From Aspergillus flavus (Eukaryota; Ascomycota; Eurotiomycetes; Eurotiales; Aspergillaceae): a stretch of DNA of 64,000 bases. Where the stretch lies: contig NC_092406.1 in NCBI RefSeq assembly GCF_009017415.1, positions 2,480,001 through 2,544,000 of the forward strand, read 5' to 3'. Below, piece by piece: positions 1-64,000 of this stretch. Both the position numbers and the translations under genes were made by a program. Numbering within the stretch: the first letter of the stretch is position 1; each line of letters begins with the position of its first letter. The notes beneath the pieces are model-generated. The model was not told where the DNA came from. It saw nothing but the letters and a program-made list of their open reading frames with translations, and searched no databases.

Positions 1-1075
1 ATCAGAATCTGTGACATGAGCGTGTGCATCATCCCCATGATCGTCGCCGCTATGGACGGCGAGGTTAGGCACTGGCGCATGCTGACTATGCTCTTCGATT
101 TTCAGCCAAGAAGTTTCACCCTTCGCTAAGATCTCAATGAGATTACCATCATCCGTTGCACATTTTCCAGAGACGGAATGTTCACTGTCCGATGAGCTAC
201 TGTGGTCTTCATTTCGGATTCCAATATTCTCGAGGTTCCTCAGCCCACGTTTATATCCAGGCACTTCAATCGCTTTGTTGACGCTCACGTCGTAAGATAC
301 AGCCTTTGATATACAGCCTCTTTCCTTAATAGCACTGCCGGTCCTTTGTGCTAGTGGCCTCCGGCGATTCCCAGCAGAAGAGCTTGCTTCGCGGATCCCT
401 TTCTGGTCCATAACCGGTTTCTTATAAAATGCTGTTCTTTTTCCAGAAGTCGGCGAAGACACCGGTGTAAGTTCGTCTCCCTTGCTAAGTTCCGACTCGC
501 CGCTCGGGCGCAGGTCTTCATCCCAGTCGACGGCTGCCTTACGATGGGCAGCATATACCCTTCTATAGGCTCTTCGAGTATGAAAAATCAACGATTCCTG
601 CGTATTAGACAACTGGGGGTTATTTCTGTTGCTAAAGGACAAGGTGCTTGGCTTATTCCTGTTCATTAGTTGCCTATTTTGGCTCGCAGTTGCGGCTGAC
701 TCGTTGGACCGGGCCCTCGCCTCAGAAATGCGCTTGGACTTCCTTACTACCACCTCTGCCGTGTCCAGAGACACCACGGCCGATGACGATCTTTGAGTTT
801 TGGATTTTGTTGTTGAAACGCTCAATTCGATCTCGTTGACGTTATTGATCTCTAGAGGGGTTTCATCGCGTAACAAGTGCTCAACCGTTTCACCCGAAAA
901 ACTACATACTGTTAAGCGATGAAACATAGAGATACGTCTGATCCCGTGGCACTGACTGTATTCCCACATCTCCTTCGGTTTCTGTAGCTGCATTTCTTAG
1001 TTGAGTGACTAAGTTTAGCTCTGCCATATAAACGGAGTTTTGGTCATCGTTGTCTGCGCCGAAACACGTTTCCAT
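1..1075 (-). CDS. hypothetical Ser/Arg-rich low-complexity protein, cut by the left window edge
   Basis: On the minus strand one frame is open from position 901 to the window edge, exactly 300 codons with no stop. It joins in phase to a first exon at 957-1075 that starts with ATG (1075-1073). The intron 902-956 is 55 nt, with donor GTCAGT and acceptor TAG; removing it avoids in-frame stops in both flanking frames. The first exon begins METCFGADNDD. The body is rich in Ser, Arg and Asn and has a basic segment (RRAYRRVYAAHRKA) followed by an acidic one (VDWDEDLRPS), then Asp/His repeats at the edge. The composition suggests a disordered nuclear protein, but that is inference. I recognise no family. 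An alternative start without the intron would begin at MQLQKPKEMW. Confidence 0.6.
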
Positions 1076-2189
1076 TTTGTGCTTATGAGCTGATAGAAAC
1101 CTGTGAATGAAAAGTCCTTTCCATAAGGGTAATTGTCATAGAGAATGCTGGTGTGTGTGTATAGAAGTGAGTGTGCCATCACATGATCCTGTCAATCAAA
1201 CAGGAAACTTAAGTCTACAAACAAATTTGGGAAGGTCCTATGAGTCGTTGGACTTACAGAGCTTCTCAAAGTGCAAACTCTCACTCACGACAGCATCCGC
1301 TGAACGTTCTTCTGTGAGGTTTCCATGGAAGGCGCAACAGAGCCTGGCTCGTCGCAGGTCTGATTATGATTTAGAAGACATGAGCTTCAGGAGCTTGACT
1401 TATGTATCCACCAGAGCCAACCCAGTATTATAGAAGAACCAGAATTTATCAAAGGGTCCCATATCTTACAGACATATTTCGCCCGAACTACTGTATATTT
1501 TCCAATATTTAGAGTGTCAATATTTGACGAAACGCTAAGTTTGTGACCTGTGTGTCTGCAAATTCTGGGCACAATTGTTGAACACCATCTTGTTTGAAAA
1601 CTTTGTTAGTGAGAGGATAGAAAGAGGAGTCCTTTATTTACTGGACGGATCCACTAAAAGAGGGCAAGTGCCAGGGCCCTCTGCCAAGAACCCTTGCAAG
1701 AGGTGCAACACACCATAAGCATAAAACCCCAGATTTTGACATTGTAGCGCAGATGGCACCATCGCAGCTCATTGGAAGTTCCATACTATTTAAGCTATCA
1801 TTTACCCAGTTCGATATCCATTACTTACGGACTGTTCGCGACTGCTATTCGTACCAATTCTCTCAGGAGAAGAGTCAACGAGGCATGAGCTTGATTACCA
1901 ATGTGATCTGTCTGGTATTGTAATCAAGCACGGTCTATGAAAGATCCGATCCGAGTCGGCAATCGTTCGCTCCGCGCCCCGACTCTAATATCCATCCTTG
2001 GACACAAAATAGGCCATTAAGTGTTTACGTGGAAGGAGAAGCATGATAGCCAGACGGCATGATGATTGGTCTGCTTATTCCCCGACACGAGGTTGACTAA
2101 CCCTTAAATTGTAGCGGACTCGCCTTGCGGCTGAGGTTTCCTATATCACAATTTCTCCATTCAATTGATCATTAGCAGGTTATCTTAAC
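1076..2189. other. intergenic, divergent promoter region
   Basis: This stretch lies between two divergently transcribed genes. It holds only short ORFs (for example 1107-1433) without recognisable domains. I see no RNA gene or repeat. Confidence 0.5.
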
Positions 2190-3389
2190 ATGGGTGTATC
2201 ATATCCTGAAAATCAGCTCAAGGAAGATGGCTCTGATGTCGTCGTTCCATCAGCCTCATCAATACGTGGCACATTCGAGCGGTTATGGGAACTGATTCCT
2301 GGGGCCCGCAGCAAGAATACAACATCCGAAGCGACGAGTTGTCACCTTCCCGAGACAACATCTAACAGACGGCGAGCGTCAGTCGCGGAACATTCCCTCG
2401 AGAGAGACGAACACCTTACCGAACACCTACCTAAAGTTCTCAGTCGACACGATGACCAAAGCGAACCGTATCCTCCGCAGGAAACTGTCCTATACCTAGC
2501 CTATGGCTCAAATCTGGCTTCGAAGACGTTCCTGGGGATGCGAGGCATTAAACCCCTCTCTCAGATCAACGTCATCGTGCCTGAATTACGGTTAACCTTC
2601 GATCTCCCTGGACTACCGTACCTCGAGCCTTGCTTCGCAGCGAGTCAATTCCGCGACGCCTCATGCAAGGGAACGGATACAGCCGATATCACAGATAGTG
2701 ATTTGGAAGGCGATCTAACATCGGAAAAGACGGTGCTCATTTCACAACGAGAGCATGATTATCTACCCGATGATCCTCTCGTCGGTGTTGTGTACGAGGT
2801 CACTCTTACCGACTACGCTCGCATAATAGCGACAGAAGGAGGCGGGAATGGATACAAGGACATCGTTATAGACTGCTATCCATTCGCTGAATCTTACGAC
2901 CCAACCGAGCCTATTCCTGACTGTCCAGAATCAAAACCGTTCAAGGCACATACCCTTCTCGCTCCTGTCACGAGCCTAGACGAGATATCCCGGCGCGCTT
3001 ATGCACAGCGAACACATTCATTCGTCCCGCGATCTGGGCCCGCTGTGCGGAAGCCTGGCTACTCTCAGCCATCCGCTCGCTACCTTAATTTGATCCTCAC
3101 AGGGGCAGCCGAGCATAATCTCCCTGTCTCTTATCGAACGCATCTCTCTCGAGTACCAACATATCGTATTACAACTGTTCGTCAAAAGATAGGCAAGTCG
3201 ATATTTTTAGTAACGTGGGGTCCACTTATGCTCCTGATGCTCAGACTCTCAAGGATTCTTGCCGGTCCGGATGGTCGCAGTCCGCATTGGTTGATGAAGC
3301 TGTCGGATATCATAATAACCGCAATGTGGGGTTCTTACGAAACCATATTTCGTCCGCTTTTTGGAGATGGTGAACGAACTCTAGAATAG
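2190..3389 (+). CDS. gamma-glutamylcyclotransferase-like protein (GGCT fold)
   Basis: Single-exon gene of 399 residues. After a polar N-terminus of about 95 residues comes the cyclotransferase signature LYLAYGSNL, with YGSN at residues 105-108. In GGCT enzymes this forms the substrate-binding loop. A conserved-looking acidic position, ATEGGG with Glu216, is the candidate catalytic glutamate. The family releases 5-oxoproline from gamma-glutamyl amino acids or glutathione (EC 4.3.2.9). The C-terminus has a hydrophobic stretch (about residues 331-356, FLVTWGPLMLLMLRL) that is absent from the small cytosolic enzymes. It could attach the protein to a membrane. The family call is firm; substrate and membrane attachment are inference. 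Confidence 0.85.
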   Translation: MGVSYPENQLKEDGSDVVVPSASSIRGTFERLWELIPGARSKNTTSEATSCHLPETTSNRRRASVAEHSLERDEHLTEHLPKVLSRHDDQSEPYPPQETVLYLAYGSNLASKTFLGMRGIKPLSQINVIVPELRLTFDLPGLPYLEPCFAASQFRDASCKGTDTADITDSDLEGDLTSEKTVLISQREHDYLPDDPLVGVVYEVTLTDYARIIATEGGGNGYKDIVIDCYPFAESYDPTEPIPDCPESKPFKAHTLLAPVTSLDEISRRAYAQRTHSFVPRSGPAVRKPGYSQPSARYLNLILTGAAEHNLPVSYRTHLSRVPTYRITTVRQKIGKSIFLVTWGPLMLLMLRLSRILAGPDGRSPHWLMKLSDIIITAMWGSYETIFRPLFGDGERTLE

Positions 3390-3872
3390 GATAGATGATT
3401 TAATTATCAATTTATATATATAATCAGGACCGATCCAAGACCCGAATATATTAGATTTTAAGTACAATTCCCGACCCTCCTTTGTTACATACCTGCCTTA
3501 GAACTGTTCGACTATCGTTGGAATGCAACAATGGCAACTGCCGAGGCGAAGCCAGCATCGACAAAATTACCTCGCTCCAGGCAAAAGAGTTCTACCCGCG
3601 TAATGAAGCATGTTCGTATATGAAAGTAGACAAAGGAAATAGTGACATTGGGTCTTCAAACAAGATTTTCAAAGGAGAAAAATATCTAGGGTACAGATAC
3701 AGGTGTCCTGAATAACATCTAACAAAACAAGCAGAGGCCAGACCATACATAAGAGCGACTGATGAAGGGACGGCGACGTGACCAAACCTAATAAGGCTGG
3801 GGTCGATTATTTTCAAGGTTCTCTGGCCGCCGATCTCTCACTTTTTGCAATTCATATAGTCCGTTGTATCAT
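3390..3872. other. intergenic between convergent genes
   Basis: AT-rich 3' flanks of the GGCT-like gene and cytochrome c1. The short ORFs here resemble nothing known. Confidence 0.5.
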
Positions 3873-5179
3873 TCAGCGCCGGGAGACAGGGGGGCTGTAC
3901 ACAATCTTCCTTGTCTTGATCGGAGACCACTTGTAACGCTTAACCCAGACGCTGACAGCGAAGAGACCGGTAAGGAGGGCAATGGCCTTGACACCCATCT
4001 TCTTACGGTCGTCCATCTCAGGCTCGGCAGCCCAGTTGAGGAATTCAACAACGTCCTTAGCCATCTGGGAGGTGGTGGCAGGAGTGCCGTCCTCGTACTC
4101 AACAACACCATCGAAGAGGACACGACCCATGGCAATAGCTACAACATGGTTAGACTAATCAAAATTCATAGGGAATTTTCCGAAACATACCGGTTCCAGG
4201 GAAGTAAGGGTTGAAGTTCATGCCCTCCTGGACAGTGGCACCAGCTGGGGGCTCGTCGGGGTAACCAGTCAACAGACTGAAGATGTAGTTGCAGCCACCG
4301 TGACGGCCCTTGACGATCAAGCTAAGATCAGGGGGCAGAGCACCACCGTTGGCAGCCCGGGCAGCCTCCTCGTTCTTGTAAGGAGCAGGGATGTAGTCCG
4401 ACAGCTTTCCGGGACGCTTCTCGATCTCGCCCTGGTCGTTGGGCTCGGTGTCGTATTCGTTCTCCTCAGCCATGGCCTTCATCTCATCGACGGTGTGCAT
4501 GACACCAACGAACGAACGCCAGGGAACACGAGTCAAGGAGTGGCAGGAAGCGCAGACTTCACGGTAGACCTGGAAACCACGACGGAGGCTGAGGGACAAT
4601 ATGTAAGCAAGAACTTCCTTTTGTTCGAAAGAAGGGTCGATCCAGTTCTAGGAGTACTCACGCCGCATGATCGAAGGTCTTGTTCCACTTGGCATGTTCC
4701 CAAGGGTAGTTGGTAGGGTGCAACCTTTAATTCAGATGTGTCAGCCATATCAAGGTCTCAGCTGCTGAGATCACGATTCGGTCGGGGCAACGGAGAGGAC
4801 AAATGGGTGTTCAAGCTCGACCAATATCTAACCAATCCACTCACCCTTCTTCAGCAGGGGTCGATGCAAAAGCTTCCTGTCCATAGAGATAGGCGGCGGA
4901 TCCGACGGCGACGGCGGTTGCGACGGACGCAGTGACTGTGAGGTGGAAGGGGGAGCTGGCGGATTCGGCACCGGCGGCGGAAGAAGACGCACGCTGGACA
5001 ATTCATCAGTGGTGAGCCCTTGCAAAAGCCTCCAGAACAAATTCTAAAACAATTGCCCTCGTATCTAGAGCCCAATGGGCGTCAGATATCAGAGAAGTGC
5101 GTACCGTGGATGCTCTGTTCAAGGACTGCCGTGCGATACCCCGGAAGGGCACGCTGCGCGAGACAGTACGTGCCAGCAT
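3873..5179 (-). CDS. CYT1: cytochrome c1, heme protein of respiratory complex III
   Basis: Five exons keep phase throughout: 5105-5179, 4845-4993, 4662-4724, 4191-4588 and 3873-4138. They encode 316 residues. The basic N-terminus (MLARTVSRSVPFRG) is a mitochondrial presequence. It is followed by a hydrophobic sorting segment around residues 45-70, the usual bipartite signal for the intermembrane space. The heme motif CASCH has Cys108, Cys111 and His112, and the axial methionine is Met232 in AIAMGR. A C-terminal membrane anchor precedes the matrix tail KRYKWSPIKTRK. The protein carries electrons from the Rieske protein to cytochrome c. Length and all key residues match the family. Two CCAAT boxes lie about 165-190 bp upstream of the ATG. 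Confidence 0.97.
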
Positions 5180-5340
5180 ACTGATGATATCAAGAACCCT
5201 CTGATCAATGGATAATCAGGAAGGCACAATAGCCAGGAAGAAGGAGAGGGGAGGGGGAGGGGGTCGTGGTGCGCACTGGAGAATGTGCTTTTGGAGGTGA
5301 AGTTGAGGTTGTCGGACGGTCAAGTTTCTCTTGGGTTTGG

Positions 5341-5367
5341 AATTGGCTAAACCCTTCCGCTGATTGG
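5341..5367 (-). promoter_or_regulatory. two CCAAT boxes upstream of cytochrome c1
   Basis: Read on the minus strand, CCAATCAG (5360-5367) and CCAATTC (5340-5346) lie about 165-190 bp upstream of the CYT1 start. AGCCAATCAG matches the preferred site of the fungal CCAAT-binding (HAP) complex, which is known to drive respiratory-chain genes. Function here is inferred from sequence and position. Confidence 0.55.
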
Positions 5368-5620
5368 CTGGCACCACGGCTCTAACTACCTTCGGTGAAA
5401 ACCGCGACTTTTCGGAACAACAAAATTCGATCCATAAATCAGCAGCCACATGATGACAGCCAAACAAACCCGACAACTACAATGATGCCATTACCTGTTC
5501 GAAATTCGTCTCTCTTTCTTGTACTGCATTCTTGAAGATCTTATTGACCCATGTCCTACGCCAATTGCTGATATGAGAATCTCATACCCCACGTCCTCTT
5601 CTTCTGTGTGGTCTTGCCCT

Positions 5621-7427
5621 TCATTGTGCTTCCGCCTTGGCTTGAATTTCCGACATAATCCCCGTACGCAAAGCATGGACGGCCTCCCGAGTATTACATC
5701 GGGCACGCTTACTATACAACACTAAAGACAAAGCAGGTAGTCGTCGAACAGTCCGCCCACTGAGATTCTGATGAGAGCGTTAGGAGTGCTTTTCTGTAAC
5801 GTATACCCAGTAATCATTGCGAAAGAAACGAAAAGGGGCATTTATTACTCACCATGCTCTCCAATGCTGCGTCACCAAGCTGCTTGGGAACAGCGTCCGG
5901 GAACATCTGATAGTTGAGGAGCATCTCATCAAATGTAGGTAGCAGTAGAATCTCCGTAGCCTGCTCCACATACTGAAGTGCCGTCTGGGGATTCTCGGGA
6001 TTTACTTGAACGACATCAAACGAGGTTCCCTCAATGATCCCACACCGACTCAATTCTTCCAGGCATTCTTTGTAAATTCCGTATATAGCTCTGTTGGACA
6101 GATATGGTATGAACTGCTTGATATCGACCCTATCGAGGAAAGCTTGGTCCTGCGCAATTGCGATGTATTTCATCAGCTTCTCGGACTCAGAACGTGCATT
6201 GTTGATTGATCCGATGGAATACTTACCAGAGCCGTGACCAAGTTGCTCGTACAAATTACAACAACATTGGCATGTGTCTTCAATCTATCCAAGCCTGTGA
6301 GAAGTGCATTGACCGCACGTACAGCATCGAATGGCTCGTTCCCACCCAGCGCTCGTTCTCTTCGAGCCGCGAGTGTTTCTATCTCGTCGATGATCACACA
6401 GAAAAAGGTATCCTCTTCCTCTTCAAGCAACGACTCAATATTCTCGAAGGTCTTGCTTACCAGCTTCCCGCTTTCACCGAAGAACTTGCTACCAAGTGAG
6501 TGAGCGTTTATTTCAACCAGCTTACTCTGCGGGTACGGTTTTCCAATGCGTATTGCAAGTTTCTGAGAGAGGCCACGACTAAACTATCTCAGCTTCGAAT
6601 AACTCGGGACTGCTTTGACTAGCGCACCAGATGCTTGTTTTTCCTGTTCCTGGCGGTCCCCACAAAAGAATTAATCTATTCCAGTTGATCGTCCATCTGT
6701 TGAGTTTCCGAGAAGAGTATGATACTAGAAGGAGCAGTTAGCCGAGGTTACTAAACCGCAATCACTCTTTAAAGTCCTCACCCATCCTGGTGATTGCACG
6801 AAGCAACATAGATTTAAGCGGCTGGTCAAACAGCAATCTACGACACATTTGAATTAATATCACACATATATCAAGTCATCGAACTTATCATACGACTCCC
6901 ATAGTCCGTCCAGCTCCCTGCTTGGTAGGTTGAGTACCCTTGCTTTTGAATCTTCGTCCTTGCTGTCCATGGATTCCTCCAAAGGTTGGGTTTGTTGGGA
7001 GCTTTCTTGCTCGAATGCCGCGCGAAGCTGATACGCCTGGACATCAAGTTCAACTTGTTGGAGTCTATATGCGCCGGATTCCATATCTTCTCCCGAGCAC
7101 TCGGTGACGACCACAGAGTCTATGACTTGAGCATGTGAGTCGCTCAGGCCTTCTGATTTATTATTAGTGACTGTTTGTAACTTTTCGCCGAGGAGGCACT
7201 CGTACCAAAGGAAGATATTTCCTGTCCGAGGCTGAGAACCACGAAATTAGCTATTAGCCATTTTGTGACCTCTTCCCTAATCTGCTAATTTAAGTCTTGC
7301 AACCCTCGAGAGATTCACGGCAGGTACACTAAGGGTAAAGTACCAGATCAGTGCGAATAATGATGCCATCTCTGTTGTTCTTGACACGCGCTTCGACATG
7401 TAGGATTGGCTGCTGAAAGACTTCCAT
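5621..7427 (-). CDS. PCH2: Pch2/TRIP13 AAA+ ATPase, pachytene checkpoint and HORMA remodeller
   Basis: Seven exons keep phase: 7344-7427, 6894-7231, 6782-6837, 6628-6724, 6227-6578, 5853-6149 and 5621-5767. They encode 456 residues. The AAA+ core has Walker A GPPGTGKT (182-189), Walker B VIIDEIE (Asp256, Glu257) and a DQAFLDRVDIK segment typical of Pch2. The end of the protein carries SGRTVRRLP, the conserved lid region. The length is close to animal TRIP13 (about 430) and clearly shorter than the budding-yeast protein. The enzyme unfolds HORMA proteins such as Hop1 and Mad2, so it acts in meiotic checkpoint control and spindle-checkpoint silencing. The first intron (7232-7343) is the least certain junction; the AAA core is certain. 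Confidence 0.93.
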
Positions 7428-8539
7428 TATGTAGGGGAAACAGCTAGCAAAGATTATGTTGCGTGGGAGTTATCGTAAAGCAGGATAAAACCAGGGGAGG
7501 GAGAGTACACACTAAAACAATATGGCGAAGAAACGGCGTGGGCTGGGTTCAACTGTAGTCATGGAAATTGTAGCTCAGTAGGCCTTTTCCCGTGACATAC
7601 AACAATATACCAACAGTATACCGACATTCCACCGCCCAGATCTCTCTCCATATGACCAGCAAAGTGGTACTAGAACTTTGAATTCATTCATTACCAACTA
7701 GGACTAAGTTGACCTACTTTAAGTTTGCGTAATATTGCTTAGAGGACATACAGGATGTATGCACAGTCTTGTCCACCCTCTTACATGCAATTGATAAACC
7801 AGCGAGCCGTATCCGCCGAAGCGGATGATAAAAAACCAGCCTGCCACCTTCCAATGTTACTACCAGACTATTATCAATATAGAAAGCCTGACACTTTTCA
7901 GTTCTGCAATTCCGATTTCAAAGTTCATTATACAAAGAGAGAGATGCACACGACGGTGACAAAGTCTATCTACTAAGTATAAATAAATCCTCCGTGCCAA
8001 TTAAGCGTGGTTCTCATCTGTCAACATCACAAGAACATGCAATGGGTTTTCCCTTCTTTATGGGACCGACATCCAAGCGTTGATCATATTTGAATATACG
8101 AACCGGAACTTATGTTTCCATTTGATATATAAGTCAACAATTTCAAATCCGGTCATTTGTTTACTGTAGACCCCTCAATCACGTGGAGTTGGTCCCTTAT
8201 GGCTGGTTCACCGGAAACGGAAAGCCTCCGGCCGATCCATTGGAAACTCTGGGGTCCATTTTAAGTACCGCCATAGTCATGGGTGTGCAAGACATCAATG
8301 GTCCGTACATTAGGTCTGGGCGCTTTTTTTCACGATGAGTTATTTTACCTATAAACATATACCCTAGTTGTTGCTATTTAGAACGATAGTCTCAGTTCTT
8401 GCCTCAATCGTGTGCATTGCCCCGCGGAGCCAACTAGTCGGTGGGAACTGCTTTGGCCGTCCGAGCTTTCGGCAATACCCATTCGATCGAGAATCCAAGG
8501 ATCTTTCCTCTCTTTCGATGCATAACTATAGAAGCCAAG
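7428..8539. promoter_or_regulatory. divergent promoter region of PCH2 and RCY1, with one CACGTG
   Basis: No gene is recognisable in these 1.1 kb. One palindromic CACGTG (8180-8185), a bHLH-type site, lies about 355 bp upstream of the RCY1 start. A 73-codon ORF at 7755-7976 has no recognisable domain. Confidence 0.35.
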
Positions 8540-11332
8540 ATGCCACCGAAAGTGAGCAATGGGACCGGAGTCGGTGGGAAACCACGCAGGGACGTGCTGG
8601 CTTCGGTCAGAATGGCCTCCATGGACGAAGTCTCCAGGGCTGCCCTCCCAGCTGGTATGCTCGACCTTGGCCGAAGAAAAAGCAATATACAGTATAGCTA
8701 ACGAGTAGCAGAGATCATGTCCTCAGTCTTAGATTATCTTTCCCCAGTCGACCTGATTCGAGTAGCACGATCGTCGAAACTTTTGCGCGAGATCGCTTAC
8801 GATGACACAAGATGGGTACAGTGGCTGAGACGCATGGGCTGCTGGAACGAATTGGAAGCTAGGAAACACGTTGAAGAAGCATTTGGGACTATTGCGGATG
8901 TTGAGAGCGTTAGGCAAAAAGAAGCTGCCGAGCAATCTCAGCGATCATCTCTCGTGGGCGCAGGCACGGAAAATAAACCTCAAATAAGTCTCAAAACACT
9001 GTCTGATGGCTTCGATCAAATAACGCTGTCTACACCTGCTACCACTGGAAAATCGAACGAACTGGAAGATGATTCAGTCTTGGGGGCATTACAGCAGGTT
9101 AGATCAGTGCGCGGGGAAGCTCGCAATGAGTACGGCAAGGTTCATGCTGCTCTTGCGCCTTTTTACAACGATATTACCACTGAAGGAGCCTCTCCAGATA
9201 ATTTGCTGTTTAAGAAATATACCGACCCACAGCACCAAGCTCGGATTCTATTTCAATTACAATCTTTTGCCAAATGTGACTTGACGGAGGGCTGGCATGA
9301 GAGGTTGTCACACCTGCAGGAAGCTATCTCAATGTTTGAAACAGCCGCTATCAAGGAATTTAGACACGGTTACGAGACCGAAGACATCGACAATAGAATG
9401 CGGCAATATGCCCACGTTCTCTATACGTTGAACGGTGGGGCTGCAGCTGTTGAGCTCTTTATCCACCATAACCATCTTGTCACGCGAAGGTCGGACTATG
9501 GTAAGCCAGGGGACTGCATTGATGCATCATCTCAAAGCGTTAAGCTTGACCAGACGCAGGCATTCTTTACCCGTCTGAGTGTTGCTTACAATGAAGAAGT
9601 TGCAATCATCAATCGCGCCTTTCCCCCGTCGCTGAAGGTTGCGTTACCATTCATTGCGAAGGTCGGCCAAGATGTGCTGTACCCTTTTTTGACCGCGATA
9701 TTTGATGAATTGCACCGTATCAACAAAGAATCTTATTTGACCGCAGTTTCGAGCACATTCGCCCAATGCATGAATCTCTCTGATACCCTGTTACCAATTC
9801 AAAGTTCAGCTGTTAACTTCGAAGAGTTCTTGGAACATGTCATTGCTAAAGTATACGAGCCGCATATGGACTTATACCTTGCAGAGGAATTGGACCATTT
9901 TCGGAAATGCTCCGAAGCTGCAGTGGATGAGTGGGATAGACAGCTTTCTGAACAGGCTGCCTCGACGGAGTCATTTCTAATGTCAAATATAAATAGACAA
10001 GCCGATAAGAAGGACTTCCTGACTTCCTTCAAGAAAGTCATCATGGCCCCCGTCAACCTTCTTCCGAGCTTTTCAGGGACCAAAACAAATGAGTCAAAGT
10101 CTGACGAGGAGACTTCTGCTGGCGACGCTTCGGCTTTGAAGGGCCAGAACCGATTTTCGACCATTTCCATGCCTACAACTCCTGTAACCGAAGCGCCTAC
10201 CACGGAACTTGCAGCCAAGGCCGCTATTATGAAATCGAAAATGGAAGGCATCCGTTCCCTGTTCAGCATCGAAGTCGCCTTGAGCCTAGTCCATGCTGCA
10301 AAGTCGGGCTTGGAGAGAGCTGCTCAATTTGTGCAGATCGGAGGGGACACCGGTGCCCTTGCGAAGCAGCAATGTGAGGCGATATTTGTTGCCCTGGTAC
10401 GGATTCTAGGGCATCGTCATCTTATTGTCGGCTTTAATAAAGCAGTCGACCATCTATCTAATTATCGTCCTCGCGAACAAGGAGAGCGCGATCAGTCGGG
10501 TGTTGAACCCTTAGTGACCTTCTTGGAGCTCGTGAATGTTGGTGATCTCATTCTCCAGATGATCGATGTCTTTTATGAGCAAGAACTCATTGGCAAGAAG
10601 CTGACTGATCGTAACGACTTTGTTGACCCCGCTGTTAAAGAGAAGAAGAAGTTTGAGCAGAATCTCGATGAACGGGTTGCTGCAGGACTCAATAAAGGAA
10701 TTGATGTTCTCATGGAGGAAGTAGACTACATTCTGGCGACACGACAATTAGCGACAGACTTCAACCCGAGTGTGTCCACAGACCCATACCGGCAAACTAT
10801 GGATGTAAGCGTGTCTGAAGCGGCAGTTGCCGTGGTTGATGTGGTTTCCTCGCATACCCAAATGCTCGTTGGGAGTACGGACAAGAGCACACTTGACGTT
10901 TTTAACCAAGAGATTGGGTTGCGTCTTTTTACTGCCCTGTGCAAGCATTTGAAACGTCAAAGAATTAGCGTTGAGGGATCCTTAAAACTCATCAGGTAAG
11001 GCTACTTTTCTTAGGTCCTAATCTTAGGTCCTAATGGCATTGCCTCGCTGACATAGCCTAGCGATATGAACCACTACTTCAAATTTATTCAGAGATTCAA
11101 AAACAATGAGCTTCTTGTCTACTTCAAAGCTTTTCGGGAACTTTCTCAGATTTATCTAATCGACCCTTCGGACGCTAAGGAGCTCGCTACTATTATCGCA
11201 GACTCGGGCCGGTTTCAAGGCATCTGGACGGTTGAAGATGTGTGCGAGTTCGCCGAACGACGGGCAGATTGGTATCAGGTGAAACGAGATGTGGAACGAG
11301 CCATGTATGGGATTGGGTGCAATCTTATGTGA
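8540..11332 (+). CDS. RCY1: recyclin-1-like F-box protein with Sec10-like exocyst domain
   Basis: Three exons keep phase: 8540-8654, 8712-10995 and 11062-11332. They encode 889 residues. Splicing of the first intron rebuilds the F-box opening LPAEIMSSVLDYLSPVDLI at about residues 36-54; either exon alone would lose it. The remaining 750 residues are the helical Sec10-like region, ending in NHYFKFIQRF and a C-terminal helical segment. In yeast, Rcy1 binds Skp1 through its F-box and is needed for recycling of membrane proteins such as Snc1 from endosomes. Plain Sec10 has no F-box, which sets the call. The gene is divergent from PCH2. Confidence 0.9.
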
Positions 11333-12035
11333 TGAACGGGACTTTCGAATATACCCACGGCATTACGACCTGTAAATTTAAAGGAAAATACCCCATTTTC
11401 GCGTTGCATATATACATCGGTGGACAACTGGATATGTTACTATAGGGCTCCGGAACGCCCGGAAACTACGATTTCAACGACACTAGCAATTATATAGCCG
11501 ATATAGTTTTCTTCTAGACGTAGACTTGAGTTATTTTCTGCCGGAAATTTTATCTACTTTCTCTCGTAGTAAATATTGGCGCCTGAAAAAAGCCTGACGT
11601 CAGTGAGCGGCTGTGGAAGCAGTTTATTTGGTGACCAAACACCTCTCGGCCACTCGTTTCTCAAGCCTCCATCTCACCTGCAGCAACTTTCTCCTATAAA
11701 AAGGCCCGATTGCAGGGAATATGTGTCATCTCATCGTGGTCTTACCTGAGGTTATTTTTGGTGTTGGTCCAAAATCCCATAACTGAAGTGCAGAGTATTG
11801 ACTCCATGCTACGAATAAAGCACGTACTCATCTAATTAATCTAACACGGTTTCAGATCTACTGGTTTCCTCAACACTGCTATTAAACCTGATTAATCACA
11901 TTCCCCAGTGGCTCCATAACTGAGTCATGCCATAGTATATGATCAACCATACTAGCACCACAGCCCGCAACCATACAGACACCTTAGAACGGAAGACCAA
12001 CTCCCCCAAAGAAAGGAAGACTATAGAGTCACAAA
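11333..12035. other. intergenic, promoter side of the CAP-family gene
   Basis: No gene is recognisable. The clearest element is the CRE palindrome annotated separately. Confidence 0.5.
11594..11603. promoter_or_regulatory. CRE palindrome CTGACGTCAG
   Basis: A perfect 10-bp palindrome with the TGACGTCA core lies about 430 bp upstream of the CAP-family start. ATF/CREB-type bZIP proteins bind such sites (AtfA in Aspergillus stress responses). Function here is inferred. Confidence 0.4.
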
Positions 12036-12976
12036 ATGTTTATCATCCCATCTTTCAAACACACCAATCCCATACGATGCTCAACACCTTGTCTCCAACT
12101 CATGCTCATCCTCATACTCGCCAACTTGGCAAACACCCAACAAACAATCCAGACAACAATTCTGGTAACAGCAACGCCAACATCACCACACCCACCTTCC
12201 TATACATCACCTGAGGTATTCAGAGACACAATTCTCTCATCGAGCAACACCTACCGCAAAGAGCATAACGCGAGCGATCTCGTCTGGAACGAGACCTTGA
12301 CTCGGTATGCGAAAGATTGGGCCGAGGGCTGTAAATGGAAACATTCCGTACGTCCTACTTTCCTGCTCTATCTATCTGTTTGTCTTTTCTGTGTTATTTT
12401 TTTGGTTGAGATGTTGTACAGAGGGGAGTGGAAGTAGTGAAAGGGTTCGTTGTACTTATGCGAAAGATATATATATAGCACGGTCCATATGGCGAGAACC
12501 TCGCCTTCGGATACCAGAATGCCTCAGCCGCGGTCTTCGCATGGGGTGACGAACGTCGTATGTACGATTTCAAGAAACCGACGGGGTTTACCGAAGAGAC
12601 GGGGCATTTTACGCAGTTGGTTTGGAGGGCTACGACAGATGTTGGATGTGCGGCTATTGACTGCGGGTACGGCAACGGGACTGACGAGAATGAGAAGCGC
12701 GGGGATACGGGGTCCTATACGAGGGCTCAGGGATGGTATGTTGTTTGCGAGTATTCGCCGCCTGGGAATGTGATGGGGACTAGTAGGACTGCTGGTGGTG
12801 AGAATGGGCTCTTTAGAGTGAATGTGCAGTCGGCAAGTACGTATTCTGGACCGTACCCGACGGACTCTGGAAGCCCTCCTGCTAGTACTGGGGCGAGTGG
12901 CGCGGATCGAACGTTTATGGCTTGTGGGTGGATTTGGGTCTGGGTTGGAGTATTGATTTTGATGGTAATGGGCTAG
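12036..12976 (+). CDS. secreted CAP-superfamily (PR-1/SCP/Pry) protein, probably GPI-anchored
   Basis: Two exons, 12036-12347 and 12479-12976, joined in phase 0, encode 269 residues. The 130-nt intron separates CKWKHS from HGPYGENLA. The CAP signatures are present: GENLAFG, GHFTQLVWRAT (active-site-like His) and the terminal YVVCEYSPPGN. A hydrophobic stretch near residues 22-33 (LMLILILANLA) acts as signal peptide. A start at the inner Met (residue 22) would make it more typical. The protein ends in a Ser/Thr/Gly linker and a hydrophobic tail of about 20 residues, which fits GPI attachment. Yeast relatives (Pry proteins) bind and export sterols and fatty acids. The function of this copy is inference. 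Confidence 0.88.
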
Positions 12977-13350
12977 ATGATGGTATGTTTGGATAGCCAA
13001 TGAATAATATAGAAGAATTGTTTCTTTGCAAACACCAACTGACGAAGATTTATATAAGAACATCTTACTTCGTTAGCCTTGCAATATGCCGGCCTATTGT
13101 GTCATCTCTCATGCTACCATTGTTGCGCACATGACACTCCAGTTGGGAGATACGCAATACACATCTATTCACTTTTTGAAGTTCCAAACGTCCTTGGGCT
13201 GGAACAAAGCCAAACGGATCACAGAAACAAGCTCACAGGAGGAGAAGCGGGCGGCGCTTCGAAGAAGAGGGTGAGGATATCGACAGGCAAGATGTAGAAA
13301 TGAGGAAAATAAAATAGAAAGTGACATTAGATACGAAAGACATGACCCAA
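12977..13350. other. short intergenic stretch between convergent genes
   Basis: 3' ends of the CAP-family gene and eIF3b. No feature seen. Confidence 0.5.
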
Positions 13351-15776
13351 TCAACCGATAACTTCCTCGTTCTCCTCCACAATCTCTTCCACAATCTCTT
13401 CGACAACGGCCTCGCCCTGGTCCTCGGAGACAGGGGGAGCGTCCTTGGCAACCTTGGCATCGTCTGCATCTTCGGGGATACCGTACGCATCCTTCTCCTC
13501 GGCCATGAGCTCCTTCTCCCGGCGGAGCCAGGCAACCCACTCGTTGAGAACGCGCTTGCGCGTCTCGACAACGGCGGTGTTGGCAATGTCGACAGCATAC
13601 TTGTCTTCCTCGTCGAACTCCTTGGAGTACTCACGGAGGTTCTTGCGCACTTGCTTCTGCTCCTCCTTGCTAAGAAGAGTGGGTGGGCGAGGACGCCAAA
13701 CGAACTGCTTGAATTTATCGGTAGGGTGCTCAGCGAGGGTCTGACCGGCGAAAGTGTGAATGTTCCAGCCGTTTTCCATCTAGTAAAAAGATGTTAGTAA
13801 CAAATTCTTAATCAAACTAGGCACGATGCAGGGGTCTTACCGAATGAGTCCACACACTAGCACTGCTAACAACGTAGCGACCTGTAGGATCCCAGTCGAT
13901 ATCTGTGACACCGTAGTGCTCCACGGTCTTCATCAATTGGAGGTTGGCGGCCAGATCCTTCTCACCCTCAGCCTTTTCACCCTCAAAGTCCATATCCCAG
14001 AAGTCCAAATCGAAGTTCGATTGAGAGTGAACTGTGGCGACAACGACGAAACGGCCCTTGGGGGACCAGTAGATAGCGTTGCTCGTCTTCTTCTCGATGG
14101 TGCGCACAAGCTTGAAGTTACCAGCCTGGGGGCCCTTCTTTTCAGGAGCGAAGAAAGATACAGAGGTCTTGGGGAGAACAGCAGCACCGCTGGGGGCTTC
14201 ACCCGTAGTGATCAGGACAAAACGTCCACCGTTGGGTTCCCATGCAAAGTTGATCACGGTGTCTTTGAGACTGTCCACAACTTCAACAGGAACACCCTTC
14301 TCGCGCACCCGGAAAATCTCAAGGTTGGTAGCCATCGATTTCTTGGACTTGGAGTGACGATCAACCTTGACACAAACGTAGGTACCTTGAGACTGCCAGT
14401 GCAGCTTCACATCAGAGACGTTGAACAGGTTACGGGTTCGTACAATCTCCTTAGATGGAACGCTCATCAAGGCGACTCTTGCGGGATTGCTACCAATTTC
14501 AGGAGTCCAGAAGGAGAGGAGTTGTTCATATTGCTTGACACCATCACGGGTAACTGTTGCTGGCGACCATTCGAAGTCCATGACTCCATCAATTTTAACG
14601 GAAGTCTTACCCAGCAAGTTCATCCGAGGCAACTCGTAGATAGAGATAGACTGGCCCTGGAGCATTCTTGCGACGTACTTCTCATCAGCGGACCACTTGA
14701 AAGCGGGCCACTGCACCTTCTTCTTCGGGGCAGCATCGCCCTCAACAGGGCCTCCGGCGAGATCATGAGAAACGAAGGAACGCAGAGGCTTTCCAGAGAC
14801 GATATCCCAAACGATAATGTTCTTTCCATCCTCTTCGAAGGACAAGACAGGGTGACCCTCTTCAACCTGAATGGGGCGGGAAGACCAGGTGGTCAAGTAG
14901 CTCTCACCTGGCGAGAACTCGACGAGCTGAACAAACGGATGGGGGAACTGCTTCTGTTTCGAGAAAGCAGGACCGCCCCAGAGCTGCACGCCCTGGGGGT
15001 GGACGGATGCAAGGTATGTACCCTTGGGGGACCACTGAACGAAGAGCTGTGTCCAATGAGCACGATCGACGACGTTCTCTGGCGGATTGTTCTTGTTGTT
15101 CCAGAACACGCCAACTTTGTCATTACGGTAGAGGGCGAACTGGTCACGGGCGTTGGGGTCGGACAACCATGAGCGGAGGTGCTCCTTCTCCTTGAAAGGT
15201 TCGACAGTTGGGGGCTTATATTCCTCATCGATGCGTCCTTCACGACCATAGCGATCAATATCCATCAATTTGTTCACGGCAAGGGTGTGCTTCTTGTCGA
15301 GAGGTGTTCCGTGCAGCTGCTTGACTGCGGCAATGGCTTGTTCGGGGGTTTCATATTCGACAAAGGCGAAACTGCACAAACGAAACATTAAACCTTTCCT
15401 TCGTTCATTACCAGTATTTCCCCGGTACGTACCCTTCGGACATGTTCTTGTCGTTGGTTGGCATGAAAACGGCATCTTCGGAGGTGTGGCCGACCGCGTT
15501 GAGTTTCCTCAGCAAGAATTTGATAAGCTTCTGTCTGCTCTCTTCCGGCACGATCGGGAGTCCATCGATGACGATAAATGTATCCAAGCCCTCCTCGAGC
15601 TTCACTTCAAACTGCTCCTTGAGATCTAAAAATCGGAAAAGCGGTATTAGCGAAGAGGGGCACGGGACCTAAAAAGAGACGAATGATAAAGAATCGCACT
15701 CACCGGAGAAGTCAATCTCCTCCTCCTCCTCTTCGTGGAGATCCTGCTCGGACAGGGTATCGAAACTGGGCGCCAT
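13351..15776 (-). CDS. PRT1: translation initiation factor eIF3 subunit b
   Basis: Four exons keep phase: 15704-15776, 15433-15625, 13841-15371 and 13351-13779. They encode 741 residues, the usual fungal length. An acidic N-terminus ([14 protein letters not shown]) is followed by an RRM at about residues 40-125 ([10 protein letters not shown], then [12 protein letters not shown]). A WD-type beta-propeller covers most of the rest ([27 protein letters not shown]). The C-terminus is a helix of the type that docks other eIF3 subunits, ending in an acidic [13 protein letters not shown] repeat. eIF3b is the scaffold of eIF3 and helps to recruit mRNA to the 40S subunit. It diverges from the SWIB gene. 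Confidence 0.97.
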
Positions 15777-16418
15777 GATTGCTGGGGGGCGTTTCGAGGG
15801 CGATGGGGGTGGAGAGGAATCGAGAGTGAGAGAGCCGCTCTGATTTTCTGCTGGTCGTCCCCGTTTTGCCTGGTTTTAGGGCAAAAAGAACAAATCCCAA
15901 CCACAGCCGCTTCTGTGTGCGAACGCGCTGACTCAGCCGTGTTTTCTTCACGTGACGAGTCCCGACCGACCCCAGTCGCCCGCATAACCTCCAGTGTTAG
16001 TAAACCTTACTTTACCGTAACCGACTGTACGGCCTGACTTGACATACAGTTGGAGATCCATAACAGTTCGCGATCCTTGAACACAATTCGTCCCAGATTG
16101 CTTTGATATTGCGGGTGCAAGGTGCTGGTCGTTGTGGGCCGGCTAACTCCATTATTTCCTTTTGCTTTTATCTGATCTATCTTGTGTTCCTGTTCTGTTA
16201 CACCTTTTTTTGGAGATTTCCTTCTTATGCCCCGCCGGTCCTAAGCGCCAGCGCTACGCCCAGATCTGGACGATCGATCTCCAACAGTACGATTCACTAC
16301 CTCTCCTCTCCTACTGTAAAGCCAGCGTTATCGACTCTGCGACTGTGCCCAATCCAGCGATTGAAGCAATTACCACTGTATTTCCTAACGAGAAGGTAAT
16401 CCGAGCTACGTTGTCAGG
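15777..16418. promoter_or_regulatory. divergent promoter of eIF3b and the SWIB gene, with a CACGTG site
   Basis: These 642 bp separate two divergent start codons. A CACGTGA element at 15949-15955 lies about 175 bp upstream of the eIF3b ATG. ORFs on the plus strand at 16103-16683 are leader or intron sequence read through. Confidence 0.4.
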
Positions 16419-17573
16419 ATGTCGCGTAAGTTCCGCTGGCTACAATGTTCCCGGGTCGTGCACAAGCCGCCGAAGTCGCTCTGAACTGACATCATTCGCG
16501 ATGCGCCAGTCTCTCCAGAAGCCCGCGACCAATATGTACCAATCATTGACTCGATCCTGGCGAAGAGCGACCTTAATACTATCTCCGAGAAGCGAATCCG
16601 TAAAGGGCTTCAGGAAGAGGTCGGCTATGATCTTACTCCGCAGAAGGTTTGTTCCGCGTCAAGTCACGTCGCAAAACCATTGATATTAATATCACTTGAT
16701 TTCACTGTAATTTTACACTATACTAACGTATATCTCTTGACTAGGCTGTGATTAAGCAGCTTATCATGGAACGGTTCGACATCTTTGCCGAGAATGGTGG
16801 TATAGAAGCTTCTCCCGAGGCGGCGGTCGCTACTGCTCCTGCGACCAATGGCCACAGCTCTGCGACACCGGTCGAGGCTTCGTCCCCTGCCCAATCCTCC
16901 AAGTCACAGAAACGTCAGGCGGATAGTGTGGAACGCGAATCAGACAAAACTCCTCCGATGAAGAGGAAAAAGCCCGATCACGATGTGGATGCGGATGCCC
17001 TTTTCGCGGCAAAGTTGCAGGCGGAGGAGAACATGCGTGCCCGTCCCACTCGCGGTGCTAGCGCACGTAAAGTTCAGCCGGCAAAGAAGAAGACAACCAA
17101 GGCTAAAACGTCGAAAAAGGTCAAGGCGGAGGACGACTCAGATGTCGACTCCAGTTCGGACTCCAAGAAAGTAAACCGCTCTGGTGGATTTCATGTATGC
17201 ACTACTATACTTTTGGAGTAATATGTCTAGTACTAACAGTGACACACAGAAACCGCTTACTCTTTCACCGGCATTGTCAGCGCTGCTGGGTGGTGAAGAG
17301 TCGGTATGTATTCTCTTTGGTCTTGCTTGCTTGACGCCTTCGCATTTCACCGTATACTTGGATCAGAGGCAGCTAATATTCCCCCAGCTTTCGCGACCCC
17401 AGACGGTAAAGAAGGTCTGGGCGTATATCCGCGAGCACGAACTTCAAGATCCCACCGACCGACGTCAAATCCGCTGCGACGAACCGATGCGCGCGGTCTT
17501 TAAGCAGGACCGCATACATATGTTTACGATGACAAAGATCCTCAGCCAAAATTTGTACAGCCCCGATGAATAG
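16419..17573 (+). CDS. DEK_C and SWIB/MDM2 domain chromatin protein (UAF30-like)
   Basis: Five exons keep phase: 16419-16425, 16510-16646, 16745-17194, 17250-17303 and 17388-17573. They encode 277 residues. The first exon is only 7 nt (ATG TCG C), and splicing gives MSLSPEARDQYVP. Residues 2-55 form a DEK_C domain (ISEKRIRKGLQEEVG). A basic, Lys-rich linker with nuclear-localisation-like clusters follows (PPMKRKKP; AKKKTTKAKTSKK). The C-terminal 80 residues are a SWIB domain (KPLTLSPALSALLG; SRPQTVKKVWAYIREH; MTKILSQNL). In yeast, a protein of this type, Uaf30, serves the RNA polymerase I upstream activating factor. The domain call is firm; the rDNA role is inferred. Confidence 0.9.
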
Positions 17574-18518
17574 TCTCCATATCTGGAGGGAGACCTACAC
17601 CATACATAGCCTTCAGGGAGGGCAAAATTTGCGTCGTGCCCGTCGCTATACTTCACGAATATTTGCTATTATTTGTTTTGCTTTGATTTTGCTTTGCAGC
17701 ACCGCATATGATAACCAGGAGCCGTCATTTTGATTATCGAGATCTTATGTTGTACTCAGTTTACCCTCATTGGCGACATAATTGCCTTACTTTCTTTTGT
17801 TACTTTACCTGCTATTTCTCCAGCGGGAGTTGGTACTGCCTTGCAGATTGGCGCGATGGATGCTGTCGGCTAGAGAACCGTCGCTGTTTCAGAAGAATCC
17901 TGCGGGGATGTCTTCTGCCATTACATATTATTATTATTATTATGACATAGCATGAGCAATGCGCAGTATTCAAGTAGACCGCGGACCTGCGTAGGCAGAT
18001 TTTCGGGAAATAAAAATAGGCCCCATATACCTGTACTTTGGACGGGAAAATAGTCCCACTGGCATTAGACGAAACCAGCGACTAGCATGGAAGATTCCTT
18101 GAGTCAATCGAGTCAACTAACAGTCTAGATGTCGGTGAAAAAGCCATTTGAAAAGAAATTCTAGACATTCAAGTCGGGAGGCGGTGATATCAAATTCGTG
18201 TGAGTCGAAATGACGCCGATGGGAGTCATTGCGGAAAGTTAATTAGCTGGTTAAATAAATAAAATGGGGATTTTTAGTGATTTAATAAAGCTGCTCACTA
18301 AGCACGCCGACAGCCAACATTTTCGCCCGCCGCTTGTCAATTTGTCCCCCTCACTGCCACCAGCCACACTAGGATCATTATCCCCGCAGGGAAAGTGTTT
18401 GTCGCGCAGTGTCAGAAGGAGCGCCGAGCTCTTCTAATCCCTGGGAGCTGATTTCCGAGCCTGTACACTATTGAAATTGTTTCCGTCGTGCCAACTCCCA
18501 CCTTTATATCCGCCCTCC
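17574..18518. other. intergenic between co-oriented genes
   Basis: No gene is recognisable. A short ATT microsatellite lies within it. AT-rich and polypyrimidine stretches precede the HEL2 start. Confidence 0.45.
17926..17943. repeat. ATT trinucleotide microsatellite
   Basis: About six tandem ATT units in the 3' flank of the SWIB gene. Confidence 0.8.
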
Positions 18519-20983
18519 ATGTCTGACACTCAGCCGCCACAAGGCTCCGGATCGCAAGGACCAAAGCGTGGTGGTCGTCGCGGACGAGGACGGGGAGCAG
18601 GCCAACCTTCGGCAAGAATTGAGAACTCGCAGCAGTCGACTGAAGGCAGCGGAAAAGGCTCAAGATCTAGGGGTAGTGGGCCCCGCAGAGGAGGAGGGGG
18701 TCGCGATAAGCAGAACCGCAGCGCCCCTAATAAGGATTCCGGGCCGGAGCCCAGTGGACAATCGACTCAAGGGCCGACTACAGTGGCAGAAGACAAGGGT
18801 AAGAAGGCAGCTGCGGCGCTCGCAGACGACGCCGATGATGGAGAGATTTGCTTCATCTGTGCGTCAAATGTCGAACATACATCTGTTGCGCCGTGTAATC
18901 ATCGCACTTGCCATATCTGCGCGTTGAGACTCCGAGCATTGTATAAGAACAAAGCCTGTGCGCATTGTCGGGTACGCTTTATATTTCGATCCACACACCT
19001 TGGGTACCTTGGGGTTATACTAATGTCTGTCGTTTGGGGTAGACTGAATCGAGCTACGTGATTTTCACGAATGACCATGTGAAGCCTTTCCAGGATTTCA
19101 AAGACTCGGACTTTTCGCAGAAAGATGATAACCTTGGGATCAAATATGAAAATAACGAGATCTTTGAGGACACAGTCCTCTTGCTCCGATACAATTGCCC
19201 GGACACAGATTGCGACGTGGCTTGCTTGGGATGGCCAGACCTGCATCGCCACGTTAAGAGCAAGCATGGTAAAGTAATGTGGTATGTGATGCTTCTCCGA
19301 ATTGCTATAAACTGGCATGTAACTCACATTTGGCTCTTATCTTCTAGCGATCTGTGTACGCGAAACAAGAAAGTCTTCACCCATGAACACGAACTCTTCA
19401 CTGTGGCGGAGTTGCGCAAGCACGAGAAGTACGGAGATCATGTTCCTGGAGCCGTTGAACAGAGTGGCTTTAAGGGTCACCCTGAATGTGGTTTCTGCCG
19501 TCAACGGTTTTATGGCGACGATGAACTGTACGCTCACTGTCGCGATCGCCATGAAAGGTGTCATATTTGTGATAGACGGTCCGGGAGTCGTCAACAGCAG
19601 TATTATATTGACTATAATGCGCTCGAGGATCACTTCCAGAAGGACCATTTCCTGTGCCTGGACAAGGAGTGTTTGGAGAAAAAGTTTGTTGTGTTCGAAT
19701 CTGAAATGGACATGAAAGCTCACCAATTGGAATGTCATCCAAATGGTCTTTCCAAGGATGCGAGACGCGACGCACGAACTGTGGATCTGTCATCTTTCGA
19801 CTACAGAACGCCGTATCAACCTCAGAGACAACGTCGTGGCGCTGGTCGTGGGCGTGACCCAAATTCAGAGCCTCTTCCTGTGTCCTCCGCACAATCATTA
19901 ACAAGAGCCCAAATTGCTTACCAAAGACAAATGGCCATTCAAAGTGCGCAGTCAGTATCAACTCGCAGCTTCGGAGGTCAACTAACCCGTAATGATACTC
20001 AAACTGTGCACGCTCCCCCGCGTACACCAGCCTCTCGAACACCCCCAGTTGCGTCCACCCCTGTGCCGGAACTGCAGAATCTCAGTCTCGGTCATGATTC
20101 CGGATCTGCTACGCCTGAGGAACAGGCCCGCCGTCTGCGTCATGCAGCCGTGATCGAACGTGCCGCCAATCTTCTTGGTAATGACCAGAATAAACTGAAT
20201 GAATTCCGCTCCAAAGTATCCACCTACCGCACCTCTGCCCTAACAGCCACCGAGCTGATTGACGCCTTTTTCTCCCTCTTTGACACCTCCACCAACGAGC
20301 TAGGCAAACTCGTCAAGGAGCTTGCAGAGATCTACGAAAACGACTCCAAACGCACCGCACTACTCAAGGCCTGGAATGACTGGCGGGCCATCAATGAAGA
20401 TTACCCAGCCCTTCCAGGCCCCGGTGGCGTCCTACCAGGCATGTCCCCAAGCACCGTGAACGGCAGCGGTGCCGGAGGCAAACGTGTCCTCCGACTAAAA
20501 TCCTCAACCGCCCAGTCCTCCCGCTCAGCCGTCGGCAGGAGCGGTGCCCTCCCCTCAGGCTCATCCTCAAGCAACCCCTTCCCTCCTCTCTCCTCGACAG
20601 TCTCCAAAAAGTCCACCGCCGCAACCAACAACAACACCCCCTGGGCCACGGCATCCCCTGCCCCATCCTACGCCGGCCCATCCTCTCGTCCTGCCCCCAA
20701 ACCTAGTAATACCCCTCGCCCTGTAAACACCCGCAACGCCGAAGCTTTCCCGGCGCTCCCTGCTGCCCCTAAACCAAATGTCCTCATGGCCGGCCTCACC
20801 CGCGGAACGGTCCGTGTCCGCTGGGATGGACGAGATGCTCCGAACTCAAATGCCTGGACCTCAGGCGGATCAGGCACCAGTACCCCCGGCGAACCAGAAT
20901 CCGATTTCGGGGAGTCTTCTGCTGGCGGCGGTAAGAAGGGCAAGGGGAAGAAGGGAAAACAGACTCTTTTCCATTTTGGTTAA
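18519..20983 (+). CDS. HEL2: Hel2/ZNF598-type RING E3 ubiquitin ligase
   Basis: Three exons keep phase: 18519-18971, 19043-19281 and 19348-20983. They encode 775 residues. The N-terminal 60 residues are Gly/Arg-rich. A RING finger spans Cys111 to Cys150 (CFICASNVEH; CNHRTCHIC; ACAHCR). C2H2-like zinc fingers follow (HPECGFCRQRFYGDDELYAH; CHICDRRSG; HLCLDKECL-like pairs). The last third is low-complexity Ser/Pro-rich with a conserved C-terminus. This order is that of Hel2/ZNF598, which senses collided ribosomes and ubiquitinates 40S proteins to start ribosome-associated quality control. The start at 18519 leaves MSDTQPPQ; an in-frame upstream ATG at 18471 would add 16 residues. It converges on MSH4. 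Confidence 0.93.
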
Positions 20984-21272
20984 GGAGCGTGATCACTGTC
21001 TTGGTCTACTATTGGAGGCCTACGGCATTGTGCTGTTTAGCTTTTGTTATTAAGCGAGTCATAATAGAACTGTGATACGCAAGTTTACAAAGTGTTAAAA
21101 GGAGTGGTGTTGATATTTGATGTAACTGGAAAACAAACGGTCTGTCTTGGCTATGGTTTTATGAATTATGAAGTAGAAGATTGGTAACTGAATGATTTCA
21201 TTCTGATAAGATATATCAATGCTTCCAGGGTTAGTAGACATTAACAGCCGCCATCTCAACAATCAGTGCTCC

Positions 21273-24216
21273 TCACTCTTCCAAACTACTATTCTCGGAC
21301 ACATCGTCGGAAGAAATCTCTATAATGGACCTTTCCTCAACTGACGAGTTGAGAAGGGGTACCGAACTTTCCTCGCGATCTGACTGATGATCCACAGTAT
21401 TAGGTCCTGTCACTTCAATCAATTCCGAAAAGGACCTCTCCTGTTCTTCGCCATCCTCAGAACCACAAGACACAGACTCATCCTCATCAATCGCCGCCAT
21501 CCGCAACGCAAACTCATCCTGGAGTCGCTTCAGCCATTTTCGAAGTGTCTCACCTTCCAATTTCCCATCTCGGGCCTGCAAAAGCTGCTCCTTAAGCGAG
21601 AGAATCAGGTTTCGTTTCCGCGAGACAGCCAGAGCTCTAGATTTACTGTGACGACGTTGCGCAATTTGGTTCATTTTCTCCGAGACTGTTTGCGCATACT
21701 CTAGCACGCCAGGAGGTAGATCAACGAGTTTAGCAAGAGCAAGGCCATAGGAGCGGTTTGTTTCGGGGCCTTCGGCTATTTTGTACAACATCGTCATCTT
21801 AGACGTGTCAGGGGATATCTCCGCCGCGAGATGGAGGCTGACGACGCCACTGCGTTCGGCCATGATCACGGCGAGGTCGTGGAAGTGGGTGACGAACCAA
21901 ACGAGGGCGTGGCTCTCGACGAGGGCTTCTGCGATGGCGATGGCGATGGCTAGACCGTCTGTTGTGCTGGTGCCGCGGCCGAGTTCGTCGACGATGACCA
22001 TGCTCCTTGATTCGATATTGCGGAGGATGAAGGCCATCTCGCGCATTTCAGCGGCGAAGGTCGATACGTTTGCTTCTAGGTCATCGGCGGTTGAAACGCG
22101 AGCGAAGAGTTGGTGCACGATTGGGAAGGAGGCGTATTCTGCTGGAATGAACGAGCCGATTTGGGCCATGATGGTCATTAGGGCTAGGGAGCGGATGTAG
22201 GTAGATTTGCCGCTCATGTTGCAGCCAGTGATGATTTGGAAACGGGACTGCTGGGTTGCGTAGGCGTCGTTTGGGATGAATTTCTTGGTATGTATTTTCT
22301 CGCGGATGGGGTGTCGTCCTGACTTGATGGCGAGGACATCTGTTAATTCTGCTCGGACGTAGTCGTAGTTTGTAGCTAGCTGTGCGAATGCGGATAGCAT
22401 GTCAAGCATGGCAATGGCTTCACTGATTTTGAAGAGGTGGGCAATTTCGGAGCGGATGTCCTCGATCAGTTCGTGGACAGTCTGGTCGCTCATGTTGATT
22501 ACCTCGTTATGTGCATCGATGATTTTCTGGTTCATTTTGACTAAGTCAAGAGTTTGGCATTCTATGCGGTTCTTCTTGCGGTATATGTTGATGAATACTT
22601 CAGGGAGTGTGTTTACTTCGGTAGCTGATATATTGATGTAGTATTGGCGTGCTGTGTCGAACTTCAAATCGAGGGCTATTCCATGAGACTCTACAGCGCA
22701 TTAAATTTGTGTGATCTACAACGAGTCCTACCTACTCACCTGAAAGCTTTGTAATGAGATCTGCAGCATCCATGTTTGCTTCTTTGTATGTCTGTCTCGC
22801 GACATCTAGTAGACTGTTGACTCCGGCCTGTATCGCCGGATTATCAGACAGCCGTACTGGGAATATAGCAGCTTAAGCGACAAATACGTACCCTGACACA
22901 GTATATACGCTGATTCCTAAGATCAAGCGGCCTTGTTTGGTATGTTACATACTCATTGAGGGTTGACTCAATTAACTCTTCAACTGCTCGATGACCTGCT
23001 GGAGCGCATAGCTATAGCCTGGTTAGACCTGTAATGTAGCAGGTCATGAGTATACTACTTCTCTGATGGTCAGTAAAAGGCTGCTTTGAGCCGTTGCAAG
23101 AGCCTTGTATACTGATCTAATTGAAGACACGTAAGTCTTGAGCATGATGACGTTGTTGACTGATTGTTCGACGTATTGAAAGGTTCGTTTAGTTGGAACG
23201 AGGATGAGCTAGGCTGTTAGAAGCGATAAGCGTCAAAAGGCTTATCTACTCACAGATGTTAAGACTTTATCTGCGTCGATGAAACCCTTGAGGGCTGTTG
23301 GAAGTTTGAAGCATAACAATTTAGTATAGGACTAGCAAGGGACCTATGTTTCTCACCTTGTCTAACCGATACAAACATTTCCCCTTTTGTAGATAAATCC
23401 TCCACGGCATCATATCGAGCTGACAACTTCGAAACCTCCGTAGAGGGCTGTAGAATATTGGCTCTCAGAAGCCTACCACCCATGGGAGTTAGTGATTCAT
23501 TCATAAGTCCGAAGAGACTATCCTTTGATCTGGCATTCTGCAGATTCTGGATCAATTCCAAGGAAACTATGGTGGATAAGTCAATCAGCATGGACCCCTG
23601 GGAGGGCTCGAAACGGATGCGAAGGGAATGCGAAGTGAACGTCTTATTTAGCTCTAGCTCAACATATCTCAGGACCTATACAAACTTAGTGAGGCCTACA
23701 TATGTGGTCGTTTGCACATACGGCAGCAAAACAACAAGCAGCGAAATAATTACCTCCCAAGGTAATCTTGATAGACTCAATATCCTCTGGAAAAGCTAGT
23801 CGATCCACATACTCATGGCCGGTTTTCTCCGACCAGTCCCTGCGGTCTAAGAATGTGAATGTTGTTTCTTGGATATTTTCTTGAATGATATAGAATAGTT
23901 TGGAGTCTTTGGCTGTATTCATGAACAGTATCTCTGTGGGCTCAAACACCCCGATCTTGGTAACTGTTTTGACATAAGTCTGGCTGTCACATATCTGACA
24001 CAGAACTGCTTCCGCCGTTGATAAATTTATAAAAGTAAGGCCAACTGTAGACGAGATACCACGCGACTCGCTGACAGCACATATGATCTCCTGAGATGCG
24101 ACGCTTGTTGCTGTCGTAGGAGGTCTTGTTCGGAGGGGTCCACTGCTTTGCCTCGAGAGAGGAACGAATGAATCAGTCGCTCCCAGGGAAGAAGCTCTAG
24201 ACATCAAGACTGACAT
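21273..24216 (-). CDS. MSH4: MutS homologue Msh4, meiotic crossover factor
   Basis: Eight exons keep phase: 23722-24216, 23357-23675, 23254-23294, 23059-23208, 22953-23011, 22892-22916, 22740-22827 and 21273-22690. They encode 864 residues, normal for Msh4. The ATPase has Walker A TGCNMSGKST (547-556) and Walker B VIVDELGRG (Asp627, Glu628), then STTDGLA and FVTHFHDLA. The middle carries NNVIMLKTYVSSIR and LRNQRIYCVRAGVN-type segments found in Msh4 and not in the repair MutS proteins. No mismatch-recognition domain I is present, as expected for Msh4. With Msh5 it stabilises Holliday-junction intermediates and promotes crossovers. Exon 6 is only 25 nt. It shares its promoter with RSA4. Confidence 0.96.
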
Positions 24217-24462
24217 TCTACAGGGTAAAGTAATTCCAATCTTGGAGTAAAAAAAAGAGGGGAAAAGAATTTCTCCATGTAATTGAGAGAGAAGAAGGAA
24301 AGAAAGTTATATACTCTCGAATACTATTGATACAGAGAGGATAACCAAATACAGTTTAGCGCCGATCCACTACTCCGCGATAAGTGGGATTTTATGATAG
24401 CCGTTGAAATTTTTATTCAAGACCGACTTCAATACAAACAAACATTTCATTTGAGTGGCAAC
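24217..24462. promoter_or_regulatory. 246-bp bidirectional promoter of MSH4 and RSA4
   Basis: The start codons of a meiotic gene and a constitutive ribosome-biogenesis gene lie only 246 bp apart, head to head, so their promoters must overlap. Confidence 0.6.
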
Positions 24463-26124
24463 ATGTCGACTCTAGTACCCCCTCCGACCAAGCGCCAGAA
24501 GACGGAGATCGCCGAGAAGGCGCGTCTGCAACAGGAGATTGAAAGCATCCCGGATAACCTGGGCAGTGTCCGAGTCCAGTTCTTCGACCAAGCAACAGGA
24601 TCCGCAACGGGACCTGCAGTGTCCGTTCCAGTGGCCGATGCCAATGTGAAAAATCTTGAGACACTTTTGAATACATTACAAGGCAATGTAGGTACGCAGA
24701 GAAGCCAAAGATCCGATATGCGCTTTAGGCTAATCTTTTACTCGGTTATAGGAAGATGATGAACGAGTACCGTACCGGTTCACCTACCAATCTCAGGATA
24801 AAGACAATCAGGCAATCGACATCTTAGCAGATCTCTATCATTCGCTACTCCAACCTGGACTCAGAACAACCGAAGATACCATCTCTCTATACTTTACCCC
24901 GCAGGCAGTATTCCGAGTGAAGGCTGTTTCACGATGCGCTGCTTCTATAGCCGGACATGGTGAAGCCATTCTTGCGACTGCATTCTCCCCTGTATCTTCT
25001 TCGACAATGGTAACCGGAAGCGGCGACTCGACAGCTCGCGTCTGGGATTGCGACACTGGTACACCGTTGCACACACTGAAGGGACATACCAGCTGGGTGC
25101 TGGCAGTCGCCTACTCCCCCAATGGTGCGATCATCGCGACAGGTAGCATGGACAATAGCGTACGACTGTGGGATGCAAAGAAAGGACAGTCACTGGGAGG
25201 CCCTCTCAAGGGACACGCAAAGTGGATCACCAGTCTGGCTTGGGAACCGTACCATGCGCAAGAAACTGGTCGGCCGCGATTGGCTTCGGCGTCGAAGGAT
25301 TCCACAGTCCGTGTCTGGGACGTTGTATCGAAGCGAATTGATATTGTGTTGTCCGGTCACAAAGGCTCGGTCACCTGCGTTCGTTGGGGCGGCATGGGCA
25401 AGATTTACACAGCCTCCCATGACAAGACCATCAAGGTCTGGGACGCCAAACAGGGTACCCTCATTCAGACACTACAGGCCCATGCGCACCGCGTGAACCA
25501 CCTCGCTCTATCGACAGACTTCGTCCTGAGAACCGCCTACCACGACCACACCAAGAAGGTACCTGAAGCCGATGCCGACAAGGTCACCGCAGCCCGGAAA
25601 CGCTTCGAGCAAGCGGCCACCGTCAACAACAAGATTGTTGAGAGGCTCGTATCTGCAAGTGATGACTTCACTATGTACCTGTGGGAACCGGAAAGCTCCA
25701 ACAAGCCGGTCGCCAGATTACTGGGCCACCAGAAGGAGGTCAACCACGTGACCTTCTCGCCCGATATGGCATACATCGCATCGGCTGGATTCGATAACCA
25801 TGTGAAGCTGTGGAATGGCAGAGATGGAAAGTGAGTATACCACCCAGTATGTCGTTATATACATATCTAATCATGAACAGGTTCATCACTACTTTCCGCG
25901 GCCACGTCGGTGCCGTCTATCAGTGCTGTTTCTCAGCCGACTCCCGTCTTCTGGTATCCTCATCCAAAGACACCACCCTGAAGGTGTGGAACGTCCGCAC
26001 AGGAAAACTGGCCATGGACCTCCCAGGACACAAAGACGAGGTCTTCGCCGTCGACTGGAGCCCCGATGGCGAGAAGGTGGGCAGCGGCGGCAAGGACAAA
26101 GCCGTGCGGATATGGAGAAATTAA
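24463..26124 (+). CDS. RSA4: Notchless/Rsa4 WD40 60S ribosome assembly factor
   Basis: Three exons keep phase: 24463-24687, 24752-25830 and 25881-26124. They encode 515 residues, the same length as the yeast protein. The N-terminus is the NLE ubiquitin-like domain (VRVQFFDQATG; RVPYRFTYQSQ; DTISLYFTPQAVFRV), which binds the MIDAS domain of the AAA+ ATPase Rea1. Eight WD40 repeats follow (STARVWDCDTG; NSVRLWDAKKG; KTIKVWDAKQG; NHVKLWNGRDG; TTLKVWNVRTG). Rea1 pulls Rsa4 off pre-60S particles late in assembly. The start at MSTLVPPPTKRQK is chosen because the upstream in-frame codons look non-coding. Confidence 0.96.
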
Positions 26125-26335
26125 CGTAGATACGGCAATAGAATTATACAAGAAAAGTTGCGATACCCTAAGCACTATTTCGTTTCAAAATGTTGCATAT
26201 ATACAAAAGGAGTGTCATATCTCATCAACAAGAGTAATTTACACAACCATGACAATCACCGCGTTGCGTAACCAACAACACTCTTTCTCATCTCTGATTA
26301 TCTCTCAAATCAGGATCCCATAATCAACTGCAGAT

Positions 26336-26981
26336 TTAAATGTACTGCCAAGCAGCAGCCTCCTTGGCAGCCTTGGGAGCCAAGGCATCGAAGCCAAGGC
26401 AATCAGCGACGTTACCCTTGGGGACAGTAGCGTTCTGGACAGCGGCAAACACCTGCCAGCGGTTGTCCTCAGTAGGGCAAGCCATGAAGCCGGAAGCACC
26501 CCAGCCATTGAAGGAGTAGTAGCCCCATTGCTCGCCGGGCTTGTAAGTGAAGGGACCCACGGCGGAGCCCTCCGGGATATAGGCGGAGTGGGCCTGGGTG
26601 AAGGACAGAGCGCCCTTAGGGTCAACATAGACCTGCTGGCCGCCGGGGACATTGACGTTCTGGAGTACTTCCATTAGTAACGGGGAGAAGGTGGAGACAG
26701 GAAATACGAGGGAAAGAAAAGAGAGGGCTTACCAAGCCATAGCCACCAGGGGAGAAAACGGTCTCGGTGCCGGGAGGGCAGTCCTTTGACTCAGGGAGGG
26801 GGCAGTAGGACTGGGTCTTGCCTCCAAGGTAGAACTTCTGACCGGAGGCGGTCATGGGGAGGAGGTGGATGGGGGAAGCAGAGCGAGCGGACATGACACC
26901 GAAAGGAGGGTTCTCCGGGGCGGCTGGGGCAGCAGCCGCCAGCAGGGGAAGAAGCAACGAGGGGACCATGGAGAACTTCAT
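26336..26981 (-). CDS. small secreted protein, Aspergillus IgE-binding-protein family
   Basis: Two exons, 26733-26981 and 26336-26659, joined in phase 0 after GGYGL, encode 190 residues. A clear signal peptide (MKFSMVPSLLLPLLAAAAPA) precedes a compact domain. Its family-like motifs include SARSASPIHLLP, GGKTQSYCPLP, VPGGQQVYVDP, LSFTQAHSA and NATVPKGNVADCLGFDAL. Homologues in Aspergillus are annotated as IgE-binding or cell-wall proteins. Their biochemical role is not established. Four cysteines in the mature chain could form disulfides. The gene converges on RSA4. Confidence 0.85.
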
Positions 26982-28369
26982 CTTGGTGGTTTGATAAACG
27001 AGAGACTGTGAAGGCGGACTTGGAAGACGGTTATAATGTTTTCAGACTGAGCTGTTTGGAGAGACATGTTGTCGAGATATCGACCTCGTATTTATATCCG
27101 GAGGACGAGGAGGCTGAGAGATATCCATGGATAGCGAGAGTCATACAACATTCTGCATCTCGTGGAGCCATGAGAGAGACGTTACATTGCAGTCGGCGCC
27201 AACCGCTGCATAATCATATCGAAATCTGGATCATAACCTATCAGGAGGCGCCGCCAATAATGAGCTGGTGCACCGTTCAACCGCTAAAGTGAGACCGCAT
27301 CGAAGCGATGTGATGGCTTGTCACGGGAATCACGGGACGAGTAACCGCGGGGATTTATGACGTTTTTGTGGGGAGGCAGTTGAAGAACCGAGATTGCTAT
27401 CGTTGATCCTCGAAATCACTGTCTCACTTTTTCCGAGACATTTGGAGCTGGTCTGTAACGCTGCAAGAGTAAGTGGTATAATAATAGAAATTAGCCACAC
27501 TGTATAGCAAACAATGGCCGAGGGTTCGGACAATGCCGACAGACCTGGAAATTTGCCAGGCCCATGGGAGAGAAGCACTCAATGGCATCACCATTCGCAC
27601 CGCCACATCAGACGGATACGAGACCCGTTTCTAGGTAGATTATATTCGTTCCAGGGTCCTCGGTGGCAACGCTTCCTATGGAATTCCCACGAAGTTAAAA
27701 TTACTTAATTTAGAGATTATCAATTGAGTTTTTTGTTCTTCTTCCATGCATGGACCTACATGTTCAATCACCTGATATGGTAATCCACTACTGATGTCAC
27801 GGTTCTCCACAATATCCATGGATTAGGGCATATTCCATCCTGTCGGTTCTTTCAATTCCGTGGCAAAACATACACGAAGCGCCTGGTCTCAGTCACCTCT
27901 CAGAAATATCATAGGGGTGATCGAGTCCTCGGCACTGTTTGGACAAACAACAAGTACACATAAAAAGAAAGAAATAAAAGCACAGAGATATATGTTTCAC
28001 GCAGTGCGGACAGCATCCATACAGCAAAACATACATCTCGAGACGATTAAAAAAAGATGTGACAAAAAGGGGGATATTATAGAGAAATCAAAAACAAAAG
28101 GGGGTGAATCAACAATTAGCAAAAAGGTAAGAGCAAAAAGAAAAACAAAAAAAGAAGAGAAAAAACACCGCGGCACCAAGCCTGATAGCAATACATCCCA
28201 CCCATTTGAAAGAACCTGTCTTGCCCTGAACACCGCCGACCGAAACCTGTCCCCGTGTCTTAACCCGTAAATGCGTAAAAAGAGTAGAACCATGAAATTC
28301 AAGGGCACTCGAGCCACAACGTCTCTCAACCCAACGTACAGCGTAGTGCAGCAAAGCAACACGACTTTC
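26982..28369. other. intergenic, IgE-binding-like promoter and velB 3' flank
   Basis: No recognised gene. The left part is the promoter of the secreted-protein gene. An A-rich stretch at about 27960-28170 belongs to the velB 3' side. A short plus-strand ORF at 27514-27708 has no known domain. Confidence 0.45.
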
Positions 28370-29616
28370 TTAATCGTAATCGTCCCCATCGTCGTCATCG
28401 TTGTTCCGGCCGCGTGAGCCTTTCACGCCATCTTTGCGGATGGGAATTTTAATGCCTTGCAAAGCGAAGCATTTACTGAGCGTCGTGCTCTCGATCACTC
28501 CGGGAAATTTCTTGGCGGAGAAGACTTGAAATGGCTCGGAGAAGACGGACGCTAGGACGGGTGCGGAACCGTGATTGATAACAGATACTCCTCCATTAGG
28601 AGAATCACTGGATTGAGTACCCACGTTGACAAAGCTCATTTTAAGGCTGAAAGGAAGTTAGCAAAGTGCATTGCAACAATTTACGATGGATGCTCACTGA
28701 CCGGAAAACCCCTTCAGTCCGTACACTCAGATCTTGTAAGATGAACCATACCCCGATTTTGTTATCAGGATCGGTCAGACGGAAGGCACTGGCACTGAGA
28801 CTTCCGATGAGGTTGCGCGTGAACATGCCACCGGGGCCCGTGCTAACCGGTTGCGCAGGGGAAATATTGGCTTGTGGCATATGGCCGCCTGTCGGGTAGT
28901 ATGGTTGATAGTAAGAGGTCTGGGGACTGGCGCCGTATGGGTTTTGATACTGTAGCTGAGGGTTTCCGGGGTAATAGCTATTCATTTGCGGATAGGGGAC
29001 CGGCTGACCGTAGGCGTTCTGTGGGTATTGCGCATAGGTAGGGGACAGGGTCTGCGGCGGTGGCGGGTACGAAGAGGACATAGCCGTGGATATCGACGGA
29101 GAGGTTGCTGAATGCTTGACCAAATTCACCTCATTAGTCCCCTCTGCGTTCCACAAGTCTACCATGAGAACGTAAAAAGAAGTATCAATTTCACTACAAC
29201 CAAGGTCAGCGCCGCATCTAATGACTTGATTCCAAGGTTTACATACTTGATGTCGATTTCCTTTTCGGTTTGAGCATCCTTAACTATAAGGCGAATACAC
29301 GGAGGAGGGGTGATGGGTCTCCGATCCTAGATCGACGAGATAAGCAGTCGGTCGATAAAGAGGATATACTGGAACTAACCTTGTCGCCGAAGCCGCACAT
29401 TCGGGCTCGAATTGGTTGCTGCACAACTTGTAGAGACCAAATGCGACCCTCATGGACAGTCGAGAGCGGCGCTAGGTGGCTGGATGACGGAATGCCTGCG
29501 GAGACCATTCCACCCCCAGAGCCCGGTGTGGGATATGATGAGGAAGGCGGAGGGATTCGATCCATGGAGAGAGGCGGCGGTGGTGGTGGGTGTGCCCTTT
29601 CTTCGATAGCATACAT
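28370..29616 (-). CDS. velB: velvet-domain regulator VelB
   Basis: Four exons keep phase: 29380-29616, 29247-29326, 28702-29193 and 28370-28646. They encode 361 residues. The N-half of the velvet domain ([45 protein letters not shown]) is separated from the C-half ([13 protein letters not shown] from residue 233; [31 protein letters not shown]) by about 90 Pro/Gln/Tyr-rich residues at about 140-228. That interrupted arrangement is diagnostic of VelB. The tail is acidic ([10 protein letters not shown]). VelB forms VelB-VeA-LaeA and VelB-VosA complexes. These control light-dependent sexual development, secondary metabolism and spore maturation. A gene-poor stretch of almost 7 kb lies upstream. 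Confidence 0.97.
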
Positions 29617-32600
29617 GGCGTGAGAGTGGAATAAACGGTAACGATAACCGGTGCTCCCGTTTCGTGAATGTGTTAAGAGCTAGAGCAACAGTATCTTAGG
29701 TAGATGAAACGCTAGCGTCTAGAGAGCATACGAAAAGCGTCCAACGTCACAATTAGACCATTTGACTCTTAAACGATAGCTGGAGTGCTTGAAAGCCGCG
29801 ACCGAAGCAAGCACTGATTGAAAGTTTGTCGGTCCTCGACCTGCGCTGCGACAACTCCGGGCACTGAAGCGAGCTGATAAAAAAATATAGCACACAATGG
29901 TACGGGTCACAGTAAACTGTTTGTGGGGAGAGACGCGTGCGAGTGTTGAGAGGTACGATCGTTGCGGGGATGCAATTTCTGAGAGGGCGCCAGGGAAAAA
30001 GTGGCGAAAGAGGGGCGTACCCGAAAGGTAGGATGCGCGACTGGCCTAAGCTATCTGAGCGATAAGTTGAACGATCACCACGAACATCAAGCATTTATCT
30101 TTAAAATCACGTACAGTTCAATCAATTCGCAACGCGTGCTACCACTCCGCTCAGATTTTCAAAGGGTGATTGACGATCGCTGTGGTTGAGCCGTAAGAAG
30201 GAGCTGTCAAACTGCGGGAGATTCGCTAGGCCTTCCACGGATCGACCTCAGGACCAAAGGTTCGCACACAGCGTATCTTCAGGGTCGTTAAGAGGCCACT
30301 TGGATTTAATCGGCGTGAGTCAGAAGCTGCAGATCAACCCAAGGGTTGACACTGAAAGTCGGGACGTGTTAGGTGTGGGGGAGTTTGTGAGGGAAGAGCA
30401 AGTGGAAAAAGAGGGAAGAAAAGGTGAGAGAGCCGAATGACGAAGCGGAGAGCGTGGACAGTCACGAGAGGTCCAGACAAGAGAGGAACTCGAATGTGGA
30501 TGAGCTCATACCCTTAGAAATTTATTCCTAATTTTTCAATCATTTAGATTTTTATTAACTTTACCTTCTGGCGATCACCTTCTTTCCGATACAACCAGCA
30601 TAATGTTTTCTCATGATTATTTTTCATACAATTGATTTCTTTGCTCCTGTTAATATACCTTGACATTTGTTGTATAATTTTATTCATCTCTTTGGTACCT
30701 TTTTTTTTATTTTTCGCCACTTTCTTCTATTTTCGTTACTATTTTAATACCAAATTGGGTTCACCTTTGTTCTTCCCTAAATGACTTACTCTCTGACGAG
30801 ATGCAGCAACAAGACTCACGGATTAGGCGATGATCAGCCCGCCGCAGGAACCTCGACCCAGACCGTCGGGTTCAGACTTCCTCCCTTCTGGGCGTAGCGC
30901 CGAAATGTGAGAAATCAATCGCCAAAGGCCGAGCATATCCCGACAATCACACACGATCTATCGACTCGCCAAATTATACTTGTATATTCAAACCTTTTTT
31001 CTTTTTCACGGATACTCTTCATAGATTGTTTTTCCTATTTTCCTTTTTCTATTTTTTTTCTACTTTCTTGTATAGAGATGATCTCAATCAGTCAATTTGG
31101 TATTTTTGTCTCCACCTTGAGCAGCTATTTCAAATTATCTCCAGTCCGTGGGGTTTCCGGAAATGTAACGATCAACGACGGAGGGGTTTAGATCAAAATG
31201 CCTAGCAGCCCAAACAGCGGCAAAACCCTAGTCCAGTGGAGGCCAAAATCATTGCCCCGACCAATCTGCACTGCCATATTCAGCATCCAATTTATTTTTA
31301 TGACTGTCATAAAGACGATCCTCGGTGCTGAGGAGTAACCAAGTGGTCCTCCGGTTTGGGTTAAAGCGAAGCAAGCTTGACCCAAGCGCGATCCGTTTTC
31401 AGATTCAATGGAAAAAGATAACGGAAGGCACACCTACCGCAAAGGTTACTGTCTCACCTCTCTCTTGTTTTATTTTTCATTCCTTTCCTTTCTTCTCCCT
31501 CCATAAGACGAACTCGGCCAATTCTTCTCTTTACTTGGGGCGGTGAGAGCTACATTCGAAGCGCAGGGTCGATCAGCACTTGTCGGCCCCTAAGCAGATC
31601 CGTCGTCCTTGGCATGCACCAATGCGATGCCCAAGAATGGAAGTTTGCCAACGAGTCGGGTTACGGGTACAACCACCGGCAGTGCCGCGCGCACTGTTGG
31701 GAGCGGGGACTGCAGTTCCCCGTCTGCGGTTCTCCCACTTCGTTCTGCTGTCCATGGTAACCCCTCCATCCTCGACCGGCGGGATGCCTGAATCCTTTGT
31801 CTGCACGCCTAATTAGTCGTCTGCTGACAGATTTTGGCGTTTGGACCTCGTTGCATAATGCATTGTTTAATTTCTGGTGAAAATCTGTGTTGAGTCTACT
31901 CAGACTCTCAGTAAACTCAAGGCGAAGAACAGGGTACCATGGAGAAAAGAAGTTGAAAATGACATTTGCAGACATCGTAACCCTTTTGCTCGCCCACGTC
32001 CACACCGGATATTTGGTCGCAATCCCCGCGTCATTGAACTGCGAAAAATTGGGGGCGCAGCGACTCCCCATGACCTATATATCGAATGATAATGCCAAGG
32101 GTTCACAATAACTTCTCAGGTGTTCTACGTCATGCCCCTCACGTCGACTGAGATTCTGGTTTCTTTCTGGTTCGCGCAAAACTCTAACCTACTATCACGA
32201 TGATGACTGCTAATGGATACAATTAACGCAACAAACTAGCAAATATCACAACTCCATTCAAAAGAAAAAAAAAATAAATAAATAAAAAATAAAAAAAATT
32301 AAAAAATCTACAAGACCAATAAGCAAGGTTTTACAGCTTACAATAAAGCCACCCACACATTGGCTTACGTTTTACAAGTTTCACCGTTGACTCAGATCGC
32401 CATCCATCCATGGCGCCGCCCTCAACATCTCAGCCGACAAATACATGTACCTGTCACAAAAACTCTAGATAAAACCTAATCGTCAACTCGAAGAGTCTCG
32501 TTCATGTGACTAGCGCTGTTTTGTACCGATCCCAGATCCCGTAAACAGGAATTTCGCTTCAACAAACCTAGAATTATCAAACACCGAGCGTGGAGTTGTT

Positions 32601-35600
32601 ACAATGGCTAAAGCTTCTGCATAGTTCAATTACCTGGAGTAATCGTCAGCGGCGACGCTGCTACGAGGATTCTTTTCCTTTCACGTCGTCCTTCTGTTAC
32701 ATGTGACTACGCGACAGCACGCGTGTTACCTCAGCTGGTGCGAATATCAAAAACTACGTGGATAATGCGACAGAGGAGCTACTCATTAAAGAACGTACAA
32801 ACATAAAACGCTGTTGGAGTCTAATGATCTACAAACGTCACCGTTGACGTGGTATATAACGTCAACAAGATTCAACACAGCACATCCGATCAAAATTCAT
32901 AGTAAATAAGCTCATCTTCAGAAACAAAGTTCAAGGCCCCAGCCCCCACTCTCATAAGGCAAGCAATGCAGCCCCACCCTAAGCTAAATCCTCTCTCTGT
33001 CATGGGTGGTTAATTCATGGTCCATGGCGGAGAATGACAGGTCTCGGCAAAGAGCCTCACACCCAGCGTAAAGAATGACGTGCTTAGGGCTATGGTAGCC
33101 TGATCCGGAGTAGAAACTATTGTGTCTCCGGTTTGGTATACACTAGTTTACAATGCGGGATTTATTCAGAAGCACTTTTGCATAAACAAAGTTTTAGATT
33201 GTATTTACCAATATAATGCTGATTCAACCTGGCTTTGGCGAGATCAGGTTTCCTATTTGAACCATGTGGTTTGGTATTTTGAGTCTGTTTGTGCAAGTGG
33301 GTACTATTAATAAGTATCTTGTATTTTTTATTCTCTTACTTTATCTGTAGCTATGTGGGAAAGAGGCTGTCAACCCTGTTTTTAGACTTGTTATAAAGCA
33401 TCGCATGGCTGTTACGGAGAGTGAGTGACATATAATAATCACGATGACGATGTAGATATATACTTACCACGTACCTAATCTACGATGCGGGCAACCTTCC
33501 AACTATTCGACATCCTTGCAGCATATTGGCGTAATATATATGGTGCGATTAAGTGAGACATTTCTCTAGGTTCTTTGAATTGTATGAAAAATATCTGGTA
33601 GAGGTGGCACTGATACCGCAGGCGTCATATACACGACTTTCTCAATCCCAGCTACACCAGACTCTTACTGTTGGACGTCTCTTTGAGTATCTCGACAGTG
33701 ATGTGTATACAGAGTCTTGTCTAACTTCCGATATGGGAGTTCGTTACTTCATTGCTAGTGCTTGTAGTGGTGGAAGGATGGCCTTTCTCGTATATGAGAG
33801 CGGGTTGTATAGTGACGTCTGTTGAGTAATTGCGTGTTAAAGAATAATGACCTCTCAGCGACGTAGGTTCACTGCTGGGATATATGCTTGATTTCGGGTC
33901 GGGGGAGTATAGAAGAAAGGAAGGTGATTAAAAAGAGGGGAAGAGAGCAAGGGAACAGCTGTCGGTTGAGAAACTAGTTGAGTACATAGTAGCGCTAGCT
34001 ATCGAGCAAGTCCGGCTTATGATGCTAATGGCCGTTCGGAATTTGAATCTATGCACCTTGACCGTTCAAGAAAGTCGCACTAACTAGGGTAACCCTACTA
34101 GTACAACTGCCAGTCAGCACTAATCATAACGCGGACTTACTTCGATGTTCTATAGGAAAGCAGATGACGTTATTTGATATACAATCGCTACCCGAACGTA
34201 GTGTTCAATCTTATTATGTCGCGGACAAAGGCTGACACTGTACAATGTCCCATCGATATCCTGTCTTATTATATATCCATGTTGGTTCAGCGTTTTATGG
34301 TGGTATTTAAGGAAACTCGACCAATTCGGAGTGATGTCACTGCAACTGTGAAGGGACAGGGGGTATGTTCATTATGGACATGGATGTCCATCCATTCTTT
34401 GATCAACAGGCCACCAACAATCATGTAGGACTGTGGAACAGGACTTTTTTTTTTTTTTCTTTCAACCGCAGCTGGCTTTAGGTAGCCATTTCGCGCCGTT
34501 AGCGCTGTAAGATGCTAGGGATAGTATATACTGGGCATGCGCCAAATTCACTAGCTATAATTAGTATGTATAAGTCTTTAGAAATCAATGTTCGACTTGA
34601 GACAATGATATCTCAATCAAATACTGTCTCGGTAACCGTCAAAACGCCACACGGGCACCAGTCATTGTCTAGTAAATAACGGCTCTCCAAGGTGTACCAC
34701 AACGATATAAAGAAATGCTGATCACGTGTGAAGTGTATGTACAACAAAGGGTCAAGATGGTGCTAATCTATATCCGGTATGAGGTCCGTCATGGAACTTG
34801 AGGGGAGAGAAGACGTGGTACCGACAGCGAGAATATGTATTAAGCATAAATCCTTCTATGACATATGCCGACTGACCGTTTGGTGTAACAGAGACTGAGC
34901 ACAAGATCGACATGCGCGCATACATGCTCCTCTATCCGAATTAGGAGATTGAACTATAGCGGGGCGCAGTCTGCAAAGGTGTCGGTTATAGTTCCATAAG
35001 TGGAAAGAGATCATGTACATCCTTGAGCGATAATAACCAAGAGATAGTAAGTAAGTTGTACCTCGTACATGAGGACTCCACCCCCGATTTAGCAGGACTG
35101 ATTGGGTTTCAATATGCGAAACGAGTTCCCGACCCACCAGCTGTATGGTCGCCAACTTCGTAGCCACATTGTAGAGTAGTTGCTTTGTATGCGAACAATG
35201 ATAAGCTCTGCAATTGCCCGCCAGGGGATAGTCCTCTGAACGAACGCTCCATTACTGACGCTGGCCCACTCTGAAGTTCCTTGTCGGTGCATGTTTTGGC
35301 CAGGACCGCCACGACCCATGATTACCTTGATGACGGAAAGGACAAGTCTAGCCTCTATTCAGCTGGGTTCATGACAAGCAATCTTACGTGTACTCCGTAC
35401 GGCGCAAGAAGATCGCATGCGTGACCTCTTCGCCACAGAAGCTTGGACCAACCACACGGAGTGGATCGCTGGTCGCAAGAGATTTGTCCTGCCATGCTGC
35501 TAGCGAAAATTCTGGAAAACCCCCCTAGGCCCAAGGCAATGGATGAGCCTATCTCGCTTTGTACCCATAGGAGTCGGCAAACAAAAAAGCAAATCTTAGT

Positions 35601-36536
35601 AGCTCCTCGCGTGGGAAAAGCAATACCCCATGATAGGCACTTAATCTAGTCGGTCAACCATGGAACAAAGCGCATGTGTATGTCGTTGACTTGCAGTGTC
35701 GATCCAATCATGGATGAAAGCGAAGACCAAGAATACTTGTTACTTGAAACGGAAAAAGAAGGGCTCGCCGCTCGATACCCGGTTGAGACTAGTGTGGGTG
35801 AAGTGGATCTCGGCGCCGGGCCCTTGTCCCAACATGGCATGACGATGAGATTCAATTATCCACCAGAACCGCGTGCAATTGCGCCTTAAGTTCAAGTTGA
35901 TCCATTCGGTCCCCCCTGCTCTATTGGTACTCTGGAGCATTTTCTCGTTTAAGTTGTTCCTCAAAAGAGTAAGCCGAGGACTGAAAAGATGTCCGGTAAG
36001 CACTCGGAGTGGGAGAGCCGTCGGGCGCCTAAGCGACTGCCAATCTTCGGTTCTCAATGGTATTCTTGCGATATTCTTGATTGGTCCCGAGCGTTTCTAT
36101 TTGTCTAGTTAGCAAAAGCGCGAGCGTAGTCGATCGTCGAACATGAGTCTCGATCCATTGAGACCTCTTTCCTTCTTAGGGATATTGGAGACAGCCATGC
36201 ATATGTTCGTTCAATGGCATCGTGCGTAGAGGGCCAACAAGGAGCACAGGACTCCTCCGTCGAAGCCAACGTACAACAGCCCTGCCAAGGGAGGGTTTCG
36301 TAAAGCAACAAATTATAGACCCACTCGGAGTAATCAATCTGTTCATGAGCACTAGTCTGGCTCAGGTGCAATAAATACCTGGTGCAACATCCAAGGCTCT
36401 GCGGGGTTTTTCTTTGGGTCTCGTAAAGATGCACCGACTTAAGAACGTCAAGAAAATCAAACCGAATGGCATCGCTGTGAAAGGATTTATGACAAACGAC
36501 CCTCGCTCTTCTCGACCGCTCAAGTTGCTTTGAGAA
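29617..36536. other. 6.9-kb gene-poor region upstream of velB
   Basis: I find no gene I can support here. ORFs are short and lack domains (for example 33553-33825, 35674-35889, 36105-36557). AT-rich tracts alternate with ordinary sequence. The element CACCGTTGAC occurs at about 32379 and again at about 32836. The part next to velB may be its long leader and promoter. Confidence 0.5.
32261..32308. repeat. A-rich low-complexity tract
   Basis: About 48 bp of almost pure A with single T interruptions inside the gene-poor region. Confidence 0.8.
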
Positions 36537-37788
36537 ATGCCTGCACGGCGAAATCACAAAGGATCAACTCGGATTGACTGTGGTGAATGCAAGTGTCAAC
36601 GGGCTGGGGTATGTTTCGAAGGTTGCATGGGTTTCTTTAGCCGGCGTGCCTGAGGCGTCTTTGTCTTACTTTCCACGTCTACTAATTCATTACGTATAGG
36701 GCAGCTCCCAGTATCCTCACTTTCTTGTCCTATCTCGGTACATGTGCTCGAGGACCCAGGCTCATCTATATACATCGTCCGCCTCATCTTACACTGAAGC
36801 ATCGTCACCAACTGCCAGCCGTTGTCTTGCCTCTCAATACAGAATCATGATGGAAGACATCGATCCTGTCTCTGCGCCTAAAGAGCTTAATATGGAAGAG
36901 TTAGAGCTTATGATCCAATGGTGTACAGAAACTTATCGCTCTATCTCCCGGGACGACACGGTCGAATGGGTCTGGCGTGTCGCCGTGCCTCGAGAGGCGA
37001 TGCGTCACCCCTTCCTAATGCATGGTATTCTCGCATTGTCGGCACTCCACCTCACATTCAATAGCAGCGGTACTACAAAGGAAAACCACTTGATGATAGC
37101 ACGGTCTTACCGGAGCCAGGCCCGGGTCGGCCTGGAGAAGGTGAAGGGTAAACTGAACGACTCCAACTCAAACGCAGTGTTTGCTCTCTACCATATATTA
37201 ATCGTGTCTGCATTCGCTCTTCCTCTCATCATAGAACCGCATGAAGATCAAACGGCGTTAGACGAGCTTTGCGGAGTATTCCGGTTTACCAAAGCCTTGG
37301 GGGATGCCATACCAGCGATCATCGACCGGGTCAAGATAGGGGAAATGAAGGAATTAATTGAATCCAGCGATTCGCCACCGCGCATGCCCGACACGTCACG
37401 GCTCGCTATAATGGCGCTTCTCAGAATGAACGCGGCCTTGACCCGGCAGAACCCAGAGCATGAGAGTGATGTTTATAACCCCGCCATTAAGTACTTGGGA
37501 GAGTCCCTGGACAAGCTTGCAAGAGGTGGAGAGATCATGGTTGTCGCATTTCAGTGGATCTTTCAGATTCCCCCGCGATTCGTTGACTTGCTTAGAGAAC
37601 GACAGCCGTTCGCTCTGATTGTCCTCGGTCATTTTGCTGTGATTCTTCACTCCTTAAGAGAACATTGGTGGATGGGTGAATGGGGAGCCAGACTAATTAG
37701 GCAAATTGGTCAACACCTTGATACGGAATCGAAGCAGTCTCTGAACTGGGTTCTCGATGCTACGGGCTGCTATATTCCTCCGCGGTGA
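36537..37788 (+). CDS. fungal C6-type regulator with a degenerate zinc cluster
   Basis: A short exon, 36537-36608 (MPARRNHKGSTRIDCGECK), joins in phase 0 to 36700-37788 through a 91-nt intron with GTATGT, a CTAAT branch and TAG. The product has 386 residues. The body resembles the middle region of Zn2Cys6 proteins of the sterol-uptake-control type (ELELMIQWCTETYRSIS; WRVAVPREAMRHPFLMHGIL; LSALHL). The N-terminal zinc cluster is abnormal: Cys-X2-Cys is present, but the following CX6C pairs cannot be aligned. The part coded by the start of exon 2 has only one cysteine (RYMC). It may have lost DNA binding, or the 5' end is mis-modelled. The start at 36742 would give 348 residues without any cluster. 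Confidence 0.65.
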
Positions 37789-38744
37789 GAGGACACGCTT
37801 CAAATACATTATCATGGAAGCCAGTCAAAGGAGACACCCGGTCATATTGGGACGGCGCTTTTCAAATAACAGCATATTGACAACAAGTCATGCATAGTGT
37901 AGGCTGACACCCTTCACATTTGAGCGATCCAATTTCGGCATCTCTTAAGACAAACAGAGGGCCAATTCAGAACAATCGGGCTTAGCGGCGTACGGAGTAC
38001 AGGATCGGACGAATTTGTTTACCGAGGCTCAATTGGAGACAGTTACCCTTACCAGGCAACGGATCACAGCAGGCCTGGGATCAGGCCATTGTTTGTATCG
38101 TGCATGTATGTATATCATGATGGAATGACCTTAGTTAATCAATTATTTCACCAGAGTAAAAGCGAGAATTGCATCGTGATACGTCTATGAGATTTCATTG
38201 GAGCAGTCATTCAAGCATCATAAGCATACCTAACGATTAGTACGCTGTAGATCTTATCCGGAACTACTATTCGGTCGACTAGAGGCAGACGTGCTGCATA
38301 GGTCAAGTTAGCGCGAACAAGTAACGATAAGACTCATTGCAGTCATTGGTGCATCATAATGAAAGCTATAAATAAGCACCGTACTCAACCACCGAGACTG
38401 GCTGCTTCCTTCTGACTACCTAACACTCAAACAAACATGGGTATTCATTAAATTTAATAAGAGGTAAGAAAAGAAAGGGGAATAAGAGGTGAGAGACGAG
38501 ACAAACAAGACGTTGACACGAGACGGCACAAAAAAATATCATCGGCGACACTTCTCTCCGAGCCACGAGCCAAGATCATGCACTGCCAGCAGCGCTCCGC
38601 TCCTAACATGTCACGATCGATGCATTCGCATAAGTCAGTTCAATGTCCCACCGATAAAACTAACGAAGGCTGAACTGAGAAAACAGGATACCACTCCAGA
38701 CAAAAAGATGCGACTCGAGATGTGCCATTTGAAAATACAGTTTC
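37789..38744. other. intergenic between convergent genes
   Basis: No gene seen. It contains TACGGAGTAC at 37991-38000, a motif that recurs in other spacers of this window. Confidence 0.45.
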
Positions 38745-39263
38745 TCAACTCGACGATGACTCGCTGCGCTTTTCGGCAGCACGCTCGGCATCCTTCAGTC
38801 GGTCTCTAGACGCAGTGCGAATTCGGCGCAATTGTTCCTCCTCTTCCTCACGAGCCTTCTTCTCTTCTTCGGGGGATGGAATATACGCATTTGCGGCGCC
38901 ACCTATATACATCGGAGTCACGATCAGCATGCTAGTCAATACAACATAGGTCCTGTTGACAACATACCCCGTCCAGTGTGATGGGGAGCCTCCTCGACAC
39001 GCAATGGCGGCGCTTCTACGTCCTGACTCTCGCGCGCAATCTCTGGGCGCTGGGGATCGTTTACGACCATATTTCCTGAGCCGCCGCGACCGGTGGTATA
39101 AATGTCTTGTTTGATCGTGGGTGTGACGAGATCTTTCGGCGTGGTATGGCTTTCGCCGGAGAAGATATTGCCTGCGCCCGGTCAGAACGAATTCAAATTT
39201 TCGCATGACTCCATTGGTCTACATACCTGCGCCTCCGCGGCCGTGAGATACGTAGCGACTCAT
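38745..39263 (-). CDS. small DUF3602-type protein with Gly-rich GRGG(A/S)GN repeats
   Basis: Three exons, 39227-39263, 38968-39171 and 38745-38902, keep phase and encode 132 residues. Splicing restores the repeat each time: HGRGGAGNIFSG, TGRGGSGNMV and TGRGGAANAYIPS. These GRGGxGN repeats are typical of DUF3602 (Par32-like) proteins of ascomycetes. The C-terminus is a charged helix (EEEKKAREEEEEQLRRI) ending in Ser residues. In yeast, Par32 is a phosphoprotein that inhibits ammonium transporters downstream of TOR; transfer of that role to this protein is inference. Contiguous ORFs across this locus mix exon and intron. Confidence 0.85.
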
Positions 39264-40334
39264 TGTTGCGAGTGACTGATCAGGGGAGCGTGGAATAGCC
39301 GGATGTATAAAGGGCGTTGGCGGGGGAAGGTTGCGATCGGGTAGTAGGATTGCGCAGGTGAGTTTGTAGGCAATGGGAGGGTCTCAGATGGGATTCCAGA
39401 TAATTAAATGGAGCGAGAAAATAGGAACCAGTGAGGTAAACAGTGCTGGCACGCAGTGGCGAAGGGGAAAAATTCTGTAAGTTGATCGGGGCCAAGAAGC
39501 TGCCCCTCTGGAACCCAAAAAGACCTTATGATGAAAGCCCGTTGCTCTTGGCGCGTGATGGCGGTTTTTTTGCACGTTTGCGGAATGATGTGATTTTTGG
39601 TCCCTTATCTAATCATACGTCCTTCCTCTTTGGTCTTTGGCAGGGCTACTGGTGTTCACCTGATCTGGGATCATTCCAATTGTACTTCCCAGATGAAATG
39701 TGCTCGGGGTCTCATTCCCCACGTCCCTGGCCCCTTGGTGGATCCACTGTGTAGGGCCATTGAGTGGATTGTACTCCGTATCCATTATCCAGTGGAAATA
39801 TCGCAACTTAGCCTCTACTTAATTGTGCATTTCGTCATTGGGTACAAAGAATCACTACGATCATGTTATGGCTACACTGATGCTATACAACAAAAGTATA
39901 AAATACACTGCTAATGAACTATCAGGTACATGGTCTATACTTTCTGTACAGCATGGCTACTCTTTCCGCTGGCCCGCAATGGCCTTTTCCTAGCAAGATA
40001 CTATACATAGTAAAGTAGTGACTAGTACTTGCCTCATCTTACTACCAATGTATACCGACTGCAAGAGTTTCCCATATATCTTCGCTCCTGCTCCTCCGAG
40101 CAAATCCAACACAATACACTTTGAAGCAATACTTACAAAGCTCCTTCCTCTTTAAACTACAATACCCTTACAGGATGAATCTTCATCTCCCAACCTCCAA
40201 AACTCTTCAACACGCCCCATCACTCACTACACATCCCATTCATATCCTTTATACGTCTAGGTCAATTAAATAGTCAATTTCATTCTTTTACCACCAATCT
40301 TTCTTTCACACTTGCCTTCTAGCACTCTTTAACA
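39264..40334. other. intergenic, divergent promoter region
   Basis: No gene is recognised in these 1.07 kb. A CT-rich stretch at about 40140-40330 directly precedes the next start codon. Confidence 0.45.
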
Positions 40335-41308
40335 ATGTGCTTCGACGTTCTTAGGAATATTATATCCGACATCTCCGCCATAATTTTACTACTAGGTTCA
40401 CTCTTCCTGAACCTCCTCGCATTACCGGGTGCATTCTGGCGGACGCTATACGACTGGAATCAGAGCATCCGAGGAGGCATTCGATATTTCCTAATGCCCA
40501 GACTGAATGCTAACGGCGATATCTACAATCCTCCTGCCATTAACCGCTCGCACAATGAGTCGAGGCGTCGGAGAAGACGATTAGTTAACGGGACCCGGAA
40601 TGAGACCGCTGGGGACAGAAGTCCGTTCGTGGTTACTCACTATGACAATGATGACTCGCATGATTCTGAGCAAACTGTGGATGAGACTCTGGCAGCCGAT
40701 GTTGATGAGCTGATCGCAGCCGAACGACAGCGAGCAGCGGAAAGACAGCGAGAAGAGCGGGGACAGCGAGCGGAGCAAGGGCCACAAGAGCAAGGACCTC
40801 ACCAGCCTGGGCCGCAACAGTCCGGGCAGCAACAGTCAGGGCAACACCAACCAGAGTCCCACGGGCATGAGCTACAACAGCTAGAACCACAACAGCAGTC
40901 ATCAGAGCTTCCACCACGTGAACCAATGCCGCGTGAGAGAGTTGCACCGCAGCAAGGCTCAGAAGAACCTGGTGAGCCCCTGCAACCCATTAGGTTGCGT
41001 GTTTAAGCTCATCTCATGGCCTCCACTTTAGCACCCATGCCAGGTAGGGGGCAACCGGGAGAGACTTACCGTAGGACAATAACTTTCACTTTTGGACCAA
41101 ATGGGATACAGCGTAAGTGCAAATATGTGCGATGATAATGAAAAATAGAAAACTGACGAATACAGCTCGTACACCCACGATCCGTAGGACACGCTGGTCC
41201 GACCCTGCGTCACCTGCGAACCAGCAAGCCCAACCAAGACAAGGGAGAGACTCTAATATGCCTGGTATATTCCCGGCTGAATCAGGTGATAGGGGAAAGG
41301 AACATTGA
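40335..41308 (+). CDS. hypothetical membrane-anchored Q/E-rich protein
   Basis: Three exons, 40335-40971, 41032-41112 and 41166-41308, keep phase and encode 286 residues. Reading through the first intron would stop at 41006, but a GTGAGC donor at 40972 extends the frame into two further exons with coding-like sequence (TYRRTITFTFGPNG; RRTRWSDPASP). The N-terminus has one hydrophobic segment (residues about 11-33). A basic cluster (SRRRRRRLV) follows, then a long Gln/Glu/Pro-rich stretch with QQSGQQQSGQ-like repeats. I recognise no family. The topology suggests a single-pass protein with a disordered tail. Confidence 0.6.
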
Positions 41309-42135
41309 AGGAGCATTACTATCGTGGTTACCAAGTATGGAGTTTGCCCAAATTGGACTCGAATTACGTGCCGTTGCTTGTATAACTTTCTGATTGTCAG
41401 GCAAGTCGCTTTAACCAAAGCAAGCTTTACATGTGTTAACTCATTACAAGTTTTTGTATTGGCCAAGGATGTGTTGAGCCGGTTCAATGTCTTTCTTTGC
41501 CTTATTTATTGTTTGCCGGCATTATTTACAAAGACGGTAGAGTACTAGGGTCTGTATTACTATAGCGCAATATGCTTTCTCCTGACGTTTAAGTCAATAC
41601 CGAAGAATACATTACACTCTATTAAGTGTTGCTAAGTATCATTTTAGTATCCTGGTACACCGCTTGATCATTATAATCGTCAGGACCAGACTGAAACACC
41701 GTGGGCATACCTGTTAGCTTCCTCGAATGAAACGTCATTACCTTTATACACTTCTCGGGTAGATGATACATTCACCCATCCAAACACATCCTTGATAAAG
41801 GCTGAGAAAGGAAAGATATAATAAAACCTGAAGCCACCCTGTAGATAGATTTCCGTGTAGAAGGGGTTAGTTAGTATGCATGTCAGATCAGCAGCTATAA
41901 CACCCAAGCGTAATCACAACAATCACCACCACCAACCATGAGTCAAGAATATCCCGTGGAAAAGAAAATAATACAAATCTAAGGTATGCAAATATATAAC
42001 TCATAAGTATATACAATCATAAAACCTCATTGACATAAGGACCTCCCATAAGCATAACCACGTAAGAGCCGAAAGAGTTTCCCATCTCTAACAAAGTCAT
42101 CAAACCCATCGTCGTCTCCACTATACCGAGCATCA
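41309..42135. other. intergenic between convergent genes
   Basis: AT-rich. Only short ORFs with non-ATG starts; nothing recognised. Confidence 0.45.
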
Positions 42136-43464
42136 TCACCGCGGCCAATAAGTATCAACCATATGCCCACCATACGGAACCGCCTCATACTCAGAATATG
42201 CCTTCTCAAACTCCATACTCCAAACCCCATGCGCGCCGCGAACAGGGTACTCCCCCTTCCGCCATTTTTTCTCGTCCTCTTTATACGACGCCGCCCCAAC
42301 ATGCTGCATCTGCGGCGGTGAAATCGCTAACCGATCAAACCCATGTTCATTTGCTAGTCGTTCTAGCGTAGAATCCACCGGTTTCGGCTTCGTCGCATCC
42401 TCCATTTTCTTCATATACTCTAGAATAGCGGGTGTCTTCTCCCGAGGAAAAACCAGCGCCTGGGAACAACATCCGTCGCGATTCATTAAGTGGACCCCCG
42501 GCCTCATGGGTCTCTGTACTGTCACCCGCCCGGAGGCAAAATACAAGAGAATGACCGCCGGCACGGCGCCGAAACAAACCAGTCCCAGAAAGGCGTTGGA
42601 GAGGATCTCCTGCGCGGGGCGCACGGTCCTCCTCAGACAAAGACACAGTCCCGCGACAGCGACAGTAGCCGCAAGACTCCAGGAGAGATACTGCTTCCAG
42701 TTCTCGGCGTTCCAGCCGAGGAATTTCTCGGTGTAGAAGAGACGGAGATAGAGCCAGTCGGGGTTTATGATGCCGCGACGGACCCATTCCTCGATGCTGT
42801 GGAGGGTTTGGGTGGTAGTTGGGAACCAGTTGCGCTGGGCGACGACGTCGTCTTCCAGCATGAGGAAGTAGGGGGCGTCGGTGGTGTCATAGCAGGAGCG
42901 GAGGGAGAGGGCGTAGTCGATGAGGGATTTCTCCGGGGTGAATTTTTTGTTTCCTTCTAGGGTGCGGAGGTAGGATGTGGTATAGGAGATGTTCTGCGTC
43001 TCGTAGGTTAGGACGCGGTTGACGGTGTTGTGTACCCAGGGGTGGTTGTAGTCTGGGTGGTCTGTGGGTGTGGTGAGGGCGAAGAGGAGGTGGATGGAGA
43101 TTTGGGAGCGCTGGTGTTGGCTAAGGCTGTCGATTAGAGAGGCGATGGTGGTGTCTATGTTTTGGGTGAGGGGTCGTTTGACGGTTACGATGCCCACGCA
43201 GAGGTCTACATGTTCCTTTGTTGTTGGCGGGGGTTGGTTATAGGGGTCTGCGGGTGTGGTGGTTGTTTGGTTGTAGCGCGAGAGGTAACGTAGGGATTCT
43301 TGGATTCGGGTTAGGCTGTATGTGGGACGGTAGCCTTCGTGTGGCTGGAAGAAATATGAGCCTGGGTCGCGGGCGGAGTTGGCGCGACAGATGAAGAAGA
43401 GGCTGAAGTAGAGGACGGCGAAGGTGATTAGAGAAAGCCTCTGCTTTCTATTGAGGAGACGCAT
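42136..43464 (-). CDS. PGAP4/TMEM246-like glycosyltransferase for GPI-anchor side chains
   Basis: Single exon of 442 residues from the Met at 43464; an upstream in-frame start would place an improbable leader before the membrane segment. The layout is N-terminal transmembrane helix (residues 11-26), first half of a GT-A-like domain with the metal-binding acidic motif LEDDV (Glu204-Asp206), two closely spaced hydrophobic helices (about 262-277 and 290-310), then the second half (RPGVHLMNRDGCCSQALVF). Two membrane helices inserted into a GT-A fold are the hallmark of PGAP4. In animals PGAP4 adds GalNAc to GPI anchors in the Golgi. The donor sugar in fungi is not established. Confidence 0.85.
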   Translation of the reverse strand: MRLLNRKQRLSLITFAVLYFSLFFICRANSARDPGSYFFQPHEGYRPTYSLTRIQESLRYLSRYNQTTTTPADPYNQPPPTTKEHVDLCVGIVTVKRPLTQNIDTTIASLIDSLSQHQRSQISIHLLFALTTPTDHPDYNHPWVHNTVNRVLTYETQNISYTTSYLRTLEGNKKFTPEKSLIDYALSLRSCYDTTDAPYFLMLEDDVVAQRNWFPTTTQTLHSIEEWVRRGIINPDWLYLRLFYTEKFLGWNAENWKQYLSWSLAATVAVAGLCLCLRRTVRPAQEILSNAFLGLVCFGAVPAVILLYFASGRVTVQRPMRPGVHLMNRDGCCSQALVFPREKTPAILEYMKKMEDATKPKPVDSTLERLANEHGFDRLAISPPQMQHVGAASYKEDEKKWRKGEYPVRGAHGVWSMEFEKAYSEYEAVPYGGHMVDTYWPR

Positions 43465-44437
43465 TGGGACATCATTTCTCGGGACGTGTGTACTTATCCA
43501 CGGGAATGATATCGGTAGAGTATGGCAACTGAGATAGAGGAACGTATGTACCTGGTCCCTGGTCCCTGGGCCCTGCGGGGAGATAAAGAGGTTTAGATCG
43601 GAGTCCGTCCGTTGTGAATGACAAGAAAAAACAAGATCAACTAAGAAACGGGGAAGGCGCATGGGGGCTTACCATACCTAATCATGGAAAATTTCCTTGA
43701 AGGATATTGCTGATACGAGAAAAGGGACTAGACTGTTGGTTCTTGACCCAATTCAGTCAAGGTGGAGGACGCTAAATGTCTTGGGACCAGAAACAAGCAA
43801 CGGGGCTGTGGAGTCGCAGGCCAGTCTTCGCCCCTATCAAGCTCATGCTGCAGGTGGAGCAACATGAGTCCCGTGTTACTATCTTAAGTGGTCTTTGCTA
43901 AGTGATTACACAGCATCAGCCCTGTTGGGTTTCACTTGGCTATCTGTCGCCATTGGTGGGAGGGTCAACTGGCATGGACCATTTTCCATTTCAGTTCATT
44001 GCCCAACTGAGACATTCTAATCGAACTTATCCAGGATCGTCACCTCAATACTCACAATAACGGCATTTCCCCGTTTGGGGGCTTTTTACGCGTCCAATAA
44101 TGTGTCTGTCGCGTCGGGAGATTCCGCGACGATCTGTCATCAGCAGTCCAGTTGAGGCATGGCAGGCGGCTGTGCTATACGAAGGGCTATTCATCTGAAG
44201 CATGGTACTTTTGTCGCAGCATATACACATATTGAGTAAAACTAACGTGATGTGCCACGCGAGTAGCTGGATTGACACTAACACCCGAAAAGGTTGTATG
44301 TAAACTTCCAGATAGCCTCGGTACGAATAAGTATAGGTCTCAGTGGGCTGGAGAATAGAGTCGAGAAAAGATGAAGAAGCGGGGGAGGGACCGGAAAAAA
44401 AAATCGATAGTTCAGCTAAAAAGAAAATGTAAAAAGG
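43465..44437. other. intergenic between PGAP4-like gene and tRNA gene
   Basis: No gene recognised. The ORF at 44045-44488 runs into the tRNA gene and is not coding. Confidence 0.5.
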
Positions 44438-44458
44438 AAAAAAAAAAAAAACAAAAAA
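44438..44458 (-). terminator. RNA polymerase III terminator of the tRNA-Leu gene
   Basis: Read on the minus strand, T6 followed by a T run of about 14 begins 5 nt after the tRNA 3' end. Confidence 0.85.
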
Positions 44459-44463
44459 GATGT

Positions 44464-44601
44464 TGACGAGAGTGGGATTTGAACCCACGCCCCTTTCGAG
44501 ACTGGAACCTTACTCCAGCTGAGAGATTATTAGTTATTTGTTTGTGAAGATAAGCATTTAATAGTGGTACTAACCGCCTTAGACCGCTCGGCCATCTCGC
44601 C
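44464..44601 (-). tRNA. tRNA-Leu(AAG) with a 56-nt intron-like insertion before the anticodon arm
   Basis: The mature tRNA would be 82 nt. The acceptor stem pairs GGCGAGA with TCTCGTC (one G-U), discriminator A. The D arm has GCC/GGC with the box A region TGGCCGAGCGG. The anticodon arm is CTGGA, loop GTAAGGT, TCCAG, giving anticodon AAG (Leu) after T33. The long variable arm is TCTC-GAAA-GGGG. The T arm pairs GTGGG with CCCAC around TTCAAAT (box B). The anticodon loop is uninterrupted, so there is no canonical 37/38 intron. Instead 56 nt lie between base 26 and base 27. G at position 32 is unusual, since a pyrimidine is normal. Confidence 0.87.
44519..44574 (-). other. 56-nt insertion in tRNA-Leu, resembling a spliceosomal intron
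   Basis: The insertion starts GTTAGT, has a branch-like ACTAAT 16 to 11 nt before its end, a short pyrimidine run and ends CAG. These are the motifs of the protein-gene introns in this window. Its GTTAG start can also pair with the CTAAT near its end. Removal restores a standard type II tRNA. The boundary may slide by one base without changing the product. Confidence 0.75.
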
Positions 44602-45987
44602 TTTGTTGAAATTTTACAGCAGAAAAGCGTTTTATATTCTTTGGAAATTGGCAAGAAAACTGTGAAATAAAAACAATACTCTACCAGCCAGCTCTGGCCC
44701 TATTCGCGGCTATATTGTGTATATCATTTATTCTATAGCTTGTATCTTGGTTTGCAGGTAACTAAGTAACCCTCACAGGGAAACTGACTATTACCCCAAT
44801 ATAAACCAGAACTTTGTTTTATCCATTGTATTAATTCAAGAGTCAGTTGTGTGTTATATATAAAGTTAGGCCCTTTCGGTAGCAATGAAGAATAATGCCA
44901 ACCCTCCCCCCCTGATATCCCAAAATACATACCACTAGCTAGCGTGTAGCAAGGGCTACAATGCTCTCTACTGATGATGTCGAATTGAGTATGAATGCAA
45001 GCTGGATACGCCAGAAGGAGTACGACTTTAACCGAGGGCAAGTACAAGGCTGACATTACCAACTTCTTTAACGGCAAGTTCATGTACACGATAAAGGAAT
45101 CAGTACCAATGGAAATATAAGGGAATATGTGCAAGCATATACAATAGATCTTAGCTGGGACAGCTCTAAGGAGTGCAAACTGCTTCACCTTGCAAGATGC
45201 CCACTCACGAGATGACTGCAATGTCACCGCCTGCGGCCATGGCACTTGCTACACCATAGAAGCATCCCGGGGAGACAAACAGAAACAAGAAGTTGTCTGT
45301 TTCAATCAGCAAAGATGCTCTAGGCAAAGCAACCGACATCTATGGCATTGACTTGACTGACCTGTACAAGGTCTCGCTGAAATCCCAAAACAGTAGAGAT
45401 GCTTATGCTGAAGCGATTGGAATCGACCACTTTGCAGTCATCGACGAATGTCGGAATACTTCTACAATTTGCCCGTACTACACGTTGAACCCTACAAACC
45501 AAGCAGTCCGACCAACTCGCCATGTGTTATATGGGGCAAGAACTATACTAATTTAGTTTTCTGTACTCCTGTTATTAGTTCTCCACTTTCCTTTTCTTAC
45601 TTATCTGAAAGTGAACACTCACTCTAATACTGTATCAAAATAACGTACGGTTACCTAGTATATATGTTTATATCAAAGTAAAGAATAATCTACGAGACAA
45701 CTCACTAGTAAATCCCGAGGACCGGCTTCTCCGCATTTTTGCGGGGGATCGGACTTTGACTCCACCCCCGTAAACTACGTACGCAGTTACCGAGCATGCC
45801 TCGGGAGAAGCCCTTCCATCAGTAATCATGCCGAATGTACACACACCGATTATAATATCCTGCATTGAACATAACAGGTGAGGGGTGCCAGCTAGCTCGA
45901 TATAAACAACACAACGCCCCACATAGAAAAAGGAATGGCAGCAAATACATCGACAAATCCAACAAACATCGACACAAGCACGCCAAA
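44602..45987. other. intergenic, with coding-like cysteine-rich fragments at about 45150-45556
   Basis: No firm gene. On the plus strand a frame from about 45150 to about 45345 encodes a six-cysteine segment (NCFTLQDAHSRDDCNVTAC, then GHGTCYTIE and VVCFNQQRC). The frame 45293-45556 encodes 87 residues (IDLTDLYKVSLKS; VIDECRNTSTIC). They could be exons of a small secreted protein or remnants of a decayed gene. I found no signal-peptide exon. Confidence 0.3.
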
Positions 45988-47122
45988 ATGTCTTCAAACA
46001 CACCATCCATTGTGATCCCCCAATCCTACGAGAGGCTCCCAACAACACACATCAAGGTCTCTCATTACCCAGCTGGAGCCGAAACCGCAACACCCGTTGT
46101 GGTGGTCATATTGAACCGTCCGGAGAAGCGCAATGCCTTTACCGGACCCATGGCGGAGGATTTGGAGAGGGTTTTCGCTATGTTTGACGTAGATGAACGG
46201 GTCAAGGTAGTCGTTTTGACTGGCGCCGGAAATACGTTCTGTGCTGGTGCGGATTTGGAAATTGGGTTCCCGGAGGGACGTGATGAGAGACCTGTGGATC
46301 ATAGAGATAGGTATGTTCTCACAGTGCTCTCGTAGATCATCTATTCGATTGAATGGCACAATACTGAAGTTAATACAGTGGCGGCCGAGTCGCCCTCGCA
46401 ATCCACCGCTGCAGCAAACCAACCATCGCCGCAATGCAAGGCTCCGCCGTCGGTGTTGGCATGACCATGACCCTACCTGCTGTCATCAGGTAACATCCCA
46501 CCTACAAACTACAAAAGCATTACTAACAAAATCCACCCACAGGATCGCCCACGCAACCAGTAAATATGGCTTCGTTTTCGCCCGCAGAGGCATCACGATG
46601 GAATCCTGCTCCGCATACTTCCTCCCCCGACTAATCGGCTACAGCAAGGCCCTCTACCTGGTGTCCACGGGGGCGGTTCTCCCCTCCGCGTCTCCGCATT
46701 TCGGGGGTCTGTTCGCCGAGACACTCACTGAACAATCGGAGGTCCTGCCACGGGCGCTGGCGCTGGCGACTGACATCGCGGAGAATACGAGCACCATGGC
46801 AAACGGACTGAATCGGGCACTTATCTGGCGCGGGCCTGAGTCGGCCGAGGAGGCACATTTGTTGGATTCGCCGGTTCTTTATCATATGTTTGGGTCTAGG
46901 TATGTTGATTCTAAGCTTTTTGATTCTGGTATTTTGCTTGGTGGTGAGGCTTACTGGGGCTTTTGTAGGGATAACAAGGAAGGTGTGATGTCCTTTTTTG
47001 AGAAGCGGAAGCCGAATTTTAAAGATACGTTGGTGGATAATGGGCCGGCGATCTATCCTTGGTGGACTGAGGCGGATATTAGCAGGAAGCCCAAGGTTGT
47101 GAAAGGGGATTCTAAGTTGTAG
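45988..47122 (+). CDS. peroxisomal enoyl-CoA hydratase/isomerase (crotonase family)
   Basis: Three exons, 45988-46310, 46379-46489 and 46543-47122, keep phase and encode 337 residues. The crotonase signatures are [31 protein letters not shown] (oxyanion hole and CoA pocket) and, after splicing, [15 protein letters not shown]. The gene ends in Ser-Lys-Leu (GDSKL), a perfect PTS1 signal, so the enzyme should act in peroxisomes. The usual role is hydration of 2-enoyl-CoA or double-bond shifting in beta-oxidation-type reactions. The acid/base Glu of classical hydratases is not obvious at its place ([10 protein letters not shown]), so the exact reaction is open. A peroxisomal-looking CoA ligase lies 1.7 kb downstream. 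Confidence 0.92.
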
Positions 47123-47458
47123 ACGAGGAGCAAAGAGTATCTCTGTCTTTGAAGCTGCGTCTTGGGGACCAGAGTCCTGAATGGAATGAAATGGCCAGTT
47201 CACTGTACTTGGGAAAGTATTTTCCGACTGGCCATACAATGTCAATAATCAAGCATGATAAACCCATACAGGTTAAATTTTAGTAAAGAAAGTAATCGCT
47301 CAGATACAGATCAACATTGTCAGAATAGTCATACAGGAAAAGTGTGCAAGACCCACAAAGGAAATAAGGACCGGAAGTGTAAAATGCCATAAGAGAAACC
47401 CAGACTACAGGGGTCCCATGTTAATTATTCGCCATCACAAATGCAAGAATGACCATAT
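47123..47458. other. short intergenic stretch between convergent genes
   Basis: No feature seen. Confidence 0.5.
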
Positions 47459-48266
47459 CTAGAGGATAAAGTTGCGCCTCTTGCGGTTATACACACGCTG
47501 ATCCTTCAGCCACTGGCGGTATCCCTGCACGCTACCGATCTTCTCGCCGTAGTAATCGGGGACGGGGTTCGCGATTGAGTTCGAAGAGGGATCAACACGG
47601 AAGCGTTTGATCCGGTCATAGAATTCCTTCTCCTTCTGTGGTGGGAATCGGGTTAGTAACAATGTGACCGACCAAGCAGATGGATCGTAGATCGAGAAAA
47701 AGGAGAAAACTCACGATCATGAAAGCCTGTCTGTACCGCCGATTAACCAACCCCCACGCCGCATTACCAACAAAGGGCCCAATAAGCCATCCCACAGCAC
47801 CACAAGCCGCGGTAGCCATTCCCAGAACAACGAAGGGGTCCAGACCCATCACCTGCGCACCCAAGGATTCAAGGTCCTGGCTGGAAAGAACCTGCACACC
47901 GATGAAGGTACTAGCCATCGAGGACACAACCGAAGAAGCGAGCGAATAGCGACGACGAGAGGCGCGGAGCTGGAAGAATGAGTTCCAGGTCAGCTTGGCG
48001 GCTTCCTTGCGAGTTGCCTCGGAGACTGTGGAGTTCGCCCGCATTGATGCAACACGGTAAGTTGGCATTTGGACCTGGGGACGAGCGCATGGTGCCTTGA
48101 AGCTGGTCTTGATTTGTGCGGAGGTACTGGCTGGTCGTGCCTGGCAGAGGGTCTGGTAGAATGCCGTTGAATTGGCTGGGAATGCAACCGAGGGGAGGGC
48201 TTTTGAGGGAATGCGTCCGAACATCATTGCGGTGCGCACTGGGGCACTGATCGAGGTCGCGTGCAT
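47459..48266 (-). CDS. PAM17: Pam17, presequence translocase-associated motor subunit
   Basis: Two exons, 47715-48266 and 47459-47635, joined in phase 0, encode 242 residues. The ATG at 48266 (MHATSISAPVRTAMMFGR) opens a long basic, Ser/Ala-rich mitochondrial presequence. The mature part has a LTWNSFFQLRASRRR segment, two membrane spans (residues about 112-130 and 140-165, the latter with GWLIGPFVGNA) and the conserved C-terminus (KEFYDRIKRFRVDPSS; NPVPDYYGEKIGSV; YRQWLKDQRVYNRK). Pam17 belongs to the import motor of the TIM23 complex in the inner membrane and helps to organise Pam16/Pam18. It converges on the crotonase gene. Confidence 0.95.
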
Positions 48267-48819
48267 TTTGGAGGGTGTTGTGGGCAAAATGCAGAGGTGA
48301 TTGTCGTCGATGTTGATGCGGAGTTGAGTTCGGGTTTGGCTAATGGACCGATGAAGCTTTGATTGGATTATGTAAGCGGTATGGGTTCCTCATGGGGTAT
48401 GAGGTCATTTTTTTTACGTTATATGTGAAGGTGGTGTAGAGTCTAGCTTTGGTAAACAATGCATATTAGAATATTAGAATTATACTTATCTAGGTAGGGG
48501 AAGCCCTGGTGGAACTGGCAGTCGGTCTTTTCTCTCTTTTGAATGGTCTGCTTCCAGGACCTATGGGTAGTCTACATGCCTGGGCCTCAGCCGAACTGGT
48601 ATGTATTTAGCTCGCTACCTTTAAATCGTATGACTGATCCCAAATATTGATCTAGTTTGAGTGTCCGCATACCATAGAGTGTAACTGAAATTAGGGAATA
48701 GGACTACCATCGCCGTATGCATACTTATATGTACGCAAGTCGTACTAACTACAGGGATTCGTTGTTGACTATGGTAGTGTTAGAAAGATGCATTCTTATC
48801 TATAGACTTGATGGCAACA
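48267..48819. other. intergenic, upstream of PAM17 and downstream of the CoA ligase
   Basis: No gene or RNA recognised; both neighbours are on the minus strand. Confidence 0.45.
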
Positions 48820-50604
48820 CTAAATCTTCGCTCGTGGCTCCGCCGACTTTCTTGCCTGATCTCTTAGCAGTCGTCGAAGTATCTTTCCGGATGAGCTTTT
48901 CGGAATTTCTTTCGTAAACACCACGCCACCCCGAAGTTGCTTATGGTGGGCCATATTTGACTTGACGTGGGTCTTCAATTCCTCCTCAGAAATGATTCTA
49001 TCGTTCTCTAACACGATATATGCTCGGGGGAGTTCATTCCCCGGTGCTGATGGGTCTGGCACTCCAATGACAGCAGCATCTGCTACGCCGTCATGGCTAA
49101 GGAGACAGGCCTCTACTTCTACCGGGGAGACCTGAAGTCCTTTGTATTTTATAAGTTCCTGGTAATCTGTTAGCCTGTCGCAACAGCGTACATATGCAGT
49201 AATACACGGACTCACCTTCTTTCTATCCACCATGTAAATTTTGCCATCCTTCCAGACGCCAATATCACCTGTTCGGAACCAACCGTTGGGCGCGAAAGCA
49301 GCTGCAGTAGCTTCCTGGTTCTCGAAATAACCCTTAGTGACCATGGGCCCTTTAACCAAGATCTCTCCCTCCATGCCTTGTTCAACATCCCTATCCTGTT
49401 CATCCACAATGCGGAGTCTCGTATTCGGAAGCAAAGGACTGATACTTCCCGTGCTATCAGCTTCACCCCAAGGCATCGTAGTCACGCTCCCAGTAGACTC
49501 AGTCATTCCCCAGCGTTGACTGATTGAACAACCCAACTTCTCCTCCGCACGTCGCTGGACCTCCGTGGGTAACGGCGCGGCCCCCGATTCCGCTCGGATT
49601 AAACTATTAAATTGATCCGTGACTCGTGAACTCTCCGCAACAGCAAGATAGACCGGCGGCGCAGTAGCCAGAAACGTAACCTGGTACTTCTTACAATAAT
49701 CCATGAACTGGTCAATGTTGAACTTCGGCATCCAGTACACAGTACCTCCCGCAACGGCAGGAGTAATGAAATATCCCTGACAGCCCGCAATGTGCGCGGT
49801 AGGCAGATGACCGATAGTTCGATAAGGGACTTCAAGATGCGGTTTCCCCTTTCTGGACTCGCGAAGGACCAATTGCGGGATAATTGCCTCAGAAACAAGG
49901 TTCATGTGAGACAGCATTACGCCTTTTGGGGGCCCGGTAGTACCGCTCGAAAACAAAAGGCAGATGAGTCTTGTTTCTAGCTCGTTTCGATCTGTTACTC
50001 GTTCCCAGTCCAGCTCTTTAGTATTCTGAAAAAGATAGTTTCTCTCAGGGTCAACAGTATCCCGTAGTAAATGCTTGTGATTTGAGCTCTCCAGGATCAG
50101 AACTCGTTCCACGGGGATTCCGCAGGCAAGTGCTGCTTTCAGAGCTTTCGTTTTGCTGTCCGGACTAGCAATGATCAATTGACTTTTTGACTGTTGGATC
50201 TGACGAGATAGTTCTGATTGTGTAAAGGCCGTCGATGCTGCGGTGTATACGCCTCCAGCAGCGATTATGGCAAAGAACACCGCTGGAAGAAGGACTTGGT
50301 TCGAGGAGATACAAAGAACTGCGTCCTTTCCGGCGCCATTGTTTCCGATCCCAAAGTCGGCACGGAACACATGCGCGAGGCGTTTGGTGATGGTTCGGGC
50401 TTGCGCTTTGGTGATGTTGTTGGTTGGATTTGCGGCTTCGGCGTGGAGAACGGTTTTTTCCGTGGTAAGTGAGAGGGGGGAATCTGTGGGGTCGTGTTAG
50501 CTGTATAATATCTAGATGATGGTATGGGGAGTTTATGTACCAAATATTAATGAGAGGAGGTCGATATTCGGGATATCGTAATCTTTGGTTGGGAGGTATT
50601 GCAT
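48820..50604 (-). CDS. AMP-binding acyl/aryl-CoA ligase (4-coumarate-CoA-ligase-like), probably peroxisomal
   Basis: Three exons, 50541-50604, 49216-50483 and 48820-49158, keep phase and encode 556 residues. The adenylate-forming signatures are present: SSGTTGPPKGVMLSH (P-loop), RWGMTESTG, GWFRTGDIG, YKGLQVSPVEVEACL and the catalytic C-terminal lysine in PKSSSGKILRR. Order and length fit the fungal 4CL-like/luciferase branch. These enzymes activate a carboxylic acid to its CoA thioester through an acyl-AMP. The C-terminal Ala-Lys-Ile (PRAKI) is an accepted PTS1 variant, so peroxisomal location is likely but weaker than for SKL. The substrate cannot be read from sequence. Confidence 0.93.
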
Positions 50605-50962
50605 GCTGGAGGTGAAATGCTACACAGATTAGACTCTCTTGGTATGAATTTAGTGAGAGCTTGAATTATAGCCCGTCAACAAACTGTATATAAAGTTTAT
50701 TTATATAACTAGTGATTTAGAGTCTCGGTTATAGAAAATGCGGGGAAACCCGAGGTTGGGGGTGGATGCGCTGAGGGGAAAACAACAACACTCGCACTGC
50801 TTTATTTCTCTTTGGAATACAGCATGTATAATAAATCTATCGACCTATAAATGCAGATGCTCTATATTGGTAAAAGTAAAGTATAGAGTTCTGTTGCTGA
50901 TGCATTCGCTGAAGATGCTGAAGACAGTAAGTTCTAAAGCTGACTGAGAAGGATCGCGCCGA
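50605..50962. other. short intergenic stretch
   Basis: Promoter side of the CoA ligase and 3' flank of the FAR-17a-like gene. No feature seen. Confidence 0.45.
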
Positions 50963-52122
50963 TTAAAGGCTGCCATTCTGAGAGATAGCGCCGGGGCGAG
51001 AATGAGGCTTAGACTGGGTCCCATAGCCATTCACACGGCCGTAAAGTAACTTCAGAGTGCCGGTACTCAGAGCCATCACGACGGCGCTGAGGGCAAACAG
51101 TCCGATGCGGCCTTCAAAAGGAAGTTGCTCGAAGATCGGATATGGGTACCTGGAGAGATTAGCAATTTGCTAATGGCATAAGCGAAACAACGACAAACCA
51201 TCCATTATACGAGAAGCAACGTTCGATCCAGAACCAGTACCCAAAGGCAATGGTGCTGGACAAGCCGAGGGCGGGTAGGATACTAATCGTCCATGGTGGG
51301 GAAAGCAAAAAGAGATCGATCAGAAGGACAATGGACGGGATGGCATGGAAACTAATATCTTCATGGGAGATTGTATCAGTAGTGATCACAATACCTCAGG
51401 ATTTGGTATCTGGACCTACCTGCGTCCAAAGGAATGACAGCCCAATCAGGTACTACCAAACGCTCATCGATCTAGTACAAGTTAACTGGCGAATTGGAAC
51501 CGAGAGACTCGAAAGCTATATCGAGCACTGACCACGCGAAGACCCCAGTATAGAATGCTGATCAGAACCTCCAAAGGTGCGCTGCATATCGACAGGAGGT
51601 TCTTGATCAAAAACAGTCGCGCGGATAAGGTTACGTCCGCCAGTAGACCAATCGCGAAGGTTAGCGTGGACAGGGATAACCCGATGACCGTCAGGTACTG
51701 AAAATGCCAGCCATAGGCCTCATTGCTACCAATTGTTAGATGACAGGGATGTCTAAGGCCATGGGACTGGTGGCACCTACGCGTGGTTGGGATTTTCATG
51801 CATACTGAACGCAAGGATTATTAGCCTGAGTGACCACGATGACGTAGCGGCATCTCAACCGCGACCAATAATAGAGGTCGACAATCGAACATGATTCAAT
51901 AAATAAATGAGAGAGACTCTGAACCTACTATTTAAAAGACCATACAAAGCTGGAAAGTCCCAATAACTGAAAGTAGGGTAAATTAGCCAAAGAGAGAAGG
52001 TCCAAGATTAAGAAGCTAGTACATACATGAACCAAGGCAGAGAAGCCCCGGGATGGACTGTGTATCCGCTGTAATGGATGTTTCTTGAGAAGAGACTGGG
52101 CTGTAGAAGAAGTAGAAGCCAT
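50963..52122 (-). CDS. FAR-17a/AIG1-like integral membrane protein
   Basis: Seven exons keep phase: 52027-52122, 51929-51966, 51781-51804, 51536-51725, 51420-51471, 51199-51358 and 50963-51149. They encode 248 residues. Exon 3 is only 24 nt. Family motifs appear only after splicing: NPNHANEAYGWHFQYLT, then LYWGLR joined to IDERLVVPDWA, and FSYNGWYPYPIFEQL. About five to six hydrophobic helices are predicted. Human AIG1 and ADTRP hydrolyse fatty acid esters of hydroxy fatty acids with a Thr and a His. Fungal members are little studied, so the same reaction is only inferred. The C-terminal 25 residues are polar. Confidence 0.88.
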
Positions 52123-53046
52123 GGTTGAGTTTATGGATAAGATAATCACCACCAATAATCGATGAAAACAAGAACTTCAACTAAATTAACTCTCAGGGTC
52201 AATCTTAATTAGATGGTCACTGACGATATCGATATGGATCTCTGGATGAAGCGGCGGTGGCCGAGGATCCCGCCGCTAAGCCAGGATGGAGGGACCCCGG
52301 AAGATAAGATCATCCGAATTCCGGCCGGAGACACCAGCTTATCACCATTACGTATGGGTAACTCTGCTGCTATCACCTGCTCCACCGCCTACGCTTCCGC
52401 CCCGGTTAATACGCAACTGCGATTGATTGAGACGGCCGATAGGTCGCCACCAATCTAAGTGGTTATCTGGATCGTCTTTGGATATCCGATGCTCCACTGG
52501 CCAGTATCTCCTCCGCTTTTTCTCGTGTTTTCTTAGTCTCGCCCATAATTCCGCCTGGTTTCATCAGCCGAACTTAAACGAGGCCCTTGCCTGTTGCAAC
52601 AATCGATTGCTACTCAGTACTTCCTGCTAACCACCACCGCACTAACAAACAGAGTCAGCCGTACGGGGGACTTTTCCTTCGCGCTTCCTGGTTGATTCTT
52701 TACACCGAAAGATTCTAGAAAGATAACCCCAATTCGCCGCATTTGCTACCAGTAAAAGGAGTCTGCGGGCGCTCTCCCACACCTCGATGACCACGAATAC
52801 TAGGTGTGGGTGCCTCGTTGATTATCGCTTCTTATCCTCTTGGATTAAACCGGAACGCCCTACAAGGCGAAAAAGGACTGTATCTTCGGAGATCCTATCG
52901 ACCCCGTGAGTTTACATCTGGTCTGCATGGCGATCTTACTGTGCAGAGTGTGTCGGCACTATCTCAAGTCCCGGACTATCACTTCGTCTGGCCGTTATAT
53001 CTTTTATTCCTCGTCATTTTATTTGGCCAATAATTATTGAAATCCA
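52123..53046. promoter_or_regulatory. divergent promoter region
   Basis: Separates the FAR-17a-like gene from the Zn2Cys6 regulator. It contains short CGG and CCG triplets in several places, as expected for C6 factor binding, but no clearly spaced pair that I would call a site. Confidence 0.35.
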
Positions 53047-55886
53047 ATGCCTCGCCCGAGAAGGCCCGGTGCTCCGGAGCCAAAACGAAGGTCCCGTAAA
53101 GGATGCTGGTGCGTACGAATACTGACGACGTGATAACTTCACGGTGTGTGTATGATTAGCTACTAAAATCCTAGGTTAGGCCATGTAAAGCACGCAAAGT
53201 GAAATGGTTTGTGTTCATTCCTTCTCTTTGCGTCCGTTTTTAGCTAGTTCACTAATATTTTAGATGTAGCGGAGAAGAAAAGCCGTCCTGTTTGAATTGT
53301 CGACGTCAAAATGAACCATGTGACTACAGTATAAGGCTGAACTGGGGAGGTAGAACGAGAAGAACATCTTCCGTCGACTCTCCAAGTTCCCAGTCTAGTG
53401 GTCAGTCCGGGCAATTCATACTAGCCTTCTCGCCGTCAGATATGATGCAACCTGACTCCACGCTGTTAGCTTCACCCTACAAATCTACTTGTTCCTTGGG
53501 AGGAGACACTGCAGGAGACCATGTCGCAGAGAGTCTGTTTTGGGAAGCTGGGTATACAGGGGAAATGGCAATAGGAACGTCTTATCCTAGAGGGCTATAT
53601 GATATCCATGAATCTTCCGCTATCCCTGACCAGTCTCTTAATCCCTCCACACGTACAACTGGCAAGAGCTCAGTAGATATGAGTCCATCGTCACCGGGGA
53701 AGGACGCAGCCGCCTCGTGGTCAGGCTTGTCTCCTAACATGGCCACAGTGGTGTCCAGAGAGGCGGTCCCCAGTTACCCGTCGTCTATCTCACACTCCCT
53801 GGACGATTTCTCTTACCCGTCACCGGCTGATACGGGCTCCAGTATTGGTTCTCTTGCCCCTTTCACCTTTTCGCCAGTCACCATATCGCAGCCCAGCTCG
53901 TTCCTTCGACACTCTGCAGAAGTCCCCGAACAGCCTTTGGGGCATCCTTCGCCCGGCCAAGGCAGCACACCGGATCAGGGGTATCCTCACTCGCAGTATT
54001 CATCTCCTACCGATGCCGTTAGTGCCTATGCCACTTACCAGTCACAGAGTTCATCAGACCCTCACGAGGGTATGTCCCCTCTCTCTAAAAGTCCACAGCA
54101 TTTTGCATCGCCTAGTGTGACCCAGGATGCCGAATCGATGCCAGGGGGCGTGGCTAGTAGTACTGAGGACTTCTTCAACAAAATCATGAATAGCCCCGTA
54201 TTATCTGAAAATCGCCCGCAGGTCCATGCCGGAGAGCCACTGGTCACTGGCGATTTAAGGCCTTTGGGTATAGGCCACGAGGTTGATGTACCCGAGGGAA
54301 TTTCGAGCGCAGAAAGAAAGTGGCATGCTTATCTCACCAGCGTTACAGATAATTATGGTTTGGACTGTGGCCGTCCAGATCTGGATTTGAATAAGAATGA
54401 CGATCATTCGGCCATTGATATCAATTACGCCCTGGATTTAATCAATACACAAATTGAATCGTCTGCGGCGTCTAACAATCGACAGGGCGATACCTCGTCC
54501 ACGGATTCGCAACAAAATAGTTTGGACGGTGTGAAGTTTGCGTATTACGCATCACCTGTACCGATCAACATCCCGCGTTATCTATCGCCGTTACCATCAA
54601 CTCTAGTGCAAACGCCTATCAACCTGATGTATTTCCATCATTTTATCAATCATACAGCAAGAATGCTAGTTCCGCACGACTGTAGTGATAATCCATTTGT
54701 TTCTGTTCTACCATCAAGTGAGTCAGGGGCAACTGCTCTCTTCTCGTTGACTATTCTGCCCCGTGCTAGTGTGCTGACCTAACAGTGGCTATTGGGGATT
54801 CGAACCTGCTGAATCTTATGTTAGCGTACTCCGCTAGTCACCGTGCGAGATATCTGGAGCATCCAGAACCTGCTAATCGTATCGCGCACTGGGTTAGCAA
54901 TGTCTTTCCTGCATTGCGCGTAGCACTGGAAGATCCCCATGAGAAGGTTACTGACAACCATCTTGCTACGGCCATCATGCTTCTTTCCCTAAAGATTATA
55001 TCGCCCAGTACCTTTGAAGTGCCAATTCCTTGGCAAAGCCATCTGAAACTTGCCAGGGAACTATTCCTCGCACGCCGAGAACAAATGGCCTACCCCGGAA
55101 ATCGCATTGGCCCATTCCTCGCTCGCTGGTTAGGATATCTCGACATTATGGGAACCCTCTCCTGCCGACACACAGAACCACCGTTGTCTGAATACTACTC
55201 TCTTATCAGCACATGCTGCTCAGCTGAGGGACTGGATGAATACTGTGTTGACTGTTTTTCCGGGTTTACCCCCCGAACGGGTCTGTTTTTGACCAAGCTG
55301 GGGAAATTGGTACATCAGTGTGACAACGAGCGATTTGATGAGGTGGGAATATGGATTTCCGGCTGGAGGCCGTCGGCCAGTATCATTCTTGAAGCTCAAG
55401 AATTAATCAACGAGCTTGAACTGCTCCGTACCCGCGCTCACGCTAGCTCAAGGCATTTCCGGGAGTCTGGAGCTACAGACATCATCGCTAGTGATAAAAC
55501 ATTTTATTACGCAGGTTTATTGCATCTCCACCGACGCGTCCTAGGCACATCTCCATTTTCCACGCCAGTCAAGGAGGCTCTGGATGGGCTTAGAGAGGCC
55601 CTCGCACAGATAAGATTCGGGGCATCTGCTGAGGTCGGAACCCTCTTTTGCTTGTTCACTGCGGGTTGTGAAACCCATGACCCCGGACAGAGAAGGGAAA
55701 TCCAGGAAAGATTCGAAGTTCTAGAGAAAACTGGCATGAAACAGGTTAGTCGATCTAGGTTCTTTGTTAGCATACCGGTGCTGACCAACACATCTGTAGA
55801 TCCAACATGCTCGCAAGTTAATGCAGCGTTGTTGGGACGAGAATATGCCATGGATTGCCTTGGCTCGAGGGGAGTTTCTTGGATAG
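53047..55886 (+). CDS. Zn2Cys6 transcription factor with fungal-specific regulatory domain
   Basis: Five exons keep phase: 53047-53108, 53180-53206, 53270-54717, 54786-55744 and 55800-55886. They encode 860 residues. Three exons, one of only 27 nt, build a textbook cluster: C20-X2-C23-X6-C30-X6-C37-X2-C40-X6-C47. A Ser/Pro-rich region of about 350 residues follows, then the middle homology domain (INLMYFHHFINHTARMLVP; LLNLMLAYSASHRARYL). The C-terminus IQHARKLMQRCWDE is read only after the last intron is removed; reading through would end at 55954 in unrelated sequence. It is most like pathway-specific regulators. The target is unknown. Confidence 0.92.
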
Positions 55887-57357
55887 ATAGATTGAACGTG
55901 GACAACAGTAAAATATGCATCTCATTGTCAAATGGTGTGAGCTATTACAGTTGAATTTGAAAAAGGATGTACTAGAAGATCGCAATAATCATTTGACTCA
56001 CTTATCTACCCTTCCCAGCATATACCACCGGGTGCATATAATCTTCCCAGTATACATGGCTTGTCGTGTATTTCCGATACAGTTAAAAATTGACGCACGT
56101 CCTTCACCGCGTCCATTATGGACTTTAAACTGAGCACCCGCGAAGAGTTCCTTCACGGATGATTGGGAAGTCACTTTATCAGCGATTTTGGAATGAGACA
56201 TGGTGATGAATGATGGGTATGGCAACGGTGAATGATGAGGCAAGTAGTGTTGGGGAAGAGAGGAAGGAAACAATTTCTCTTGAGTAGTATATATACTGGA
56301 GGAACCTAGAAGTATGCTTCATATATAGAATCTCCTTCAACTGGCGTTGTCTTCAGATCAAACATATCATTTATCCACAGTAACACTGTATTGAACACTG
56401 ACTGGAAAGTATTTAGCCCTCCCCTCCCCCCCTCCCTTCCTCCTTCCATCCTTCGCTTTCCCGCCCCCGGTAGGGGCCACACCCAGTTTTTTCGAAGTCC
56501 TTGCTCACATAGAACTTCTATATAGAGATATATTAACAGTGTTATCATTAGATGCCCATAAATATGCAATACGGAGTCGTCAAACCCCACGCGCCACAGA
56601 GAAAGCTAAAGACGGTCAAGAAGAAGAACTGCACTACGTGTTAAATGCTATAGAGATTGTACCCCTACCACCCACACCTACCCCGCGCCTTGGTTTCAGA
56701 GAAATTTTCGAGCCCAAGGCATTTTAAGAATTGTCCGTGCGGTTCTATGTGGCTTAAGTACGGCTGAGCGGACAGGAAGCTATATAGGTGCGGCCCAGGG
56801 CAATCTGAATGGTAGATTCGGATTTATGTGATCTTTTGGTCTTGTGGATTATATGGCCCTGGATATCTCTTACACACTCTTCTTCTATCAGCTCATTATA
56901 TTTCAAAAGTGATACAATGATAGTCTTAGTAAATAATCTATCCTTATAAAGTAAATATTCTATTAGGTCTACTCTGTGTTGAGTTTCTAAATATCTATGA
57001 TTTCATATCATAATACTATATCTTCTGATTTGATTATTTAATAGATGTCGCGTCTAATATTTATAATCCCTCAGGCACAGGTCTTGTAGACTGTCACAAT
57101 CATTTCAATTTTAAACTCATTGAACTGGAATAAAGATATAATTTTACAAATTCATACTTTGGACTAAAGTGATACTTTTAACCTAGACCTCACCATAGCA
57201 ACGCACAATCCGGATCAAGGTCTACAAAGGAAATCAGCTACAGTCAGGCTGAAACAGTGAAACTAGCGTTTCACGAGCAACAGCTACCTGAGATATTTCT
57301 CTGAAGTGATATAAACAAACAACCTGACTGTAGACAACATCCTCACCGCCTTGGAGT
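55887..57357. other. AT-rich intergenic region
   Basis: About 1.5 kb, very AT-rich at 56870-57180, with a polypyrimidine tract at about 56415-56466. A minus-strand ORF from 56201 to 55998 (MSHSKIADKVTSQ, 67 residues) looks mildly coding but I recognise no family. Confidence 0.4.
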
Positions 57358-58782
57358 ATGTGTGAACAGCCCTGCACTGAATTGCCTAAAATGGAAGGTT
57401 GCCCTTGTCTCATCTTGAGCGCTTTCACTGCCGCTGCCATTCTGCTCTTCACATTTATACCCATTCTCTTTGTGTTCTACGTGTTTCAACACCGGTTTCT
57501 GCACCGGATTGAGGCCCGCATGACTCCCATGACAGACTCGGTGACTCCGGAAGGATGTCAGGGCATAGAGAGGGCCAGCCACCCTGATAAGGCAACGCCT
57601 GACGCGCTGGAAGCTACTGTGTCTCCTGCTCCAGGGTCGCGTCGAAACTCGAATCTGATGGATAGCCGATTGGAGGACATCCAGGTTCCGACTCTTCTGC
57701 CACAAATCACCAAGAAGATGCCGGGCCCCGTCACCACCAGCGCCATCGTCAAACTGACCGAGGAGCTTCACCTGGGAGGGCCTGCTCCGTTGCTGGATGG
57801 TGGGTTGGACCACCTGCATATCCCTACGTTGGAACCGAAGCGCGTAAGCAATTTCTCTTTATAACCACTTGCTGAACATTGCTTGTATATAGTGCGATTG
57901 ATAAAGTTCACTCTAACCTTCCAGAAGAGCTCATCCTTAGCTACCATAGCCCAGGTGGCCAAAACCTCCGCGTTCGACGCCGAAGAAGAATCAGTAATTG
58001 TTCCATGGGATGGCAAGATACGCTGGGCTATAGAGGGTCCTAGTGTCTTCGATGACGAGGAAGATGAGCTTGGAGCATTCTACTTCCGTCCCAATCTCTT
58101 TTCTCGTAACCCGTTCTCGGACATTTGGATGTTTCAGTATGGACTGCGATACGTACCGGCTAAGGGCGACAAAAACGTGTATCGTACGGTCCGGATCGAG
58201 AATCTCCCCTCAACTCTAACCCTGAAGGATATCTTGCCTGCCGTTAGTGGTGAGATTTTCTCAGCTCGTCTCACGGATACCACTCCCATTGTGGGATATA
58301 ACACAGCGATTGTCACGTTCGTTTGGCAATCCGATGCTATTCATTTTGCTCAGACTTCGAGAAACGGCATCCACCTTGGTCCCACAGTGGCAAAGGTTAT
58401 CCCCGTCAACACTCCGACCTACCCTATCTCAGCTGAGTTGAAGCGATTGATCTTCAAGGAAGGCGCCACACGCTGTCTCTGTGTGTCCAGTTTGCGTGAA
58501 TCCCTGAAGAGTGAAGTTCGCCGTGTTATGGAGAAGTCTCCTCACTCTGCATATATTGAGAGGATTGAAGATGGTCTTGTGCTGGGGGAGACCTACATTC
58601 GGTTCCATTCGATCAAAGTGGCCGCTGCGGCGTGCGATCAACTCAAAAACCACCCGTGCTTCACCGAGTGTGGCTTTCGTTTCTTGAAGAAAGCCTCAGA
58701 CATGCGTACCGCTGTTTCCGGAGAACGCACCTTTAGAACCAAAGTGCAGGAAAAGCGCCCTCGCATCGGGATTTGGGACTAA
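57358..58782 (+). CDS. hypothetical protein with N-terminal membrane anchor and RRM-like domain
   Basis: Two exons, 57358-57843 and 57925-58782, joined in phase 0, encode 447 residues. One hydrophobic segment at about residues 17-42 (LILSAFTAAAILLFTFIPI) is followed by 130 polar residues. At about 249-325 an RRM-like unit can be seen: a strand RTVRIENLP (RNP2-like), helix TLKDILPAV, strand GEIFSARL, strand AIVTFVW (RNP1 place), helix and strand. A second, weaker repeat may follow at about 330-420 (RCLCVSSLRE; GLVLGETYIRFHS). A start at Met12 is also possible. I do not know a named family; RNA binding is inference. Confidence 0.75.
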
Positions 58783-59681
58783 GCTGCATTCTTGAATATT
58801 CTTCGTACCATGTGTACATTCCGTCATTCTACCATGCACTGTATTTATTAGCATCTTATATATTTTATTTCGAGCGGCAGCATAACAACCGATAGTTAAT
58901 GCATGGTCAATCTATTTTCATTGTGACCTAGATTCTTCGTAGCACTTACAAGCGGCGGAAAGCATTCCTTGGGCTGATACCGGGGTTCCGCTTCGACTTA
59001 ATCCTGAGAACAGTGCTTCAACTGACAAGCTGATATAGTGTAGCTTGGCTGATGGTTGATCAGCCCTTTCAATCTAGTTCTACAATAGGGGGCAGATGTA
59101 CGTTCTACTAGTTCAGGATGTGTTAGTCTCGAGACAGCTGTTTGCTACAGATATTATAAGAATATTCTCTGTATGCTCGTCAGCCAAGTTGCTGATTGTA
59201 TCTGTGTAATAGCCGATAGGATGTACCAGAACTTATTACATCATTTCTCTGCAGTTGTAGATCTGGAGGCGACTTCTTGTATCCATACCTTGATCATATT
59301 TCGTAGAATAATATAGTGATATCCCATACATCTCACACCGTCATCTGGGAGACCTGAAGCAGCAGCCGTCGTTTTCTAATGGTGAGTGTGATCCTTTGTG
59401 GTGATTAAAGGCGGCAGATAATTGTTTGCTACAGAATACCGGGCACCGTTGCTTGATGCGGGATATCCCGAATCGGCTAGTTTTGAAGTAGGTCTTCAGC
59501 TCGCAAACCAAATCAGCCGTGGATTAAATTAGATCTGATAAGCAACCCCGAAAAGTCAAGACCCACCAACTAACGCTAACCGATTTAATCTCCGCCCCGC
59601 GTCCACCTCCACCATTTAATCCCAATCTCAATCTCCAAAACCACCATCACCTCAAAGCCCCAAAACTATGCCAACAAAACA
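58783..59681. other. intergenic between co-oriented genes
   Basis: No gene recognised. A tiny uORF (ATG at 59668) overlaps the next start codon: it reads five codons and stops at the TGA that overlaps the ATG at 59682. Confidence 0.45.
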
Positions 59682-60383
59682 ATGACCCAACCACCACCCC
59701 CGACAAACCCAACGACCCCAAAAATGCGCCCCCAATTAACCCCCACCCTCCTATCAACCCTCTTCACCTCCCTCACACGCCCAACCACTAAATGGACCCT
59801 CCACCGCACCCTCAAAAGCGACAACCCCCTTGACATAAACGGCGATCTCCACGGCACAGCAACCTTTACTCCTCTCTCACCCAACACAAACACAAACACA
59901 ACCACAGCAAAAGACCTCCTCTACCACGAAGAAGGCGAGATGCCCGCCCCGCCAGGTCTACGCGCGAATCTCGGCGTCGGGGTGGGACTGCGCTTCACGA
60001 AGAAATATATCTGGCGGTTGAGCGAGAAGGGGATTATTAGTGTTTGGTTTGCGAAGGTGGGGGGTGGAGAGGATGGGCCGGATTATTTGTTCCATGAGTT
60101 TGAGTTTCGTGAGGAGGGTCAGGGTCAGGGTCAAGGTGAGGGTGTGAAGGAGGGAGAGGGAGAGACGTTTGTGGATGCGCCGACGCCGCCGCTGGTGGAT
60201 GGGGAGGATACAGTGGTTTTTAGGGCGAGGGGGAATCATCTTTGTATTAATGATATGTATCGGACGGCTTATGCTTTCCGGGTGAGGGGGGAGGATGGGG
60301 AGGTGGTTAGTTGGGCTAGTCGGCATGTTGTTAAAGGGCCGAAGAAGGATCAGGATATTGTTAATTTATATCGGGTGGGTTGA
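59682..60383 (+). CDS. DUF6314 domain protein
   Basis: Single exon of 233 residues. The family pattern is seen in order: TKWTLHRTLKS, GDLHGTATFTPL, DLLYHEEGEM, KYIWRLSEKGIISVWFAK, LFHEFEF, ARGNHLCINDMYRTAY and VVKGPKKDQDIVNLYRV. A lipocalin-like beta fold has been suggested for such short proteins, but the role is unknown. Between the last two beta strands lies a Gly/Gln/Glu insert (GQGQGQGEG) coded by a GGTCAG hexamer repeat. A short uORF overlaps the start codon by one base and could reduce translation. Confidence 0.85.
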   Translation: MTQPPPPTNPTTPKMRPQLTPTLLSTLFTSLTRPTTKWTLHRTLKSDNPLDINGDLHGTATFTPLSPNTNTNTTTAKDLLYHEEGEMPAPPGLRANLGVGVGLRFTKKYIWRLSEKGIISVWFAKVGGGEDGPDYLFHEFEFREEGQGQGQGEGVKEGEGETFVDAPTPPLVDGEDTVVFRARGNHLCINDMYRTAYAFRVRGEDGEVVSWASRHVVKGPKKDQDIVNLYRVG

Positions 60384-60578
60384 TGGGGGATTTTTGTTAT
60401 GGGTTTAATAGAAGGGTGGAGTTAGGGATAGAGGTAGATTTGTGGGGATGTGAGTGGATTGAGGGCTCTGTGGATAGAATACTGGACGTAAATAATATGC
60501 ATTGTGCTACAAGTAGGAGGGACTTATAGTATTGGTATGCATTGTTTTCATTTCCGATTGCTAACTTTCTTCAGGCTA

Positions 60579-62326
60579 TCATGCCCCGTTTCTCTTATCC
60601 ATGACGGTCTTCAGGATGATCTCACAATTTGGCATCCTAGCCCAAGGGTCAACGCTCTGTTCAATTCCTTCAGCTGTGACGTTGACCATCTTAGCCCCTG
60701 GGGCATAAAAAGGCCAGTTATCTGTCCTGTTATGCTGTTTGAACTTTCCTGCAGTAAACTTCAAGACTTCTAACTGAAATTGTCTGGCATGGGAGACGTT
60801 TAAGCCCGGGAACTCAGCTCCCTCTCTATAGAAATAGTCTGTAGCCGTCAGTATGTTTGCCACAAAGTAATCAAACATTAGAACCACATACAGTATAAAT
60901 CCAATCCATGCGTAGCAGGCGGCACCGAAAACAAATACCGCTGAGTTCTGTTCCCATAAGCCTTTGCAACAGCCCTCGCATTACAGGCGAAAACTATATC
61001 AGTCGTCCAAGAGTTCGCAACCAGTTGTAGCTGCGAATCTGGGTAGGGATACATGTCCCGGATGTGCTGAACGGTGGCATTACTAGCTCCCGGAACCAGG
61101 CGTCGGACCAACGTGGCAAAGCCTTCGTACGTGCTGATTTCTGGCGTCAACCCGAGTCCTTCTGCCGCCATGTTTCCAGACATTACTGCTTGGATATTCT
61201 TGTGGTAACGGCCTTGTTGGAGCATGACGGGGACTGCATCGAGTAGGTATTTTCCGTCTGGGAACGGACCAATACCAATCCCAGGGCCGAAGGTGCCTCC
61301 TCCTGAGCCGCCGGGGAGATCTAGCACTTTCTTATTCGTGGCGGCTAGGGCGGATGGCGATAAATCCCTCAGACAAGAGAGGGACGAGCAGTTCGCAGCA
61401 TGTAGTGTTTGATCATAGACCTCTTGGCGACGCTCTGTTACGTTCCTCCTCGGCATGAGACCAGGGGATGACAGGAATGCCTTTGCCAGTCAGTGGAAGT
61501 TATCTATCTTCGCAACATGGAAAAAGCCCACCTTCTGGAAAGGGAGAGTACCGTTCCCACCATTCCCGACGAGCATCATGGCAATCATACCAGCTCCCGC
61601 GCTCTGGCCCCCGACAGTGATATTGTCAGGATCACCTCCAAACCGAGATATATACTTCTTTGTCCACTCCAACGCAGCAATACCATCGTGGAGCCCTACA
61701 TTGGCATCCATATCTTCATGCGCAGACGACACCCACCCGTACAATCCCATCCTGGTGACCTGATTAGCAACGTACATAAAAAGGACCGGAAAGGGAACAA
61801 ACCGATAGTTACTCGCCACAAAGATAAACCGATTCTCCTCTCCCATAATCAAGTCCATTAGACCATACCCATCCCCGAAGAGATCCTTACTTCCAAATGC
61901 AAATGCACTCCCATGCAGCCAGTGCAGAACCGGTACATCGTCCCCCTCACGCACTCCCTCCGGCACCCACACATTCAGGAAAAGACAATCCTCCTGCCCC
62001 CAGGAGGTTCCGTTAATACCCGGGAAGGGAGCCTGCGAATTCACAGAGCTGACACAATCGCTTTTCGTGAGTCGATCACGACCATCCTGGATGCCGTCTT
62101 CGTGAAGCGGGGGAGTGACTGGTTTACGGAAGCGACGGGTTCCAGTAGGTGGCTGCGCGAAGCGGATGTTGTTGTATAGACCGACTTTGGTCCCAGATTT
62201 GGTGGTGTTAATAAATGTTGGGGTGTGGGTAGCATAGCCTAGGTCTATCTGGGGGAAGGTTTGGGCGGTGACCCGGGGAAGAAGGGAGGATATTGTGCTT
62301 AAGATTAGGAGAATATGTGAATACAT
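60579..62326 (-). CDS. secreted type B carboxylesterase/lipase (alpha/beta hydrolase)
   Basis: Four exons, 61803-62326, 61532-61751, 60892-61480 and 60579-60838, keep phase and encode 530 residues. A signal peptide (about 1-21, ending RVTA-Q) precedes the carboxylesterase fold. Signatures are EDCLFLNVWVPEG and the nucleophile elbow GGQSAGAG with Ser225. Candidate acid Glu is in MAAEGLG and candidate His in PATHGLDLY. Several N-glycosylation sequons (NGT, NVT, NRT) fit secretion. The elbow has Gln in place of the common Glu, which is frequent in fungal members. Such enzymes hydrolyse esters outside the cell; the substrate is not predictable. Confidence 0.93.
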
Positions 62327-63734
62327 TATAGGGTTATATGCGTGTTAGGGATTGGTTCTTCTGAAGGTGTATGCATTGCTGGAGGACTGGAGCTTCCATA
62401 GTACCGGAATTGCTGTTTTATAGTTCTATGGAAGCTTCCGGGTACGGGTTGGCTCGTACTCGCTTCACTTGAACCGAGTGGATCCCTCGTATAAAGGCGC
62501 ATACTAGGTTCGGTTGATCGACATCAGTCATGCTTATTCGTCAAACTGACATTAGGTTCGAAAATAAATGGAGAGTTCGTATCGGGCCACAGGTCTATGG
62601 CTTGCCTCGTAGTTCAACAACGTCTGAACCAAGTAAAAGGTATCCTTATCAATCGAGCGGGGCACCATGACACGTCGACACATTAGGCGAATGAATAAAA
62701 CTGAACGGAAAGAATTGATGAACGAAGGCTATGTGGGCCACATCACTAAGGCGAACACGCAGTTCAAACCAATGAAGGCATCCAAAGACATCTGAGGTGT
62801 GTCAATTTAGGCATCACAGCCACTGGGAGTTAAAATAGGTATATACTAGGTAGCCCCATGCTGGCCTTGTGCGTAATCAGACGACAAGACTAGTTGAGTC
62901 CCAAATGAGTCAAACCATGAATCATGTTTACATGTGTCCCATTCGTATACGTTTAGTTGAGATGTCGAATATCCCCAAGTTCTGAGCATATGCAAGGCTG
63001 TTGATCAATCCGACAAGGTTGACGAATAAGCTTGCTGTACCATGTTCGTTCCTCATATATATTAGGGGCACGGGAGTAGCTACCATCCTTGTAGCCACAG
63101 CCTATTTTTATTCTTTATTTTTTTTATAGTTCTGGTTGTTGGTAGGAATCTCAATATATTGCTATAGAAGTAGATAGCATCAACAAAGCACACTTCCGAA
63201 TGTATTCGAACATGAAAAGAGTGACTAGGGGTCCTTTGAGATATATGCAGTTAGCTAACTGCCGACCCCTAAGGTTTGTCGATTCACTATATATAGGCAT
63301 GTTGACCGAATACTTGAAGCGACCGGGGGCATATAGGGTCGATGGCTTAATGTAGCAAACGAGAGAAAATGGCAAGGTGTTGTAGTCTAAAGCTTTTATA
63401 TGTTCAGAGGGTATTTCTACTCTTTTTGGTCATGGTAGTTCTACATATTTCGAGTTAGTTGGTACTAGTAGTACCGCCGATGTACAGGGTAATTAGGATC
63501 GAGTAGTACAGTATGATAACCGGAATGAGAATCAATACAAAGAACAAACATATAGGAAGTACTCAAGTGAGTAAGAGGCGTAACCAATCCCGGACGAGAT
63601 GACATCTTCCCCTCATTTTCCCAAGAAGCGGGGCAGCCACATCAGTGTGTATATAAGGCAAGTGATACAAGGACTTTCTTCGGGCGGATTATCTTCTTGT
63701 AAACCATCTCACGGACTGCAGTTGAAATATAAAA
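62327..63734. other. intergenic, divergent promoter region
   Basis: No gene recognised in 1.4 kb. It contains the inverted repeat annotated separately and several short AT-rich stretches. Confidence 0.45.
62391..62436. repeat. inverted repeat, 11-bp perfect arms
   Basis: AGCTTCCATAG at 62391-62401 and its exact reverse complement CTATGGAAGCT at 62426-62436 flank a 24-nt loop, 65-110 bp upstream of the carboxylesterase start. Confidence 0.7.
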
Positions 63735-64000
63735 ATGCCTCGAGTAGCTATTGTCACCGGCTCAGCGCGTGGGATGTGAGTACCACCCTCCTGGTATCTG
63801 TACTAGTATAGTTAGTGACAAACATTTCTCAGTGGCAAAGCGATTGCCCTTCGCCTTGCAAGCGATGGCTATTCAGTTTGCATTAATGATATCCCTGGTG
63901 CAAAGGATGAAATCGTCAGAGTTGTCGATGAAATCAATGCCACGAGCACCCCAGAAGCTACCTCTTCTTCTCGTCCCCGGGCGATTGGTATAGCTGCCGA
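63735..64000 (+). CDS. short-chain dehydrogenase/reductase, 5' part, cut by the right window edge
   Basis: Exon 1, 63735-63775 (MPRVAIVTGSARG), joins in phase to exon 2 starting at 63833 through a 57-nt intron with GTGAGT and CAG. The join completes the Rossmann motif TGSARGIG, the TGxxxGxG cofactor loop of classical SDRs. The second strand ends CINDIP, where the Asp favours NAD(H) over NADP(H). The frame stays open to the window end (RAIGIAAD, the start of the next strand). The active-site YxxxK lies beyond the window, so substrate class cannot be judged. Confidence 0.88.

Follow-up and report, generated by a model that had tools for sequence, protein, structure and literature searches.

A tRNA-Leu(AAG) gene in the analysed window (the whole 64-kb stretch of DNA, C1:2480001-2544000) is interrupted by 56 nt between nucleotides 26 and 27, and all nine Leu(AAG) genes found in the genome carry an insertion of this type. 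The feature is real, multi-copy and conserved, and most likely consists of U2-type spliceosomal introns in tRNA genes. That all Leu(AAG) genes found carry a short U2-type spliceosomal intron at position 26/27 of a Pol III transcript is, in our estimate, very probable. It is also probable that translation depends on the spliceosome: the only genes found for a major leucine tRNA, and some of those for four other tRNAs, would need an mRNA-type intron to be removed from Pol III transcripts, in some cases through two unrelated splicing machines.

If this is true, the activity of the spliceosome could regulate or limit tRNA supply, and with it the reading of CUU/CUC, AGA and further codons. Spliceosomal introns at these places would be an exception that reaches the core of translation, in the group to which the food mould Aspergillus oryzae belongs. 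They would open to test the recruitment of U1 and U2 by an uncapped Pol III transcript, the passage of a single RNA through two splicing machines, the entry of introns into tRNA genes that have paralogues with and without them, and a possible tuning of tRNA supply by spliceosome load.

Anatomy of the tRNA-Leu(AAG) gene

The minus strand from 44601 to 44464 reads GGCGAGATGGCCGAGCGGTCTAAGGCG, 56 nt, and then CTGGAGTAAGGTTCCAG through to TCTCGTCA (Table 1). Removal of the 56 nt leaves a standard 82-nt tRNA-Leu(AAG) according to ARAGORN, which bears out the initial annotation of a type II tRNA-Leu(AAG) with 56 nt inserted between nucleotides 26 and 27. The gene has all that is expected of a nuclear tRNA-Leu(AAG): a type II cloverleaf with an AAG anticodon and A73, both internal promoter boxes (A and B) and a T run. 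The box A, box B and likely T-run terminator that had been described as intact were each located, the T6 run lying downstream of the gene. An uninterrupted anticodon loop had also been claimed and was recovered on the joined exons. Because this loop is whole, Leu(AAG) has no 37/38 intron, and a canonical intron at that place was ruled out.

Table 1. Coordinates of the tRNA-Leu(AAG) gene with its putative signals (window positions) and of further tRNA genes with GT-AG introns (contig positions)
Feature	Position	Strand	Detail or basis
tRNA-Leu(AAG) gene with intron	44464..44601	-	Sequence, Rfam RF00005, ARAGORN on joined exons
Exon 1, nucleotides 1-26 plus D-loop extras	44575..44601	-	27 nt
mRNA-type intron, nucleotides 26/27	44519..44574	-	56 nt
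Putative 5' splice site GTTAGT	44569..44574	-	Same in 9/9 copies
Putative branch site ACTAAT	44529..44534	-	Probable branch A at 44530
Putative 3' splice site CAG	44519..44521	-	Same in 9/9 copies
Exon 2, nucleotides 27-73	44464..44518	-	55 nt; anticodon loop GTAAGGT uninterrupted
Box A TGGCCGAGCGG	44584..44594	-	Sequence
Box B GGTTCAAATCC	44475..44485	-	Sequence
T6 run, likely Pol III terminator	44453..44458	-	After gene
Arg(TCT)	C1:2665606-2665736	+	GTAAGT...ACTAAT...CACAG, 33/34, 59 nt
Thr(TGT)	C4:4171952-4172088	-	GTGAGT...ACTAAC...AAAAG, 32/33, 55 nt
Leu(TAG)	C6:3350942-3351096	+	GTTCGT...ACTAAC...CCAAG, 32/33, 63 nt
Leu(CAA), three copies	C1 at 5832675, 5833533, 5833778 (cluster C1:5832675-5833918)	all +	D-arm introns near 25/26, 54-59 nt

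The Rfam family RF00005 spans exactly 44464-44601(-) and scores 39.9 bits against a cut-off of 29. Its alignment misplaces the anticodon arm, into which the intron is forced. ARAGORN run with the bacterial code detected no tRNA in the 64-kb window. A tRNA finder run with introns permitted had been recommended in the initial annotation; run in this way, ARAGORN flagged the Leu(AAG) copies and named seven of the nine 'Glu(ctc)' and two 'Arg(tct)', and the joined exons were called Leu(AAG). A standard tRNA finder thus misnames such genes.

The insertion holds GTTAGT, ACTAAT and CAG, as annotated, and GTTAGT and CAG are the same in the nine genome copies. The GTTAGT donor has one mismatch to GTRWGT, the fungal consensus given in an excerpt of PMC5832005. 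The branch site, here ACTAAT, matches RCTRAY in 9/9 copies and lies 11 nt before the intron end. The junction slides by one base (25/26 or 26/27), and GT-AG ends occur at 26/27 only. When the 56-mer was shuffled 20,000 times, GT..AG fell at a permitted junction in 0.1% of shuffles, and GT..AG together with a branch motif in 0.01% (strict motif) to 0.045% (loose motif). The insertion had been likened in size to spliceosomal introns nearby, and the comparison holds: four mRNA introns modelled in two genes of the window measure 57, 66, 57 and 57 nt, against 56 nt here and 51-63 nt for all tRNA introns of this kind described below. Donors of the four modelled introns are GTATGC, GTAAGG, GTACAT and GTGAGT, and CTAAC or CTGAC stands ahead of CAG or TAG.

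Nine interrupted copies in the genome

The genome searched comprises 37,736,778 bases in eight contigs (C1-C8). It belongs to the Aspergillus flavus/oryzae group, since one protein encoded in the window has 99% identity to a protein of A. flavus AF70 and a second has 96% to one of A. oryzae RIB40. Searched as DNA, the gene together with its flanks returned nine Leu(AAG) loci on contigs 1, 2, 4 (five loci), 6 and 8, and exon 2 with 14 nt of flank returned the identical nine. The pattern TGGCCGAGNGGTYNAAGGC matched 13 times, at the nine Leu(AAG) genes and at four Leu(CAG) genes with an ordinary 37/38 intron. A pattern with one mismatch allowed matched 60 times in the genome and 60 times in the reversed control; 14 of the genome matches were exact, 13 of them these Leu(AAG) and Leu(CAG) genes.

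An alignment of the tRNA-Leu(AAG) genes of this genome, also proposed at the outset, has the insertion in 9/9 copies. Only 1 of 82 exon columns varies (1/27 in exon 1 and 0/55 in exon 2), and 59 of 60 columns vary in the 5' flank. Intron lengths are 51-57 nt. Within the intron, none of the first 8 columns and 1 of the last 16 is variable, against 31 of 35 in the interior. The near-invariant ends, GTTAGTAC...ACTAATAATYTCTCAG, contain the putative donor, branch site and acceptor, and mainly the parts that a spliceosome would read are conserved inside the intron. A run of at least five T lies within 14 nt 3' of the gene in all nine copies. This nine-copy pattern of conservation is the strongest evidence against chance, although the copies are related and are therefore not nine independent events. 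With exons conserved and the 5' flank and intron interior variable, the Leu(AAG) family is therefore kept by selection or gene conversion.

The same data bear on whether these are pseudogenes or dead copies with unspliced RNA that goes unused, which is very improbable. The suggestion in the initial annotation that the gene may be dead fails because all nine copies are interrupted, their exons are nearly invariant relative to the 5' flank, and an intronless Leu(AAG) copy was not found genome-wide among the best-scoring candidates (the best 63 of 1246 in the tRNA family search were scored, and a very divergent copy could escape). Of the 314 leucine codons in six raw open reading frames of the window, frames that may run through short introns, 147 are CTT or CTC, which tRNA-Leu(AAG) would decode. 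What would speak for dead genes is the mature form of Arg(TCT), one of the further genes in Table 1, with G1:U72 and U73, a combination that may be unusual.

Introns in four other tRNA families

Leu(CAA) (three copies), Arg(TCT), Thr(TGT) and Leu(TAG) are likewise interrupted by GT-AG introns that contain a branch site. The genes were found with a branch-motif pattern and with scans for a long gap between a box-A-like word and box B, which are blind to intron sequence. The branch-motif pattern gave 24 matches in the genome and 15 in the control. Nine of the 24 are Leu(AAG); ten of the other 15 were read, in nine stretches, four of which are without a tRNA. It is a weakness that Arg(TCT), Thr(TGT) and Leu(TAG) came to light through a pattern containing the branch motif, although all three also emerged from the scans independent of intron sequence. 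Four gap scans gave 45, 67, 70 and 41 matches against 31, 19, 43 and 45 in reversed controls; matches were judged by eye on 80 letters each, and many were discarded as chance. A scan with a wider gap gave 37 places against 18 in the control, five of the 37 were read, and the count of two-intron tRNAs is a lower bound.

Joined exons of Arg(TCT), Thr(TGT) and Leu(TAG) are standard tRNAs with the expected anticodons by ARAGORN. The junction cannot slide in these three genes, and GT and AG are the sole possible intron ends. Besides its GT-AG intron, the anticodon loop of Thr(TGT) apparently holds a 37/38 intron of 10 nt, and Leu(TAG) has an apparent 37/38 intron of 11 nt. The Leu(CAA) copies were detected through a D-loop word, not box A, and were read as partial sequences that lack the 5' ends, the first two only up to the anticodon region. 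The letters of the third copy extend far enough for an ordinary 37/38 intron to be readable. In the first copy, GT-AG ends lie 2 nt upstream (23/24), and the joined sequence is identical over the part printed.

All 15 introns in the five families start with GT and end with AG. A branch motif lies 11-14 nt before the end, as RCTRAY in 12 introns and as a CTAAC/TTAAC variant in three. Donors agree exactly with GTRWGT in four introns, with one mismatch in ten (nine of them Leu(AAG)) and with two mismatches in one. The acceptor is YAG in 13/15 and AAG in the remaining two, Thr(TGT) and Leu(TAG). Six introns representing the five families were shuffled 20,000 times each, and GT..AG fell at a permitted junction in 0.03-0.52% of shuffles. 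The often non-ideal donors and the AAG acceptors of Thr(TGT) and Leu(TAG) are points against spliceosomal removal, and TTTT within the GT-AG intron of Leu(TAG) could stop Pol III. Avoidance of T runs inside the introns was considered as proof of Pol III use and is weak, because shuffles are often without TTTT (shuffled single Leu(AAG) introns hold it in 29-56%), the copies are related, and the Leu(TAG) intron holds TTTT.

Paralogues of two of these families seem to be without the GT-AG intron, namely two of Thr(TGT) and one of Leu(TAG), as judged from match spans with the middle letters of the genes unread. The Thr(TGT)-like paralogues at C1:1843966-1844049 and C3:3606998-3607080 match in the exon parts only (97-100% identity), and their span of ~84 nt fits a 72-nt tRNA plus a short 37/38 intron, with no 55-nt intron. 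The ends of the Leu(TAG)-like paralogue at C3:4264698-4264790 match at 90% and 100%, and it spans ~90 nt against 81 nt for the mature tRNA. No Arg(TCT) paralogue was matched when four joined genes were searched against the genome as one query; in this search, Leu(CAA) was met as its second copy only, in pieces.

Ordinary introns occur at 37/38 in the four Leu(CAG) genes (C3:320314-326878; 31-33 nt) and in two Glu(TTC) genes. The Leu(CAG) genes are a built-in control within the leucine set. In introns cut by tRNA endonuclease, the third base from the intron's 3' end pairs with nucleotide 32. Four of the five 37/38 introns tested obey this rule, namely those of Thr(TGT), Leu(TAG), Leu(CAA) and Leu(CAG), and that of Glu(TTC) fails it. 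Genes with both kinds look like carriers of two separate introns, each for a machine of its own. An AT-rich, intronless Leu(tag) tRNA at C2:1627267-1627350 (minus strand) adjoins another tRNA and appears by eye to lie in a mitochondrial stretch within the nuclear assembly.

Removal routes and related systems

The sequences themselves show the anatomy, the number of copies found, the conservation and the tRNA folds; from them we infer Pol III use, spliceosomal removal, an order of removal and essentiality, along the following route. Box A and box B would direct transcription of Leu(AAG) by Pol III, which would end at the T run, and U1 and U2 would recognise GUUAGU and ACUAAU. The spliceosome would then excise the intron as a lariat, joining nucleotides 26 and 27, and end trimming and modification would yield a mature tRNA-Leu(IAG) that decodes CUU and CUC. 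Introns at other positions would be spliced likewise from the Leu(CAA) and Arg(TCT) genes found and from one copy each of Thr(TGT) and Leu(TAG). A 37/38 intron, as in Thr(TGT), Leu(TAG) and Leu(CAA), would leave in a separate step catalysed by tRNA endonuclease and ligase. A point against this route is the absence from Pol III transcripts of the 5' cap, which aids splicing; U6 shows that this obstacle can be overcome.

The initial annotation had left three options, the dead gene dismissed above, endonuclease at an unusual site and the spliceosome. The last appears strengthened because GT-AG introns occur in four other tRNA families, and the endonuclease option weakened. An endonuclease intron at such a position would be cut at a relaxed bulge-helix-bulge, like introns of red algae, nucleomorphs and Archaea, and we consider this unlikely for the present insertions. 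Non-canonical introns do exist in nucleomorphs and Cyanidioschyzon (PMC4090602, excerpt), and relaxed motifs in Archaea (PMC3978253, excerpt). A complete bulge-helix-bulge (two 3-nt bulges around a 4-bp helix) is absent from all 15 introns. The central helix nevertheless has three of four pairs at the GT-AG junction in 15/15; the five 37/38 controls reach 0-2. A relaxed motif therefore keeps some probability. Chance, through GTNNGT donors combined with conserved tRNA bases, may or may not account for these three pairs.

Pairing of GTTAG with CTAAT had been proposed to bring the intron ends together. The pairing is perfect in Leu(AAG) (GTTAGT:ACTAAT, 6/6), but only 3-5 of 6 pairs form in six other introns compared, and donor-branch pairs are absent from the predicted folds of all nine Leu(AAG) precursors. 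Of three other precursors folded, Arg(TCT) and Leu(TAG) likewise have none, and Thr(TGT) has three such pairs. If GT-AG ends are not required, Leu(AAG) and the three Leu(CAA) copies could share a 25/26 junction, which would speak for the endonuclease. Against the endonuclease stand the GT..AG ends and branch motifs, which recur at several positions in five families, with a unique GT-AG junction in three, a Leu(AAG) intron interior that is free to vary, and apparent 37/38 introns that sit in the Thr(TGT) and Leu(TAG) genes apart from the GT-AG introns.

Other removal routes, such as IRE1-type cleavage or self-splicing, were rejected on junctions and length and have a negligible probability. IRE1 cuts at CNG^CNGN, and the 3' junction CAG^CTGG of Leu(AAG) resembles this site; its 5' junction GCG^GTT and the junctions of Arg(TCT), Thr(TGT) and Leu(TAG) do not fit by eye. 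Group I and group II introns have a catalytic core of hundreds of nucleotides, and 51-63 nt is too short for any known one.

Spliceosomal introns in these tRNA genes, the reading preferred here, would differ from the tRNA introns described elsewhere. Canonical eukaryotic 37/38 introns, which this genome also has, differ in position, in signals and probably in enzyme. Non-canonical introns are rare in eukaryotic tRNA genes, with nucleomorphs and Cyanidioschyzon listed, and nucleomorph tRNA genes sometimes have two or three introns each, by a splicing mode called unknown (review PMC4090602, excerpt). Introns of nucleomorphs, Cyanidioschyzon merolae and Crenarchaeota likewise lie outside 37/38, the archaeal set including 25/26 (PMC4090602, excerpt). 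Those of Archaea and C. merolae are tied to the bulge-helix-bulge, some in relaxed form (PMC4090602, PMC3978253, excerpts), whereas the complete motif is absent here. Unlike the nucleomorph, C. merolae and Crenarchaeota introns, those of the present genes have GT-AG ends with donor and branch sequences.

Among the literature matches listed, titles and abstract openings did not describe a spliceosomal intron in any nuclear tRNA gene; most subscription journals were outside this scope, and a prior report is possible. Cross-species support was not obtained with a loose pattern, which gave 51 prokaryotic and 3 viral loci. These were taken as chance because none of the 54 has box B within 60 nt downstream and four have a box-A-like word upstream. 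The strict pattern had no match in viral contigs.

The closest likenesses are in other fungal non-coding RNA genes. For the nuclear 18S rRNA genes of fungi, mRNA-type introns were reported by Rogers et al. in 1993 (title cited in PMC11782384). These are alike in intron type and in lying in a fungal non-coding RNA gene; their hosts are rRNA genes, which are transcribed by Pol I, and not tRNA genes. U6 is itself a Pol III product. The introns of fungal U6 snRNA and U3 snoRNA are similarly short, with GT-AG ends and an RCTRAY branch, in small structured RNA hosts, and in 2017 these two were the only small structured RNAs known as often interrupted (PMC5832005, excerpt). Fungal U3 introns have a GTRWGT donor and an RCTRAY branch 6-36 nt before the end, and U3 has paralogues with and without the intron (PMC5832005, excerpt), as Thr(TGT) and Leu(TAG) apparently do here. 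In contrast to U3 and U6, the hosts here are tRNAs of five isoacceptor families, with Leu(AAG) interrupted in all nine copies found.
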